Part shown: piece by piece, positions 1-34,988 of the stretch | Layout of the letters: every line of letters begins with the position of its first letter | How positions within the stretch are numbered: position 1 is the stretch's first letter | DNA from: a virus | Virus record (IMG/VR): IMGVR_UViG_3300021961_000306 | Span: 1 to 34,988 of that record | Strand: one strand, 5' to 3' | Length of the DNA: 34,988 bases | Notes under the pieces: model-generated | What the model was told of the DNA's origin: nothing | Databases searched by the model: none | The model's input: the letters and a program-made list of their open reading frames with translations, nothing else | Program-made: the position numbers and the translations under genes

Positions 1-245
1 CATTGGCAGTTGATTTGTCCATGACCACAAAGCAAAAGGTTGAGCGTATGCGCCACCTGTTGTCTACTGGTGAGTTTATGCCTGAGTTTGACAAGACTGT
101 TAAGTCCGATGCCATGGATTTGATTGAGAAGCACCAAGATACAGTTAAAGAGTTGTCACTCCGTACACTGATTCAGGTAACTAAAATCCGCCAGAGTGCA
201 GGTAAAAATTGGGCTGACTTGGCTGAGTATGCAATTTGCGGTTGA
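1..245 (+). CDS. C-terminal fragment of a probable AAA+ ATPase (5' truncated)
   Basis: The reading frame is open from the window edge to a TGA at 243-245, so only about 80 C-terminal residues are present and the real start lies upstream. What is visible is alpha-helical and charged, with a segment reading LSLRTLIQVTKIR followed by WADLAEYAICG. That kind of ending resembles the helical lid region of phage AAA+ ATPases, but no Walker motif is in view, so the family assignment is inference. The next gene begins 11 bases downstream on the same strand, which suggests co-transcription. Confidence 0.5.
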   Translation, partial: LAVDLSMTTKQKVERMRHLLSTGEFMPEFDKTVKSDAMDLIEKHQDTVKELSLRTLIQVTKIRQSAGKNWADLAEYAICG

Positions 246-255
246 TGAGGTAAAC

Positions 256-289
256 AATGAACGAACGAATTAAACAACTTGCTGAACAG
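256..289 (+). repeat. 34-bp direct repeat, copy 1 (copy 2 at 475-508)
   Basis: The 34 bases starting at AATGAACGAACG are identical to positions 475-508. They encode the shared N-terminus MNERIKQLAEQ of two adjacent genes. Exact DNA identity over the start regions 219 bp apart points to a recent tandem duplication or gene conversion, and could support slippage or recombination between the copies. Confidence 0.9.
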
Positions 290-472
290 GCTGGTGCAGT
301 CAATGTCTGGGAATGGGCATCAGACGATGTTCTTGATACAAAAAACATGGATGCTAAAAAGTTCGCCGAGTTGATTGTTAACGAATGCCTAAACATATGT
401 GAAGAACTAGGCGACAAAGGTATGGATGGACATTATTGTGCTGATGCGATTAGTAAAACATTTCGGAGTTAA
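257..472 (+). CDS. Small phage protein, MNERIKQLAEQ family, probably frameshifted at its C-terminus
   Basis: A 71-codon gene whose product starts MNERIKQLAEQ and contains FAELIVNECLNICEELG. This belongs to a small paralogous family in this window (also 476, 13582 and possibly 13249). The last residues are SKTFRS. Removing one A from the AAAA run at 455-458 would give SKHFGVKE and a stop at 477-479, restoring the FGV ending seen in the two full-length paralogues and creating an ATGA overlap with the next gene at 476. The shown frame is therefore probably a 1-bp indel product or a sequencing error. Function is unknown. Confidence 0.8.
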   Translation: MNERIKQLAEQAGAVNVWEWASDDVLDTKNMDAKKFAELIVNECLNICEELGDKGMDGHYCADAISKTFRS

Positions 473-474
473 AG

Positions 475-508
475 AATGAACGAACGAATTAAACAACTTG
501 CTGAACAG
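475..508 (+). repeat. 34-bp direct repeat, copy 2 (copy 1 at 256-289)
   Basis: Perfect match to 256-289, covering the start codon and first codons of the second MNERIKQLAEQ paralogue. The remainder of the two genes has diverged strongly, so identity is confined to this block. Confidence 0.9.
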
Positions 509-721
509 ACTTTTCGTGAAACTGCCTTGTATGGTGGTAAACGTGGTGACAAGGATTTTGACCAACGATACGATGAAAAGTTTGCCATGTTGATTGTCAA
601 AAGGTGTAGGGACATTGTATCAGATACCAGAGACCAGGCCATTGAGGAAGAATGGAATGTGGATGAAGCAATGTCCACAGCAATGTATGATATTGAGGAA
701 TATTTTGGAGTTGAACAATGA
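476..721 (+). CDS. Small phage protein, MNERIKQLAEQ family
   Basis: An 81-codon gene starting three bases after the stop of its paralogue at 257. The N-terminal 11 residues match that neighbour. The middle (EKFAMLIVKRCRDIV) and the end (DIEEYFGVEQ) follow the same pattern as the 257 and 13582 genes. No catalytic motif, signal peptide or membrane segment is visible. The stop overlaps the next start (ATGA at 718-721), indicating translational coupling. Function is unknown. Confidence 0.85.
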   Translation: MNERIKQLAEQTFRETALYGGKRGDKDFDQRYDEKFAMLIVKRCRDIVSDTRDQAIEEEWNVDEAMSTAMYDIEEYFGVEQ

Positions 722-1068
722 CCTACGAAGAACGACAAAAACAAAATAAAAAACACGTGGACAAACCACAGGTTGGAGACTTTTGGCATGAAATGTTTAG
801 TCCATACCATATTGTTCTAGCAGTGACTGATACTCATGTCATCATTTGTGATAAAACCGTATCAACCGGTGAAAACCATTATACGTTTGATTTGACTGAA
901 ACAAAAACAGTCACACTTGAAGAACATAAGAATATTGTAACATATCAAACCATGCGGGACAAGTTTGTTGCTGATGTGGTACCAAAATCTAAAATGATGC
1001 CAGTGATTGAAGAATGGCGCCGCAAGCGTAAAGAAGCGATGATGCAAGAAATGGAATATTTTATGTGA
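718..1068 (+). CDS. Conserved-looking phage protein of unknown function (116 aa)
   Basis: Starts on the ATGA overlap with the preceding gene. The N-terminal half (GDFWHEMFSPYHIVLAVTD) looks like a compact beta-rich domain. The C-terminus is a basic helix (EEWRRKRKEAMMQEM). There is no signal peptide or membrane segment. I do not recognise a function; the context is early small-gene DNA. Confidence 0.8.
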   Translation: MTYEERQKQNKKHVDKPQVGDFWHEMFSPYHIVLAVTDTHVIICDKTVSTGENHYTFDLTETKTVTLEEHKNIVTYQTMRDKFVADVVPKSKMMPVIEEWRRKRKEAMMQEMEYFM

Positions 1069-1077
1069 GGTTGAAGA

Positions 1078-1431
1078 ATGAAAGTTGTAATTAATAGATG
1101 TTATGGTGGTTTCGGTTTATCTGATGTTGCCTTTGAAAAGTTGCTTGACCGTAAAGGTATTGCATGGGAGAAAAAGAAAGATTCATATTCATATGATGCT
1201 TACTATCATGCCGGCCATTTAGATGATAATGATTATTATTTGTCTGATTATAAATTCTATGGTGACCGCACCGATAAAGATTTATTGGCAGTCATAGAGG
1301 AAATGGGTGAGGCATCTTTTGGTGAATTTGCAAATTTGCAAATCGTGAATATTCCCGATGATGTTGAATTTGAGATTGAAGAATATGATGGCATGGAGTG
1401 GGTAGCAGAAAAACACCGTACATGGAGTTAA
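1078..1431 (+). CDS. Conserved hypothetical phage protein (MKVVINRCYGGF family)
   Basis: A 117-codon gene with an RBS-like GAGG upstream. The start MKVVINRCYGGFGLS and the end (DDVEFEIEEYDGMEWVAEKHRTW) match a pattern I associate with a conserved hypothetical protein found in many unrelated tailed phages. The sequence is acidic and soluble-looking, with no catalytic signature. Function is unknown. Confidence 0.85.
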   Translation: MKVVINRCYGGFGLSDVAFEKLLDRKGIAWEKKKDSYSYDAYYHAGHLDDNDYYLSDYKFYGDRTDKDLLAVIEEMGEASFGEFANLQIVNIPDDVEFEIEEYDGMEWVAEKHRTWS

Positions 1432-1432
1432 T

Positions 1433-1669
1433 ATGTGGCGTAAAAGAGAAATTGACAATCAAATAAAATATAATGAAATAAAAACTGAGTGCAATGCCAT
1501 GTTGATGGGTTTACTTGGTAGACAGGAATTGGTTGATAAGTGGTGGGATGGGCCTAATCATTATTTTGGTTTGAGGCATCCCATTGATGTATTCAATTCT
1601 GGTGAGGCAGGTCGGCAAAGTGTTTACAATTATTTGGGTGAACACTGTTTTGGTGGTGGTGGAAATTAA
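1433..1669 (+). CDS. Hypothetical protein (78 aa)
   Basis: The ATG lies one base after the TAA of the preceding gene, with GGAG 5 bases upstream. The product is rich in Trp, Tyr and His (KWWDGPNHYFGLRHP) and ends in a glycine run. No family recognised. It is supported mainly by tight packing in a run of same-strand genes. Confidence 0.65.
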   Translation: MWRKREIDNQIKYNEIKTECNAMLMGLLGRQELVDKWWDGPNHYFGLRHPIDVFNSGEAGRQSVYNYLGEHCFGGGGN

Positions 1670-1681
1670 TAGGAGAAAATG

Positions 1682-1894
1682 ATGAATATCGAACAAATGT
1701 TAAATGATTTTGCAGTGGTTACTTATTTGAAGGGTAATGCTTACAACCGGCATGAACAGTCAATCCGTGCTGAGGCAATGGAACGAATTCACAAACATGG
1801 TGCTGCATTGGTGCAAGAAGAAGTTACTGCTCGTGAATATACACGATTGAAACAAATGGTGTTGGACTTTGAAATTTTCCACGGCATCAAATGA
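1682..1894 (+). CDS. Hypothetical protein (70 aa)
   Basis: Two ATGs in tandem lie at 1679 and 1682. The second is preferred because AGGAG at 1671-1675 is then 6 bases away. The product is mostly helical and contains ALVQEEVTAREYTRLKQMV. It overlaps the next gene by 4 bases (ATGA). No function recognised. Confidence 0.7.
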   Translation: MNIEQMLNDFAVVTYLKGNAYNRHEQSIRAEAMERIHKHGAALVQEEVTAREYTRLKQMVLDFEIFHGIK

Positions 1895-2169
1895 GTGGTG
1901 GACATTTTCAATACAAGCAATGGGAAATCGGTAACATTGCTGATGAAGTTGAACAGTTGATTATCGACAATGATTCTGAGGAATTGGATGAATATGGTTA
2001 CCGCAAAGGTTCACACTTCAGCAATGAAACTATTGAAGAATTTAAAACGGCATTGGCCATATTACGCCAAGCCCATGTTTATGCTCAGCGTATTGATTGG
2101 TTGGTATCTGGTGATGATGGTGAAGATTCATTCCATCGCCGTTTGAAACACGATTTGGAAAAATTATGA
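1891..2169 (+). CDS. Conserved phage protein of the MSGGHFQY type
   Basis: A 92-codon gene beginning on an ATGA overlap. It starts MSGGHFQYKQWEIGNIADE, a signature I associate with a small conserved hypothetical protein common in tailed phages. It is acidic with a helical C-terminus. It is coupled to the next gene by another ATGA overlap at 2166-2169. Function is unknown. Confidence 0.85.
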   Translation: MSGGHFQYKQWEIGNIADEVEQLIIDNDSEELDEYGYRKGSHFSNETIEEFKTALAILRQAHVYAQRIDWLVSGDDGEDSFHRRLKHDLEKL

Positions 2170-2351
2170 CAGAAAAATGTGTAATGTGTGATGAACCTGC
2201 CGTATGGATACGCCACACACAATTTGCAGGAGAGCATCCATATTGTGAAGACCACGCCAAGATGGAGGGAGATTTTGGTGTGAATGATTCTTACGCATTT
2301 TGGACAATGACTCAGGAGATAATGGATGAAATGGTTAAACCCAAAGCCTGA
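2166..2351 (+). CDS. Small putative zinc-binding protein
   Basis: A 61-residue product with a Cys pair near the N-terminus (CVMCDEP) and a second pair C-x2-H (CEDH) about 20 residues on. This spacing fits a small zinc ribbon or treble-clef knuckle. The remainder is acidic. It is part of the overlapping early gene string. Zinc binding is inferred from the motif only. Confidence 0.7.
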   Translation: MTEKCVMCDEPAVWIRHTQFAGEHPYCEDHAKMEGDFGVNDSYAFWTMTQEIMDEMVKPKA

Positions 2352-2511
2352 ACCAAAAATTGGTGACACAAGGGAACGATTCCCGTTTGCATGGTTGCCA
2401 ACACAGGTTGGACGGTACAGGATGTGGTTGGAACGATATTGGTTGAAGGAAGTCTATACCCATGACCTGACATGGGTGGAAATTGAGCGTGGAATTCCAC
2501 ATTACTACTAA
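2326..2511 (+). CDS. Small phage protein with FAWLPTQV motif
   Basis: Overlaps the previous gene by 26 bases in another frame. The product reads MKWLNPKPEPKIGDTRERF and then FAWLPTQVGRYRMWLERY, a pattern found in small phage proteins that often carry an R-x-x-FAWLP segment. It is basic and aromatic-rich. It is the last gene before the promoter at 2552. Function is unknown. Confidence 0.7.
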   Translation: MKWLNPKPEPKIGDTRERFPFAWLPTQVGRYRMWLERYWLKEVYTHDLTWVEIERGIPHYY

Positions 2512-2551
2512 AGTACTACTGTTGTATTTGTGCAACCGATGCCAATTTTTG

Positions 2552-2580
2552 TTGCCATTTACTGGCACCTGTGATAGAAT
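2552..2580 (+). promoter_or_regulatory. Sigma70-like promoter for rIIA
   Basis: TTGCCA (2552-2557), 17-bp spacer, TAGAAT (2575-2580). It lies in the only sizeable gap before the rIIA-like gene. The start site would be near 2587, so the in-frame TTG at 2592 would have no room for a ribosome-binding site. That supports the ATG at 2613 as the rIIA start. Confidence 0.75.
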
Positions 2581-2612
2581 ACTTGTATTGATTGATTGAA
2601 AAAGGTTTTGTA

Positions 2613-4775
2613 ATGATTCTCAATAACGCACCTCAAGCAGAGGCGATTCTTTCCAATGTTGGTGAAATCGGTGAATTCCGCATCCGTAATTCAGCAAAAG
2701 CATTTAACATTCTTTCCAGCGGTTTGTACGCCAATAAGATTAAGGCGATAATTCGTGAGCTGTCATGTAATGCCATTGACAGTCACACCGCAGCAGGCAC
2801 CACACAACCTTTCGAGGTGCACCTGCCAACCACGCTAGAACCGTGGTTTTCCATTCGTGATTTTGGCACTGGTTTGTCACATGACCAAGTGACCAAGATT
2901 TATACCACATATTTTGAATCAACCAAAACCGAATCTAATGAGTTTATCGGTGCTCTTGGTCTTGGTTCAAAATCTCCATTCTCCTACACTGATAATTTCA
3001 CCGTCACCGCCATTCAAAATGGCCGCAAAGGCATTTATTCTGCCTTCATTAATGACGTTGGTGTGCCTTCTATTGCATTGATGAATGAAGAACAGGTAAC
3101 AGAACCTAATGGCGTTGAGGTAAAATTCTCCGTCAATGACAGGTACGACTTTATCAAATTCTCTGATGAAGCACGTAGCGTGTATCGCTGGTTCCCTGTA
3201 TTGCCTACAATCACAGGTAACACAATCGCCATTGAACGTGTTGAATATGAAACACAGAATATTATTCCTGGTGTTCATTCACTCAAACATGATAGATATA
3301 ATCGTAATTCATCCATTGCTGTGATGGGTAACATTGCATATCCAATTGAGGTACCACAAGCAGAACAATCACTTGAAGGTCTACACAAATTGTTGAAATG
3401 TGGCCTTGTTATGGAGTTTGGAATTGGTGAGTTGGACTTCCAAGCAAGTCGTGAAGGTTTGTCCTACATTCCATTGACCATTGATTCTATTCGCAAAAAA
3501 TTGGTTACAGTTAACGCTGCATTGACTACGGTTCTTGCTACTGAAGCTGATGCAATTCAAGATGAATGGAAACGTTCACAATTCTTGTATAACAAGAAAC
3601 GCAGTGATTTGTGGCAAGGTGCGGTGCTTGAATATGTAACCAACACCAATTTTCCCTTGTTTGATATGACAAATAGCTGGGATAATTCGTTTGATATCAA
3701 ACCAGTTGTGGCTGATATGTACGCCATGAATATTCAAATGAGTAAGTTTGAAGTTGAGCGTGGTAATATGCGGTGCAAAGACCGTATTCCAAATGTTCGT
3801 TATGATGCAGACCAAAAGCGTATTGAGTATTACAATGTTGAAGTAAGCAATGATGTGTTCTTTGTTGTGAATGATACAAACAAAGGTGCAATTGAACGGT
3901 CTAAGTATCATTTCCGTAACAAGGAGAAAAAGAATTACCGTGAATCTGTGTTTGTTTTGAATAAAATTCACAAAGACAAACCAATGGACTTGGTAGCATT
4001 TTATACAATGCTGCACAACCCACCTGCTGAACATCGTATGCTTGTGTCACAGTTGGATGAGAAACCACGTAAGGCTGGTGTCGGCAATGGTTTTGGTAAG
4101 AATGTGAATATTCTCCAACTTGAACGCCGTGGTGGTTCATCCAATCGTTCATCATCACAAGATTTTGTGTGGCGTGCTGCTGATACATTGGACAAGTTTG
4201 ATAAGACTAAAAAGTTTTATTATATTCCATTGTTAGGTTTTGTTCCACAGTTTACCAAAATGGTTCACAATGTTGACCAATTCAAACAGTTGTTGAACAG
4301 GACTGGAATTGATGAGTTGAAGGTTGATGTGCATGGCGTCCGTAAAGGTGATATTGAAACTATCAAAAAGATGCCAAACTGGATTAACCTTGAAGAACAC
4401 GTTTTGGCCACTCTTAATGGTTTAAATACCAAAATTTGTATGGCATCCGTGATGGAACGGCTTGACAAGCATGAGATTTTCAACTATAATTACCAAAAAG
4501 TGGTTGATGGTGTTGACGCAAAAAGTCCTGCAAAGGTATTCTTAGATGGCTTTGTTGGTCTACCAAAGATGGCTGGCATCCATTGGTTGCAATCATTGAT
4601 GCGTCAAATGAAAATTGACAACGGCATGAATGTTGATGTGTTGACAGAACAATACAAAGCCAAGTTACGTGATTTTTCGAAGCGTTATCCTCTGCTTGAA
4701 AAATTCGGTTCGTATGCAAGTGAGGAAGATGTGTGTGAGTATATTAATTTAGTTGATACAGTGAAAGGTGTCTAA
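2613..4775 (+). CDS. rIIA: rIIA-like protein, GHKL-type ATPase
   Basis: A 720-residue protein with the Bergerat ATP-binding fold in its first 130 residues. The N box is ELSCNAID (E49, N53, D56), the G1 box RDFGTG (D83-G85-G87), and the G2 box GALGLGSKSPFS (about 113-123). T4 rIIA and its relatives share this arrangement. T4 rII proteins counter host or prophage exclusion and affect lysis, but the biochemical role is not settled. The ATG at 2613 has AAAAAGG upstream and is favoured over the TTG at 2592. The rIIB-like gene follows directly. The C-terminal two thirds shows no further motif that I recognise. Confidence 0.88.
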   Translation: MILNNAPQAEAILSNVGEIGEFRIRNSAKAFNILSSGLYANKIKAIIRELSCNAIDSHTAAGTTQPFEVHLPTTLEPWFSIRDFGTGLSHDQVTKIYTTYFESTKTESNEFIGALGLGSKSPFSYTDNFTVTAIQNGRKGIYSAFINDVGVPSIALMNEEQVTEPNGVEVKFSVNDRYDFIKFSDEARSVYRWFPVLPTITGNTIAIERVEYETQNIIPGVHSLKHDRYNRNSSIAVMGNIAYPIEVPQAEQSLEGLHKLLKCGLVMEFGIGELDFQASREGLSYIPLTIDSIRKKLVTVNAALTTVLATEADAIQDEWKRSQFLYNKKRSDLWQGAVLEYVTNTNFPLFDMTNSWDNSFDIKPVVADMYAMNIQMSKFEVERGNMRCKDRIPNVRYDADQKRIEYYNVEVSNDVFFVVNDTNKGAIERSKYHFRNKEKKNYRESVFVLNKIHKDKPMDLVAFYTMLHNPPAEHRMLVSQLDEKPRKAGVGNGFGKNVNILQLERRGGSSNRSSSQDFVWRAADTLDKFDKTKKFYYIPLLGFVPQFTKMVHNVDQFKQLLNRTGIDELKVDVHGVRKGDIETIKKMPNWINLEEHVLATLNGLNTKICMASVMERLDKHEIFNYNYQKVVDGVDAKSPAKVFLDGFVGLPKMAGIHWLQSLMRQMKIDNGMNVDVLTEQYKAKLRDFSKRYPLLEKFGSYASEEDVCEYINLVDTVKGV
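4462..4490 (+). promoter_or_regulatory. Candidate intragenic promoter for rIIB
   Basis: A perfect consensus pair TTGACA (4462-4467) and TATAAT (4485-4490) with a 17-bp spacer, inside the 3' end of the rIIA-like gene and about 290 bp before rIIB. The match is exact, but the codons also encode the protein, so use as a promoter is inferred. Confidence 0.55.
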
Positions 4776-4776
4776 A

Positions 4777-5526
4777 ATGTTTCCGTATTTGATTCAAGGT
4801 TCCAATGTCGTGGTTGTTATTGATAACACACCACATACAATTTCTAAAACCCATATTACCTATCAAAAGGTAGTTGATGCCATCAAGGCCAATGATTGGG
4901 AAGCTGTGCGTGATACAATCAATCCTAAAAAGGTTGTGTTGAATTATGGTGCAGGCAATATTGAAGTCCAAGGCGAGAAATTGTTTTGGAAGGGCACAGA
5001 GATGCATGGTGCCATTGTTAATCGTATGATTGAAATGTTGCAAACAGGTTTCCCTGTTGAACCATTGGTTAACTTCATGGAAAACATGATGCAAAACCCT
5101 TCATACCGTGCTGTGAATGAGTTGTACGGTTTCTTGGAAAAGAATCGTTTGCCAATTACAGGTGATGGTCATTTCTTGGCTTACAAGAAAATCCGTGAAA
5201 ATTACACCGACTGCCACACAGGTACAATGGACAATTCTGTTGGTAAGATTGTGGAGATGGAACGCAACCAAGTTAATGATGACAAGAACCAAACTTGCTC
5301 TGCTGGTTTGCATTTCTGCTCTGAGTCCTATTTGTCACACTTTGGTGGTGAACGTACCGTGATTGTTAAAATCAATCCACGTGACGTTGTATCCATCCCA
5401 TCCGATTACAACAATGCGAAAGGCCGTGCCTGCCGTTATGAAGTGATTGGTGAAGTCGGCGTGGCACCTGATGATGAAAAAGAATTTACTGCACCAGTGC
5501 AAGAGAATGCTAATTCTGCAATTTAA
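4777..5526 (+). CDS. rIIB: rIIB-like protein
   Basis: A 249-residue protein starting at the ATG at 4777, with GAAAGG upstream. An in-frame GTG at 4768 is less likely. The central region (ITGDGHFLAYKKIRENYTD, then CHTGTMDNSVG, ERNQVNDDKNQTCSAGLHFCSE, and INPRDVVSIPSDYNNAKGR) is the conserved core of T4-type rIIB proteins, which often occur beside rIIA. The ATG overlaps the rIIA stop region, so the pair is probably co-translated. T4 rIIB acts with rIIA in escaping prophage-mediated exclusion; the molecular activity is unknown. Confidence 0.88.
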   Translation: MFPYLIQGSNVVVVIDNTPHTISKTHITYQKVVDAIKANDWEAVRDTINPKKVVLNYGAGNIEVQGEKLFWKGTEMHGAIVNRMIEMLQTGFPVEPLVNFMENMMQNPSYRAVNELYGFLEKNRLPITGDGHFLAYKKIRENYTDCHTGTMDNSVGKIVEMERNQVNDDKNQTCSAGLHFCSESYLSHFGGERTVIVKINPRDVVSIPSDYNNAKGRACRYEVIGEVGVAPDDEKEFTAPVQENANSAI

Positions 5527-5540
5527 TTGAAAGTTTTGTA

Positions 5541-6665
5541 ATGAGTTATTACATGAAGTCAGGCAATACATTCCGTATTGCCACTAGGGAATCAATGGAC
5601 CTCCATGAGGTACTGCCTGCTGGCAACTATGTTGTCAAGCAGGATCCATTCGAAAATTTCTTTATCGAACAGATTGAGAATTTCGATGTGCCTACCAAGA
5701 TGTACGGTGATACGATTAACAACACCAATCGTATCATTAACAGTTTTTGGAGTCGTGAGAAATCTACAGGTGTAATGCTTGTGGGTGAAAAAGGTTCAGG
5801 TAAGACCTTGCTTAGCAAAAACATTTGTATTGAAATGGCCAAGCAAGGTGTGCCTACTATTGTTATCAATGCTGCGTGGCATGGTGATAAATTCAATACA
5901 TTGATTCAATCCATCCAACAACCATGTATTGTGATGTTTGATGAGTTTGAAAAGGTGTATAACAGCGAAGAACAAGAAGCATTGTTGACATTGCTTGATG
6001 GCATCTATTCAACCAAGAAATTGTTTCTGTTAACCAGTAATGATAAATGGCGTGTTGATTCGCATATGCGTAACCGACCAGGTCGTATCTTTTACATGGT
6101 CAACTTCAAAGGTTTGGATGAGGCATTCATTCGTGAATACTGTGCCGATAACTTGAATGATAAATCACACACAGATAGAATTGTAAACATTGCTTCTGTA
6201 TTTGCTGCATTTAACTTTGATATGTTGAAGGCAATGATTGAAGAAATGAATCGTTACAATGAATCACCACAAGATGCAATGCGTATTCTTAACGTGAAGG
6301 CTGAGTTTGATTCTGGTGCCACATATTCTATTGAAGTTTATCGTGGTGACCGTAAGGCAGACCGTGTGAGTCCAACACAATGGACAGGTACACCATTGTC
6401 ATCAAAAGATATTTGTATCAGTTACTGGTTTAAGTCTTTGAAGAAGGTGGAACCAGAACAACCAAAAAATCAACTTTTGGCTGTTACTCTTGATTCTAAT
6501 GAAGATGAGAATGGTGAAGAATCAGGTTGGAACGAACGTGAGTTCAGTAATGATGACTTGGTGAAATTCAACAACAAGACTGGCCAGTTTATCTTTGAAA
6601 GAGAAGGTACTACCATGATTTTGATGAAAGAAACAACAAAGTATTTCAACTTTGATGCGTTCTGA
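5541..6665 (+). CDS. AAA+ ATPase
   Basis: A 374-residue protein. Walker A is GEKGSGKT (about 82-89), Walker B is CIVMFDEFE (about 131-139), a sensor-1-like LLTSND follows, and RNRPGR offers an arginine-finger candidate. The remainder is a helical lid plus an acidic C-terminal extension (SNEDENGEESG). The fold suggests ATP-driven remodelling of a protein or nucleic-acid complex. Its place just after rIIA/rIIB and before an SPFH lipoprotein suggests one expression unit, but no substrate can be deduced. Confidence 0.85.
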   Translation: MSYYMKSGNTFRIATRESMDLHEVLPAGNYVVKQDPFENFFIEQIENFDVPTKMYGDTINNTNRIINSFWSREKSTGVMLVGEKGSGKTLLSKNICIEMAKQGVPTIVINAAWHGDKFNTLIQSIQQPCIVMFDEFEKVYNSEEQEALLTLLDGIYSTKKLFLLTSNDKWRVDSHMRNRPGRIFYMVNFKGLDEAFIREYCADNLNDKSHTDRIVNIASVFAAFNFDMLKAMIEEMNRYNESPQDAMRILNVKAEFDSGATYSIEVYRGDRKADRVSPTQWTGTPLSSKDICISYWFKSLKKVEPEQPKNQLLAVTLDSNEDENGEESGWNEREFSNDDLVKFNNKTGQFIFEREGTTMILMKETTKYFNFDAF

Positions 6666-6673
6666 GGTGAATA

Positions 6674-6850
6674 ATGGCTAAAATCGTAGTTGCTTTTTTG
6701 ATTGTATTTGCCATTTTCTATTTTGGTATCCAAGGCTACAGAGATTTGTCTGGAAAGGACAAATGGGCCTTGGCCAAATTGGTTGGATATAGTTTGTTGT
6801 GTGCATTTTCAGCAATCGTGCTGTTGATGTTGATTGTTGTGTTATTTTAA
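6674..6850 (+). CDS. Small two-helix membrane protein (58 aa)
   Basis: ATG at 6674, four bases after GAGGTG, and TAA at 6848-6850. The product has two hydrophobic helices, VVAFLIVFAIFYFGI (residues about 5-19) and a second near residues 38-58 (LLCAFSAIVLLMLIVVLF), separated by a charged loop (RDLSGKDKW). It lies between the AAA+ ATPase and the SPFH lipoprotein with gaps of under 10 bases. Function is unknown; membrane location is inferred from hydropathy. Confidence 0.75.
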   Translation: MAKIVVAFLIVFAIFYFGIQGYRDLSGKDKWALAKLVGYSLLCAFSAIVLLMLIVVLF

Positions 6851-6859
6851 GGAAACAAA

Positions 6860-7657
6860 ATGAAACGTATTTTTACTCTGTCTATTCTCGCTGCTGCTGT
6901 TCTTGTTACAGGTTGTACACGTATTGAAACTGGCGAGGTAGGTGTGCGTGTTGATGGATACAAACAAGTGCAACCAGGTGAACTTTTGCCTGGTACAGGA
7001 TTTCATCAAACTATCATCGGTGATGTACTTACATTCCCAACTAAGGATGTGAACGTTGTATTGGAAAATATGACACCAGTTGCTAAAGATAATTCAACAA
7101 TGAAAGATTTGGATGCTGTGGTTGTTTACAATATCAATCCATCAACGGTATCAGAATTGTATGCAACCAAGAACAAAGCCTTTCACGCAGAGAATCGTGG
7201 CGACACTTATGTGATGTACAATTATGTGGTGCAAAATGCTCGAAATGCTATCTACAAGGCTGCACGTAAGTATGAAGCATTGGACATGGCAGACAATCGC
7301 ACCGAGATGGAGAACTTGATTAAAGAAGAAATCATGCGAAATCTTGCAGAAGAAAAACTAGACGGTAGTATCATTATCAGTCAAGTGATGGTTCGTAGTG
7401 TTGTTCCTGCTGATTCTGTTGTTGAAAGTGCTAACGCATTGGTTCGTGCTAAGAATGAATTGAAACAAAAAGAAGTTGAAGTTAAAACTGCTGAGGCTGA
7501 ATCACGCCGTATGGCTGCATTGGCCAATAATTCAGGTAGTTCTATTGCCTTCATGCAAGCACAGGCCATGTTGAACATCTCGGAAGGTATCAAGAATGGT
7601 CAAGTGCAGACTATCGTGGTGCCATCAAACTTTAACGCATTGATGATGCCAAAATGA
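6860..7657 (+). CDS. SPFH/prohibitin-like lipoprotein
   Basis: A 265-residue protein. The N-terminal signal peptide ends in the lipobox LVTGC (Cys at residue 19), so it should be lipidated and face the periplasm. The remainder has SPFH/band-7 features: GEVGVRVDGYK, a beta-rich domain, then a long helix NALVRAKNELKQKEVEVKTAEAE. It ends TIVVPSNFNALM, similar to the IVVP-type ends of prohibitins. Bacterial SPFH proteins such as HflK/HflC scaffold membrane complexes and regulate FtsH. A phage copy might alter the host envelope or proteolysis, but this is inference. The RBS AAGGAA is well placed, and the gene overlaps the next one by 4 bases. Confidence 0.85.
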   Translation: MKRIFTLSILAAAVLVTGCTRIETGEVGVRVDGYKQVQPGELLPGTGFHQTIIGDVLTFPTKDVNVVLENMTPVAKDNSTMKDLDAVVVYNINPSTVSELYATKNKAFHAENRGDTYVMYNYVVQNARNAIYKAARKYEALDMADNRTEMENLIKEEIMRNLAEEKLDGSIIISQVMVRSVVPADSVVESANALVRAKNELKQKEVEVKTAEAESRRMAALANNSGSSIAFMQAQAMLNISEGIKNGQVQTIVVPSNFNALMMPK

Positions 7658-7908
7658 GTACAGAAGAAGATAAAATCAAACACTCCAAGCGTTTACTGAA
7701 AGATGAAAACGCTATCAAAAAACAAATGAAGATTGCCAAGGCACATGGATTGGATATTAAAGAACCTCACAAGTTTGCCAAACACCATGCCATGGACTGT
7801 GGTAATCCTGATTGTGCATTGTGTGGTAATCCTAGGCATATATTTAAGAATAGCCGCACAATCCAGGAAAAATCCTTTCAACAAACCGAGAAATGGGACG
7901 GAGAATGA
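7654..7908 (+). CDS. Conserved phage protein with CGNP-x-C-x2-CGNPR motif
   Basis: An 84-residue product, basic at the N-terminus. The tight cysteine cluster reads DCGNPDCALCGNPR, and the C-terminus contains TIQEKSFQQTEKW. I associate this cysteine signature plus the TIQEK tail with a small conserved hypothetical protein of many phages. The cluster could bind zinc. It starts on an ATGA overlap with the SPFH gene. Confidence 0.8.
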   Translation: MSTEEDKIKHSKRLLKDENAIKKQMKIAKAHGLDIKEPHKFAKHHAMDCGNPDCALCGNPRHIFKNSRTIQEKSFQQTEKWDGE

Positions 7909-7973
7909 TTACTTTAGTAGTACTTGCCATTGAGTTGCTTATCGTGTATAATACCAACATGTGGGCATCATAA
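7905..7973 (+). CDS. 22-residue membrane microprotein
   Basis: ATG at 7905 overlaps the preceding TGA (ATGA) and follows GACGGAG. The TAA is at 7971-7973. The product MITLVVLAIELLIVYNTNMW is one hydrophobic helix with a short tail. The sigma70-like promoter for cobS lies inside this short ORF. Translation is plausible from coupling and RBS, but the ORF is so short that it could be a leader formed by chance. Confidence 0.4.
   Translation: MITLVVLAIELLIVYNTNMWAS
7924..7952 (+). promoter_or_regulatory. Sigma70-like promoter for cobS
   Basis: TTGCCA (7924-7929), 17 bp, TATAAT (7947-7952). The start site would be near 7959, about 26 bases before the cobS ATG at 7985, with GGAG in between. Confidence 0.8.
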
Positions 7974-7984
7974 CTGGAGAAAAA

Positions 7985-9127
7985 ATGAGTTTAAACCGCA
8001 ATCAAACTGCTTTTGTTAAAGCAGCCGAAGATTTATTCGGCACTGGTTCAATTCTGACACGTGATGGTATTCAACACGTTATTGAAGAAAACGACCTTTC
8101 GTTTCCACACTGGTTTGTAACTAAATCGGAATATCGTGTTGACCGTGGTCGTTATAAATTGCCTGATATTGGTACCAAAAAACAAATGAAACAACCTGAA
8201 CCAGAACTTGAAGTATCATTGGCACAAGTACTAGAATTCAAACAACCTAAACTGGTTGATGAATCTGATGTATCAATTCCTGTAAAGCACCCCGATTATG
8301 TTCCCTTTGGATTTTATAAAGATTTACGCAATATTATTAAGTCTAGTATGTTTTATCCTGTGTTTATCACAGGTCTATCTGGCAATGGTAAAACACTCAT
8401 GGTTGAGCAGGTATGTGCCGAACTTACTAGAGAGTGTATTCGAGTTAATATTTCCATCGAAACCGATGAAAGTGATTTACTTGGTGGTCCTACTCTTGTT
8501 GATGGTAATGTGGTTAATCGTGATGGTCCTGTTATTACGGCCATGAAGCGTGGTGCCATTCTATTGATTGACGAAGTTGACCGTGGTTCTAATAAGTTGA
8601 TGTGTTTGCAAGGTATTCTAGAAGGTAAACCATACTATAACAAGAAAAACGGTGAAATGGTTTATCCACAAAATGGTTTCAACGTGATTGCTACTGCAAA
8701 CACCAAAGGTCGTGGCAGTGAAGAAGGCCGTTATCTCTCACAGATTCTAGATGATGCATTCCTAGAACGTTTCCCTATTACAGTTGAACAGGAATATCCT
8801 GATGTTAAGACTGAGAAGAAAATCCTTGATCCGTTGATTGCTGATAAGGATTTTGTTGAGAAGTTGACACAATGGGCTGATATTGTTCGACAATCATTTG
8901 ACCAAGGTGCTGTTGATGAAATTATCTCTACACGCCGTTTGGTACACATTGCCAAAGCATTTAAAATCTTTGGTGACCGTATGAAAGCAATTGAGCTGTG
9001 TGTGTCACGGTTCGATGCAGACACCAAGATGGCATTCCTGGATTTGTATTCCAAAGTGGATGCTAAAGTGGATGCACCTGCACAGGTTAAACCTACATCA
9101 CATGATGCGGAAGAAATCCCATTCTGA
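7985..9127 (+). CDS. cobS: CobS-like AAA+ ATPase (MoxR/CobS clade)
   Basis: A 380-residue protein starting at the ATG at 7985, with GGAGA 6 bases upstream; the upstream in-frame GTG at 7961 has no RBS. Walker A is GLSGNGKT, Walker B AILLIDEVDRG. It also has FNVIATANTKGRG (sensor 1), a LERFPIT segment and STRRLVHI (sensor-2 region). This matches the CobS-like ATPase widespread in T4-like aquatic phages. Cellular CobS works with CobN and CobT to insert cobalt in B12 synthesis. No CobT or CobN is visible here, so the phage protein may do something else. It has its own promoter at 7924. Confidence 0.85.
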   Translation: MSLNRNQTAFVKAAEDLFGTGSILTRDGIQHVIEENDLSFPHWFVTKSEYRVDRGRYKLPDIGTKKQMKQPEPELEVSLAQVLEFKQPKLVDESDVSIPVKHPDYVPFGFYKDLRNIIKSSMFYPVFITGLSGNGKTLMVEQVCAELTRECIRVNISIETDESDLLGGPTLVDGNVVNRDGPVITAMKRGAILLIDEVDRGSNKLMCLQGILEGKPYYNKKNGEMVYPQNGFNVIATANTKGRGSEEGRYLSQILDDAFLERFPITVEQEYPDVKTEKKILDPLIADKDFVEKLTQWADIVRQSFDQGAVDEIISTRRLVHIAKAFKIFGDRMKAIELCVSRFDADTKMAFLDLYSKVDAKVDAPAQVKPTSHDAEEIPF

Positions 9128-9143
9128 TGTAAAAAAACAACAC

Positions 9144-9168
9144 TGGATGGTTGCCAACAGGCCATCCA
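9144..9168. promoter_or_regulatory. Operator-like inverted repeat around a -35 box
   Basis: TGGATGG (9144-9150) and CCATCCA (9162-9168) form a perfect 7-bp inverted repeat separated by 11 bp. The -35 box TTGCCA of the following promoter (9151-9156) lies in the loop. There is no T-run, so it is unlikely to be a terminator of cobS. A repressor or activator site is inferred. Confidence 0.45.
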
Positions 9169-9179
9169 TGTGTTATAAT
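9151..9179 (+). promoter_or_regulatory. Sigma70-like promoter with extended -10
   Basis: TTGCCA (9151-9156), 17 bp, TATAAT (9174-9179), preceded by TGT to give a TGnTATAAT extended -10. It stands in the gap before the gene at 9223. Confidence 0.8.
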
Positions 9180-9222
9180 CAAATTGTTGGTAATTTTATC
9201 ATGTATTTTGAAAGGACTTAAA

Positions 9223-9549
9223 ATGTCAAACACCGTTCGCACAGGCAAACAAAATCGCCACGAAAAAATCACTGTTACTTTGCTGTCAGGTAAACCTGTA
9301 TCTCCCGATGAGATTAAGGCCTGTTTCAAAGGCACAGACCAAGAAGCGGTACTCTATCGCTTGTCCACAAACATCTATAACATCCGTAAGGATGGCGGCA
9401 TCATTAAAGTGCATAAAGAAGGCCGTGCTGTTAAGGCATATCAACTGGTTAATCATACCGAGTTTGATGCAAATGGCCGTTATGTCGGCACCAAAACTGC
9501 AACACCAGCACCTGTTGCACAACCAACAACCGAATCTGCTGAAGTTTAA
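9223..9549 (+). CDS. Possible winged-helix DNA-binding protein (108 aa)
   Basis: The ATG at 9223 follows AAGGAC and the promoter at 9151. An upstream in-frame ATG at 9151 coincides with that promoter and is rejected. The segment KPVSPDEIKACFKGTDQEAVLYRLSTNIYNIRKDGG, then IIKVHKEGRAVKAYQLV (residues about 25-75), has the helix-turn-helix plus beta-wing layout of winged-helix domains. The C-terminus is Ala/Pro/Thr-rich and probably disordered. A transcriptional role is inferred from fold pattern only. Confidence 0.7.
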   Translation: MSNTVRTGKQNRHEKITVTLLSGKPVSPDEIKACFKGTDQEAVLYRLSTNIYNIRKDGGIIKVHKEGRAVKAYQLVNHTEFDANGRYVGTKTATPAPVAQPTTESAEV

Positions 9550-9563
9550 AAAAAGGATTAGCC

Positions 9564-9773
9564 ATGAATTGGTCTAAATTTTTTATGCAAGTGGCACTTG
9601 TTGTATTCATTCTTTGTTTGAATTCATTTTTGGTTATGTTGTGTTGGAATGCTTTCCTCATGCCTGCTGTTAATGGCATCAATGAAATTGGTTTCATTAC
9701 AGCAATGGGTATAACTGGTCTTTTTGGTATCTTGTTCAAAGACAATGGTATTAAGGCGAACTTCAATGAATGA
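9564..9773 (+). CDS. Small membrane protein (69 aa)
   Basis: AAAGGA precedes the ATG. Two hydrophobic helices are visible: VALVVFILCLNSFLVMLCW and, nearer the C-terminus, IGFITAMGITGLFGILF. It ends KANFNE. No function recognised. Confidence 0.7.
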   Translation: MNWSKFFMQVALVVFILCLNSFLVMLCWNAFLMPAVNGINEIGFITAMGITGLFGILFKDNGIKANFNE

Positions 9774-9801
9774 GTGGGACCGAGATAACCTGGAGTTTAT
9801 T

Positions 9802-9987
9802 ATGAACACCACAAATGAAAGTTTTGATGAATGGCTGGATCAAGCCGACAACGATGATATTGCCTATGCGTTAGAATTAATCCGTATGGCAAAAGCTGAA
9901 CTGATGGTTCAAGAAATGGAATTCACCGATGATATTTCCAATTTTAGTGAAGCATCACAACTAATTGATAGGATTAAAAATGTTTAA
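9802..9987 (+). CDS. Small acidic phage protein (61 aa)
   Basis: The ATG at 9802 has TGGAG 6 bases upstream. An in-frame ATG at 9766 (MNEWDRDNLEFI...) is an alternative that overlaps the previous gene. The sequence FDEWLDQADNDDIAYALELI, then RMAKAELMVQEME, resembles small helical phage proteins of unknown function. Charged throughout, with no membrane segment. Confidence 0.65.
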   Translation: MNTTNESFDEWLDQADNDDIAYALELIRMAKAELMVQEMEFTDDISNFSEASQLIDRIKNV

Positions 9988-10228
9988 CAAAACTTTGAGA
10001 TATGGTATGTTTACTATTCTTTTTTTGGTGATTTCTGCTTGTTCAACTCCTAAGTTGGATGGTTTCGAAAAAGCAAAAGTGATTGAACGCTCTGAGGTAA
10101 TTCAAGCGTCCAAAGATTGTATTAACGCAAAAATGCGACCAGTGATTCAAACACTGCCGCAGAAAACGGATCATGGTACAATCATGTATCCAGTTTCTGT
10201 TTCTTGTGAAGTGGCTTATCGTCAATAA
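9980..10228 (+). CDS. Small lipoprotein (82 aa)
   Basis: ATG at 9980 after TAGGATT. The N-terminal hydrophobic stretch GMFTILFLVISAC ends in a lipobox-like ISAC followed by STPK, predicting a lipid-anchored protein. The mature part has two more cysteines (DCINAK and VSCEV). It sits among membrane proteins. An outer-membrane spanin subunit is conceivable, but no inner-membrane partner overlaps it, so function is left open. Confidence 0.75.
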   Translation: MFNKTLRYGMFTILFLVISACSTPKLDGFEKAKVIERSEVIQASKDCINAKMRPVIQTLPQKTDHGTIMYPVSVSCEVAYRQ

Positions 10229-10238
10229 GGTGATTTAA

Positions 10239-10766
10239 ATGTATTCCGAAATCGTCAATGATTCTGGTCTTTCTCAACACACACTAGAAATGGTTGTGTT
10301 GGGTGGCATTGGTGTATTCGTTCTTGGTCTTGTTTTCTTTTTGTGGTGGAAACAGATTATGATTGGTTCTTTGGCTCTGGTTGCTCTTGTTGTATTGGCC
10401 AACCACAAACCAAAAACACCAGTGGTGCCTAAGGTTGAACAAGAACAAATTATCATTGAGAAGGTGGTTGTTCCTGAGAATCCTGTGCATATTGACTTGA
10501 ATGAAAACAAAATTCAAGAAGGTGTGGATGCTCGACCTGCCAACAAAGAAGAATTGATGACTAAGCCCGAAGATGATAGCAAATTCTTTATGGAAGATTG
10601 TCTACAACTCACAGATTACACCAAAGCTGAATGTGAAGCAATTTGGAATAAACGTGAAAACAGTGAAGTCAAACTGTTGGATGTTGAGAACGTGAAATAT
10701 AAACAACGCCGTGCTGAAGCATTAAAGAAACCTAATGCTGTCGTTGCACACTATACACTAAGATAA
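10239..10766 (+). CDS. Membrane protein with charged C-terminal domain (175 aa)
   Basis: Two hydrophobic stretches in the first 55 residues, VVLGGIGVFVLGLVFFLWW and IGSLALVALVVLA, are followed by a Pro/Val-rich linker (KPKTPVVPKVEQE) and an acidic C-terminal domain with a C-x9-C pair (DCLQLTDYTKAEC). AAGG lies upstream of the ATG. Family not recognised; topology is inferred from hydropathy. Confidence 0.75.
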   Translation: MYSEIVNDSGLSQHTLEMVVLGGIGVFVLGLVFFLWWKQIMIGSLALVALVVLANHKPKTPVVPKVEQEQIIIEKVVVPENPVHIDLNENKIQEGVDARPANKEELMTKPEDDSKFFMEDCLQLTDYTKAECEAIWNKRENSEVKLLDVENVKYKQRRAEALKKPNAVVAHYTLR

Positions 10767-10776
10767 GGAATAGAAA

Positions 10777-11124
10777 ATGATGATTAGTTTGTACCGTGGT
10801 TTGGTTGATATTCTTATTACACAAACAGAAGTTTTGAATAAACAGTTTGTCAAACACATTCGCACCTTTAATGAAGGTGACCCTACTGAGAATTTTGGCA
10901 CAGCAGGATTTTGGAATCTGATGCTTGAAGTGACCTATATTTTCTATGTAAAAGCTTTTGTTGCAATTGGTATTGGTATTACACTTGGTTTGGCTGTCGT
11001 GTTTTTTCCATTGTATGCTTTACGTAAAGCAATTAGTGGTGCATTTAGTGGTGCAATGCCGAGATTTGAACAACCAATCTCATATGAAGAACCGAAGATG
11101 GAACAACCACAGGATAAAAAATGA
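10777..11124 (+). CDS. Membrane protein (115 aa)
   Basis: GGAATAG precedes tandem ATGs at 10777 and 10780. A strong hydrophobic region near residues 50-82 includes YFVKAFVAIGIGITL-like sequence (FYVKAFVAIGIGITLGLAVV) and continues FFPLYALRK. The C-terminus is Pro/Glu-rich. It overlaps the next gene by 4 bases. Function is unknown. Confidence 0.7.
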   Translation: MMISLYRGLVDILITQTEVLNKQFVKHIRTFNEGDPTENFGTAGFWNLMLEVTYIFYVKAFVAIGIGITLGLAVVFFPLYALRKAISGAFSGAMPRFEQPISYEEPKMEQPQDKK

Positions 11125-11342
11125 TGACTGATGAAGATTTTGCCACACTTAATGGAGATTTTGATGATTTTCTCTATAAGGTTGTGATGAACTATGATGT
11201 AAATTATCCTGCATTGGCTGCTGTGATTATGGGCAGAATGGTATCACTGGCACAAATTTCAAACATGGAAGATATTTTGTTGCAAATATTACCTCACATG
11301 GAAAATAAACTGAAAGGTGCACCAGATGGCAGAGTTCACTGA
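11121..11342 (+). CDS. Hypothetical protein (73 aa)
   Basis: Starts on the ATGA overlap (tandem ATGs 11121 and 11124). Helical and acidic, with NYPALAAVIMGRMVSLAQI in the middle. It overlaps the start of the next gene by 17 bases. No function recognised. Confidence 0.65.
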   Translation: MMTDEDFATLNGDFDDFLYKVVMNYDVNYPALAAVIMGRMVSLAQISNMEDILLQILPHMENKLKGAPDGRVH

Positions 11343-11877
11343 CCATGAAACGTCTATAATATTTTCAGCAAAAGCCTCTATTCGTTCGAAGATATCTTAT
11401 TTGAAGAAATTAATTCCTGCCACACATTATGATGATATGTTTTTGTCTGGTGGTGCAATTGCGTCCTTAATCCAAGGCGGCACACCGAAAGATTGGGACG
11501 TATATTTCCAAAATGTTTTGTCACAAGATGTTGTTAAAAAAATCTTTATTGACATACATCCAGATGAAATTGCTGTAATTGATGAAAAGTACAGGCAGGT
11601 CACATCAAGTGATAATCTATGCATCACCGAAAATGCAATCACATTGAAGAATGATATCCAGTTTATCACCAAACATATTGGTACACCAGAACAAATAAGA
11701 GAAACATTTGATTTTGTGCATTGTAAACCATATTATCATTTTGGTCACGACCAGTTGTTTATTTCAAGAGAACAATATGATTTGTGTTTCAATAAGAAAT
11801 TGAAAATCAATAATATGAAATCACTGACAGCATGGAGACAATCCAAGTTTGAACAACGAGGTTACACATGGCCATAA
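11326..11877 (+). CDS. Nucleotidyltransferase-like protein
   Basis: A 183-residue product starting at the ATG at 11326, with AAAGGTG upstream. The motif LSGGAIASLI followed about 10 residues later by DWDVYF matches the GG/GS...DxD pattern of the nucleotidyltransferase fold (poly(A) polymerase/CCA-enzyme head). The downstream third acidic residue of that fold is not clear to me. Substrate is unknown. It overlaps both neighbours by a few bases and so belongs to the same transcript. Confidence 0.7.
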   Translation: MAEFTDHETSIIFSAKASIRSKISYLKKLIPATHYDDMFLSGGAIASLIQGGTPKDWDVYFQNVLSQDVVKKIFIDIHPDEIAVIDEKYRQVTSSDNLCITENAITLKNDIQFITKHIGTPEQIRETFDFVHCKPYYHFGHDQLFISREQYDLCFNKKLKINNMKSLTAWRQSKFEQRGYTWP

Positions 11878-12188
11878 CTGATCCATGGAATGTGCCGACT
11901 GTTTTTGATTCATATGATTATGTCATCAAGGGCAATATGCTCACGACACAAATAACTATGAGTGACCTTGAATTTTTGAAAATTGATCCACAAACCTTTC
12001 AGTCGGATATTAAACAACAATTAATGGTAAGATTATTGGATGAAATAGCGAGAACTAGGTGTGTGGAATTTACAAAATCGGAAGAACGTTTCCTTGGTCG
12101 CACACATTTCAGAGCAAGAATGTTTATCGTACCTGATGACCAGGTAAGAATCCTACGTGTGACGCAAATAAACAACACAATCACTTGA
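11868..12188 (+). CDS. Hypothetical protein (106 aa)
   Basis: Overlaps the end of the nucleotidyltransferase-like gene by 10 bases. The product has mixed alpha/beta character, with KQQLMVRLLDEIARTRCVEF in the centre. No motif recognised. The promoter of the next gene overlaps its last codons. Confidence 0.65.
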   Translation: MAITDPWNVPTVFDSYDYVIKGNMLTTQITMSDLEFLKIDPQTFQSDIKQQLMVRLLDEIARTRCVEFTKSEERFLGRTHFRARMFIVPDDQVRILRVTQINNTIT

Positions 12189-12213
12189 CATATATACCGG
12201 TTTCTGTTATAAT
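12185..12213 (+). promoter_or_regulatory. Consensus sigma70-like promoter with extended -10
   Basis: TTGACA (12185-12190), 17 bp, TATAAT (12208-12213), with TGT just upstream of the -10. The ATG at 12220 is only 7 bases past the -10, so the transcript would begin at or beside the start codon. Translation would then be leaderless or nearly so, or this promoter may serve mainly downstream genes. Confidence 0.75.
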
Positions 12214-12219
12214 ACTACT

Positions 12220-13074
12220 ATGAAAATCGCAATCTGCTCAGACCTACACCTAGAATTTGGTACAATTTCACTAGAGAATACCGAGAACGCTGATGTTCTT
12301 ATTCTCTCTGGTGATATTTGTGTGGCCAAAGATTTGATGAAAAAGGACAATAATGACATTCTCGACCGTTTTGGCCGTTCTGAAGCATGGCACCAATTCT
12401 TTCAGGAATGCTCTGATAGATTTCCGCACGTCCTTTATGTTATGGGGAACCATGAACATTATCACGGTGATTACGTTAACACTCTTACAATTCTCCGTGA
12501 TAGGCTTTCTTATTTGGACAATCTTCACATCTTAGATAAAGAAACATTTATTGTTGATGATATAACATTCATCGGTGGTACATTGTGGACTGATATGAAC
12601 AATGAGGATCCAATCACACTGCTGCACATGAAAGGCATGATGAATGATTTTCGTTGCGTTGAAAACGGTGCTCGTGTGACATACTGGCGTGATGAAGATA
12701 GAAATTCGCATGAACGCAAAGGTCGTTTCACACCAGAAGATGCGGTTGAAGACCACAAGAAAATGATGGAGTACGTTCGCCTGATGATTGAAGGTAAGTT
12801 TGACCAGAAGTTTGTTGTTGTGGGTCACCATGCACCTAGCAAATTATCTACACATCCTCGTTATAAAGATGAGCAAATTATGAATGGTGGTTACAGTACT
12901 GCATTAGATGAATTCATCATGGATCATCCACAAATTAAATTGTGGACTCATGGTCATACACATGAAGATTTTGACTACATGATTGGTTCAACACGAATCG
13001 TTTGCAACCCACGTGGTTATGATGCATACGAAGACCGTGCAGATAGATTCAAATTGAAATTTGTGGAGGTATGA
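12220..13074 (+). CDS. Calcineurin-like metallophosphoesterase
   Basis: A 284-residue protein with the full metal-ligand series: DLH at residues 8-10, GD at 31-32, GNHEHY near 76-81, GHH in VVVGHHAP, and GHTH in LWTHGHTHEDF. These define the calcineurin-type phosphoesterase fold, which hydrolyses phosphomono- or diesters with two metal ions. The substrate (nucleotide, nucleic acid or protein) cannot be deduced. No signal peptide, so it acts in the cytoplasm. Confidence 0.9.
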   Translation: MKIAICSDLHLEFGTISLENTENADVLILSGDICVAKDLMKKDNNDILDRFGRSEAWHQFFQECSDRFPHVLYVMGNHEHYHGDYVNTLTILRDRLSYLDNLHILDKETFIVDDITFIGGTLWTDMNNEDPITLLHMKGMMNDFRCVENGARVTYWRDEDRNSHERKGRFTPEDAVEDHKKMMEYVRLMIEGKFDQKFVVVGHHAPSKLSTHPRYKDEQIMNGGYSTALDEFIMDHPQIKLWTHGHTHEDFDYMIGSTRIVCNPRGYDAYEDRADRFKLKFVEV

Positions 13075-13075
13075 T

Positions 13076-13252
13076 ATGAACATACTATTGAAGATTTTAC
13101 ACATCATACCGTTTATGCACTTCTACGGTAAATGGTCTAGTACCGAAGATTGTAGAGGATATGGTGGTGATGAACGCCAACAACGATTCTGTCTTATCTG
13201 TAATAAGAAACAATACCGTACTGTCAACAACTATAGCTTTTTAGACAAATGA
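13076..13252 (+). CDS. Small Cys-motif protein (58 aa)
   Basis: ATG at 13076 follows GGAGG at the end of the preceding gene, one base after its stop. The product has a hydrophobic N-terminus (ILLKILHIIPFMHFYG) and a C-x2-C near the C-terminus (FCLICNKKQYR), plus one earlier Cys (DCRGYGG). It may be a small zinc knuckle. Function is unknown. Confidence 0.65.
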   Translation: MNILLKILHIIPFMHFYGKWSSTEDCRGYGGDERQQRFCLICNKKQYRTVNNYSFLDK

Positions 13253-13407
13253 ACGAACAAGCAAAAAAATTATCTGACCGAATCACCGAATACTTGTTTA
13301 TGGGTGGTTTATTCAATCCAGAATTGATGGAACACAACAAGGTAAGAGATTTGTTGATTGATATTAGGAAATATTTGGAGTCGAAGAATGAAAGAACACT
13401 TTGCTAA
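13249..13407 (+). CDS. Small protein, possible divergent MNER/MNEQ-family member (52 aa)
   Basis: Starts on an ATGA overlap at 13249-13252 and ends with TAA at 13405-13407. The first residues MNEQAKKLSDRI resemble the N-termini of the paralogues at 257, 476 and 13582, and the DNA around the start (ATGAACGAACAA) is shared with 13582. The C-terminus overlaps the next gene by 20 bases. Function is unknown. Confidence 0.55.
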   Translation: MNEQAKKLSDRITEYLFMGGLFNPELMEHNKVRDLLIDIRKYLESKNERTLC

Positions 13408-13585
13408 ACAGTTAGAACAAGGCGCCACAGAAATGTTTTTCTATGGGATTGAGACTGTTGCCCAAGATTTGGTTGAACATAAAATTCAAATTAAAAGCCA
13501 TAAAGGAACGCTTGATTCTTTTCCCGACCTGGTGTATGTTAGGCACATGACTGACAATATGCCACTATTCAGAGAACGACAATGA
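13388..13585 (+). CDS. Hypothetical protein (65 aa)
   Basis: The ATG at 13388 is preferred over an upstream in-frame start at 13358 because it follows TGGAGTCGAAG. The product is a mixed-charge helix-rich protein (MKEHFAKQLEQGATEMFFYG). It overlaps the next gene by ATGA. No function recognised. Confidence 0.65.
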   Translation: MKEHFAKQLEQGATEMFFYGIETVAQDLVEHKIQIKSHKGTLDSFPDLVYVRHMTDNMPLFRERQ

Positions 13586-13824
13586 ACGAACAAACGATAC
13601 TTGCAGCAATACCCACCGATGTGAGTGGTAAATGGATGGCTGTTGGTGATGTGGAAAAACTAACCAAATTGGTTGCTGAAAAATGTATGAATATCATTGC
13701 TCAGAATAGAAAATATGCCAGTGAACACAAATGGCCAGCCGTTGAGTTGGCCAATGTGTGTTTGTATGAAATTAATGAAACTTTTGGAGTGCAAGAAGAT
13801 GGAAAAGAAACTGTATCTGGTTGA
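13582..13824 (+). CDS. Small phage protein related to the MNERIKQLAEQ family
   Basis: An 80-residue product. The start MNEQTILAAIP, the central LTKLVAEKCMNIIAQNR and the near-terminal YEINETFGV follow the layout of the 476 gene. Here nine extra residues follow FGV and overlap the next gene by 26 bases. Function is unknown. Confidence 0.75.
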   Translation: MNEQTILAAIPTDVSGKWMAVGDVEKLTKLVAEKCMNIIAQNRKYASEHKWPAVELANVCLYEINETFGVQEDGKETVSG

Positions 13825-14083
13825 AACTGTATCAATGTTTCGTATGCGTTATGTGATTGAAGCTCATGAAGCTTCTCATGCAGAAGATGAATTTGTTATG
13901 GAAGTTGGTAAAGAAGATTTCCATGAATTCTCACAACACCACATGGATGAAGTAATTGTTTCTACCCGTGAATTGTCAGCCAAAGATTATTTGGAATTGT
14001 TTGATAAAGACAATTCTTATTTGAAATCATGGGACATTGCTGAAAAAATGCGTTTCATTAACTCTATAGATTATAAAGAATGA
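13799..14083 (+). CDS. Conserved small phage protein (94 aa)
   Basis: The ATG at 13799 has TGGAG 9 bases upstream. Earlier in-frame ATGs lie deep inside the preceding gene and are rejected. The product (VETVSMFRMRYVIEAHEASHA, then FHEFSQHHMDEVIVSTREL) resembles a small conserved hypothetical protein found in several tailed phages. Acidic and soluble. It overlaps the next gene by 4 bases. Confidence 0.75.
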   Translation: MEKKLYLVETVSMFRMRYVIEAHEASHAEDEFVMEVGKEDFHEFSQHHMDEVIVSTRELSAKDYLELFDKDNSYLKSWDIAEKMRFINSIDYKE

Positions 14084-14901
14084 AGAAGGTTCTAATCACC
14101 GGCAGTTCCGGTTACATTGGTCGCCATTTGGTTCATATGCTGAGTGACGAGTATGAGGTGACTGGATTGGATATAAAATATGTACCTCAACGTGGTGCAT
14201 ATTTTGTTCAGGAAGATATCAACAGCATGAATTGTCTCACTACACATTATGATACAGTCGTACACCTGGCTGCATTGGTAAATGTTGGTGATTCTATGAA
14301 GTGGCCAATGTGTTACTATCAAACAAATGTTGGTGGAACATTGAATGTGATGGAACGTGTGATTTATGACAATTTCATCTTTGCATCTACTGGTGCCGCT
14401 GTCGGTGCTGTAAGTCCTTATGCATTATCAAAAAAGGCAACTGAAGCAATGGTGAGAAACTATTGTACATTGAATGGTAAAGGTCGTACAATTTTCAGGT
14501 TCTACAATGTTATTGGTTCTGCTGGTTATGAACCAACAAACCAAGATGGTCTGATGTATAATCTAATGAAAGCGAGGGGGACAGGTGAGTTTAATTTATA
14601 TGGTAATGACTACGATACACTTGATGGTACCGCCGTGCGTGACTATATTCATGTACTTGAAGTATGTGAAGCCATTAAATTTGCTATTAAAAGACCTTCA
14701 AACCTCCTTCTGGAAAACTTAGGCACTGGCCAAGGTTATACAGTACAACAAATTATAAACACATTCAAAAAGGTGAATGGTTGTGATTTTAAAGTAAACG
14801 TGATGCCACGTAGAGCAGGTGACTTAGCACATTCTGTTTTGCATGATGTATCACCTTATATGCAAAAAACATACACACTGGAACAAATGTTAAAAGTATG
14901 A
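14080..14901 (+). CDS. NAD-dependent epimerase, UDP-glucose 4-epimerase-like
   Basis: A 273-residue extended-SDR protein. The Rossmann motif GSSGYIGRHL is at residues 8-17, HLAALVNVGDS follows, and the catalytic Tyr-x3-Lys is in SPYALSKKATE. The layout, with FRFYNVIGSAG and a late ENLGTGQGYTVQQII segment, fits GalE-type epimerases, which interconvert UDP-glucose and UDP-galactose. It is shorter than typical GalE (about 330-340 residues), so the substrate domain is trimmed. In a phage it may supply sugars for virion or DNA glycosylation or alter host surface sugars; this is inference. Confidence 0.85.
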   Translation: MKKVLITGSSGYIGRHLVHMLSDEYEVTGLDIKYVPQRGAYFVQEDINSMNCLTTHYDTVVHLAALVNVGDSMKWPMCYYQTNVGGTLNVMERVIYDNFIFASTGAAVGAVSPYALSKKATEAMVRNYCTLNGKGRTIFRFYNVIGSAGYEPTNQDGLMYNLMKARGTGEFNLYGNDYDTLDGTAVRDYIHVLEVCEAIKFAIKRPSNLLLENLGTGQGYTVQQIINTFKKVNGCDFKVNVMPRRAGDLAHSVLHDVSPYMQKTYTLEQMLKV

Positions 14902-15560
14902 AGATTTATATTTCTAATTATCGTAATCACTGGATTTCTCCATATACAATTTTGGAGAAAATTTTCTTTTGGCGTGAGATTGACTATGATGAACCAATCA
15001 TCGAAAAGTGGGCTGACCGTCTGATGCCCTTGTCAAATGCATGGTTGAAGTTCATGGACTTTATTCATCCACATATTCGTTATGTCAAGATTGACAGATG
15101 GGATTCATGGAACATGGATGGTACATTGTCACCAATCATTCTGCCATTGTTGAAACAGTTGCAAGCCACTAAACATGGTGCACCAAACGTTGATGATGCG
15201 GACGTACCTGATGAATTGAAGTCTACATCAGCACCACCAAAAGAAAATGAATGGTTCACAGACGACAATCACTTCAAACGTTGGGATTGGGTAATGAATG
15301 AATTGATTTGGACGTTCGAACAACTACAACCAGATAATGATTGGGAACAACAATATTGTTCTGGTGTTGCTGATTATAAATTTGTGCCTGTTGATGTAGA
15401 AGGTAATGAAGTGCCTAAAGGTGAAAACAAGTTCACTGAAATGCGTCATGGACCTAATCATACATATGAGATAGATTGGGAAAACCGCAACAAGCATCAA
15501 GAGCGTATCAACAACGGTTTGCGTTTGTTCGGTAAATACTATCAAGCATTGTGGGATTGA
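14898..15560 (+). CDS. Conserved T4-like phage protein of unknown function (220 aa)
   Basis: Starts on an ATGA overlap. Its landmarks YRNHWISPYTILEKIFFW, DRWDSWNMDGTLS, LKQLQATKHGAP and LRLFGKYYQALWD are a set I associate with a widely conserved protein of large phages. No enzyme motif is evident to me. It is tryptophan-rich, and no signal peptide is seen. Confidence 0.8.
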   Translation: MKIYISNYRNHWISPYTILEKIFFWREIDYDEPIIEKWADRLMPLSNAWLKFMDFIHPHIRYVKIDRWDSWNMDGTLSPIILPLLKQLQATKHGAPNVDDADVPDELKSTSAPPKENEWFTDDNHFKRWDWVMNELIWTFEQLQPDNDWEQQYCSGVADYKFVPVDVEGNEVPKGENKFTEMRHGPNHTYEIDWENRNKHQERINNGLRLFGKYYQALWD

Positions 15561-15561
15561 T

Positions 15562-15747
15562 ATGACTGAACTTGATGAAGATTCCATAAAAATTTATGGT
15601 AAACCACTTACAGGCAAGTATAAACATTTTTGTAATGAGTTTGATTATCTACCAATAGACGAACATTGTTTTGAATTTAAGTTTTGTTTGTGTTTTGAAG
15701 ATAACGATGAAATACAAGCATTCAAAGATAAGATTGATTTGCCATGA
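15562..15747 (+). CDS. Hypothetical protein (61 aa)
   Basis: Starts one base after the preceding TGA. Acidic, with three cysteines (KHFCNEF, EHCFEFKFCLCFED includes two more). It ends on an ATGA overlap with the next gene. No family recognised. Confidence 0.6.
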   Translation: MTELDEDSIKIYGKPLTGKYKHFCNEFDYLPIDEHCFEFKFCLCFEDNDEIQAFKDKIDLP

Positions 15748-16052
15748 TTGATTACCATGAAGCTGTAAGAGAAATGCACAAAGGTAATGTTGTGCGTTAC
15801 ATTGGAACCGTGAATGGGAATGTATTCACCAAAAAAGGTGCATCATACTGTATGTGCCGTGGTGTTATTTTCTGTTTCCGTGATGGTAAACCAGACCACG
15901 AAGCCCAAAATTGTATAGTGTATGATCCAGATTTTCGTTATGAATTAACTGGTGAAACATTTGACACTAGATGGTGGTATAAAGGTTACAAAACAGACAA
16001 AGAAACCAAATCAAAATTAGGTTATAGCCGTATAGGAAGGAACAATGTATGA
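15744..16052 (+). CDS. Hypothetical protein (102 aa)
   Basis: Beta-rich product (GNVVRYIGTVNGNVFTKKG) with a basic C-terminus (KSKLGYSRIGRNN). It overlaps the next gene by 4 bases. No function recognised. Confidence 0.7.
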   Translation: MIDYHEAVREMHKGNVVRYIGTVNGNVFTKKGASYCMCRGVIFCFRDGKPDHEAQNCIVYDPDFRYELTGETFDTRWWYKGYKTDKETKSKLGYSRIGRNNV

Positions 16053-16258
16053 CTAAAGATGAAATTATGAAAGAGTTGGTAGTTTTAACTGAAGCTGTGC
16101 AAAATGCAAAAGAAAGATTGGATGCATTACAAAAAGAAAATGAGGCATTGAGGGAACTAGTACATCACCTTGCTTCACGACCTGCACCATATGTACCAGT
16201 TAGTGTGCCTCAAGTGAATCCGGCACCTTGGCAACCACCATTTACGGTGACCTGCTGA
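16049..16258 (+). CDS. Small coiled-coil protein (69 aa)
   Basis: The first 45 residues form a heptad-like helix (AVQNAKERLDALQKENEAL). The C-terminus is Pro-rich (PAPYVPVSVPQVNPAPWQPP). It probably oligomerises through the coiled coil. Overlaps the next start (TGATG). Confidence 0.7.
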   Translation: MTKDEIMKELVVLTEAVQNAKERLDALQKENEALRELVHHLASRPAPYVPVSVPQVNPAPWQPPFTVTC

Positions 16259-16497
16259 TGATGAGTTTTGTACATTACATATCAGCCTTGCGTAGGTTGA
16301 AAGAATCCGAAAAGACTGTCCATATGCTTGGTGGTGAACGTGAGGCACCACCGATGATCCTGGCGCAACGGGACATGATTAAAAATGAGGTCGAATACTA
16401 TCAGGAAGAATCCATCAAACTGGCATTCTTTATGTGTGTGGTTGCCATTTTTGCAGTAGTCGTGTATAATGCATTATCAGTTATGGGGAAAATATGA
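16258..16497 (+). CDS. Single-pass membrane protein (79 aa)
   Basis: The ATG at 16258 overlaps the preceding TGA; an upstream in-frame start at 16228 is less likely. A charged helical N-terminus is followed by one hydrophobic helix, LAFFMCVVAIFAVVVYNAL. The DNA for that helix also contains the promoter at 16442. Confidence 0.7.
   Translation: MMSFVHYISALRRLKESEKTVHMLGGEREAPPMILAQRDMIKNEVEYYQEESIKLAFFMCVVAIFAVVVYNALSVMGKI
16442..16470 (+). promoter_or_regulatory. Sigma70-like promoter
   Basis: TTGCCA (16442-16447), 17 bp, TATAAT (16465-16470), inside the transmembrane codons of the preceding gene. The expected start site is about 17 bases before the ATG at 16494, with GGGG between. Confidence 0.75.
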
Positions 16498-16739
16498 AAA
16501 ACGTGTTTAATTGGTTAAAAGATAACTTCTGGTATATAATTGGTTATATTGCCTTCATGGTGTGTTTCTTTTTTGTTATGGCATTTTATGCAAAGCAAGA
16601 AGCACAAGAACTAAAAGAATTCAAAGATGGTATTCAAAATCACTTGGTTTGGTCTATCAAAGGTGAATGTTTCTTTGTGAGACCACACGCAGAGAAAACA
16701 GTATATTTGATTCGTGTGGAAGATTGTGATAGAAAATAA
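16494..16739 (+). CDS. Single-pass membrane protein (81 aa)
   Basis: ATGA overlap with the preceding gene. One hydrophobic helix, WYIIGYIAFMVCFFFVMAFY (about 13-32), is followed by a charged tail with two cysteines (GECFFV and EDCDRK). Function is unknown. Confidence 0.7.
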   Translation: MKNVFNWLKDNFWYIIGYIAFMVCFFFVMAFYAKQEAQELKEFKDGIQNHLVWSIKGECFFVRPHAEKTVYLIRVEDCDRK

Positions 16740-16748
16740 GGAGTCACT

Positions 16749-17060
16749 ATGAGTTTATTTGTTGAAGTTAATTCTGTTGAAAAAGGTTGTCCAGTTATTG
16801 TTAACTTGGATCACATCATTGAAATTGCACCATTGGCCTCAGGTGGTTGTGCATTGTTTACTATTGATGGCGCAGGTATGAATTCTAAAAATGCAATGCG
16901 TGTCACAGATAGTTATGACCAGTTTAAACAATTTGCTATGCAAACTGTTAGTGCTGAAGATATTGCACGCCGTTTCCCTAAAGTTACAGCACCAGCAGAA
17001 GCGCCAGCTAAGAAAACTAAAAAATCAGAAGATATTGAAATTCCTAAATTTGGTGAATAA
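16749..17060 (+). CDS. Small phage protein with FlbD-like N-terminal pattern (103 aa)
   Basis: AAGGAG precedes the ATG. Residues 1-60 (FVEVNSVEKGCPVIVNLDHI, then EIAPLASGGCALFTIDG) have the short beta-hairpin plus helix pattern seen in FlbD-like small proteins. The C-terminus is Ala/Pro/Lys-rich (APAEAPAKKTKKSED) and likely disordered. No function assigned. Confidence 0.65.
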   Translation: MSLFVEVNSVEKGCPVIVNLDHIIEIAPLASGGCALFTIDGAGMNSKNAMRVTDSYDQFKQFAMQTVSAEDIARRFPKVTAPAEAPAKKTKKSEDIEIPKFGE

Positions 17061-17062
17061 AA

Positions 17063-17290
17063 ATGAAATTTGAATTGACCTGCCAACATTACAATTATTT
17101 TGGATTAACCGACAGGCAGCCAGGAACAAAAATCAATATTCAATTTGAAGGTGAATCATTAGATGAAATACTGGAAGAATTTGCTATGTTCCTGCGTGGT
17201 TGTGGTTTTGCGATTAACGGTACGTTGGACATAGTGTCAGATGAGGAATTTTATGGAACAAATACTAGCACCGACTATACACTGGATTAA
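17063..17290 (+). CDS. Hypothetical protein (75 aa)
   Basis: Starts three bases after the preceding TAA. Mixed beta/alpha with one short hydrophobic patch (EEFAMFLRGCGFAI). Its end overlaps the next gene by 38 bases. No function recognised. Confidence 0.65.
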   Translation: MKFELTCQHYNYFGLTDRQPGTKINIQFEGESLDEILEEFAMFLRGCGFAINGTLDIVSDEEFYGTNTSTDYTLD

Positions 17291-17540
17291 AGATGACTGG
17301 CGCTCTAATCGCACTCGCTTTGTCGCCGAGCTTTTTGCTTGGGTTATTAGTATTGGGTGTAGTATTACAATGGCACTTACCGTACCAAATCCTCCCCTCT
17401 TGGCTCTTTATCCTGTGTGGATTACTGGCTGCGCTATCTATGCTTGGGCTGCTTATACTCGGAAATCATTTGGTATGTTGGCCAACTACATCTTGTTAAC
17501 CACTATTGATTCTATTGGTTTGATTAGGATGTTAACATGA
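17253..17540 (+). CDS. Multi-pass phage membrane protein (95 aa)
   Basis: The ATG at 17253 follows GAGGAA and is favoured over 17241. Three hydrophobic helices are predicted: FVAELFAWVISIGCSITMAL, LLALYPVWITGCAIYAW and LANYILLTTIDSIGLI. An N-terminal WIKDDWRSNRTRF segment precedes the first. I have seen this arrangement as a recurring small membrane protein of phages; its role is unknown. Confidence 0.75.
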   Translation: MEQILAPTIHWIKDDWRSNRTRFVAELFAWVISIGCSITMALTVPNPPLLALYPVWITGCAIYAWAAYTRKSFGMLANYILLTTIDSIGLIRMLT

Positions 17541-17803
17541 GTAACATATTAACAGTCGGTACCTATTATGGTGCTGTTCCGCCGCCGCTACCCGTTGTAA
17601 CAGCAGTTGCTCCGTCTATTACGATGCCTGAACCAATGAGTTATGAGTTTCAGGTTGTTGAATATATGGAAGGTGATAGGATTGCAAAGGTTTCATTACA
17701 GGTTAAACGAAACACACACGACCAGTATGGCAACATAAAGACGCATGGTATGTGGATAGATGTTCCTAGGATTAAAATTCCGTATGTGGCGCCTGTGGTG
17801 TAA
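17537..17803 (+). CDS. Hypothetical protein (88 aa)
   Basis: Starts on an ATGA overlap. The N-terminus is rich in Pro and Val (YGAVPPPLPVVTAVAP). The C-terminal half is beta-rich. It overlaps the next small gene by 20 bases. Function is unknown. Confidence 0.65.
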   Translation: MSNILTVGTYYGAVPPPLPVVTAVAPSITMPEPMSYEFQVVEYMEGDRIAKVSLQVKRNTHDQYGNIKTHGMWIDVPRIKIPYVAPVV

Positions 17804-17933
17804 AGCGTTAGGTGAAAAAAGTGGCAACAATGACACCGAGGCAAACAAAATCGCTTGCATCCGGACTGTTATTGTGTTATCATACCTCATAACCAACCTT
17901 TTTATTATTGCCGGAGTAATCCGTCACTGGTGA
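17784..17933 (+). CDS. Small membrane protein MWRLWCKALGEKSG (49 aa)
   Basis: ATG at 17784 inside the end of the previous gene, TGA at 17931-17933. The product begins MWRLWCKALGEKSGNND and continues with a hydrophobic helix, VIVLSYLITNLFIIAGVI, ending RHW. I recognise this layout as a recurrent small inner-membrane protein of phages. The sigma70-like promoter for the next gene lies within it. Confidence 0.75.
   Translation: MWRLWCKALGEKSGNNDTEANKIACIRTVIVLSYLITNLFIIAGVIRHW
17855..17883 (+). promoter_or_regulatory. Sigma70-like promoter with extended -10
   Basis: TTGCAT (17855-17860), 17 bp, TATCAT (17878-17883), with TGT upstream of the -10. It is positioned 55 bases before the ATG at 17938. 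Confidence 0.6.
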
Positions 17934-17937
17934 CAAC

Positions 17938-18498
17938 ATGAACATTTTTTATCTACATAATGACCCTAAAGTGTGTGCAGAAATGCACAATGATAAACAT
18001 TGCATTAAGATGATTCTCGAATATGCTCAACTACTTTCTACTGCTCATCGTGTTATTGATGGTACTGAATCTGTTGGCTTGTCTAAAACTGGTCGAAAAC
18101 AAACTCGATATGTTCTTCCTGACAACCGTGAATCTGTGCTTTATACTGCTACTCATATCAACCATCCTTCAGCAATATGGTGTAGACAATCTTATGCCAA
18201 CTATGTTTGGCTGTCTAAACTGCTGACAGAATTGTGTAAAGAATATACCTATCGTTATGGTAAAGTTCACAAAGTTGAACGTGATGGCCTTGAAGAAGAA
18301 TTGATGTATCCACCAATGAATATTCCTGCTTATGCACCGTTCACCGAACCAACACCGGCCATGCCTGATGACGTAAAAGTGGCAGGTGATTCAATTGCGT
18401 CATATCGTAATTACTATATAAATAATAAGACGCACCTTGCTTCATGGCAAGGAAAATTTAACTCACGACCAGTGCCAAGCTGGTTTCAAACCGCATGA
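17938..18498 (+). CDS. Conserved phage protein of unknown function (186 aa)
   Basis: Landmarks are MNIFYLHNDPKVCAEMHNDK, MILEYAQLLSTAHRV, HPSAIWCRQSYANYVWL and EYTYRYGKVHK. I associate this His/Trp-rich set with a widespread conserved protein of large phages, with no assigned activity that I can state. The many conserved-looking His and Asp residues hint at an enzyme, but no standard motif is complete. It overlaps the next gene by 4 bases. Confidence 0.8.
   Translation: MNIFYLHNDPKVCAEMHNDKHCIKMILEYAQLLSTAHRVIDGTESVGLSKTGRKQTRYVLPDNRESVLYTATHINHPSAIWCRQSYANYVWLSKLLTELCKEYTYRYGKVHKVERDGLEEELMYPPMNIPAYAPFTEPTPAMPDDVKVAGDSIASYRNYYINNKTHLASWQGKFNSRPVPSWFQTA
18417..18424 (+). promoter_or_regulatory. 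Possible T4-type late promoter motif
   Basis: TATAAATA inside the end of the preceding coding region, 71 bases before the start at 18495. It is the exact T4 late-promoter core, but it overlaps coding sequence, so it may be coincidental. Confidence 0.4.
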
Positions 18499-18773
18499 TT
18501 TATACATTTTTGAATAAGAATACTGGTGAAATTGAAGAACATACGATGCGCCTTGCAGAGTATGATGAGTTTAAAGTAAACAATCCCCACTTAGAACGAT
18601 ATTTCACGGCCGATGGCATTCCAGGTCTTGGTGACGGTATGCGTATGGACACACCAGGAGTTGGCAAGGCCGACTCCACATTCGAAAAGTATGTCATCAA
18701 TCGCATGAAAGAAACAGTACCTGGAAATACGATTAAAGGTGGCCATAAAACCAAGATGCAGAGAGAGTGGTAA
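18495..18773 (+). CDS. Small T4-like phage protein (92 aa)
   Basis: Begins on an ATGA overlap. MIYTFLNKNTGEIEEHTMRL is followed by a short helical domain (LAEYDEFKVNNPHLERYFTA) and a basic C-terminus (GGHKTKMQREW). The N-terminal beta-hairpin resembles FmdB-like small proteins but lacks their cysteines. Function is unknown. Confidence 0.7.
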   Translation: MIYTFLNKNTGEIEEHTMRLAEYDEFKVNNPHLERYFTADGIPGLGDGMRMDTPGVGKADSTFEKYVINRMKETVPGNTIKGGHKTKMQREW

Positions 18774-18964
18774 TGGCTCAAATACCTGCCTTATTTCTAC
18801 CGAAAAAGAAAATTGAGGAGAAACCTCAAGTAAAGAATTCAAATAAGAATCGGAAGAAAAAGAAACCCGATTCCGACAAAAAAGTTTCAGCATTATTTCA
18901 AAGGGGAATTGATGGTTACAAAAAAAACAACAGCCAGATACGCAGCGGAGCAATTACAGGATGA
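18773..18964 (+). CDS. Small basic protein (63 aa) overlapping phoH
   Basis: ATG at 18773 overlaps the preceding TAA by one base. The product is Lys-rich (NKNRKKKKPDSDKK) and probably disordered. The last 53 bases overlap the phoH start in a different frame. It may be a real small gene or a leader; there is no functional evidence. Confidence 0.5.
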   Translation: MAQIPALFLPKKKIEEKPQVKNSNKNRKKKKPDSDKKVSALFQRGIDGYKKNNSQIRSGAITG

Positions 18965-19676
18965 TGAACAAAAAACTAGGCATCAACCAGCAGTAAGTAA
19001 TTCATTGAAGATTAAACCAGACCATCTAAAAACTTTTGAACCATTAACGGAGAATCAAAGATTATTTTTTGAAATGTATAAAGGCGGTGCCTACTTTATG
19101 GGACTATTCGGTAGTCCTGGAGTAGGCAAAACTTTTTTGGCACTATACAAATCACTTGAAGAAGTTTTGGATAAATCCAATTCATTCAAACAAGTGGTAA
19201 TCGTTCGTTCACTGGTACAGTTACGTGACGTTGGTTATTTACCAGGTAATCTTGATGAAAAACAAGAGATTTATGAGTTGCCTTACAAAGAAATTTGTAG
19301 TACACTATTTGGAAGACCAGATGCATGGGACAGGTTGAAAGAACAGGGCCATTGCAGGTTCATTTCAACTACAGCAATTCGTGGTATCTCTATTGATGAT
19401 GCTATCATTATTGTAGATGAGAACCAGAATTTAAACTGGTCAGAAGTGAATACGATTATTACCCGTGTTGGACACAGGTCTAAAATTATATTTTCAGGTG
19501 ATTTTAAACAAACAGATTTAATTAAAAGTAACAAAGACCAAACCGCATTTCATAGTTTCTTAGAAGTGGCACGTAAAATGCCATCCTTTCAAGAAATTTA
19601 CTTTACACCGGACGATATTGTGCGTTCCAGTCTAGTAAAACAATGGATTGTGGCCTGTGAAGAACTAGGTTACTAG
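18912..19676 (+). CDS. phoH: PhoH-like ATPase
   Basis: A 254-residue protein starting at the ATG at 18912, with AAGGGGAA upstream. Walker A is GSPGVGKT, Walker B AIIIVDENQN, and SGDFKQTDLIKSN is the motif after it. This matches phage PhoH-type P-loop ATPases related to the superfamily-1 helicase core. PhoH is very common in marine and freshwater phages, and its role during infection is unresolved. It ends in the RSSLVKQWIVACEELGY tail. Confidence 0.9.
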   Translation: MVTKKTTARYAAEQLQDDEQKTRHQPAVSNSLKIKPDHLKTFEPLTENQRLFFEMYKGGAYFMGLFGSPGVGKTFLALYKSLEEVLDKSNSFKQVVIVRSLVQLRDVGYLPGNLDEKQEIYELPYKEICSTLFGRPDAWDRLKEQGHCRFISTTAIRGISIDDAIIIVDENQNLNWSEVNTIITRVGHRSKIIFSGDFKQTDLIKSNKDQTAFHSFLEVARKMPSFQEIYFTPDDIVRSSLVKQWIVACEELGY

Positions 19677-19684
19677 GATAAATA
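19677..19684 (+). promoter_or_regulatory. T4-type late promoter motif (GATAAATA)
   Basis: GATAAATA lies directly after the phoH stop and 28 bases before the next start at 19712, with AAGAGGA between. The position suits late transcription, as does the NATAAATA form of late promoters in T4-like phages. The whole 19712-26987 gene run would follow from it. Confidence 0.6.
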
Positions 19685-19711
19685 ATTACTTAATATTTAA
19701 GAGGAAATACA

Positions 19712-21166
19712 ATGATTTTTGAAATTCAAGCTACACGATTCGATGATGGCGACAAACAAACATTTTTCTATGACAACATGGCAAACGTGTTGAAAGACTC
19801 AGCTGGTAATGTATTTGAGTTTCCTGAAGAACAACGACACAACCACGCAACAACACCATATAAATCTTTCGACAAGAATCATCCTCTTAAAAAATCTAAA
19901 TTAATAAACCATCTCAAAATTCAGATGGGTCTAAGTTGTAATTATTCTTGTGATTATTGCTCACAAAAATTTGTTGAACGCCAACCTGAAACTTCCAAAA
20001 AAGATATTGATGATTTTATGGCCAAGTTGGAAAATTTACGATTTGATGAGGATGTTGGTTTATGGGTTGAATTTTGGGGTGGTGAACCACTTGTTTATTG
20101 GAAAACATTGAAACCTTTGGCAGAAGCCATTGCAGAGAAATTTGATAGTTGGAAAACAAAACCAACTTTTAGTATTATTACAAATGGTTCCATTTTAACT
20201 GATGAAATCATTGATTGGCTGATGATGATGGATTTTGCAGTGGCAATTTCACATGATGGTCCTGGTCAATTTGTACGTGGACCTGATCCTTTTGATGATC
20301 CTGAACAAAAAGAACGTATTCTTGGATTTTATCGCATGATGACTAGACTTGGTAAACAATTCAGCTTCAATGCCATGTTGAATTCGAAGAATCAAAGTAG
20401 AAAAGAAATTTATGACTGGTTTGTAAATTTGACTGGTGATGAAAATGTAATAATTGGTGAAGGTTCTCTTGTCGATGCATACGATGAAGAAGGTATTTCA
20501 AACTCACTATTGACTAAAAAAGAACATTTTGAATTTAGGCAACGTGCATTTGGTGAATTGTATGCATCAGGTGGTAATTTAAATTTTACGTCAACATTAG
20601 GTAAAATCAATTCATTTATTAATGATGTATTGTCACACAATGAATCTAAATATTTGGGTCAGAAATGTGGAATGGATGATGAACACGTAATTGCTGTTGA
20701 CTTGCGTGGTAATGTGATGACTTGCCAAAATGTTAGTTCATTAGAAATTTCTAAAAACGGCGAACCGCACCATGGCGGTAATTTAGATGACTATTCAAAT
20801 GTTGAATTGAAATCAGTTACACATTGGTCAAATCGTAAAGAGTGTCCAGAATGTCCTGTATTACATATCTGTAAAGGTGCATGTATGTTCTTAGACGAAA
20901 AATTCTGGGATATTTCATGTGCAAATGCCTATTCTGATAATGTGGCGTCTTTTGCAGCTGCATTTACTTTGATTACACAAGGTTATGTGCCTACATTAAT
21001 CAAAGGAGAAAATTTACCACTACATAGACAAGATGTTTTTGGTACCATTTTTGAACATGAAGAAGATGAAAATCGCAAAAAAATCATACCAATCAAGGTA
21101 GTTAAGGAGATTATTGGTACCGTTGATGATGTTGCAGTGTATGGTAAATCTCGTTTGGAAACCTAA
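19712..21166 (+). CDS. Radical SAM/SPASM protein, probable peptide or protein maturase
   Basis: A 484-residue protein. The radical SAM cluster motif is C76-x3-C80-x2-C83 (SCNYSCDYC), followed by GGEP at 123-126. The C-terminal SPASM domain is complete: C319-x13-G-x4-C338, then C378-x2-C381-x5-C387-x3-C391, then C403. This seven-Cys pattern holds two auxiliary 4Fe-4S clusters in enzymes that modify peptides and proteins, such as sactipeptide maturases and anaerobic sulfatase-maturating enzymes. The next gene encodes an Asn-Cys-rich protein, an obvious candidate substrate; that link is inference from adjacency. The first 65 residues may be a recognition region. A late-promoter motif precedes it. 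Confidence 0.88.
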   Translation: MIFEIQATRFDDGDKQTFFYDNMANVLKDSAGNVFEFPEEQRHNHATTPYKSFDKNHPLKKSKLINHLKIQMGLSCNYSCDYCSQKFVERQPETSKKDIDDFMAKLENLRFDEDVGLWVEFWGGEPLVYWKTLKPLAEAIAEKFDSWKTKPTFSIITNGSILTDEIIDWLMMMDFAVAISHDGPGQFVRGPDPFDDPEQKERILGFYRMMTRLGKQFSFNAMLNSKNQSRKEIYDWFVNLTGDENVIIGEGSLVDAYDEEGISNSLLTKKEHFEFRQRAFGELYASGGNLNFTSTLGKINSFINDVLSHNESKYLGQKCGMDDEHVIAVDLRGNVMTCQNVSSLEISKNGEPHHGGNLDDYSNVELKSVTHWSNRKECPECPVLHICKGACMFLDEKFWDISCANAYSDNVASFAAAFTLITQGYVPTLIKGENLPLHRQDVFGTIFEHEEDENRKKIIPIKVVKEIIGTVDDVAVYGKSRLET

Positions 21167-21201
21167 ATATTAATAACAACATTTTATACGGATAAAGAAA
21201 A

Positions 21202-22152
21202 ATGGCAACACCAGATACAAATAGTGCAATTGGAGTATCCAACGTCAATACTGAAATAGGCCGAGGAACAGTTGCAACTGACTTGAATTTTTTAAACGGC
21301 TACCTAAAACCAAACGGCACAACACCAAAGAATGCTGGTGGCACAGTTTCAACACCCAATCCAATAAGACAAAGTAATCCACAAAATTTAGGATATTATC
21401 GAGGTGGATTAACTTACTATCAAAAAAACACTGCGGGAAATTGTCATAATACTAACAATGGTCTTGCTGATAATTGTGCAAGTGGTGACCAATCACATAA
21501 CTGTGTAGCATGTAAAAACTGTGGTGCTATTAATTGTGCTAACTGTGATACTCAAAAATGGTTGCAAGCCGGAAATTGTGAAAATGCAACAACACCAGTA
21601 TATAATTGCACTAGAACTACAAATTGTTATTTAACAAATTGTAATTGTTCTAAAATTATTTGTACTAAATTGTTTGACCTTGGTTTAATGAAGAAAGTCA
21701 TTTTTGAGGCCGACCAAGCATTTGGTGAAAGATTAATACAAACTAATCCCGACATTTACAATGGTTATCGTGCATGGGCTGAGATTGTTGTTGATTGGAT
21801 GGACGGCAAAGGTCCTAAGATGATGCCTTGGATGTCTGATGAAGAATTTAGTGCAGCTGCTAAGAAGTGGTCAATTTCATGGGCATATGATATTGCAACA
21901 CCTTGGGCAGAAGAAATGGCCTATATGATGGGTGAAAAAGAAACAGGTAGTTTGACTGGTAAAATGATGTTTGCTTTTGGTATACCAATTTGTAAAGTTG
22001 TTGGTGTATGGAAAAGATGGTTTGGACCAAGTAAGAAAGAGCCTGGATTCATTAAAGGTGCAGCACTTGTTGTAATTTTTGTTATGTTTAAACTGATTGC
22101 CGAACTAGGCCGTTTGATTGAAAGGTTCATTCCAAAGAAAAAGGTTACATGA
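21202..22152 (+). CDS. Asn-Cys-rich virion-like protein, candidate modified substrate
   Basis: A 316-residue protein in three parts. Residues 1-70 begin SAIGVSNVNTEIGRGTVATD, resembling the N-termini of phage tail-associated proteins. Residues 81-154 hold 13 cysteines (81, 92, 101, 104, 107, 112, 115, 126, 136, 142, 147, 149, 154), of which 11 directly follow Asn. Residues 160-316 form a Trp-rich domain (AWAEIVVDWMDGKGP, TPWAEEMAYMMGEKE) ending in a hydrophobic helix (GAALVVIFVMFKLIAEL) and a basic tail. I recall similar C-terminal domains in T4-like phage structural proteins, but cannot verify this. It lies between the SPASM enzyme and a run of oxygenase-like genes. Confidence 0.8.
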   Translation: MATPDTNSAIGVSNVNTEIGRGTVATDLNFLNGYLKPNGTTPKNAGGTVSTPNPIRQSNPQNLGYYRGGLTYYQKNTAGNCHNTNNGLADNCASGDQSHNCVACKNCGAINCANCDTQKWLQAGNCENATTPVYNCTRTTNCYLTNCNCSKIICTKLFDLGLMKKVIFEADQAFGERLIQTNPDIYNGYRAWAEIVVDWMDGKGPKMMPWMSDEEFSAAAKKWSISWAYDIATPWAEEMAYMMGEKETGSLTGKMMFAFGIPICKVVGVWKRWFGPSKKEPGFIKGAALVVIFVMFKLIAELGRLIERFIPKKKVT

Positions 22153-22460
22153 TGCCAACGTATTCATATCAAAGACCTGTTAAGATAACAGCAAACGGAA
22201 GAGATGAAAAATACAAAGCTGACCATTTAAAACATTTTATTAAAACTGTCATTTATCCAAATATATTATCTTTTTCAGAAGAAGATAAAGAAAAATATTT
22301 TAAATTTCATAGAGACTACGGAGTTTTATTGATGAAAATTTATGGCGACTCTGTAGAACTGTTTGGTGAAAAATATTTTCTAGCAGAAGCTTCAAAAAAT
22401 AATATAGATGATGTATTAGTTAATCAGTATAAAGAGTGGTTGGAGAAACAAGATGAGTAA
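22152..22460 (+). CDS. Small helical protein, paralogue of the 22453 gene
   Basis: Tandem ATGs lie at 22149 and 22152, overlapping the preceding stop. The product contains PNILSFSEEDKEKYFKFHRD and ends NQYKEWLEKQDE. The same two blocks occur, diverged, in the next gene (VLSLSKEDKELWFDAQIKYG and NEYKEWLNKQE), so the pair arose by duplication. Charged and soluble, with no cysteines to match its upstream neighbour. A chaperone or adaptor role is speculation. Confidence 0.75.
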   Translation: MPTYSYQRPVKITANGRDEKYKADHLKHFIKTVIYPNILSFSEEDKEKYFKFHRDYGVLLMKIYGDSVELFGEKYFLAEASKNNIDDVLVNQYKEWLEKQDE

Positions 22461-22779
22461 ATCGCAACTAACTTATTTACCGACTATTGAAGCCTCCGAT
22501 GGAAACATCATAACTTTTGAAGAAGATATCGTAAGAGATTTTTTTAATAATCAGATTAAAACCAACGTACTATCTTTGTCAAAAGAAGATAAAGAATTGT
22601 GGTTTGATGCACAAATTAAATATGGTGATATATTCCATAAAGTAATTGGATCCAACACTGCTGAAAAAATTATGGGTCCTATTGTATCTTTACAAACAGC
22701 CATAGAAAATGACTTGGAAGAAACCAAGGATGACCAACTATTAAATGAATATAAAGAGTGGTTAAATAAACAAGAGTGA
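22453..22779 (+). CDS. Small helical protein, paralogue of the 22152 gene
   Basis: A 108-residue product overlapping the preceding gene by 8 bases. It shares the SxEDKExxF block and the YKEWLxKQ C-terminus with that gene. Acidic and helical. It lies between the Asn-Cys protein and the first oxygenase gene. Function is unknown. Confidence 0.75.
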   Translation: MSKSQLTYLPTIEASDGNIITFEEDIVRDFFNNQIKTNVLSLSKEDKELWFDAQIKYGDIFHKVIGSNTAEKIMGPIVSLQTAIENDLEETKDDQLLNEYKEWLNKQE

Positions 22780-22792
22780 AAGTTTTTTTAAT

Positions 22793-23491
22793 ATGATGAC
22801 AACAAAAGAAGATAGAGATAGATACCATTGGTATCAAAATGCACAGAATATGTTTTGGCAAAGTCCAATATGGGAAGTGCAAACAAAATTTGATGAAGAA
22901 TTCAATGAAGTATTATTGGATGAAATTTATGGTATAGGTAAAGATATCGTATTGGGTAAAGACAAAGACCCGAACAATAGTATATGGGACTACAGCAGAC
23001 CCAATTTAGATATACTAAAACAAGAAATCATAGACATAGTAACCAAGAAGATTGTACAGAATATTCCTCAGTTGAGGATGTTAAACATACGTGGTTGCGA
23101 ACACTTTATGGGTTGGGTGAATGTGCGTGAACCTGGAGAACGTCTAGAGGTGCATGGACACACAGAATCGGCTATCGCAGCAACATACTACATCAAAGCT
23201 AAAGAAGGTTGTGGTGACCTTGTGGCTTTTGATTCTTCTCATTCTATTGATTGGGTGAACAATAAACTTAGTGGCAGTCCATTCATGCGTGAACGTAGGT
23301 TCAAACCAGTTGAAGGTCGCTTGATTTTTTTTCCATCTTACGTGTTGCATGGTGTTGATGAAAATAAATCCGATGACTTACGAATTTCGTTGTCCACTGA
23401 CCTGAGAAAAGTTGTCGATAAGAATGCTGCAAATACTGTCATTTTAAAATCGTGGGCTGGTCGCATGGCAAAAATTAGAGAATGGAAATAA
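22793..23491 (+). CDS. Putative 2OG-Fe(II) oxygenase
   Basis: A 232-residue protein. The C-terminal half has the double-stranded beta-helix pattern: HGHTES (H121, H123), then AATYYIKAKEGCGDLVAFD, then RLIFFPSYVLHGV (H186), then DDLRISLSTDL (R197 as 2-oxoglutarate ligand candidate). This matches the HxH...FPS-x-x-x-H-x-V...RIS layout of a phage/bacterial 2OG-Fe(II) oxygenase family. Such enzymes hydroxylate protein side chains or small molecules. The start has tandem ATGs and only a weak RBS. The gene lies in the same late cluster as the SPASM enzyme. Confidence 0.8.
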   Translation: MMTTKEDRDRYHWYQNAQNMFWQSPIWEVQTKFDEEFNEVLLDEIYGIGKDIVLGKDKDPNNSIWDYSRPNLDILKQEIIDIVTKKIVQNIPQLRMLNIRGCEHFMGWVNVREPGERLEVHGHTESAIAATYYIKAKEGCGDLVAFDSSHSIDWVNNKLSGSPFMRERRFKPVEGRLIFFPSYVLHGVDENKSDDLRISLSTDLRKVVDKNAANTVILKSWAGRMAKIREWK

Positions 23492-24021
23492 TGTTTATCA
23501 AATTGGAAAAATCTTTTGAGAAACCATTATATGCAGTTACCGACAATTTAAAAACTTTTAAACATGATGGTAAAGGCATAGACTATAAAAAGGTATGGTC
23601 ACCTGAGGCTGAGAAAATTTATGGTGTATTGCCAAAAAGATATTGGCAGGATTTCCACTTGACAGTTATGACAATTGATTGTATAATCCCACCACATACA
23701 GATACAGAAATTGTTACCTCAATTAATTTCTATTTACAAACGGAAGGATGCACAACTACATTCTATAAACCAAAAATGGAAAATTTGAGAACTGTACAAG
23801 TTGAGAATCAAACAGACGGTCACATATATTTCGAAGATGATTTAGTAGAAATTGGCAGTTTTGTTGCCAAAGATTATGAGATTTGGTTACTTGATGTAAG
23901 TCAAATACATGGCGTTAAAGGTGAATTCAATTTACGTAAAGCCCTCACTTTAGGAACTTTTATTCATAAGTATGAGGATGTGATTGAAATGTTAAAGGAG
24001 ACCGGTAATGTCATTTATTAA
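23491..24021 (+). CDS. Oxygenase-like beta-helix protein (HxD...H), copy 1
   Basis: A 176-residue protein starting at the ATG sharing a base with the preceding TAA. H69-x-D71 (PHTD) and H140 (SQIHGV) give an Fe(II)-binding triad, and R149 is a candidate 2OG ligand. The strands around them (SINFYLQ, EIWLLDV) fit a cupin/double-stranded beta-helix. It is a clear paralogue of the next gene: same start (FIKL), same W-x-PE-x-EK block, same tail (YEDVIEMLKETGNV). Hydroxylase activity is inferred from the triad. Confidence 0.7.
   Translation: MFIKLEKSFEKPLYAVTDNLKTFKHDGKGIDYKKVWSPEAEKIYGVLPKRYWQDFHLTVMTIDCIIPPHTDTEIVTSINFYLQTEGCTTTFYKPKMENLRTVQVENQTDGHIYFEDDLVEIGSFVAKDYEIWLLDVSQIHGVKGEFNLRKALTLGTFIHKYEDVIEMLKETGNVIY
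23659..23687 (+). promoter_or_regulatory. Candidate intragenic promoter
   Basis: Perfect TTGACA (23659-23664), 17 bp, TATAAT (23682-23687), within the preceding gene and about 320 bp before 24008. The bases also encode the conserved LTVMTIDCII strand, so coincidence is possible. Confidence 0.4.
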
Positions 24022-24658
24022 ATTAAAACATCTTTACGAACAACCAATATTTGCACCTGTAAATGGTTTAGAGTCTTTCGCTGGTTTTCACGGATTAGGA
24101 GTACAACACAATAGAATATGGACACCTGAACCAGAAAAATTATTTAAGGTTATTCCCGAAAGATATCACAAAGATTTCAAACTTACGAGAATGTCAATAA
24201 ACAGTGTGTTGATACCTCATGTAGACAATGATTTGATAACAACAATAAACTTTTATTTTCAGCCAGAGGATTACAGAACAATTTTTTATAAAGTAAAACC
24301 TGGAGCACGTAGTTGGAAAACTGAAGAAAAACAACTACAAAAATTGGATGAAATGAAAGAGTTGGATATACCAATCGAAGAACTGAAATTGTCTTTAAAA
24401 GATTATATCAAAGACAAGAAAAATATGCCGACTGCTGAAGAAATCTCATATGTTGATGCAGTATATTCATATGAAGATGTATATGAAGTTGGTAGTTTTA
24501 TAGCACAACAAAACGAAGCTTATCTGTTGGATGTTAGAGAAATACATAATGTTGAACCATTAAAAGGTCCGAAATTAAGAAAGGCCTTTGCTTTGAGAAC
24601 AACTAAGTATGATTACAGAGAAGTATATGAAATGTTAGAAGAAACGGGCAATCTATAA
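24008..24658 (+). CDS. Oxygenase-like beta-helix protein (HxD...H), copy 2
   Basis: A 216-residue paralogue of the preceding gene, overlapping it by 14 bases. It has the same triad (H71-x-D73, H180) and Arg (R191), with conserved neighbours (TTINFYFQ, YEVGSFIAQQ, YLLDVREIHNV). It differs by a charged insertion of roughly 35-40 residues (about 100-140) between strands, which could form a substrate-recognition lid. It ends YREVYEMLEETGNL like its sister. Function is inferred as above. Confidence 0.7.
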   Translation: MSFIKLKHLYEQPIFAPVNGLESFAGFHGLGVQHNRIWTPEPEKLFKVIPERYHKDFKLTRMSINSVLIPHVDNDLITTINFYFQPEDYRTIFYKVKPGARSWKTEEKQLQKLDEMKELDIPIEELKLSLKDYIKDKKNMPTAEEISYVDAVYSYEDVYEVGSFIAQQNEAYLLDVREIHNVEPLKGPKLRKAFALRTTKYDYREVYEMLEETGNL

Positions 24659-24668
24659 AGGAAATAAA

Positions 24669-25442
24669 ATGTTTTTTGAAAAATTGAACTACACAGTAGA
24701 TATTGAAAAATTAAAACAAGAGGTGCGTGAAAGTGTTTTTACTTTAGGTGACAAAGTTGTCCAAGGTGAAGAATATGAGACACCGCAATATCATGGATTT
24801 GGTGGTTGGAGTTTATTGAGTAAAAAAGCCATATGGACAGATGGATGGGAAGCTATTCAACTTGAATCTGGTGAATCATTGGAGTCTTTTTTACCAACAC
24901 AAGAATTAATTTTCAAAGCATACAAACATTTTGACATTTCACATGGACTTGAACATGATAAACCAACCGAAGCTTATGTTGGTGAAATCAAAAAAGTTAT
25001 TGATGATTTGCGAGATTTAGGTTTTCATCCAACTAGAGCTAGGGTCACTTGTTTAAAGGCACACTCAAAGAGTCTTGTACATAGAGATGCAGATGCAACA
25101 GAGTATATGACAAGAATTCATATTCCATTGTGGACCAACAAAAAATGTGTACATATATGTGAAGGTAAAAATTTGCACATGCCCGCTGATGGTAGTGTAT
25201 GGATGCTTTGGACCAATAGATGGCATCAAATTAGAAATGATTCTGATGAAGATAGATATCACATCATTATGGACGCATATGATACAAAGAAAATTACGAA
25301 CAATATGAAATATGAAGGTGATTTTGAAATGTTTCGGGAATGGGTACGTGGCCAACGAGAACAAATTGATTCTGCGGATTTGACACAGGAAGATATTGAT
25401 TTCTTTGAAGCTATCAGAAGTAGATACTTAACCAAAAAATAA
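24669..25442 (+). CDS. Aspartyl/asparaginyl beta-hydroxylase-like protein
   Basis: A 257-residue protein with GGAAA upstream of the ATG. The Asp/Asn hydroxylase pattern is visible: H138-R-D140 (LVHRDAD), R149 in TRIHIPLW, H186 in NRWHQIRN and R196 in DRYHIIMD. These are the iron and 2-oxoglutarate ligands of the family, whose eukaryotic founder hydroxylates Asp/Asn in Cys-rich EGF-like domains. That is notable here, since the nearby 21202 protein is rich in both Asn and Cys. The substrate is inferred, not shown. Confidence 0.8.
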   Translation: MFFEKLNYTVDIEKLKQEVRESVFTLGDKVVQGEEYETPQYHGFGGWSLLSKKAIWTDGWEAIQLESGESLESFLPTQELIFKAYKHFDISHGLEHDKPTEAYVGEIKKVIDDLRDLGFHPTRARVTCLKAHSKSLVHRDADATEYMTRIHIPLWTNKKCVHICEGKNLHMPADGSVWMLWTNRWHQIRNDSDEDRYHIIMDAYDTKKITNNMKYEGDFEMFREWVRGQREQIDSADLTQEDIDFFEAIRSRYLTKK

Positions 25443-25445
25443 AAT

Positions 25446-26987
25446 ATGAGAAAAGTTGATGGTATAATTTTTACTGGTACACAAAACAGTACAACAAATA
25501 ATAGGCCAGCTGGAGCAGCCAGGTTAAGAACATTTCTTGGCCAACACAATTATGATATTGAGGTTGTGGATTTTTTTTATGAATTTACGACCGATGAACT
25601 TTGTGCTGCCTGTGATAATTTCATAGATGAAACAACTTTGTTTGTTGGAGTAAGTATCACTTTCATTTATGAAACGGATAAAATCAATAAACTTTTTAAT
25701 CATATTAAAACAAAATATCCTAAAGTAAAAAGAATTATTGGTGGTTCAGAGGGTTCGGTCGAAGGTTTAGATGGAACATTAGTTGATAGATTTATATGGG
25801 GTTATTCTGAACAAGCTGTTTTACATTATTTAAAATTTCTACAAAGAAAAAGACTTGATGATTTGAAATGGGAACCTTATCACGGTTCATACGCTATTAA
25901 TGCGGAATCATTTTATAAAAATGATGACACCGATTTGACTATTAAATGGTTGGAATCCGATTTAATCAAAACAAATTTTTTGCCAATAGAAATAAGTAGG
26001 GGTTGCATTTTTAAATGTAGATTTTGTCAATTCCCTTTATTGGGTAAGAAAAAAAGTGATTATATTAGACATGTTGATAACCTAACTGATGAAATTCGCA
26101 GAAATTATGAAATGTTTGGAGTAACAAATTATTGGTTCAATGATGATACACTCAATGATAATATTATTAAATTGGAATACATTGCTGAAGCTATTCAAAA
26201 GAGTGGAGTGAAAATAACATATAGTGCATTTTTACGAGCAGACTTAATGGCCAGATTTCCTGAAACTATTCCAATGTTAGCAGATACGGGTTTAGCCTCA
26301 GCTGTTTTTGGTATAGAAACATTACATCCATTGGCCAAAAAAATTGTTGGAAAAGGACAAGATTCAGAAAGACAGTTTGATGCCATTAGACAACTAAAAA
26401 AACTTGCTCCTATATGGACACAAACTGGAATGATTGTTGGATTACCTGAAGAACCTTTGTCTAGTATTTTTCAAACTCAGAAAACCTTTCTTGAAATGAA
26501 TGAAAATTTTGAAGTATTAAACCAGTGGTTTTGGTTTTCTTTAACACTCAGGAAAAAAGGAATGACACGTTTAAGTGAATTCGAAAGAGAACATGAAAAA
26601 TATGGTTATTCTGAAATGGATGTAAATGAATTAAAAAAAGGATATTTGAATTTAGATAGTCTTATAATACACTTTGGAAATGAAAAGACGATGTATTGGA
26701 AAAATAAATACACCAATTTTTTTCAAGCAAATTACATTGCTGAGATTTTGAACCAAGAAGTTGAAAAATTTAGATTGGAACGTGGTATGAGATACACTGA
26801 CCAACCAATAGGTGAACACAATAACGCATGGGGACATATTGCACTTTTACCACACGAACTTATTGGTTTAGGATTTACACCAAAGGAAATTGTGGAAGGA
26901 ACAATCGACAAAAAATTGTTATTTGAAAAAATGAAACAATCAAAAAATGATATTAAGAATTACAAAAAACTAAAATTAGGATTATAA
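25446..26987 (+). CDS. Radical SAM protein with N-terminal B12-binding-like domain
   Basis: A 513-residue protein. Residues 1-135 look like the Rossmann domain found at the N-terminus of B12-dependent radical SAM enzymes (LRTFLGQHNYDIEVVDFF, then RIIGGSEGSVEGL), but no clear DxHxxG cobalamin-binding motif is visible. The radical SAM motif follows: C187-x3-C191-x2-C194 (GCIFKCRFC). Downstream are FGIETLHP and TGMIVGLPEEP, typical of the TIM-barrel. Family members perform methylations, methylthiolations and ring rearrangements. The last 130 residues are family-specific. The stop shares a base with the next ATG. Confidence 0.82.
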   Translation: MRKVDGIIFTGTQNSTTNNRPAGAARLRTFLGQHNYDIEVVDFFYEFTTDELCAACDNFIDETTLFVGVSITFIYETDKINKLFNHIKTKYPKVKRIIGGSEGSVEGLDGTLVDRFIWGYSEQAVLHYLKFLQRKRLDDLKWEPYHGSYAINAESFYKNDDTDLTIKWLESDLIKTNFLPIEISRGCIFKCRFCQFPLLGKKKSDYIRHVDNLTDEIRRNYEMFGVTNYWFNDDTLNDNIIKLEYIAEAIQKSGVKITYSAFLRADLMARFPETIPMLADTGLASAVFGIETLHPLAKKIVGKGQDSERQFDAIRQLKKLAPIWTQTGMIVGLPEEPLSSIFQTQKTFLEMNENFEVLNQWFWFSLTLRKKGMTRLSEFEREHEKYGYSEMDVNELKKGYLNLDSLIIHFGNEKTMYWKNKYTNFFQANYIAEILNQEVEKFRLERGMRYTDQPIGEHNNAWGHIALLPHELIGLGFTPKEIVEGTIDKKLLFEKMKQSKNDIKNYKKLKLGL

Positions 26988-27646
26988 TGTTTGTTTATTG
27001 CCCACCAATAGAGATTCCAAAAATTGAATCTCAAACTTTTCCTGATGGGAAAAGATATTATGTCACACCAGATGGTAAAAAATTACCATCAGTGACCACA
27101 GTGGTGGGAGCTCAGAAAAAGCAGTCCATCTTGGAATGGCGCCGTAGAGTTGGAGAAGAAACTGCAAACAAAATCTCCAGACAAGCCACATCACGTGGTA
27201 CCAATATGCACACTATGTGTGAATATTATTTGAACAATGAACCAAAACCACCAGGTGTTGTTATGCCTGATGCAAAAGAGATGTTCATATCAATCAAACC
27301 ATATCTAAACAAAATCAATAATATACATTATCAAGAAGTTGGATTGTGGTCCGCACAACTTGGTCTGGCAGGCCGTGTTGACTGTATTGGTGAGTATGAA
27401 GGTAAGTTATCAGTCATTGATTTTAAAACATCAAAGAAGATTAAAAAACGTGAAGATATTTTGGATTACTTTTGGCAATGTACTGCATATGCATTGATGT
27501 ACGAAGAATTGGTTGGTACACCTATTGATGATTTGGTAATTATTATGGCCGTGGACAACGAACAACCAATGATTTTTAAAGAGAAAACACAAGACCACAT
27601 TGAAGGTCTAGTAAAAGCAATTGATTTTTACCACAAAAACAGTTGA
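26987..27646 (+). CDS. PD-(D/E)XK nuclease (RecB/Cas4-like)
   Basis: A 219-residue protein. SVTTVVGAQ near the N-terminus and RGTNMHTMCEYYL (conserved His) are followed by GLAGRVDCIGEYEGKLSVID, then FKTSKK. The D, D and K of the D...(D/E)xK site are seen in GRVD and DFKTSK. This is the RecB/Cas4-type nuclease fold, common as an exonuclease in T4-like phages. The lack of a Cys cluster argues against the 4Fe-4S Cas4 branch. The tmRNA promoter overlaps its stop codon. Confidence 0.8.
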   Translation: MFVYCPPIEIPKIESQTFPDGKRYYVTPDGKKLPSVTTVVGAQKKQSILEWRRRVGEETANKISRQATSRGTNMHTMCEYYLNNEPKPPGVVMPDAKEMFISIKPYLNKINNIHYQEVGLWSAQLGLAGRVDCIGEYEGKLSVIDFKTSKKIKKREDILDYFWQCTAYALMYEELVGTPIDDLVIIMAVDNEQPMIFKEKTQDHIEGLVKAIDFYHKNS

Positions 27647-27671
27647 CAAAATATCACGGTTGTGTTACAAT
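27643..27671 (+). promoter_or_regulatory. Sigma70-like promoter of the tmRNA gene
   Basis: TTGACA (27643-27648) overlaps the nuclease stop codon. A 17-bp spacer leads to TACAAT (27666-27671). Expected transcription start is near 27678, just before the acceptor piece, so the RNA can be made independently of the late cluster. An AATAAATA motif (27672-27679) also resembles a late promoter and could add late transcription. Confidence 0.8.
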
Positions 27672-27683
27672 AATAAATAATGT

Positions 27684-27748
27684 TATGGTTGTATGAAGCG
27701 ACTAGAAATGTATTCTGGACGGGAGTTCGAATCTCCCCACCTCCACCA
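27684..27748 (+). ncRNA. ssrA: Permuted tmRNA, acceptor piece (3' half of the tRNA-like domain)
   Basis: T arm GGGAG (27721-27725), loop TTCGAAT, CTCCC (27733-27737); acceptor strand CACCTCC (27738-27744); discriminator A27745; encoded CCA 27746-27748. The acceptor strand pairs fully with GGGGGTG at the start of the coding piece, giving G3-U70, the alanine identity element. UUCUG (27713-27717) pairs with CAGAA (27839-27843) and GGUUGU (27687-27692) with ACAACU (27848-27853), forming the two parts of helix P2. This piece lies upstream of the coding piece, the reverse of a normal ssrA gene. The exact 5' end is uncertain. Confidence 0.88.
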
Positions 27749-27804
27749 AAAGTGCTGGCAGCCGATAAAGTGCCACAGTCTGTCAGAGTCAGACCACTTC
27801 TGAT
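27749..27804 (+). ncRNA. Intervening segment of the permuted tmRNA precursor
   Basis: 56 bases between the CCA end and the mature 5' end of the coding piece, expected to be removed by host processing (RNase P at the 5' side). CCACTTCTG (27794-27802) is the exact reverse complement of CAGAAGTGG (27839-27847) in the coding piece. It could therefore pair with the P2 strand in the precursor only. Confidence 0.7.
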
Positions 27805-27970
27805 GGGGGTGTACTTGGTTTCGACAGGGTAAATAGTACAGAAGTGGACAACTCACCAGAGTAGGTGTAAAAACTAAATCAAGTAAACGCAAACGATGAA
27901 AAGTTCGCATTGGCAGCCTAAACGCTGACTAGGGTTTCGGTTGGTTTCCTCGTAACAGAATAACCAACCA
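27805..27970 (+). ncRNA. ssrA: Permuted tmRNA, coding piece (tag ANDEKFALAA)
   Basis: Starts GGGGGTG, then the conserved D-loop-like GGTTTCGACAGGG (27817-27829). The resume codon GCA is at 27889, preceded by AGTAAAC. The reading frame 27889-27921 encodes ANDEKFALAA and a TAA stop. The stop lies in the loop of a CAGC/GCTG hairpin (27914-27917 with 27924-27927), as in helix P5. A perfect 8-bp hairpin GGTTGGTT/AACCAACC (27939-27946 with 27962-27969) closes the piece. The tmRNA rescues stalled ribosomes and tags the peptide for proteolysis, with host SmpB. The 3' end is approximate. Confidence 0.9.
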
Positions 27971-27985
27971 CTGAATGGAGTAATA

Positions 27986-28564
27986 ATGCAAAAAATTTGG
28001 TCTAGGCGTGAGATTTCCATAGCAGATGAGTTAATGGAATTGGCACCTAAATTAACACAAGAATTTTTAGAATACCACAAAGATTTTGATACAACCTTTA
28101 GTGGTGGTATTTCATATGCTGCATCTAATCCAGAAGCAATTTTGGACGAGCATGAAAAGGTCGTATGGAAAGTAGAAGGCCTACGATACGCATTACCAGA
28201 CAAAAACATAGAACATAATTTCTTCTTACAACCAAGAGTGAGAATGATATTTCCAACGGCTGCATCACTAACACAAAAATATATTGCCTATGTGGGTTGT
28301 AGTGGTTATAGTGTGTTGGATGCTGGAGGAATTATTAAAGGTCATGTGGACATTGAGAATCGTTCCCGCAAGACAGTAAGGATTCATATACCATTAATCA
28401 TACCAGAAGGCGATGCTGCACTGGAAGTTGATGGTGTAAAACAGAATTGGTCCGACTTATTTGCATTTGACAATGCTGAATTGCATAGTGCATATAACAA
28501 GACTGATAAAAGAAGGCTGATTTATATCATAGATATATCTAAGTCACTATTGTTTAACAACTAG
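27986..28564 (+). CDS. Aspartyl/asparaginyl beta-hydroxylase-like protein
   Basis: A 192-residue protein with GGAG 8 bases before the ATG, starting about 16 bases after the tmRNA. The family pattern is clear: GHVDIEN (H120, D122), R132 in VRIHIPLI, H167 in AELHSAYN and R177 in KRRLIYIID. It is compact and has no signal peptide. It is the second Asp/Asn-hydroxylase-like gene in 4 kb. It may be transcribed from the tmRNA promoter, which would make the tmRNA part of its leader before processing. Confidence 0.8.
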   Translation: MQKIWSRREISIADELMELAPKLTQEFLEYHKDFDTTFSGGISYAASNPEAILDEHEKVVWKVEGLRYALPDKNIEHNFFLQPRVRMIFPTAASLTQKYIAYVGCSGYSVLDAGGIIKGHVDIENRSRKTVRIHIPLIIPEGDAALEVDGVKQNWSDLFAFDNAELHSAYNKTDKRRLIYIIDISKSLLFNN

Positions 28565-28573
28565 GAGTTTATT

Positions 28574-29116
28574 TTGAAAAAATTGAGTTTAGTTTTGGCC
28601 TCTTTGGTCGTGAGTGTTTCAGCAATGGCACAAGGTTACACATCATTGGAATATTATGATGAACACAATCGTGCAACAGGTGCAGACAACATTAAAGAAG
28701 CCGTTGTTGTCGGTACTAAAGACGGTTCTACTGACTACAGCCTTAAAATGGAAAACAGCCAAACATCATTTGGTAATGGTTCACTCTCACAAGGTTTTGA
28801 AGTTCGTGTAAAACAATCTATTGGTGCCATGTATGTTGGTGGTCGTTTAGGTGAAAAGGTTACTAGTACTGAACATTTCAGCCATTATGCTGTTGATGCT
28901 GGCGTTAAGTTCCCATTGATTGCAGGATTTACTGGTGATGTTGGTGGTCGTTATCGTAACGCATTTCAATCAGGACACGATTACAAAACAACACGTGTTC
29001 ATGCAGCAGTTGGTTATGCATTAACAAAACAAGATGCAGTTGCAGTTCGTTGGAGCCGTACATACGGTGACGAAGAAAAAGATGCATGGCGTCTACAATA
29101 CACACGTAGTTTCTAA
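28574..29116 (+). CDS. Outer-membrane beta-barrel-like protein with signal peptide
   Basis: A 180-residue protein starting at TTG 28574, since TAGGAG stands 7 bases upstream and no nearby ATG is in frame. The signal peptide KKLSLVLASLVVSVSAMAQ ends in an AMA-Q cleavage site. The mature part alternates polar and hydrophobic residues in strand-like units (MYVGGRLGEKV, DVGGRYRNAF, AVGYALTKQDAVAVRWSRTY) and ends in phenylalanine (LQYTRSF), the usual outer-membrane targeting signal. Phage-encoded outer-membrane proteins can block receptors or change envelope properties; the role here is inference. Confidence 0.8.
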   Translation: MKKLSLVLASLVVSVSAMAQGYTSLEYYDEHNRATGADNIKEAVVVGTKDGSTDYSLKMENSQTSFGNGSLSQGFEVRVKQSIGAMYVGGRLGEKVTSTEHFSHYAVDAGVKFPLIAGFTGDVGGRYRNAFQSGHDYKTTRVHAAVGYALTKQDAVAVRWSRTYGDEEKDAWRLQYTRSF

Positions 29117-29120
29117 TACG

Positions 29121-29128
29121 TATAAATA
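29121..29128 (+). promoter_or_regulatory. T4-type late promoter motif TATAAATA
   Basis: Exact match to the T4 late-promoter core, in an intergenic gap 70 bases before the gene at 29198 and upstream of the cell-wall hydrolase. A start around 29135 would put the following hairpin at the 5' end of the late transcript. Confidence 0.7.
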
Positions 29129-29133
29129 AGTAT

Positions 29134-29153
29134 ATGGGTTCGGTGGAACCCAT
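29134..29153 (+). terminator. Hairpin, weak terminator or 5'-end stabiliser
   Basis: ATGGGTTC/GAACCCAT form a perfect 8-bp stem with a GGTG loop. Only three Ts follow (then AAAAAA), so termination of the beta-barrel transcript would be weak. Its position just past the late motif suggests it may instead cap the late mRNA. Confidence 0.5.
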
Positions 29154-29197
29154 TTAAAAAACCACCGCCACACTTACACATTACACAGGAGAAAACT

Positions 29198-29476
29198 ATG
29201 TCAAACATGACACCTTTTGAAATCCGTCTTGAACTATTAAAAATGGCTAGAGACATGTTATATGATTCTTATAACGCAGAACGAGAACGTCTTTCACAAG
29301 ACTGGAACATCAAATGCGATACGGCAAAAGCCAAAGGTGAAACACCACCTGAACATCCGGCACTGCCAACAATCCCCTCAGAAACAGATATCATCAACAA
29401 GGCTCAAACCTTAAACGGTTTCGTGTCTAACATTTCTACAGCACCTGAAATCAAGGTCACCAGAAAAACTACCTGA
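29198..29476 (+). CDS. Small T4-like phage protein (92 aa)
   Basis: AGGAG precedes the ATG. The helical N-terminus (FEIRLELLKMARDMLYD, then SYNAERERLSQDWN) is followed by a Pro-rich segment (PPEHPALPTIPSETD) and a second short helix. I associate this layout with a small conserved protein of T4-like aquatic phages, role unknown. It is flanked by a late-promoter motif upstream and a stem-loop downstream. Confidence 0.7.
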   Translation: MSNMTPFEIRLELLKMARDMLYDSYNAERERLSQDWNIKCDTAKAKGETPPEHPALPTIPSETDIINKAQTLNGFVSNISTAPEIKVTRKTT

Positions 29477-29478
29477 GG

Positions 29479-29503
29479 GTTAAGGGGGTTCTCCCCCTTT
29501 AAC
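29479..29503 (+). terminator. GC-rich stem-loop between genes
   Basis: GTTAAGGGGG and CCCCCTTTAAC pair with one bulged T and a TTCT loop. The T-run sits inside the stem rather than after it, so it may act as a partial terminator or an mRNA stabiliser upstream of the hydrolase gene. Confidence 0.5.
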
Positions 29504-29520
29504 ACACACAAGGAGAATAG

Positions 29521-30009
29521 ATGAACAAGTTATTGTCATCAATAATACTTTCAACTTTAGTTTTTTTACCGTTAACATCACAACAACAAACACTCAAGTA
29601 TGAAAATGCCATATCTAGAGACATAGGAAAACAAGTACTATGCATGGCTAAAAATATCTACTATGAAGCCGCAAGTGAATCCTTTGAAGGCAAACTGGCA
29701 GTGGCACAGGTTACAATGAACCGTGTAAATAGCAATAAATTCCCCGCTAATGTTTGTGATGTTGTTTATCAAAAAACAGGCAGCACATATCAATTCAGTT
29801 GGGTTGGTGAGAATGTTGGTCCGGTTAGAAACAAATATGCATGGGAAGAATGCCTAATTGTTGCGAAGAAAGCCTTGACAGAAAAACGCCTGCATGATAC
29901 AATATACAAAACAAAATCAATGTACTATCACAACACCTCGGTAAATCCAGCGTGGAAGTTAAAGTACGTTGCAAAAATTGGAAACCATTTGTTCTATACG
30001 AAAGCTTAA
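29521..30009 (+). CDS. SleB-type cell-wall hydrolase (endolysin) with signal peptide
   Basis: A 162-residue protein. The N-terminus KLLSSIILSTLVFLPLTS is a signal or signal-arrest sequence. The hydrolase_2/SleB core follows: MAKNIYYEAASESFEGKLAV, then AQVTMNRV, FPANVCDVVYQ, FSWVG, and a late MYYHNTSVNPAW. The Glu in IYYEA is the probable catalytic residue. Family members cleave peptidoglycan glycan strands. Export by the host secretion system would make lysis possible without a canonical holin pore for the enzyme. RBS AAGGAG. Confidence 0.87.
   Translation: MNKLLSSIILSTLVFLPLTSQQQTLKYENAISRDIGKQVLCMAKNIYYEAASESFEGKLAVAQVTMNRVNSNKFPANVCDVVYQKTGSTYQFSWVGENVGPVRNKYAWEECLIVAKKALTEKRLHDTIYKTKSMYYHNTSVNPAWKLKYVAKIGNHLFYTKA
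29875..29903 (+). promoter_or_regulatory. Intragenic sigma70-like promoter for gp33-gp59
   Basis: TTGACA (29875-29880), 17 bp, TACAAT (29898-29903), with TGA giving an extended -10. It lies inside the hydrolase gene, about 110 bp before gp33. It would let replication and late-activator genes be expressed before the late lysis gene that precedes them. Confidence 0.6.
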
Positions 30010-30010
30010 A

Positions 30011-30232
30011 GTGCCAACAAAAACCGAAATTAATGAATTTAGTGAAATGATTAGTAAAAGCGTCAGTGAAGCGGGTGGTACCCATATGGACGCAATCATA
30101 CATCATTGTGAACAAACAGGCATGGAAGTCGATGTGGCTTCTTCCTTAATCTCTAGTGCATTAAAGGCAAAGATTAGAGAAGAAGCACAAGACTTGAACC
30201 TATTGAAGAAAAGTTCTAAATTGCCAATATGA
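30011..30232 (+). CDS. 33: gp33-like late transcription coactivator
   Basis: A 73-residue protein starting at GTG 30011, right after the hydrolase stop. Landmarks are INEFSEMISKS, THMDAIIHHCEQTGMEVDVA, SSLISSALKAKIREEAQDL and a KSSKLPI end. This matches the pattern of gp33-like proteins of T4-like phages, which bind RNA polymerase and couple late transcription to the sliding clamp. The position directly before gp59 also fits T4 order. The ATGA overlap with gp59 indicates coupling. Confidence 0.78.
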   Translation: MPTKTEINEFSEMISKSVSEAGGTHMDAIIHHCEQTGMEVDVASSLISSALKAKIREEAQDLNLLKKSSKLPI

Positions 30233-30837
30233 CCGAAACGACAGGATTTGAAGCATATGCCCTCTACCAAAGCATTAAACTTCATTTTACTTCTGATTCT
30301 TACGATTTTTTTCGCTATAACGGAAAGACCAACGTATCAAAAGATAACTTCTCAAGGAACAAGGCCAAGTATTCCTTTTACAAGTTATCACGGAAGTATA
30401 GTATAGAAGAATTGAAATCATTTTATATTGCCAATTTTTTGGAAACCAATGTTAATTGGGTGGGTGATATATCTGGTATCGAAGGTGAAGAAAACTACAA
30501 GAAATGGCAAAAAAGAAACCAGAGCTTGACATACCGCTTCGAACAAGATATAATAGGCCTACTTAATGCAACACAGTCACCAAATGAAATGTTGGTGGTG
30601 ACAGATGGACAATATCCATTGTTGTTGAAAGAGATGACTTATGGTAACATAAGCATTGAAACGGTGTGTATATTGAATGACATTATGAATTTCTTACCAA
30701 TGTGGGACAAAAAAATATCTGACGATGTAATTTGGCCAACATACAAAAGAAAAATTGAAAAGTACACACCGTTTATTCTTTATGATAAAGAGAAGTTTAA
30801 AGAAATTTTAAAAGAAAGTTTAAGAGAACATGCGTAA
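30229..30837 (+). CDS. 59: gp59-like helicase loader
   Basis: A 202-residue protein. The N-terminus GFEAYALYQSIKLHFTSDSY, then DFFRYNGKTNVSKDNFSRNK and YSFYKLSRKYS, is the hallmark of T4-type gp59, which loads the gp41 replicative helicase onto gp32-coated DNA at forks. Length is close to T4 gp59 (217 residues). The neighbours gp33 and gp32 complete the synteny. It overlaps both neighbouring genes. Confidence 0.87.
   Translation: MTETTGFEAYALYQSIKLHFTSDSYDFFRYNGKTNVSKDNFSRNKAKYSFYKLSRKYSIEELKSFYIANFLETNVNWVGDISGIEGEENYKKWQKRNQSLTYRFEQDIIGLLNATQSPNEMLVVTDGQYPLLLKEMTYGNISIETVCILNDIMNFLPMWDKKISDDVIWPTYKRKIEKYTPFILYDKEKFKEILKESLREHA
30526..30554 (+). promoter_or_regulatory. Candidate intragenic promoter in gp59
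   Basis: Perfect TTGACA (30526-30531), 17 bp, TATAAT (30549-30554), about 275 bp before the nucleotidase gene. The match is exact, but it is within coding sequence. Confidence 0.5.
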
Positions 30838-31324
30838 AATTAGTTGCATCTATTTGGACATGGATGGTGTTATTGCCAACTTTGTAAAAAGATATGTTGA
30901 GTTGTTTCAGATTGAACCTAGTTCAACCAGAAACTATAAAGAATTCAACACATTCTTTGATACGTTTGTTGCTGATAATCACTTCGAAACCCTTGAATTG
31001 ATGCCTGACGCAATGGACTTAATTCGTGCATTACGTAATGCATTACCACCAACTCAGATTCTGTCGTCCACAGCAAGTGAGAAACGACACGCAGCAATCT
31101 CTGCACAAAAAATTAAATGGTTGCAAACACATGATATTGACTTTCAACGCAACTTTGTTCCAGGTAAACACCTGAAGAAAAAATACGCAAGAACAGATAC
31201 GTTAATCATTGACGATACCGAGAGTGTTATCAACGATTGGCGTGCTGCAGGTGGTGTGGCAATCTTACACAAGAATATCCCTGACACCTTGGTACAGTTG
31301 AAGTTTATACTTGACGGCGCCTAA
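30830..31324 (+). CDS. HAD-family 5'(3')-deoxyribonucleotidase-like phosphatase
   Basis: A 164-residue protein. Motif I is YLDMDGVIANF (the two Asp are the nucleophile and acid), motif II lies in ILSSTASEKR, the conserved Lys in GKHLKKKYA, and motif IV in LIIDDTESV. This is the NT5C-type HAD layout, an enzyme that dephosphorylates nucleotides. It may adjust nucleotide pools during phage replication. It is inserted between gp59 and gp32, where T4 has none. Overlaps gp59 by 8 bases. Confidence 0.82.
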   Translation: MRKISCIYLDMDGVIANFVKRYVELFQIEPSSTRNYKEFNTFFDTFVADNHFETLELMPDAMDLIRALRNALPPTQILSSTASEKRHAAISAQKIKWLQTHDIDFQRNFVPGKHLKKKYARTDTLIIDDTESVINDWRAAGGVAILHKNIPDTLVQLKFILDGA

Positions 31325-31339
31325 ATAATATTATATAAT
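31311..31339 (+). promoter_or_regulatory. Sigma70-like promoter of gp32
   Basis: TTGACG (31311-31316), 17 bp, TATAAT (31334-31339). Expected start is near 31346, giving a leader of about 55 bases that begins just before the tandem repeats. Confidence 0.75.
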
Positions 31340-31352
31340 GCATCATGTGGAC

Positions 31353-31385
31353 AATCCGTTAATAATCCGTTTATATTCCGTTTAT
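31353..31385 (+). repeat. Three tandem 11-nt repeats in the gp32 leader, likely autoregulatory site
   Basis: AATCCGTTAAT (31353-31363), AATCCGTTTAT (31364-31374) and ATTCCGTTTAT (31375-31385) stand head to tail, 16 bases before the gp32 ATG. In T4, gp32 represses its own translation by binding an unstructured AU-rich leader next to a pseudoknot. The repeats here are AU-rich and in the same position, so they are the best candidate operator. The role is inferred. Confidence 0.7.
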
Positions 31386-31401
31386 ACTAGAAAGGTAAAT
31401 C

Positions 31402-32283
31402 ATGGTAGATTTTTCAAATCTTAAAAAGAGTTCAGGCAATCTGGACAAATTGAAATCAAAAGTAGCAGAGCTCAACGCCTCTACAGAAGGTAAATCCGAC
31501 AAAGAAAATTTCTGGCGTCCAGAAGTAGACAAAGCTGGCAACGGCATGGCTACAATCCGTTTTCTACCCGCAGCAGCAGTTGATGGTGATGATGGTCTTC
31601 CTTGGGCTAAGATTTTCGAGCATGGATTCCAAGGTCCTGGTGGTTGGTTAATCGACAAATGTTTGACAACCAAGAACCAGCAATGTCCTGTATGTGAACA
31701 CAACAACAAATTGTGGAACTCAGGCATTGAAGCTAACAAAGAAATTGTACGTAAACAAAAACGTAAACTATCTTACATTGCAAACGTGTATATCGTTTCT
31801 GATCCTAAGCATCCAGAGAATGAAGGACAAGTTAAATTGTTCAAGTTCGGTGCCAAGATTTTTGAGAAGATTACAGAGGCAATGAATCCTCAGTTTGAAG
31901 ATGAAACACCAATCAATCCATTTGATTTGTGGAAAGGTGCTAACTTCAAGTTGAAGATTACTAAAGTTGCAGGTTATCAGAACTATGATAAGTCTGAATT
32001 CATGTCACCATCCGCATTGTTGGAAGACGATGACGAATTGGAGAAAATTTGGAAGTCACAATACTCTTTGACAGAGTTGACTGCTGAAAAAGAATTCAAA
32101 ACTTATGATGCTTTGAAAACACGTTTGGATAAAGTACTTGGTTTGAATGATGAAGGTGATGCTCCACGAGCACGTACCACAGTTGAACAAGCTAAGGCTG
32201 CACCTAAGAAGCCAGTTGAAGTTGATATTGCATCCGATGACGATGATGATATGGCATACTTCAGCAAGTTGGCTGACGATTAA
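31402..32283 (+). CDS. 32: gp32-like single-stranded DNA-binding protein
   Basis: A 293-residue protein. The zinc site H74, C87, C95 and C98 (EHGF, KCLTT, QCPVC) matches the T4 gp32 ligands in order and spacing. Around it are AGNGMATIRFLPA and NEGQVKLFKFGAKIFEKI, both typical of the gp32 core. The acidic C-terminal tail (ASDDDDDMAYFSKLADD) is the usual interaction site for gp59 and polymerase. It coats single-stranded DNA in replication, recombination and repair. It has its own promoter, a repeat-bearing leader and a terminator. Confidence 0.93.
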   Translation: MVDFSNLKKSSGNLDKLKSKVAELNASTEGKSDKENFWRPEVDKAGNGMATIRFLPAAAVDGDDGLPWAKIFEHGFQGPGGWLIDKCLTTKNQQCPVCEHNNKLWNSGIEANKEIVRKQKRKLSYIANVYIVSDPKHPENEGQVKLFKFGAKIFEKITEAMNPQFEDETPINPFDLWKGANFKLKITKVAGYQNYDKSEFMSPSALLEDDDELEKIWKSQYSLTELTAEKEFKTYDALKTRLDKVLGLNDEGDAPRARTTVEQAKAAPKKPVEVDIASDDDDDMAYFSKLADD

Positions 32284-32315
32284 ACAAAAGCTCCTTTCTC
32301 AGAACTTTGTTTAGA

Positions 32316-32337
32316 CCCCGCTTCGGCGGGGTTTTTT
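32316..32337 (+). terminator. Rho-independent terminator after gp32
   Basis: CCCCGC TTCG GCGGGG followed by six Ts (32332-32337): a 6-bp GC stem with a stable UUCG tetraloop and a U-run. It acts on the + strand. The T-run also contains the stop codon of the opposing gene (TAA on the minus strand at 32338-32336). Confidence 0.95.
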
Positions 32338-33754
32338 ATGCAAAAACGGATTGTTCAAGTAAATCACGGAAAGTCTCATCAGTATTTCTAACAGCAATTT
32401 GTATTACACTTAGTCCTTTATTTTGTGATGCTGAATTTACAACCGTATTTGACGCTGTTGTAACTGATGGAGTATTTGATTTAATTGGTGGACTAGAAAA
32501 AACAGTATTATCTCTTGACAAATTGTTGATAGTTGTTCCACCACTAGCAACACGTTGAACGGGTGCGGCCTTACTAATTGGTGTATTAGTGAAGTCTGGT
32601 CCGTCATCATTTGGTGTAGTGGGAGGGTTTGGTACTTGTTGTGAATTAGGTTGGCGTTGAAGTGTTCCCCTTCTTTCTCTAGGATTTACTGGTTCTGGGC
32701 CAGCAGGCACCTCAGGAAATAATTGGTCAAGATCCGTTTTTCTTTCACCTTGTTTTTCTAAAAACCTTCTTTTATCTTCTTCAGAACCATACAATTTCAA
32801 ATACCAAGGCGCATTTTTTTCTTTCAACAATTGATTAATTCTGTCATATCTTTCATCCTGTAATAATCTATCTGCATCAGTTTTATTTCTACTGTTTAAT
32901 ATAATTGATGCTGCTTCAGATGTGCCAGTAGTGTCACCACTATTAGCTAATTGTTCCAGTTGTTCATCCGTCATGCTTTCCAGTTGATTCACAAGGCCAG
33001 TACCTAATACTGTGCCACCAATTACAACAGCTCCTATTGGATTCGTTGCAGCCAACCAACCCCATCTACCAAGTTTCATCAAACCATTAACCAACGGTAG
33101 ACCTAATTTCTTTGCGATTTCTATCATTGCATCTTTTAATGACATAACAACGTCAGCTAAACCTTTTAATTTTTGCCATAACATATTAAGAAAACTATTG
33201 TCTTGTTCGGCTGTTGCTGTGACAGTTGTGGCACCACCCATGTTTTTCACCAATTTTTTCAGAGTTTCTATCAATTCTCTGTGGCGTCTTTCTCTTTCGT
33301 TACTCAATTCTTCTTCGGAATTATTTTCTAATTGTTGTTGTTTAGTATCATCTTCACGGCTAGATTTTAAGAAGTCATAAATTTTTGCTAATTGTTCATT
33401 GATACCTTGCATACCGGTGTCAGGTGATGGACCAATTCTATCTGCGGTATTATTACCACCTTTAATAGCTCTTGTTCTATTGGTGAAATAGTCAATATCT
33501 TTTTGACTTCTACCCATCATTTTACCATAAAGAGCAGGACCCAATTTTGAACCAAATGTTAAAAACTTAGCAATGTTCAAAGGATCAAATTTTTCTTTGT
33601 AACCTTTTAATCGTGCTGATGTTCTTAGTGAAATGGTTCTACCAACAGCACCAAGAACACCAGTGTCTTTTTGGGCCAATTGGTCAACAAATAAATCAGT
33701 GAATCTTGTCTTTCTGATTTTTCTTGCTTGTTGATAACTTAAATTATTAGCCAT
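32336..33754 (-). CDS. Probable structural (tail/baseplate-associated) protein (472 aa)
   Basis: Read on the minus strand, starting one base after the stop of the upstream gene at 33756. Residues 1-110 are basic and helical (YQQARKIRKTRFTDLFVD). A charged coiled coil follows (NSEEELSNERERRHRELIET). A central hydrophobic region (AATNPIGAVVIGGTVLGTGL) is next, and a long Pro/Asn/Thr-rich tail closes the protein. This modular, low-complexity layout is typical of phage virion proteins; no enzyme motif is seen. The stop codon lies in the gp32 terminator. Confidence 0.65.
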   Translation of the reverse strand: MANNLSYQQARKIRKTRFTDLFVDQLAQKDTGVLGAVGRTISLRTSARLKGYKEKFDPLNIAKFLTFGSKLGPALYGKMMGRSQKDIDYFTNRTRAIKGGNNTADRIGPSPDTGMQGINEQLAKIYDFLKSSREDDTKQQQLENNSEEELSNERERRHRELIETLKKLVKNMGGATTVTATAEQDNSFLNMLWQKLKGLADVVMSLKDAMIEIAKKLGLPLVNGLMKLGRWGWLAATNPIGAVVIGGTVLGTGLVNQLESMTDEQLEQLANSGDTTGTSEAASIILNSRNKTDADRLLQDERYDRINQLLKEKNAPWYLKLYGSEEDKRRFLEKQGERKTDLDQLFPEVPAGPEPVNPRERRGTLQRQPNSQQVPNPPTTPNDDGPDFTNTPISKAAPVQRVASGGTTINNLSRDNTVFSSPPIKSNTPSVTTASNTVVNSASQNKGLSVIQIAVRNTDETFRDLLEQSVFA

Positions 33755-33755
33755 T

Positions 33756-34988
33756 TTATGAGTTCTTTCTTAAAAACGCCGGTCTATCATCAATTGACGA
33801 TGATATAATTTCTTCACCATCACCAACCGACATGACATTTGTTACATTTTGTATTATATTTGAAGATGAAAATTGTTGTAAAGCTTTATCTATAAAACTG
33901 TTTTCTTCGGATAAACTTGAAGCTTTTTTACCTTTTTTGTTTTTAGATTTTTCTTCTTCTTTTTTCTGTTTTATTTCTGCTAATTCTTTTCTTCTTTTTT
34001 CTGCTGTTTCACCACCAGAGTAAATAAGTTGCAATTCAAGTTTTTTAATTGCTGATAATCCATCAAGACCAGATTTTTCTAAAGATTGTTCCAATCTTAA
34101 AATTATACGTTCCTTTAAACTTTGTTCTAATCCCAAAAATTCATCAAGTTCTGTATTACTGAATATTTCTCTTAGGTTATTTAAATCAAAAGTTGCTAGT
34201 TTAATTAAAAATTCTTTAGTGTTTTTACCAGACTTTGCTGCAGTTATAGCAGCTTCAGTTCTGTTGTTTGGTCCGTATTGTACGTTTCTATCGGTTAAAT
34301 AATATTGTGCTCCAGGATCATTTTTAATGTCTTTCAAATCTTCGTTATTTTTGGCAACTGAAGCCAATCTTTGCGTAGCTGGATCTGAATAACCTTTTTT
34401 AAATTGATTAACTTGAGCATTATATAAACTAACAGGGTCTCTTTTAGCTAAAGCCCACCAAGCTTCATTAAATTTATCTACTGTTTCTGGATTATGAAAG
34501 TCACCAGGATCAGGAAGTCCAAGTTGTGGATTATTTTCAACAAAAGAATCTATTGAACTTCCATATTTAACTTTACCCTTTTTATCATAAGTTCTTATGT
34601 TATTCAAACCAAAAAGTCCATAGGAAGTGGATGCTTTGCCGCCACGCTTAACATCTCTAGTTGCTGCACCAACTTGGGGAACTTCTTCTCCTATTGGTAA
34701 TCCTTTCATTTTTTCTATATTTTCTGCTTCTTTCTTCGCTTTATCAGTCACCTCGCCTTTTTTATTTTTTCTTGGTGTAACTGGTGATATTGCATCTTCT
34801 GGACTTTTAATTCCTTGTTCACTTCTTATGACTTCAGCCCATCCTTGCGGTGCAGCAATAAGTGTGCCTGTAACGATTACTGCGGTAGGACCAGCACCTC
34901 TTGGTGGAGTTCCAGGTGGTATTCTTGGTGGCGCAGGTGGAGCTCCCACAGGTGGAGCAGGTGTTGCACTAGGTCCTGGCCCTGGAGC
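33756..34988 (-). CDS. Virion-associated protein with possible muramidase-like domain (5' truncated)
   Basis: Open to the right edge of the window, so the N-terminus is missing; the GTG at 34949 is internal to a Pro/Gly-rich linker that continues upstream (PGPGPSATPAPPVGAPPAPP). The segment EVIRSEQG, later STSYGLFGLNNI, then SIDSFVENNPQLGLPDPGDF and FNEAWWALAKRDP resembles small lysozyme-type domains carried by tail proteins, with the Glu of RSEQG a possible catalytic residue. The C-terminus is Lys/Glu-rich. Tail or baseplate hydrolase is a tentative call. Confidence 0.6.
   Translation of the reverse strand, partial: APGPGPSATPAPPVGAPPAPPRIPPGTPPRGAGPTAVIVTGTLIAAPQGWAEVIRSEQGIKSPEDAISPVTPRKNKKGEVTDKAKKEAENIEKMKGLPIGEEVPQVGAATRDVKRGGKASTSYGLFGLNNIRTYDKKGKVKYGSSIDSFVENNPQLGLPDPGDFHNPETVDKFNEAWWALAKRDPVSLYNAQVNQFKKGYSDPATQRLASVAKNNEDLKDIKNDPGAQYYLTDRNVQYGPNNRTEAAITAAKSGKNTKEFLIKLATFDLNNLREIFSNTELDEFLGLEQSLKERIILRLEQSLEKSGLDGLSAIKKLELQLIYSGGETAEKRRKELAEIKQKKEEEKSKNKKGKKASSLSEENSFIDKALQQFSSSNIIQNVTNVMSVGDGEEIISSSIDDRPAFLRKNS

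Follow-up and report, generated by a model that had tools for sequence, protein, structure and literature searches.

The window analyzed here is the whole 34,988-base virus record, whose phage genes include PhoH, an exonuclease, and a single-strand DNA binding protein. On its plus strand, a radical SAM/SPASM enzyme gene is followed after 35 bp by a gene for a virion-type protein with an Asn-Cys block, and then by putative accessory genes:

19712–21166, + strand: radical SAM/SPASM enzyme, 484 aa, the presumed tract modifier (from motifs, invariant Cys, Pfam, and structure model)
19937–19960, + strand: radical SAM cluster motif CNYSCDYC, aa 76–83, invariant in relatives
20666–20920, + strand: SPASM domain with seven Cys, Cys 319–403 (from the Cys pattern and invariant Cys)
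21202–22152, + strand: presumed substrate, a virion-type protein of 316 aa (adjoins the radical SAM gene in relatives; has poly-Gly homologues without the enzyme)
21202–21441, + strand: its N-terminal part, with a motif like MTLPxSGxIxxxDIxxEIG of phage fiber-type proteins (weak profile match)
21442–21663, + strand: Asn-Cys block, aa 81–154, 13 Cys (poly-Gly instead where the enzyme is absent)
21652–22149, + strand: C-terminal KIICTKL domain, predicted helical, pLDDT mostly 77–90 (structure model)
22793–23491, + strand: 2OG-Fe(II) oxygenase (PF13759 by Pfam), a possible second modifying enzyme; homologues near the radical SAM gene in all three locus sets
23482–24021, + strand: conserved neighbor, oxygenase-like by eye, no family match; homologue in 68/74 close loci
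24669–25442, + strand: aspartyl/asparaginyl beta-hydroxylase-like protein (PF05118 by Pfam), cassette membership uncertain; homologue in 65/74 close loci

The enzyme fulfills the superfamily-level criteria of radical SAM/SPASM maturases, a CxxxCxxC motif and a seven-Cys SPASM domain. Its ORF carries GGEP at aa 123–126 and the full SPASM pattern (C319-x13-G-x4-C338 ... C378-x2-C381-x5-C387-x3-C391 ... C403). The protein's ten Cys all belong to these motifs, the cluster motif holding three and SPASM the other seven, and each is kept without exception among 60–62 diverse relatives. The Pfam Radical_SAM model matches above its cutoff, and the predicted structure is confident (pLDDT 92). We also looked for an RRE domain in the N-terminal region: no Pfam match was found there, the first 60 residues of the model fold into a few strands and show no clear winged helix, and the structural alignment to CteB begins at residue 1. 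The initial annotation, made from the sequence alone, had claimed the radical SAM motif, GGEP, and seven-Cys SPASM domain in this product and 13 Cys in a 74-residue block of the next gene's protein; both claims held.

At the window Cys frequency of 1.1%, the chance of 13 Cys in residues 81–154 is ∼2.5e-12. Across the family, 72% of block Cys follow an Asn, against a background of 8.8%. The window block uses TGT for 12 of its 13 Cys, but a repeat-DNA artifact was rejected: Three Asn-Cys tails of other loci mix Asn and Cys codons. The structure model is uninformative on the block itself (pLDDT about 30).

The annotation's further claim, a phage-structural-type N terminus, held only indirectly. 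The window protein has no match in Pfam, NCBIfam, or PHROG, tail-fiber families included, so its fiber nature is inferred from its relatives and from a weak profile match of its N terminus to a 362-aa fiber-like protein of a related phage (E 2e-5). The relatives point the same way: The C-terminal domain is common to poly-Gly fiber-type proteins and to a gene adjoining a cyanophage fiber gene, and relatives of the tract occur on proteins matching tail-fiber families. Near one cassette, a fiber-like protein (L071:6557–7642) has an N-terminal motif in common with the Asn-Cys proteins (E 2e-5). In phage proteins, the KIICTKL domain (about 165 residues; window 21652–22149, L104–L115) sits after a tract of either poly-Gly or Asn-Cys. 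It belongs to no Pfam or PHROGs family, and no solved relative was found (no PDB match at E below 0.001); among predicted viral proteins it has four matches at E below 0.001, one of them labeled DUF4815.

Failure of the two families to co-occur in other genomes had been set beforehand as a possible refutation. We ran this check in both directions, and the families do co-occur. A radical SAM scan of viral contigs yielded 79 loci with a Cys-block protein beside the enzyme, mostly just downstream; in five of them (L071–L074 and L076), this protein is shorter, lies upstream, and lacks the C-terminal domain. A scan of bacterial genomes, with an alignment of 21 family members as query, yielded 80 loci, many apparently prophages, from Limnohabitans, Burkholderia, Polynucleobacter, roseobacters, Magnetospirillum, and others. 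Together with Achromobacter phage 2-1, 59 of these 81 loci have a same-strand gene with a C.C.C.C pattern, and looser inspection adds a few (e.g., L239, L263, L268, and L297).

For an enzyme-first count, we took non-redundant loci with room on both sides, applied a strict Asn-Cys pattern, and divided the loci into four classes by enzyme bit score. The pattern found an Asn-Cys gene in 23/31 loci at ≥600 bits, 27/28 at 450–600 bits, 17/17 at 345–450 bits, and 14/23 at 250–345 bits. The eight misses in the top class do have Cys-block proteins, with 8 to 16 Cys, that the pattern skipped. With these eight counted by reading, an Asn-Cys protein lies near the enzyme in 75/76 non-redundant loci at ≥345 bits with room; the lone exception (L242) carries a same-family fiber with a reading frame truncated ahead of the tail. 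The edge of the enzyme family is blurred at 250–345 bits, since these distant relatives often lack an Asn-Cys gene (absent in 9/23), and this counts against the maturation reading. Two further arrangements were observed among the loci: Thalassobacter stenotrophicus CECT 5294 has three (L285, L289, and L313), each with an Asn-Cys-tailed gene upstream of the enzyme, and in L029:1850–3291 and L043:9458–10893 two fatty-acid-desaturase-looking genes lie between the enzyme and the Asn-Cys protein.

The reverse scan searched DNA for CNCNCxCNC, blind to any enzyme, and gave at least 80 loci. The motif lies inside an ORF in 66 of these 80. A related radical SAM gene is present in the contig for 55 of these 66 ORFs, within the fetched stretch for 46 and elsewhere in the contig for 9, whereas none of the 14 motif matches outside ORFs has one. 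In the 46 stretches, the enzyme is on the strand of the motif ORF in every case and downstream in 45. Only weak scores (37–83 bits) were reached by four of the 46 enzymes: The gene runs off the end of the stretch in L127, L168, and L169, and L160 holds a whole but distant radical SAM. Four more motif ORFs are cut off at the end of the stretch, which for L161 is the end of the contig. The remaining seven have no radical SAM gene; the motif is internal in 7/7, and most are short or dubious. Two longer ORFs (L179:860–4546 and L176:4305–4970) have an internal CNCNCNCNC stretch and no family enzyme in contigs of 108 and 146 kb, and these are the best counterexamples to a strict tract–enzyme link. 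Among the 55 paired proteins, which reduce to 35 distinct ones, the motif ends ≤9 residues from the C terminus in 54. Pairing of the enzyme with the Asn-Cys protein is strongly supported from both sides, across phages and prophages.

Poly-Gly homologues provide a natural control. Fiber-type phage proteins L104–L112 resemble the window protein in their C-terminal KIICTKL domain and similar N-terminal start, but they carry poly-Gly where it has the Cys block. They have no family radical SAM enzyme, even on contigs of 99–337 kb, where the best search result was a partial 70-bit match to some other radical SAM protein. On a tree of the KIICTKL domain, the tract state requires four changes, two of them forced by well-supported branches. 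The enzyme goes with the tract, not with the domain.

The system extends beyond what the initial annotation saw: The usual target is inferred to be the C-terminal tip of a tail fiber, and a 2OG-Fe(II) oxygenase is often present. In 146 distinct Asn-Cys proteins, the tract lies at the C terminus in 98, before a KIICTKL-type (KIIC) domain in 39, and before a Hint domain in 6. Achromobacter phages JWF and 2-1, as well as prophages, show this last arrangement. The tracts follow a C-x-C pattern in which x is Asn (67%), Ala (19%), or Asp (7%); the commonest Cys spacing is 2, and the intervening residue is not always Asn or Asp. Several carriers of the same system match tail-fiber families (L118, L145, L147, and L196), and some have collagen repeats. 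The pair occurs in a cultured siphophage-like tail module, in prophages of several proteobacterial classes, and in T4-like phages. The cultured phages with the system are JWF and 2-1; the gene order in JWF is tape measure, tail proteins, central fiber J, small protein, Asn-Cys fiber, unknown gene, radical SAM enzyme, unknown gene, endolysin.

Two further proteins recur near the enzyme, as co-occurrences whose roles are inferred. A PF13759-type oxygenase is present in 20/31 (≥600 bits), 24/28 (450–600), 9/17 (345–450), and 9/23 (250–345) loci of the enzyme classes and in 0/12 poly-Gly loci. The other protein matches nothing in Pfam and closes with a LGLxxGDxxRVKxGFKYF-like segment; it is found in 24/28 (450–600), 15/17 (345–450), and 13/23 (250–345) loci but in only 2/31 of the window's own class (≥600). 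That class has additional conserved neighbors, including the Asp/Asn beta-hydroxylase-like protein.

Comparison with known enzymes places the window enzyme among peptide maturases without assigning it to a named family. CteB (the SCIFF maturase; PDB 5WHY/5WGG; TIGR03974) has the same radical SAM plus SPASM fold and in a second structural alignment is the closest solved one (Z 23.5 over 350 residues), followed by ChlB (19.2), anSME (18.9), and TigE (17.6), with EpeE at about 12. The two differ in sequence, at 18% identity, and the window enzyme scores 52 bits against the TIGR03974 cutoff of 425. CteB acts on a short peptide rather than on a virion protein. Among NCBIfam profiles, PapB (NF047865) fits the window enzyme best and also hits each of the 21 members scanned, yet the window enzyme reaches only 79.7 bits where the cutoff is 340. 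The PapB enzyme itself links Cys to Asp/Glu across gaps of 0 to 6 residues (PMC9413430). Its substrates carry Cys-X3-Asp repeats, a criterion that the C-x-C tracts, with x mostly Asn or Ala, do not meet. The third-best profile, QhpD (TIGR03906; 64 bits against a cutoff of 453), represents an enzyme that crosslinks a subunit of quinohemoprotein amine dehydrogenase, that is, a working protein and not a natural-product peptide; QhpD is nevertheless a bacterial periplasmic enzyme, and its target is not a virion. Membership in a named maturase family was rejected, the window enzyme being far below every listed NCBIfam cutoff. Across 21 diverse members, the best E-values are similar in order of magnitude; each of the 21 is also matched by sulfatase maturase models. 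Among phage proteins, the window enzyme matches phrog_1802 (211 bits across 398 residues), a group of radical SAM proteins that takes in JWF gp30; its annotation reads only radical SAM domain-containing and states no fiber link.

These relationships bear on the probable chemistry without settling it. Foldseek ranks anSME, a Cys/Ser oxidase, first, so the reaction cannot be read from the fold alone. Peptide maturases are the nearest matches by both fold and profile, and several of them, of the CteB and PapB type, join Cys sulfur to carbon, so thioether crosslinking is a fair guess; PapB tolerates directly adjacent Cys and Asp (PMC9413430), which makes dense crosslinking conceivable. The C-x-C pattern suggests, by inference, Cys as the reacting residue and a neighbor chosen for small size or as acceptor. 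On balance we lean toward thioether formation by the family enzyme, an inference for which there are no biochemical or proteomic data. The annotation's proposal of a RiPP-like maturation is supported by the gene pairing and the maturase-like folds and profiles; Cys modification and its kind are not shown.

We interpret the locus as one likely instance of a widespread phage RiPP-like maturation cassette acting on the Asn-Cys tract of a fiber-type virion protein, with the modification itself inferred. Four elements are directly supported: the two-way gene pairing, the tract position, the ten invariant Cys, and the poly-Gly tract where the enzyme is absent. In the proposed mechanism, a virion protein, usually a tail fiber, bears an Asn-Cys tract, in most families at its extreme C terminus, and the phage's own radical SAM/SPASM enzyme would modify this tract post-translationally, the tract's role as substrate being inferred. 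The product would be Cys-derived thioether bonds, as made by CteB, the closest structural relative; the 2OG-Fe(II) oxygenase may add a second modification; and the outcome would be a stiff or receptor-binding fiber tip. More speculatively, a Hint or KIICTKL domain after the tract may be removed, leaving a mature protein that also ends in the tract. A bolder reading, which we favor by a narrow margin, is that phages put radical post-translational chemistry to work on the virion: A self-encoded radical SAM enzyme, frequently accompanied by a 2OG-Fe(II) oxygenase, builds a covalently stitched Asn-Cys tip on tail fibers as an alternative to a poly-Gly tract.

The most serious rival is that the enzyme modifies the tract without forming thioethers, either by epimerizing alternate residues to D-amino acids or by oxidizing Cys (formylglycine type); taken together, these outcomes remain possible. 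An alternating C-x-C tract would suit an alternating D/L product, an inference. The first Foldseek rank of anSME, the sulfatase maturase matches in all 21 members, and the presence of the EpeE epimerase among structural matches also favor this rival. Against it, CteB scores clearly above EpeE and somewhat above anSME in the second alignment, and a tract defined by Cys points to sulfur chemistry. A CxPxR-type sulfatase motif was not seen in the listed tracts.

An unlikely alternative is that the Cys tract binds metal or iron–sulfur clusters at the fiber tip, with the enzyme acting elsewhere or preparing the site. The T4 fiber tip, with its HxH iron sites, offers a model, and the regular C-x-C spacing on proteins expected to be trimeric from their collagen repeats is in keeping with it. 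Metal binding does not itself explain the strict association of enzyme and tract, however, and could coexist with modification. That the two genes are merely neighbors in related phages through shared ancestry or hitch-hiking is very unlikely: Close relatives of the window do have other neighbors in common (PhoH in 27/74 and exonuclease in 50/74 close loci), but the pair persists where other neighbors differ, the KIICTKL domain without the tract is also without the enzyme, and the two-way scan largely refutes this explanation.

Radical SAM/SPASM maturation itself is known; its virion setting is without precedent in the open-licence literature searched, where we found no earlier description of the NCNCNC motif or of radical SAM enzymes with phage fibers, and earlier work may exist elsewhere. 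If the tract-maturation reading is true, RiPP-like covalent modifications exist on the organelles that phages use for adsorption, and many radical SAM genes of environmental phages and prophages gain a function. Peptide engineering could then also draw on a broad family of enzymes whose targets are very short (Asn-Cys)n tails. The cultured phages JWF and 2-1 make the proposal directly testable.

A viperin or defense role for the enzyme was considered and rejected: Only weak pVip matches of about 44 bits were found, and the fiber linkage argues against it. Within 19000–23500, promoter-like sites show no excess over shuffles; four terminator-like sites occur against a shuffle mean of 2.0, a count not used as evidence. 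The window also encodes a second radical SAM protein (25446–26987, 513 aa) with a weak N-terminal B12-binding match and a weak match (42 bits) to the candidate defense model PDC-M51A; a homologue is present in 21/74 close loci.

Follow-up and report, generated by a model that had tools for sequence, protein, structure and literature searches.

The window analysed in this work comprises 34,988 nucleotides, positions 1 to 34,988 of the IMG/VR virus record IMGVR_UViG_3300021961_000306, and its rIIA, rIIB and single-strand binding protein genes identify it as a fragment of a T4-like phage. Within it, a gene whose product carries a block of Asn-Cys dipeptides (the NC protein) is clustered with the gene of a radical SAM/SPASM enzyme and with several further genes (Table 1). 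The two small proteins encoded behind the NC gene look alike by eye, ending in YKEWLEKQ and YKEWLNKQ, respectively, and in the clade of the window the NC genes have beside them a conserved protein that ends similarly.

Table 1. Features of the gene cluster that contains the NC gene, in window positions
Feature	Position	Strand	Remarks
TAAATA element	19679..19684	+	precedes the gene of the enzyme
Radical SAM/SPASM enzyme, 484 aa	19712..21166	+	putative maturase of the NC block; 35 bp upstream of the NC gene
T4-type late-promoter-like TAAATA element	21164..21169	+	upstream of the NC gene; kept in relatives
NC protein, 316 aa	21202..22152	+	putative substrate; open reading frame, relatives found
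Asn-Cys block, residues 81-154	21442..21663	+	13 Cys, 11 of them after Asn; predicted disordered
C-terminal helical domain, residues 151-316	21652..22149	+	also in Gly-rich and in DUF4815-type phage proteins without the NC block
Two small proteins	22149-22460, 22453-22779	+	between the NC gene and the oxygenase gene
2OG-Fe(II) oxygenase (PF13759)	22793..23491	+	often encoded along with the enzyme
Asp/Asn beta-hydroxylase family protein (PF05118)	24669..25442	+	possible accessory
Second radical SAM protein, PhpK-/HpnJ-related	25446-26987		B12-binding domain; same cluster

An earlier note on this DNA had described the block as a cluster of cysteines most of which directly follow asparagine, and its count, its list of positions (C81, C92, C101, C107, C112, C115, C126, C136, C142, C147 and C149) and its coordinates were all exact. 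The exceptions are C104, which follows Ala, and C154, which follows Ile, and a single cysteine of the protein, the 14th, lies outside the block at residue 264. The block is rich in Asn (15 per 75 residues); when it was shuffled 200,000 times, the number of NC dipeptides had a mode of 2 and never exceeded 9, as compared with the 11 observed. The predicted model of the protein has pLDDT values below 50 over residues 68-150 despite the conservation of the block, which, as an inference from a model, is what would be expected of a segment whose structure needs modification.

Pfam and PHROG searches with the NC protein of the window, its N-terminal part included, gave no match, and a profile search of PDB sequences with the N-terminal part returned a single weak match, to a cytochrome trimer (E 1e-4). 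Comparison of the NC-protein model with solved structures, which effectively tested the helical domain only, revealed none at Z ≥5. Where the C-terminal domain occurs without an NC block, it stands behind poly-Gly (GGGGGGGKIICTKL) or, in Synechococcus phage SynMITS9220M01, behind poly-Pro, and the DUF4815-type proteins that share it are large virion-type proteins. The TAAATA element precedes 37 of 57 NC genes but only 23 of 512 other genes in the relatives. In the absence of any PHROG or Pfam match, the placement of the window protein in the virion is only indirect, resting on the C-terminal domain and on the late-promoter-like element.

The enzyme encoded upstream is recognised by the Pfam Radical_SAM model with 36.5 bits (cut-off, 29.5). 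The CxxxCxxC motif of the radical SAM cluster occupies residues 76-83, and the seven-Cys SPASM motif (C..GX4C, CX2CX5CX3C, C) is complete, with C319, C338, C378, C381, C387, C391 and C403, its GX4C element being G333-X4-C338; C76, C80 and C83 as well as the seven SPASM cysteines are invariant in 35 sequences. The AlphaFold model of the enzyme (mean pLDDT of 91) found its best match among solved structures in CteB, the SCIFF thioether maturase (Z 23.3, rmsd 3.4, 324 residues), with an alignment that starts at residue 1 of the enzyme and covers residues 1-420, including the N-terminal domain. ChlB (Z 19.7), anSME (19.1), TigE (17.7) and then SuiB came next, and EpeE matched at lower Z. None of the curated NCBIfam cut-offs was reached by the enzyme, the nearest model being that of PapB (79.7 of 340 bits), and the SCIFF model gave 52 of 425 bits. 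The enzyme matches PHROG 1802 (211 bits), described as a phage radical SAM domain protein without an assigned function. A role as anaerobic sulfatase maturase (anSME) was ruled out, since the nearly invariant Gln339, directly after the second SPASM Cys, aligns with the catalytic Asp277 of anSMEcpe, and since the sulfatase-type substrate motifs CxPxR and CxAxR were found in none of the 105 NC proteins searched; formylglycine formation is thus unlikely.

Coupling of cysteine with the preceding residue

The codons of the NC dipeptides are mixed across the family (AATTGT, 175; AACTGT, 166; AACTGC, 107; AATTGC, 63), and their spacing is irregular. A hexamer repeat at the DNA level can therefore be ruled out; the earlier note had already excluded a simple tandem repeat on the irregular spacing and had pointed to the varied codons.

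To describe the residue that precedes Cys, 43 NC proteins sharing less than 85% identity were used. In this set, the residue before a block Cys is Asn in 78.5% of the cases, Ala in 9.3%, Gln in 7.6% and Asp in 3%, as compared with a background of 30% Asn when all block residues other than Cys are counted. In nine alignment columns where Cys is variable, Asn stands in front in 185 of 220 cases when Cys is present and in 25 of 142 when it is absent, and single columns can be as clear-cut as 26/26 versus 0/17 or 19/21 versus 0/21. The Fisher value for this covariation (1e-37) overstates independence, because the sequences are related by shared ancestry and the counts are not independent events, but the pattern repeats at several separate columns. 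The earlier note had named homologues that keep Cys after a random residue as the finding that would refute it; the comparison was made and brought no refutation, as Asn and Cys were seen to be gained and lost as a unit. Individual positions of the block are conserved as well (37 sequences). Some Cys positions have another fixed predecessor (Gln in 32 of 41 sequences, Ala in 24 of 24), and the unit is therefore better written as X-Cys, with N much preferred over A, Q and D as X.

Association of the tracts with the enzyme family

The gene-level association of tract and enzyme was observed in both directions. Viral contigs carrying the enzyme gave 79 loci, some of them near-duplicates, and an NC-rich protein is encoded at all 79, mostly directly adjacent to the enzyme gene; at L116-L119 and L121 it is a shorter, separate protein encoded upstream that has no C-terminal helical domain. 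A scan of bacteria, with one genome per species and a broader enzyme alignment, yielded 80 loci, to which two were added from phage records, and an NC tract (at least 3 NC in 30 residues) was located near the enzyme at 55 of these 82. Several other loci of this set encode [NDA]C tails, e.g. NCACNCDCTCC or ACDCACACDCACNC. About one third of the 82 have no strict NC tract nearby, some of them lacking upstream sequence, and at a minority of enzyme loci (e.g. those of Variovorax and Ramlibacter) no tract could be recognised.

The reverse scan searched viral contigs for the DNA pattern (AAYTGY)4 only and returned at least 120 stretches. Among the matches listed, an open frame encoding NCNCNCNC is present at 104 loci, and an enzyme of the family (>100 bits) is encoded near 72 of them, on the same strand in all 72 cases and downstream of the tract in 71; the remaining 32 have no enzyme in the stretch examined, and many of those stretches are short. 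Where the pattern lies outside such an open frame, no enzyme was detected near any of the 16 loci listed. In a control scan with (GAYTGY)4, the enzyme was absent from all 50 loci coding for DCDCDCDC, although this control is a rough one, as it is not matched in host or G+C content and contains one large family. Of the 72 enzyme-linked tracts listed, 70 have at most 6 residues between them and the end of the frame; Cys follows Asn in 477 of 569 cases, Asp in 24 and Ala in 20. Tract and enzyme also disappear together: none of 10 whole records (up to 337 kb) in which the C-terminal domain comes without an NC block and with Gly runs in its place encodes a full-length enzyme, one weak partial match of 27% apart, and 9 of 9 NC-bearing records do, at 65-86% identity. 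Taken together, these counts, although drawn from related sequences, strongly support, at the level of genes, the pairing of the NC tract with the enzyme, and the suggestion made from the sequence that the dipeptide is a unit for enzymatic modification has gained strong support from the 79/79 loci and from the 72/104 listed tracts as compared with 0/50 in the control. The enzyme family is represented in T4-like phages from freshwater, in siphophages and in prophage-like regions of Burkholderiales, Rhodobacterales and Rhodospirillales.

Other Cys-rich proteins came to light in these scans. The DCDCDCDC search revealed a conserved viral protein of ~233 aa that carries this sequence near residue 30 (MITAYKKRKRDWMISEEDPECEC...) and has no radical SAM gene nearby (L252, L258, L268, L271 and others). 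At L133, L139, L174, L198 and L182, short proteins show an HTHxFxDDY motif followed by a C-terminal CNCNCNCNC; several of these proteins have two or more radical SAM genes in their neighbourhood (four at L133), only one of which is close to the NC-linked family. At L386 and L392 (in a 348-aa upstream protein) and at L345:3-245, variant tails in which YCSYCSYC precedes the Cys-rich end are encoded upstream of an enzyme of this family and may represent another substrate motif; both L386 and L392 contain two tandem copies of the enzyme. At L210:3182-3583, a CQxC-repeat peptide is followed by NCNCNCNC beside a distant radical SAM gene (88 bits). Searches of cultured phages for more distant enzymes returned only Achromobacter phages and a human-gut phage record (L396:1-865) in which the gene of a distant radical SAM protein directly follows that of a SCIFF-like peptide; this record is useful as a positive control where substrates are judged by adjacency.

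Fibre-like proteins and companion genes

Several NC proteins match PHROG tail-fibre families and collagen repeats. When ten of them were scanned for tail-fibre families, L163, L131, L168 and L200 gave matches, L128 a weak one and the other five none. The genome of Achromobacter phage JWF encodes the enzyme (45% identity) downstream of the tail genes, and two genes ahead of it encodes a fibre-like protein in which NCNCDCNCNCSC is followed immediately by a Hint domain. Achromobacter phage 2-1 resembles JWF in its enzyme, annotated as PHROG 1802, its fibre-like protein with an NC tract and its Hint domain. A tract followed by Hint, an order that bears on whether a modified core is released as in a RiPP, is also found at L319, L355 and L238, and the window protein has no Hint domain; the recurrence of this order suggests, as an inference, that the tract can become C-terminal through self-processing. 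When the NC proteins were clustered by single linkage on their N-terminal parts, at least 8 families resulted, a number that is only a lower bound because the clusters were chained through low-complexity fibre sequence. Many bacterial viruses bear such tracts, often at tail-fibre tips, beside the gene of a radical enzyme that very probably modifies them chemically.

Outside the clade of the window, a common gene order starts with the NC fibre and continues with a protein of ~290 aa whose C-terminus is conserved, then one or two PF13759 oxygenases and the radical SAM enzyme. 2OG-Fe(II) oxygenases of this group are encoded at 51 of 80 enzyme loci in the genome set, at 66 of 79 in the set of the window clade and at 34 of 74 in the (AAYTGY)4 set, the last figure being among the matches listed; they were found at none of the 68 loci of the DCDCDCDC control and at none of the 12 loci that have the C-terminal domain without NC. 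Because T4-like phages often carry such oxygenases, their link with the tract is only suggestive.

Proposed modification and comparison with known systems

We propose that the NC block is the substrate region of the phage-encoded radical SAM/SPASM enzyme located upstream, which probably introduces thioether cross-links into it, a reading to which we assign a probability of about 0.75. Phages of several groups carry (Asn-Cys)n tracts, often C-terminal and mostly on tail-fibre-like proteins; these would be exposed, and the enzyme would modify them post-translationally. Many SPASM peptide maturases join the sulphur of a Cys to a carbon of another residue. Here, the most likely course would be that, for each Cys, a hydrogen is abstracted from the residue that precedes it or lies close by, and that this carbon is bonded to the Cys sulphur, giving thioether cross-links that resemble those of sactipeptides and ranthipeptides. 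That there is one Asn for every Cys points to one-to-one linkage, and the replacement of Asn by Ala, Gln or Asp would suit a link through the alpha-carbon, although this is a guess. A floppy Cys-rich tail may in this way become a rigid, oxidation-proof tip; the neighbouring 2OG-Fe(II) oxygenases may add hydroxyl groups to this fibre, and in some phages the self-processing Hint domain could free the tract as a new C-terminus. The action of the enzyme on the tract, the thioether chemistry and a role in tip stability or host binding are all inferred, without any biochemical datum, and the direct adjacency of Asn and Cys, which differs from the spacing in known natural thioether peptides, counts against the scheme, as do the failure of PapB with Asp before Cys (PMC9413430) and the tract and enzyme loci at which the partner is missing. 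We advance only tentatively its stronger form, in which the radical SAM enzyme and the 2OG oxygenases together create repeated cross-links of a new type between adjacent Asn and Cys, as six-membered thioether rings or between the three chains of a fibre, to yield a hardened and possibly covalently trimerised receptor-binding tip.

The most serious competitor, which we regard as possible but clearly less probable than the thioether reading, keeps the enzyme acting on the tract and changes the chemistry to epimerisation of Asn or Cys, a C-C or C-N linkage, or oxidation of Cys. SPASM enzymes are chemically varied, and the close structural matches include anSME, SuiB (which forms a C-C link) and TigE, with the epimerase EpeE further down the list; however, the best match is a thioether maturase, and formylglycine is disfavoured by the Gln in place of the catalytic Asp and by the absence of CxPxR. 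It is improbable, in our judgement, that the tract is instead a metal-binding needle in which the CxC motifs of three fibre chains hold iron or zinc, in the manner of the HxH motifs that bind iron at the tip of the T4 long tail fibre, the enzyme merely helping or acting elsewhere. Alternating X-Cys at a fibre-like C-terminal end would place all cysteines on one face of an extended chain, but this explains neither the near-obligatory tie to a peptide-modifying SPASM enzyme nor the need for Asn before Cys, and (DC)4 tracts occur without such an enzyme.

Readings that dispense with the enzyme fare worse. Disulfides are frequent in extracellular virion proteins, so that a Cys-rich block could be a disulfide-knotted module that happens to neighbour a radical SAM gene through phage gene order. 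Against this, the association spans unrelated genome contexts and reappears in the reverse scan, tract and enzyme are lost together, and the Asn before Cys plays no role in a disulfide. The number of Cys, moreover, is odd in 72 and even in 59 of 131 tracts, which gives no parity signal for obligatory pairing; the disulfide scaffold offered in the earlier note has found no positive support, and we hold the knotted module to be very unlikely. Least of all can we credit a compositional accident of Asn- and Cys-rich low-complexity sequence: the block is indeed rich in Asn, at 30% of its residues other than Cys, yet the shuffling, the covariation, the mixed codons and the conserved single positions all speak against chance, which we regard as practically negligible.

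Radical SAM/SPASM enzymes are known for the maturation of small peptides and of a few enzymes, and one SPASM family appears to be reserved for the structural proteins of phages. Neither the action of phage radical SAM enzymes on fibres nor the existence of Asn-Cys tracts was found described in the open-licence literature (most subscription papers and preprints were outside the scope of the search), and the JWF literature examined does not mention its radical SAM enzyme; as far as could be found, the chemical finishing of fibre tips by a virus-encoded enzyme is undescribed. If the proposal is true, the virus itself chemically modifies its fibre tips, which sequence-based prediction of host range and of structure would miss, and (NC)n would offer a simple minimal substrate on which to study the chemistry and might serve protein engineering as an encodable cross-linker. 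The cultured Achromobacter phages JWF and 2-1 make the proposal testable now.

Among known systems, the tip of the T4 long tail fibre also presents a short alternating motif at the end of a phage fibre, but its motif consists of metal-bound His and involves no modifying enzyme. PHROG 1802 is matched by the enzyme of the window, and the enzyme of phage 2-1 is annotated to it; that family has neither an assigned substrate nor an assigned function. In the ranthipeptides of the PapB/freyrasin type (Cys-X3-Asp), whose maturase provides the nearest NCBIfam model, the partner of Cys is chemically similar to Asn; PapB tolerates directly adjacent Cys and Asp but does not process the transposed form with Asp before Cys (PMC9413430), whereas in the phage tracts Asn directly precedes Cys. 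A thioether between Cys and Asn is documented in the sactipeptide ruminococcin C, where Asn35 is the partner of Cys22 (PMC8188230), but sactipeptides are antimicrobial peptides with partners distant in sequence and no link to virions. Finally, SCIFF/CteB (ranthipeptide) maturation resembles the proposed phage system in that the gene of a Cys-rich substrate adjoins that of a radical SAM/SPASM maturase, and differs from it in that SCIFF is a short peptide with six Cys in forty-five residues, whereas the putative phage substrate is an (Asn-Cys)n motif at the end or in the middle of a protein.

Follow-up and report, generated by a model that had tools for sequence, protein, structure and literature searches.

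A circularly permuted, two-piece tmRNA gene in a putatively T4-like phage and candidate protein genes in the spacer of its relatives

The question raised by this locus is whether a phage genome carries a working tmRNA gene whose two halves stand in permuted order and, if so, what the spacer between the halves contains. The stretch of DNA analysed, hereafter the window, comprises the 34,988 nucleotides of a virus record (IMGVR_UViG_3300021961_000306); the tmRNA gene, its parts and its two neighbouring genes all lie on the plus strand. A permuted tmRNA gene of betaproteobacterial style was located at approximately 27684-27985. Searches with cmscan gave full-length matches to two Rfam families, namely RF01850 (beta_tmRNA; 27629-27983, 132.2 bits with a cut-off of 84, E-value 2.5e-40, model positions 1-331 of 331) and RF04321 (tmRNA_permuted; 27687-27921, 119.6 bits with a cut-off of 47, model positions 1-213 of 213), and ARAGORN called a permuted tmRNA with the tag ANDEKFALAA. 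The order of the parts in the window, an acceptor half with CCA followed by an intervening sequence (IVS, the spacer) and then the coding half, is that of the permuted beta-type tmRNAs. The permuted topology claimed in the original prediction, which had proposed Infernal with the two-piece Rfam models and ARAGORN in permuted mode as checks, was borne out by these significant matches and by the ARAGORN call. A chance match or a one-piece tmRNA was ruled out by the full-length covariance-model matches together with the covariation described below.

The acceptor half (27684-27748) was delimited using the RF04321 and RF01850 alignments and motif positions. It contains the 5' strand of P2 (27687-27691, with its partner at about 27849-27853 in the RF04321 model) and, as read from the sequence, the T arm (27721-27737), the acceptor 3' strand CACCTCC (27738-27744), the discriminator A (27745) and CCA (27746-27748). 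The spacer that follows (27749-27804) is 56 nt long and non-coding in the window; its ends form a stem extending the acceptor stem, and the conserved TGAT precedes the cut site. The coding, mRNA-like half (27805-27985; the RF01850 match reaches 27983) starts with the acceptor 5' strand GGGGGTG (27805-27811), which pairs at all seven positions with 27738-27744, yielding a complete stem whose third pair, G27807-U27742, is the G3-U70 alanine identity pair; the stem had been predicted in just this form. Further along lie GGTTTCGACAGGG (27817-27829) and the resume codon GCA (Ala) at 27889, both read from the sequence, and the tag frame ANDEKFALAA with its stop codon TAA (27889-27921; tag 27889-27918, stop 27919-27921), identified by ARAGORN and in the sequence. 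Every motif that had been named beforehand, from the T arm, CACCTCC, A and CCA to GGGGGTG, the resume codon, the tag and the stop, was found. The stop codon had also been placed within a P5-like hairpin. In the RNAalifold structure of 32 relatives it falls partly in a short helix (alignment columns 136-139/156-159), which adjoins the stronger, P5-like terminal hairpin GGTTGGTT/AACCAACC (27939-27969; strands 27939-27946 and 27962-27969). A predicted sigma-70-like promoter, TTGACA N17 TACAAT (27643-27671), agrees with the consensus at 11 of 12 positions and overlaps the 3' end of the upstream exonuclease gene; a TTGACA-like/TATAAT-like start was also visible in relatives.

The upstream gene encodes an exonuclease (26987-27646; PHROG 298, E-value 5.9e-75) and the downstream gene, taken from the list of open reading frames, a protein of 192 aa with no assigned function (27986-28564; weak matches to PHROG 25472 and 25655). 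The T4-like setting assumed at the outset was supported by a gp32-type ssDNA-binding protein encoded in the window (PHROG 224, 1e-107), for which the nearest isolates among the matches listed were T4-like cyanophages and Pelagibacter phage HTVC008M at 53-56% identity, and by the record of a close relative (L018), which has an exonuclease 93% identical to that of the window and the T4 gp23 capsid protein. The latter protein was present in 15 of the 48 related records searched, that of L018 included, and absent from the window record, which is a 35-kb fragment; the designation T4-like therefore rests on gp32 and on the relatives. Elsewhere in the window, 19712-21166 encodes a radical SAM protein (PHROG 1802, 5.5e-62), and the product of a minus-strand gene at 32336-33754 weakly matches endolysin (PHROG 790, 4e-4). 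A bacterial scan for the ANDEKF tag returned 12 stretches (11 from Cupriavidus and one from Pelistega), which does not identify the host, and this approach was dropped. One of the Cupriavidus genomes, that of Cupriavidus pinatubonensis HN-2, has five permuted tmRNA matches over the cut-off, and its copies with the ANDEKF tag are located on both chromosomes, plus two on plasmid p2.

Conservation was assessed using 80 viral loci fetched as relatives of the upstream exonuclease (the syntenic set). RF04321 scored over its cut-off in 64 of these records (38/40 and 26/40 in two batches), with three more sub-threshold matches, and in many relatives the tmRNA sits at the same site, downstream of the exonuclease. 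Because 16 of the 80 records, some of which stop near the gene, have no over-threshold RF04321 match, the tmRNA gene does not occur throughout the group. A strict parser demanding 7/7 acceptor pairs and G3-U70 distinguished eight acceptor-stem sequences among 58 syntenic loci; it discards copies in which fewer than seven acceptor pairs form, the T stem is imperfect or CCA is missing (e.g. L204). With a looser parser, which did not demand G3-U70, 50 of the 80 loci were parsed, all with 7/7 pairs and G3-U70. Compensatory changes among relatives were found in the acceptor stem, the spacer stem and the 3' hairpin, and RNAalifold, given an alignment of 32 coding halves out of a total of 35 distinct ones, yielded 11 consensus pairs for the two helices of this half together, eight of which show compensatory changes, mainly in the 3' hairpin.

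In 281 of the 290 loci parsed by the strict script the tag is intact and closes with AA or VA; the misses are eight ORF-bearing loci with longer or atypical tags and one further locus. The eight (coding halves of L319, L329, L338, L341, L348, L355, L368 and L390) have frames of approximately 27-29 aa such as ANADTFEFGAMSFTGNTVSGKSKVALAA, or the ends SLAV, AVLA or LLAANA instead of LAA, and L348 sits in a 338-kb record with gp23. The C-terminal ALAA is the part of the tag read by proteases. It is often altered in phage tags (RLAA, LMAA, MVA, PLAA and RIAA, in many viral loci), and rescue without degradation is possible in such cases. T loops that lack the TpsiC U55 (GTGCGAATC) or belong to a GGCRGYA type were also observed (L007, L013, L014, L025, L041 and others; L028, L063 and L084), and L028 differs from the window in its first third and has the same tag segment. 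The tmRNA gene itself looks mosaic.

Both halves, their pairing, the covariation, the intact tag and the upkeep in most relatives support the reading that the window very probably encodes a functional phage tmRNA of beta type, made in two pieces from a permuted gene, which would perform ordinary trans-translation with host SmpB and whose spacer would be an exchange site in the family. The steps of transcription, processing, charging and tagging are modelled on established tmRNA biology. The precursor would probably be transcribed from the promoter at 27643-27671; host RNase P would cut before G27805 and 3' processing would take place after the CCA ending at 27748, thereby removing the 56-nt spacer. 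The two pieces would stay together through the acceptor stem and P2, and the pair would be charged with alanine via G3-U70; the charged two-piece tmRNA would then bind host SmpB and free stalled ribosomes, the nascent protein being tagged with ANDEKFALAA for proteolysis. No SmpB gene was found in the 36 phage records searched, the window record included, so the function of the tmRNA would depend on the host. Since the tag is a canonical degradation tag and no SmpB was found, the phage seems to boost or redirect host ribosome rescue.

The lack of SmpB in these 36 records would also suit a decoy that, rather than rescuing ribosomes, shuts down host trans-translation by tying up host SmpB or alanyl-tRNA synthetase, and PMC4131195 and PMC11915505 report that a tRNA-like-only tmRNA of mycobacteriophage DS6A, or a similar molecule, inhibits tmRNA. 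However, a decoy needs the tRNA-like part only, and the retention of the mRNA-like half, the resume codon and, in the 281 loci, the tag argues against this reading, which we consider unlikely. Accidental capture of host ssrA (e.g. by imprecise excision), with the gene carried along without function, appears more improbable still: ssrA fragments in prophages are discussed in PMC9004378 and some syntenic relatives gave no match to the gene, but the compensatory changes in the acceptor stem, the IVS stem and the P5-like hairpin, the intact tags and the shared location 3' of the exonuclease in many relatives all speak against it.

The unusual part of the locus is the content of the spacer in relatives, about which the original prediction had not asked. 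Spacer loci were drawn from four sources, namely the exonuclease neighbours, two junction patterns and one pattern selected for a Shine-Dalgarno sequence and ATG. From these the strict script recovered 290 tmRNAs, whose spacers, 178 of them distinct, are between 20 and 531 nt long. TGAT terminates 167 of the 174 spacers of at least 50 nt, and in 174 distinct IVS the spacer ends pair at 8.27 of 9 positions, as against 6.07 with tails swapped between loci (maximum 6.34 in 1000 swaps); the ends of the window's own spacer pair at 6 of 9 positions only. By both ORF tests, the 56-nt IVS of the window has no ORF with a Shine-Dalgarno sequence, whereas relatives do have such ORFs, termed cargo here. 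Cargo was not seen with the acceptor stem of the window in a scan of that class, which allowed spacers of 35-65 nt only. A conserved non-coding core (CTGCGCCGTGCG...ATGACTAAGGTATCACGGACATCC) lies in the IVS of L011/L020-type and L068-type loci, within wholly different outer stems, and is possibly a structured RNA cargo. In L029 a small ORF (MDKLFLLVIVVGLHAYWIYKL...) follows the promoter and precedes the acceptor half of the tmRNA; cargo may therefore also enter the leader.

In 57 of the 178 distinct spacers (81 loci), a start with a Shine-Dalgarno sequence opens a reading frame that is 20 aa or longer and extends to the spacer end. An earlier, looser count had given 67 ORF candidates of at least 18 aa; the figure of 57, with the longer minimum and a tighter end rule, was adopted. 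Three long spacers (L216, L230 and L285) fail the strict rule yet clearly hold genes, with two tandem ORFs in L285. It was considered whether spacer ORFs could be chance open frames or assembly errors and not genes. Open frames of about 20 aa can be random, as a mean of 1.6 and a maximum of 7 of the 58 distinct IVS of at least 75 nt passed after shuffling; moreover, two near-identical family pairs are without synonymous change and one cargo family (MYK) has a pN/pS of 0.68, on few changes. However, 22 of the 58 IVS themselves passed and none did on the reverse strand (0/58), in a test that omitted the loci from the pattern selected for a Shine-Dalgarno sequence and ATG; among the distinct IVS of at least 100 nt in the same samples, 16 of 24 passed, or 19 when L216, L230 and L285 were included. 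The same cargo ORF recurs in many contigs from different metagenomes, and pN/pS is 0.15-0.38 in 8 of 11 cargo families (pooled 0.25), which indicates that the ORFs are under purifying selection. Four of 20 cargo proteins scored over the curated Pfam cut-offs, as thioredoxin (4e-21; L335/L398), GNAT acetyltransferase (2e-6; L230), CxxCxxCC protein (L025) and PGDYG protein (L312), the other 16 giving no match. With the reverse strand, the pooled pN/pS, the recurrence and the thioredoxin and GNAT matches all against it, an origin of the ORFs by chance or misassembly is hardly credible, and they are taken to be genes.

RF04321 scored over its cut-off in all 14 long-IVS loci tested, of which 12 are in the strict-script ORF list, L345 is outside it and L204 has its cargo shown as L414. 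Annotation would gain from this model, which recovers several long-spacer copies missed by ARAGORN (e.g. L025, L027 and L041).

Exchange of cargo between tmRNA backbones is apparent from several comparisons. The acceptor halves of L013 and L025 are identical (65/65), as are their coding halves (180/180), and their spacers are unrelated (152 versus 284 nt). A cargo of 122 aa was found at 16 loci, at one of them as part of a larger protein and at the other 15 in a tmRNA spacer, on clearly different backbones (13 with both flanks and two interrupted by the contig end); a cargo of 64 aa was found at 10 loci, five in spacers on different backbones and five free-standing in other phages. Some backbones have a GGCAGTA-like T loop, which was also seen in five bacterial copies, and these we read as alpha-type. 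At the family level the spacer appears as an exchange site holding either a non-coding stem-loop, as in the window, or protein-coding cargo, and the nesting and exchange of cargo genes are well supported by the sequences compared.

How such cargo would be expressed was considered in the light of its fit to the spacer. The Shine-Dalgarno strand is complementary to the final codons of the ORF that it serves (10.26 of 11 positions versus 8.70 when swapped; maximum 9.12 in 2000), so the precursor would be expected to mask the cargo start site, and 41 of the 57 cargo stop codons end exactly 1 nt before the coding half, the predicted RNase P site. Cutting would leave a message ending one base past the cargo stop, and trimming would turn the cargo RNA into a non-stop message, policed by the tmRNA from which it came. 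We hypothesise that cargo expression is coupled to tmRNA processing or to trans-translation. In its full form, the proposal would make the tmRNA gene a gene-carrying platform, the excised spacer being a small mRNA, its cargo (a thioredoxin, an acetyltransferase, membrane peptides and further products) being swapped across alpha-like and beta-like backbones and its translation being coupled to maturation; this is advanced tentatively, as a possibility well short of an even chance. That the cargo ORF is instead an independent gene that landed in the spacer, with expression unrelated to tmRNA processing, has a probability that we would set a little under even. The free-standing relatives of the 64-aa cargo mean that cargo genes can live elsewhere, in line with independence, but the stop position 1 nt from the cut and the covariation of the Shine-Dalgarno strand with the ORF end tell against it, as they indicate cargo fitted to the spacer stem. 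The spacer stem itself may be needed for tmRNA folding alone.

No cargo-type ORF was found in the spacers of the few cultured phages with a permuted tmRNA that were inspected (L002, L003, L004 and L425-L427), and no Shine-Dalgarno ORF filling the spacer was seen in five longer bacterial copies inspected by eye. A thioredoxin match in Limnohabitans phage DC31 was rejected: it lies directly 3' of a gene for ribonucleotide reductase, and no tmRNA is annotated there. No description of protein genes in a tmRNA IVS was found in the open-access literature searched, and the exchangeable protein genes in the spacer of relatives, the new part of this work, seem undescribed. Taken alone, the window adds one more phage-borne two-piece tmRNA. 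In the family, a gene regarded as encoding RNA and nothing more houses exchangeable protein genes within the segment discarded at maturation. This, if true, would be a novel form of gene nesting and a hot spot of small phage proteins, easily overlooked in annotation; it would also offer a directly testable case of mRNA set free by tRNA-processing enzymes.

The original prediction had implied that no permuted tmRNA was described in a T4-like phage. This novelty claim fails because the two-piece tmRNA of Melnitz, a T4-like phage of OM43, was published in 2022 (PMC9004378) and a permuted tmRNA is likewise present in Menderavirus, a group of T4-like phages of Stenotrophomonas; the acceptor half was matched in 16 Stenotrophomonas records, of which L002 was examined closely. 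Of the 133 distinct phage tmRNAs counted in PMC9004378, 53 are two-piece; PMC11915505 gives 79 tmRNA sequences from bacteriophages and is the source of the permuted model applied here, and PMC4131195 lists earlier phage tmRNAs. Melnitz and related marine myophages are like the window in having a permuted two-piece tmRNA in a T4-like myophage. However, the Melnitz ssrA is alphaproteobacterial and coupled to a glutamine riboswitch according to the accessible text of PMC9004378, whereas the window gene is matched best by the beta model and adjoins an exonuclease gene; that same text does not mention protein genes in the spacer of Melnitz-type ssrA, unlike the situation in the cargo-bearing relatives. 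The permuted tmRNAs of Menderavirus and other Xanthomonadales phages (OR797040, OQ427096, PQ569993 and ON331942), one group of which is T4-like, differ in having non-coding spacers and divergent tags. Mendera is called T4-like in PMC6940306, which cites ARAGORN and, in its available portion, contains the term 'tmRNA' only in that reference. Nested genes are likewise represented by the group I introns with homing endonucleases in tmRNA genes and the tRNA-Ala in the IVS of a permuted gene described in PMC11915505; in the cases given in the accessible part of that paper the nested gene is housed in a self-splicing intron, or is that of a tRNA in a single genome, nominally archaeal, whereas here many different protein genes lie in an IVS whose removal by tRNA-processing enzymes would be expected.

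The betaproteobacterial tmRNAs of RF01850 have topology, motifs and tag type in common with the window, as reflected in the 132-bit full-length match, and differ in that the window copy resides in a phage. Among 299 genomes of Pseudomonadota there are 89 RF04321 matches above 95 bits, which span 193-332 nt (weaker matches reach 436 nt), as against up to 512-622 nt in the cargo-bearing phage copies (L335 and L204); the spans of these 89, which are those of the whole RF04321 match and not of the spacer, would leave little room for long cargo in bacteria. ArfA is encoded by a short gene whose expression depends on the efficiency of trans-translation. It is neither homologous to the cargo nor nested in a tmRNA gene, and it offers an analogy for the cargo genes described here.
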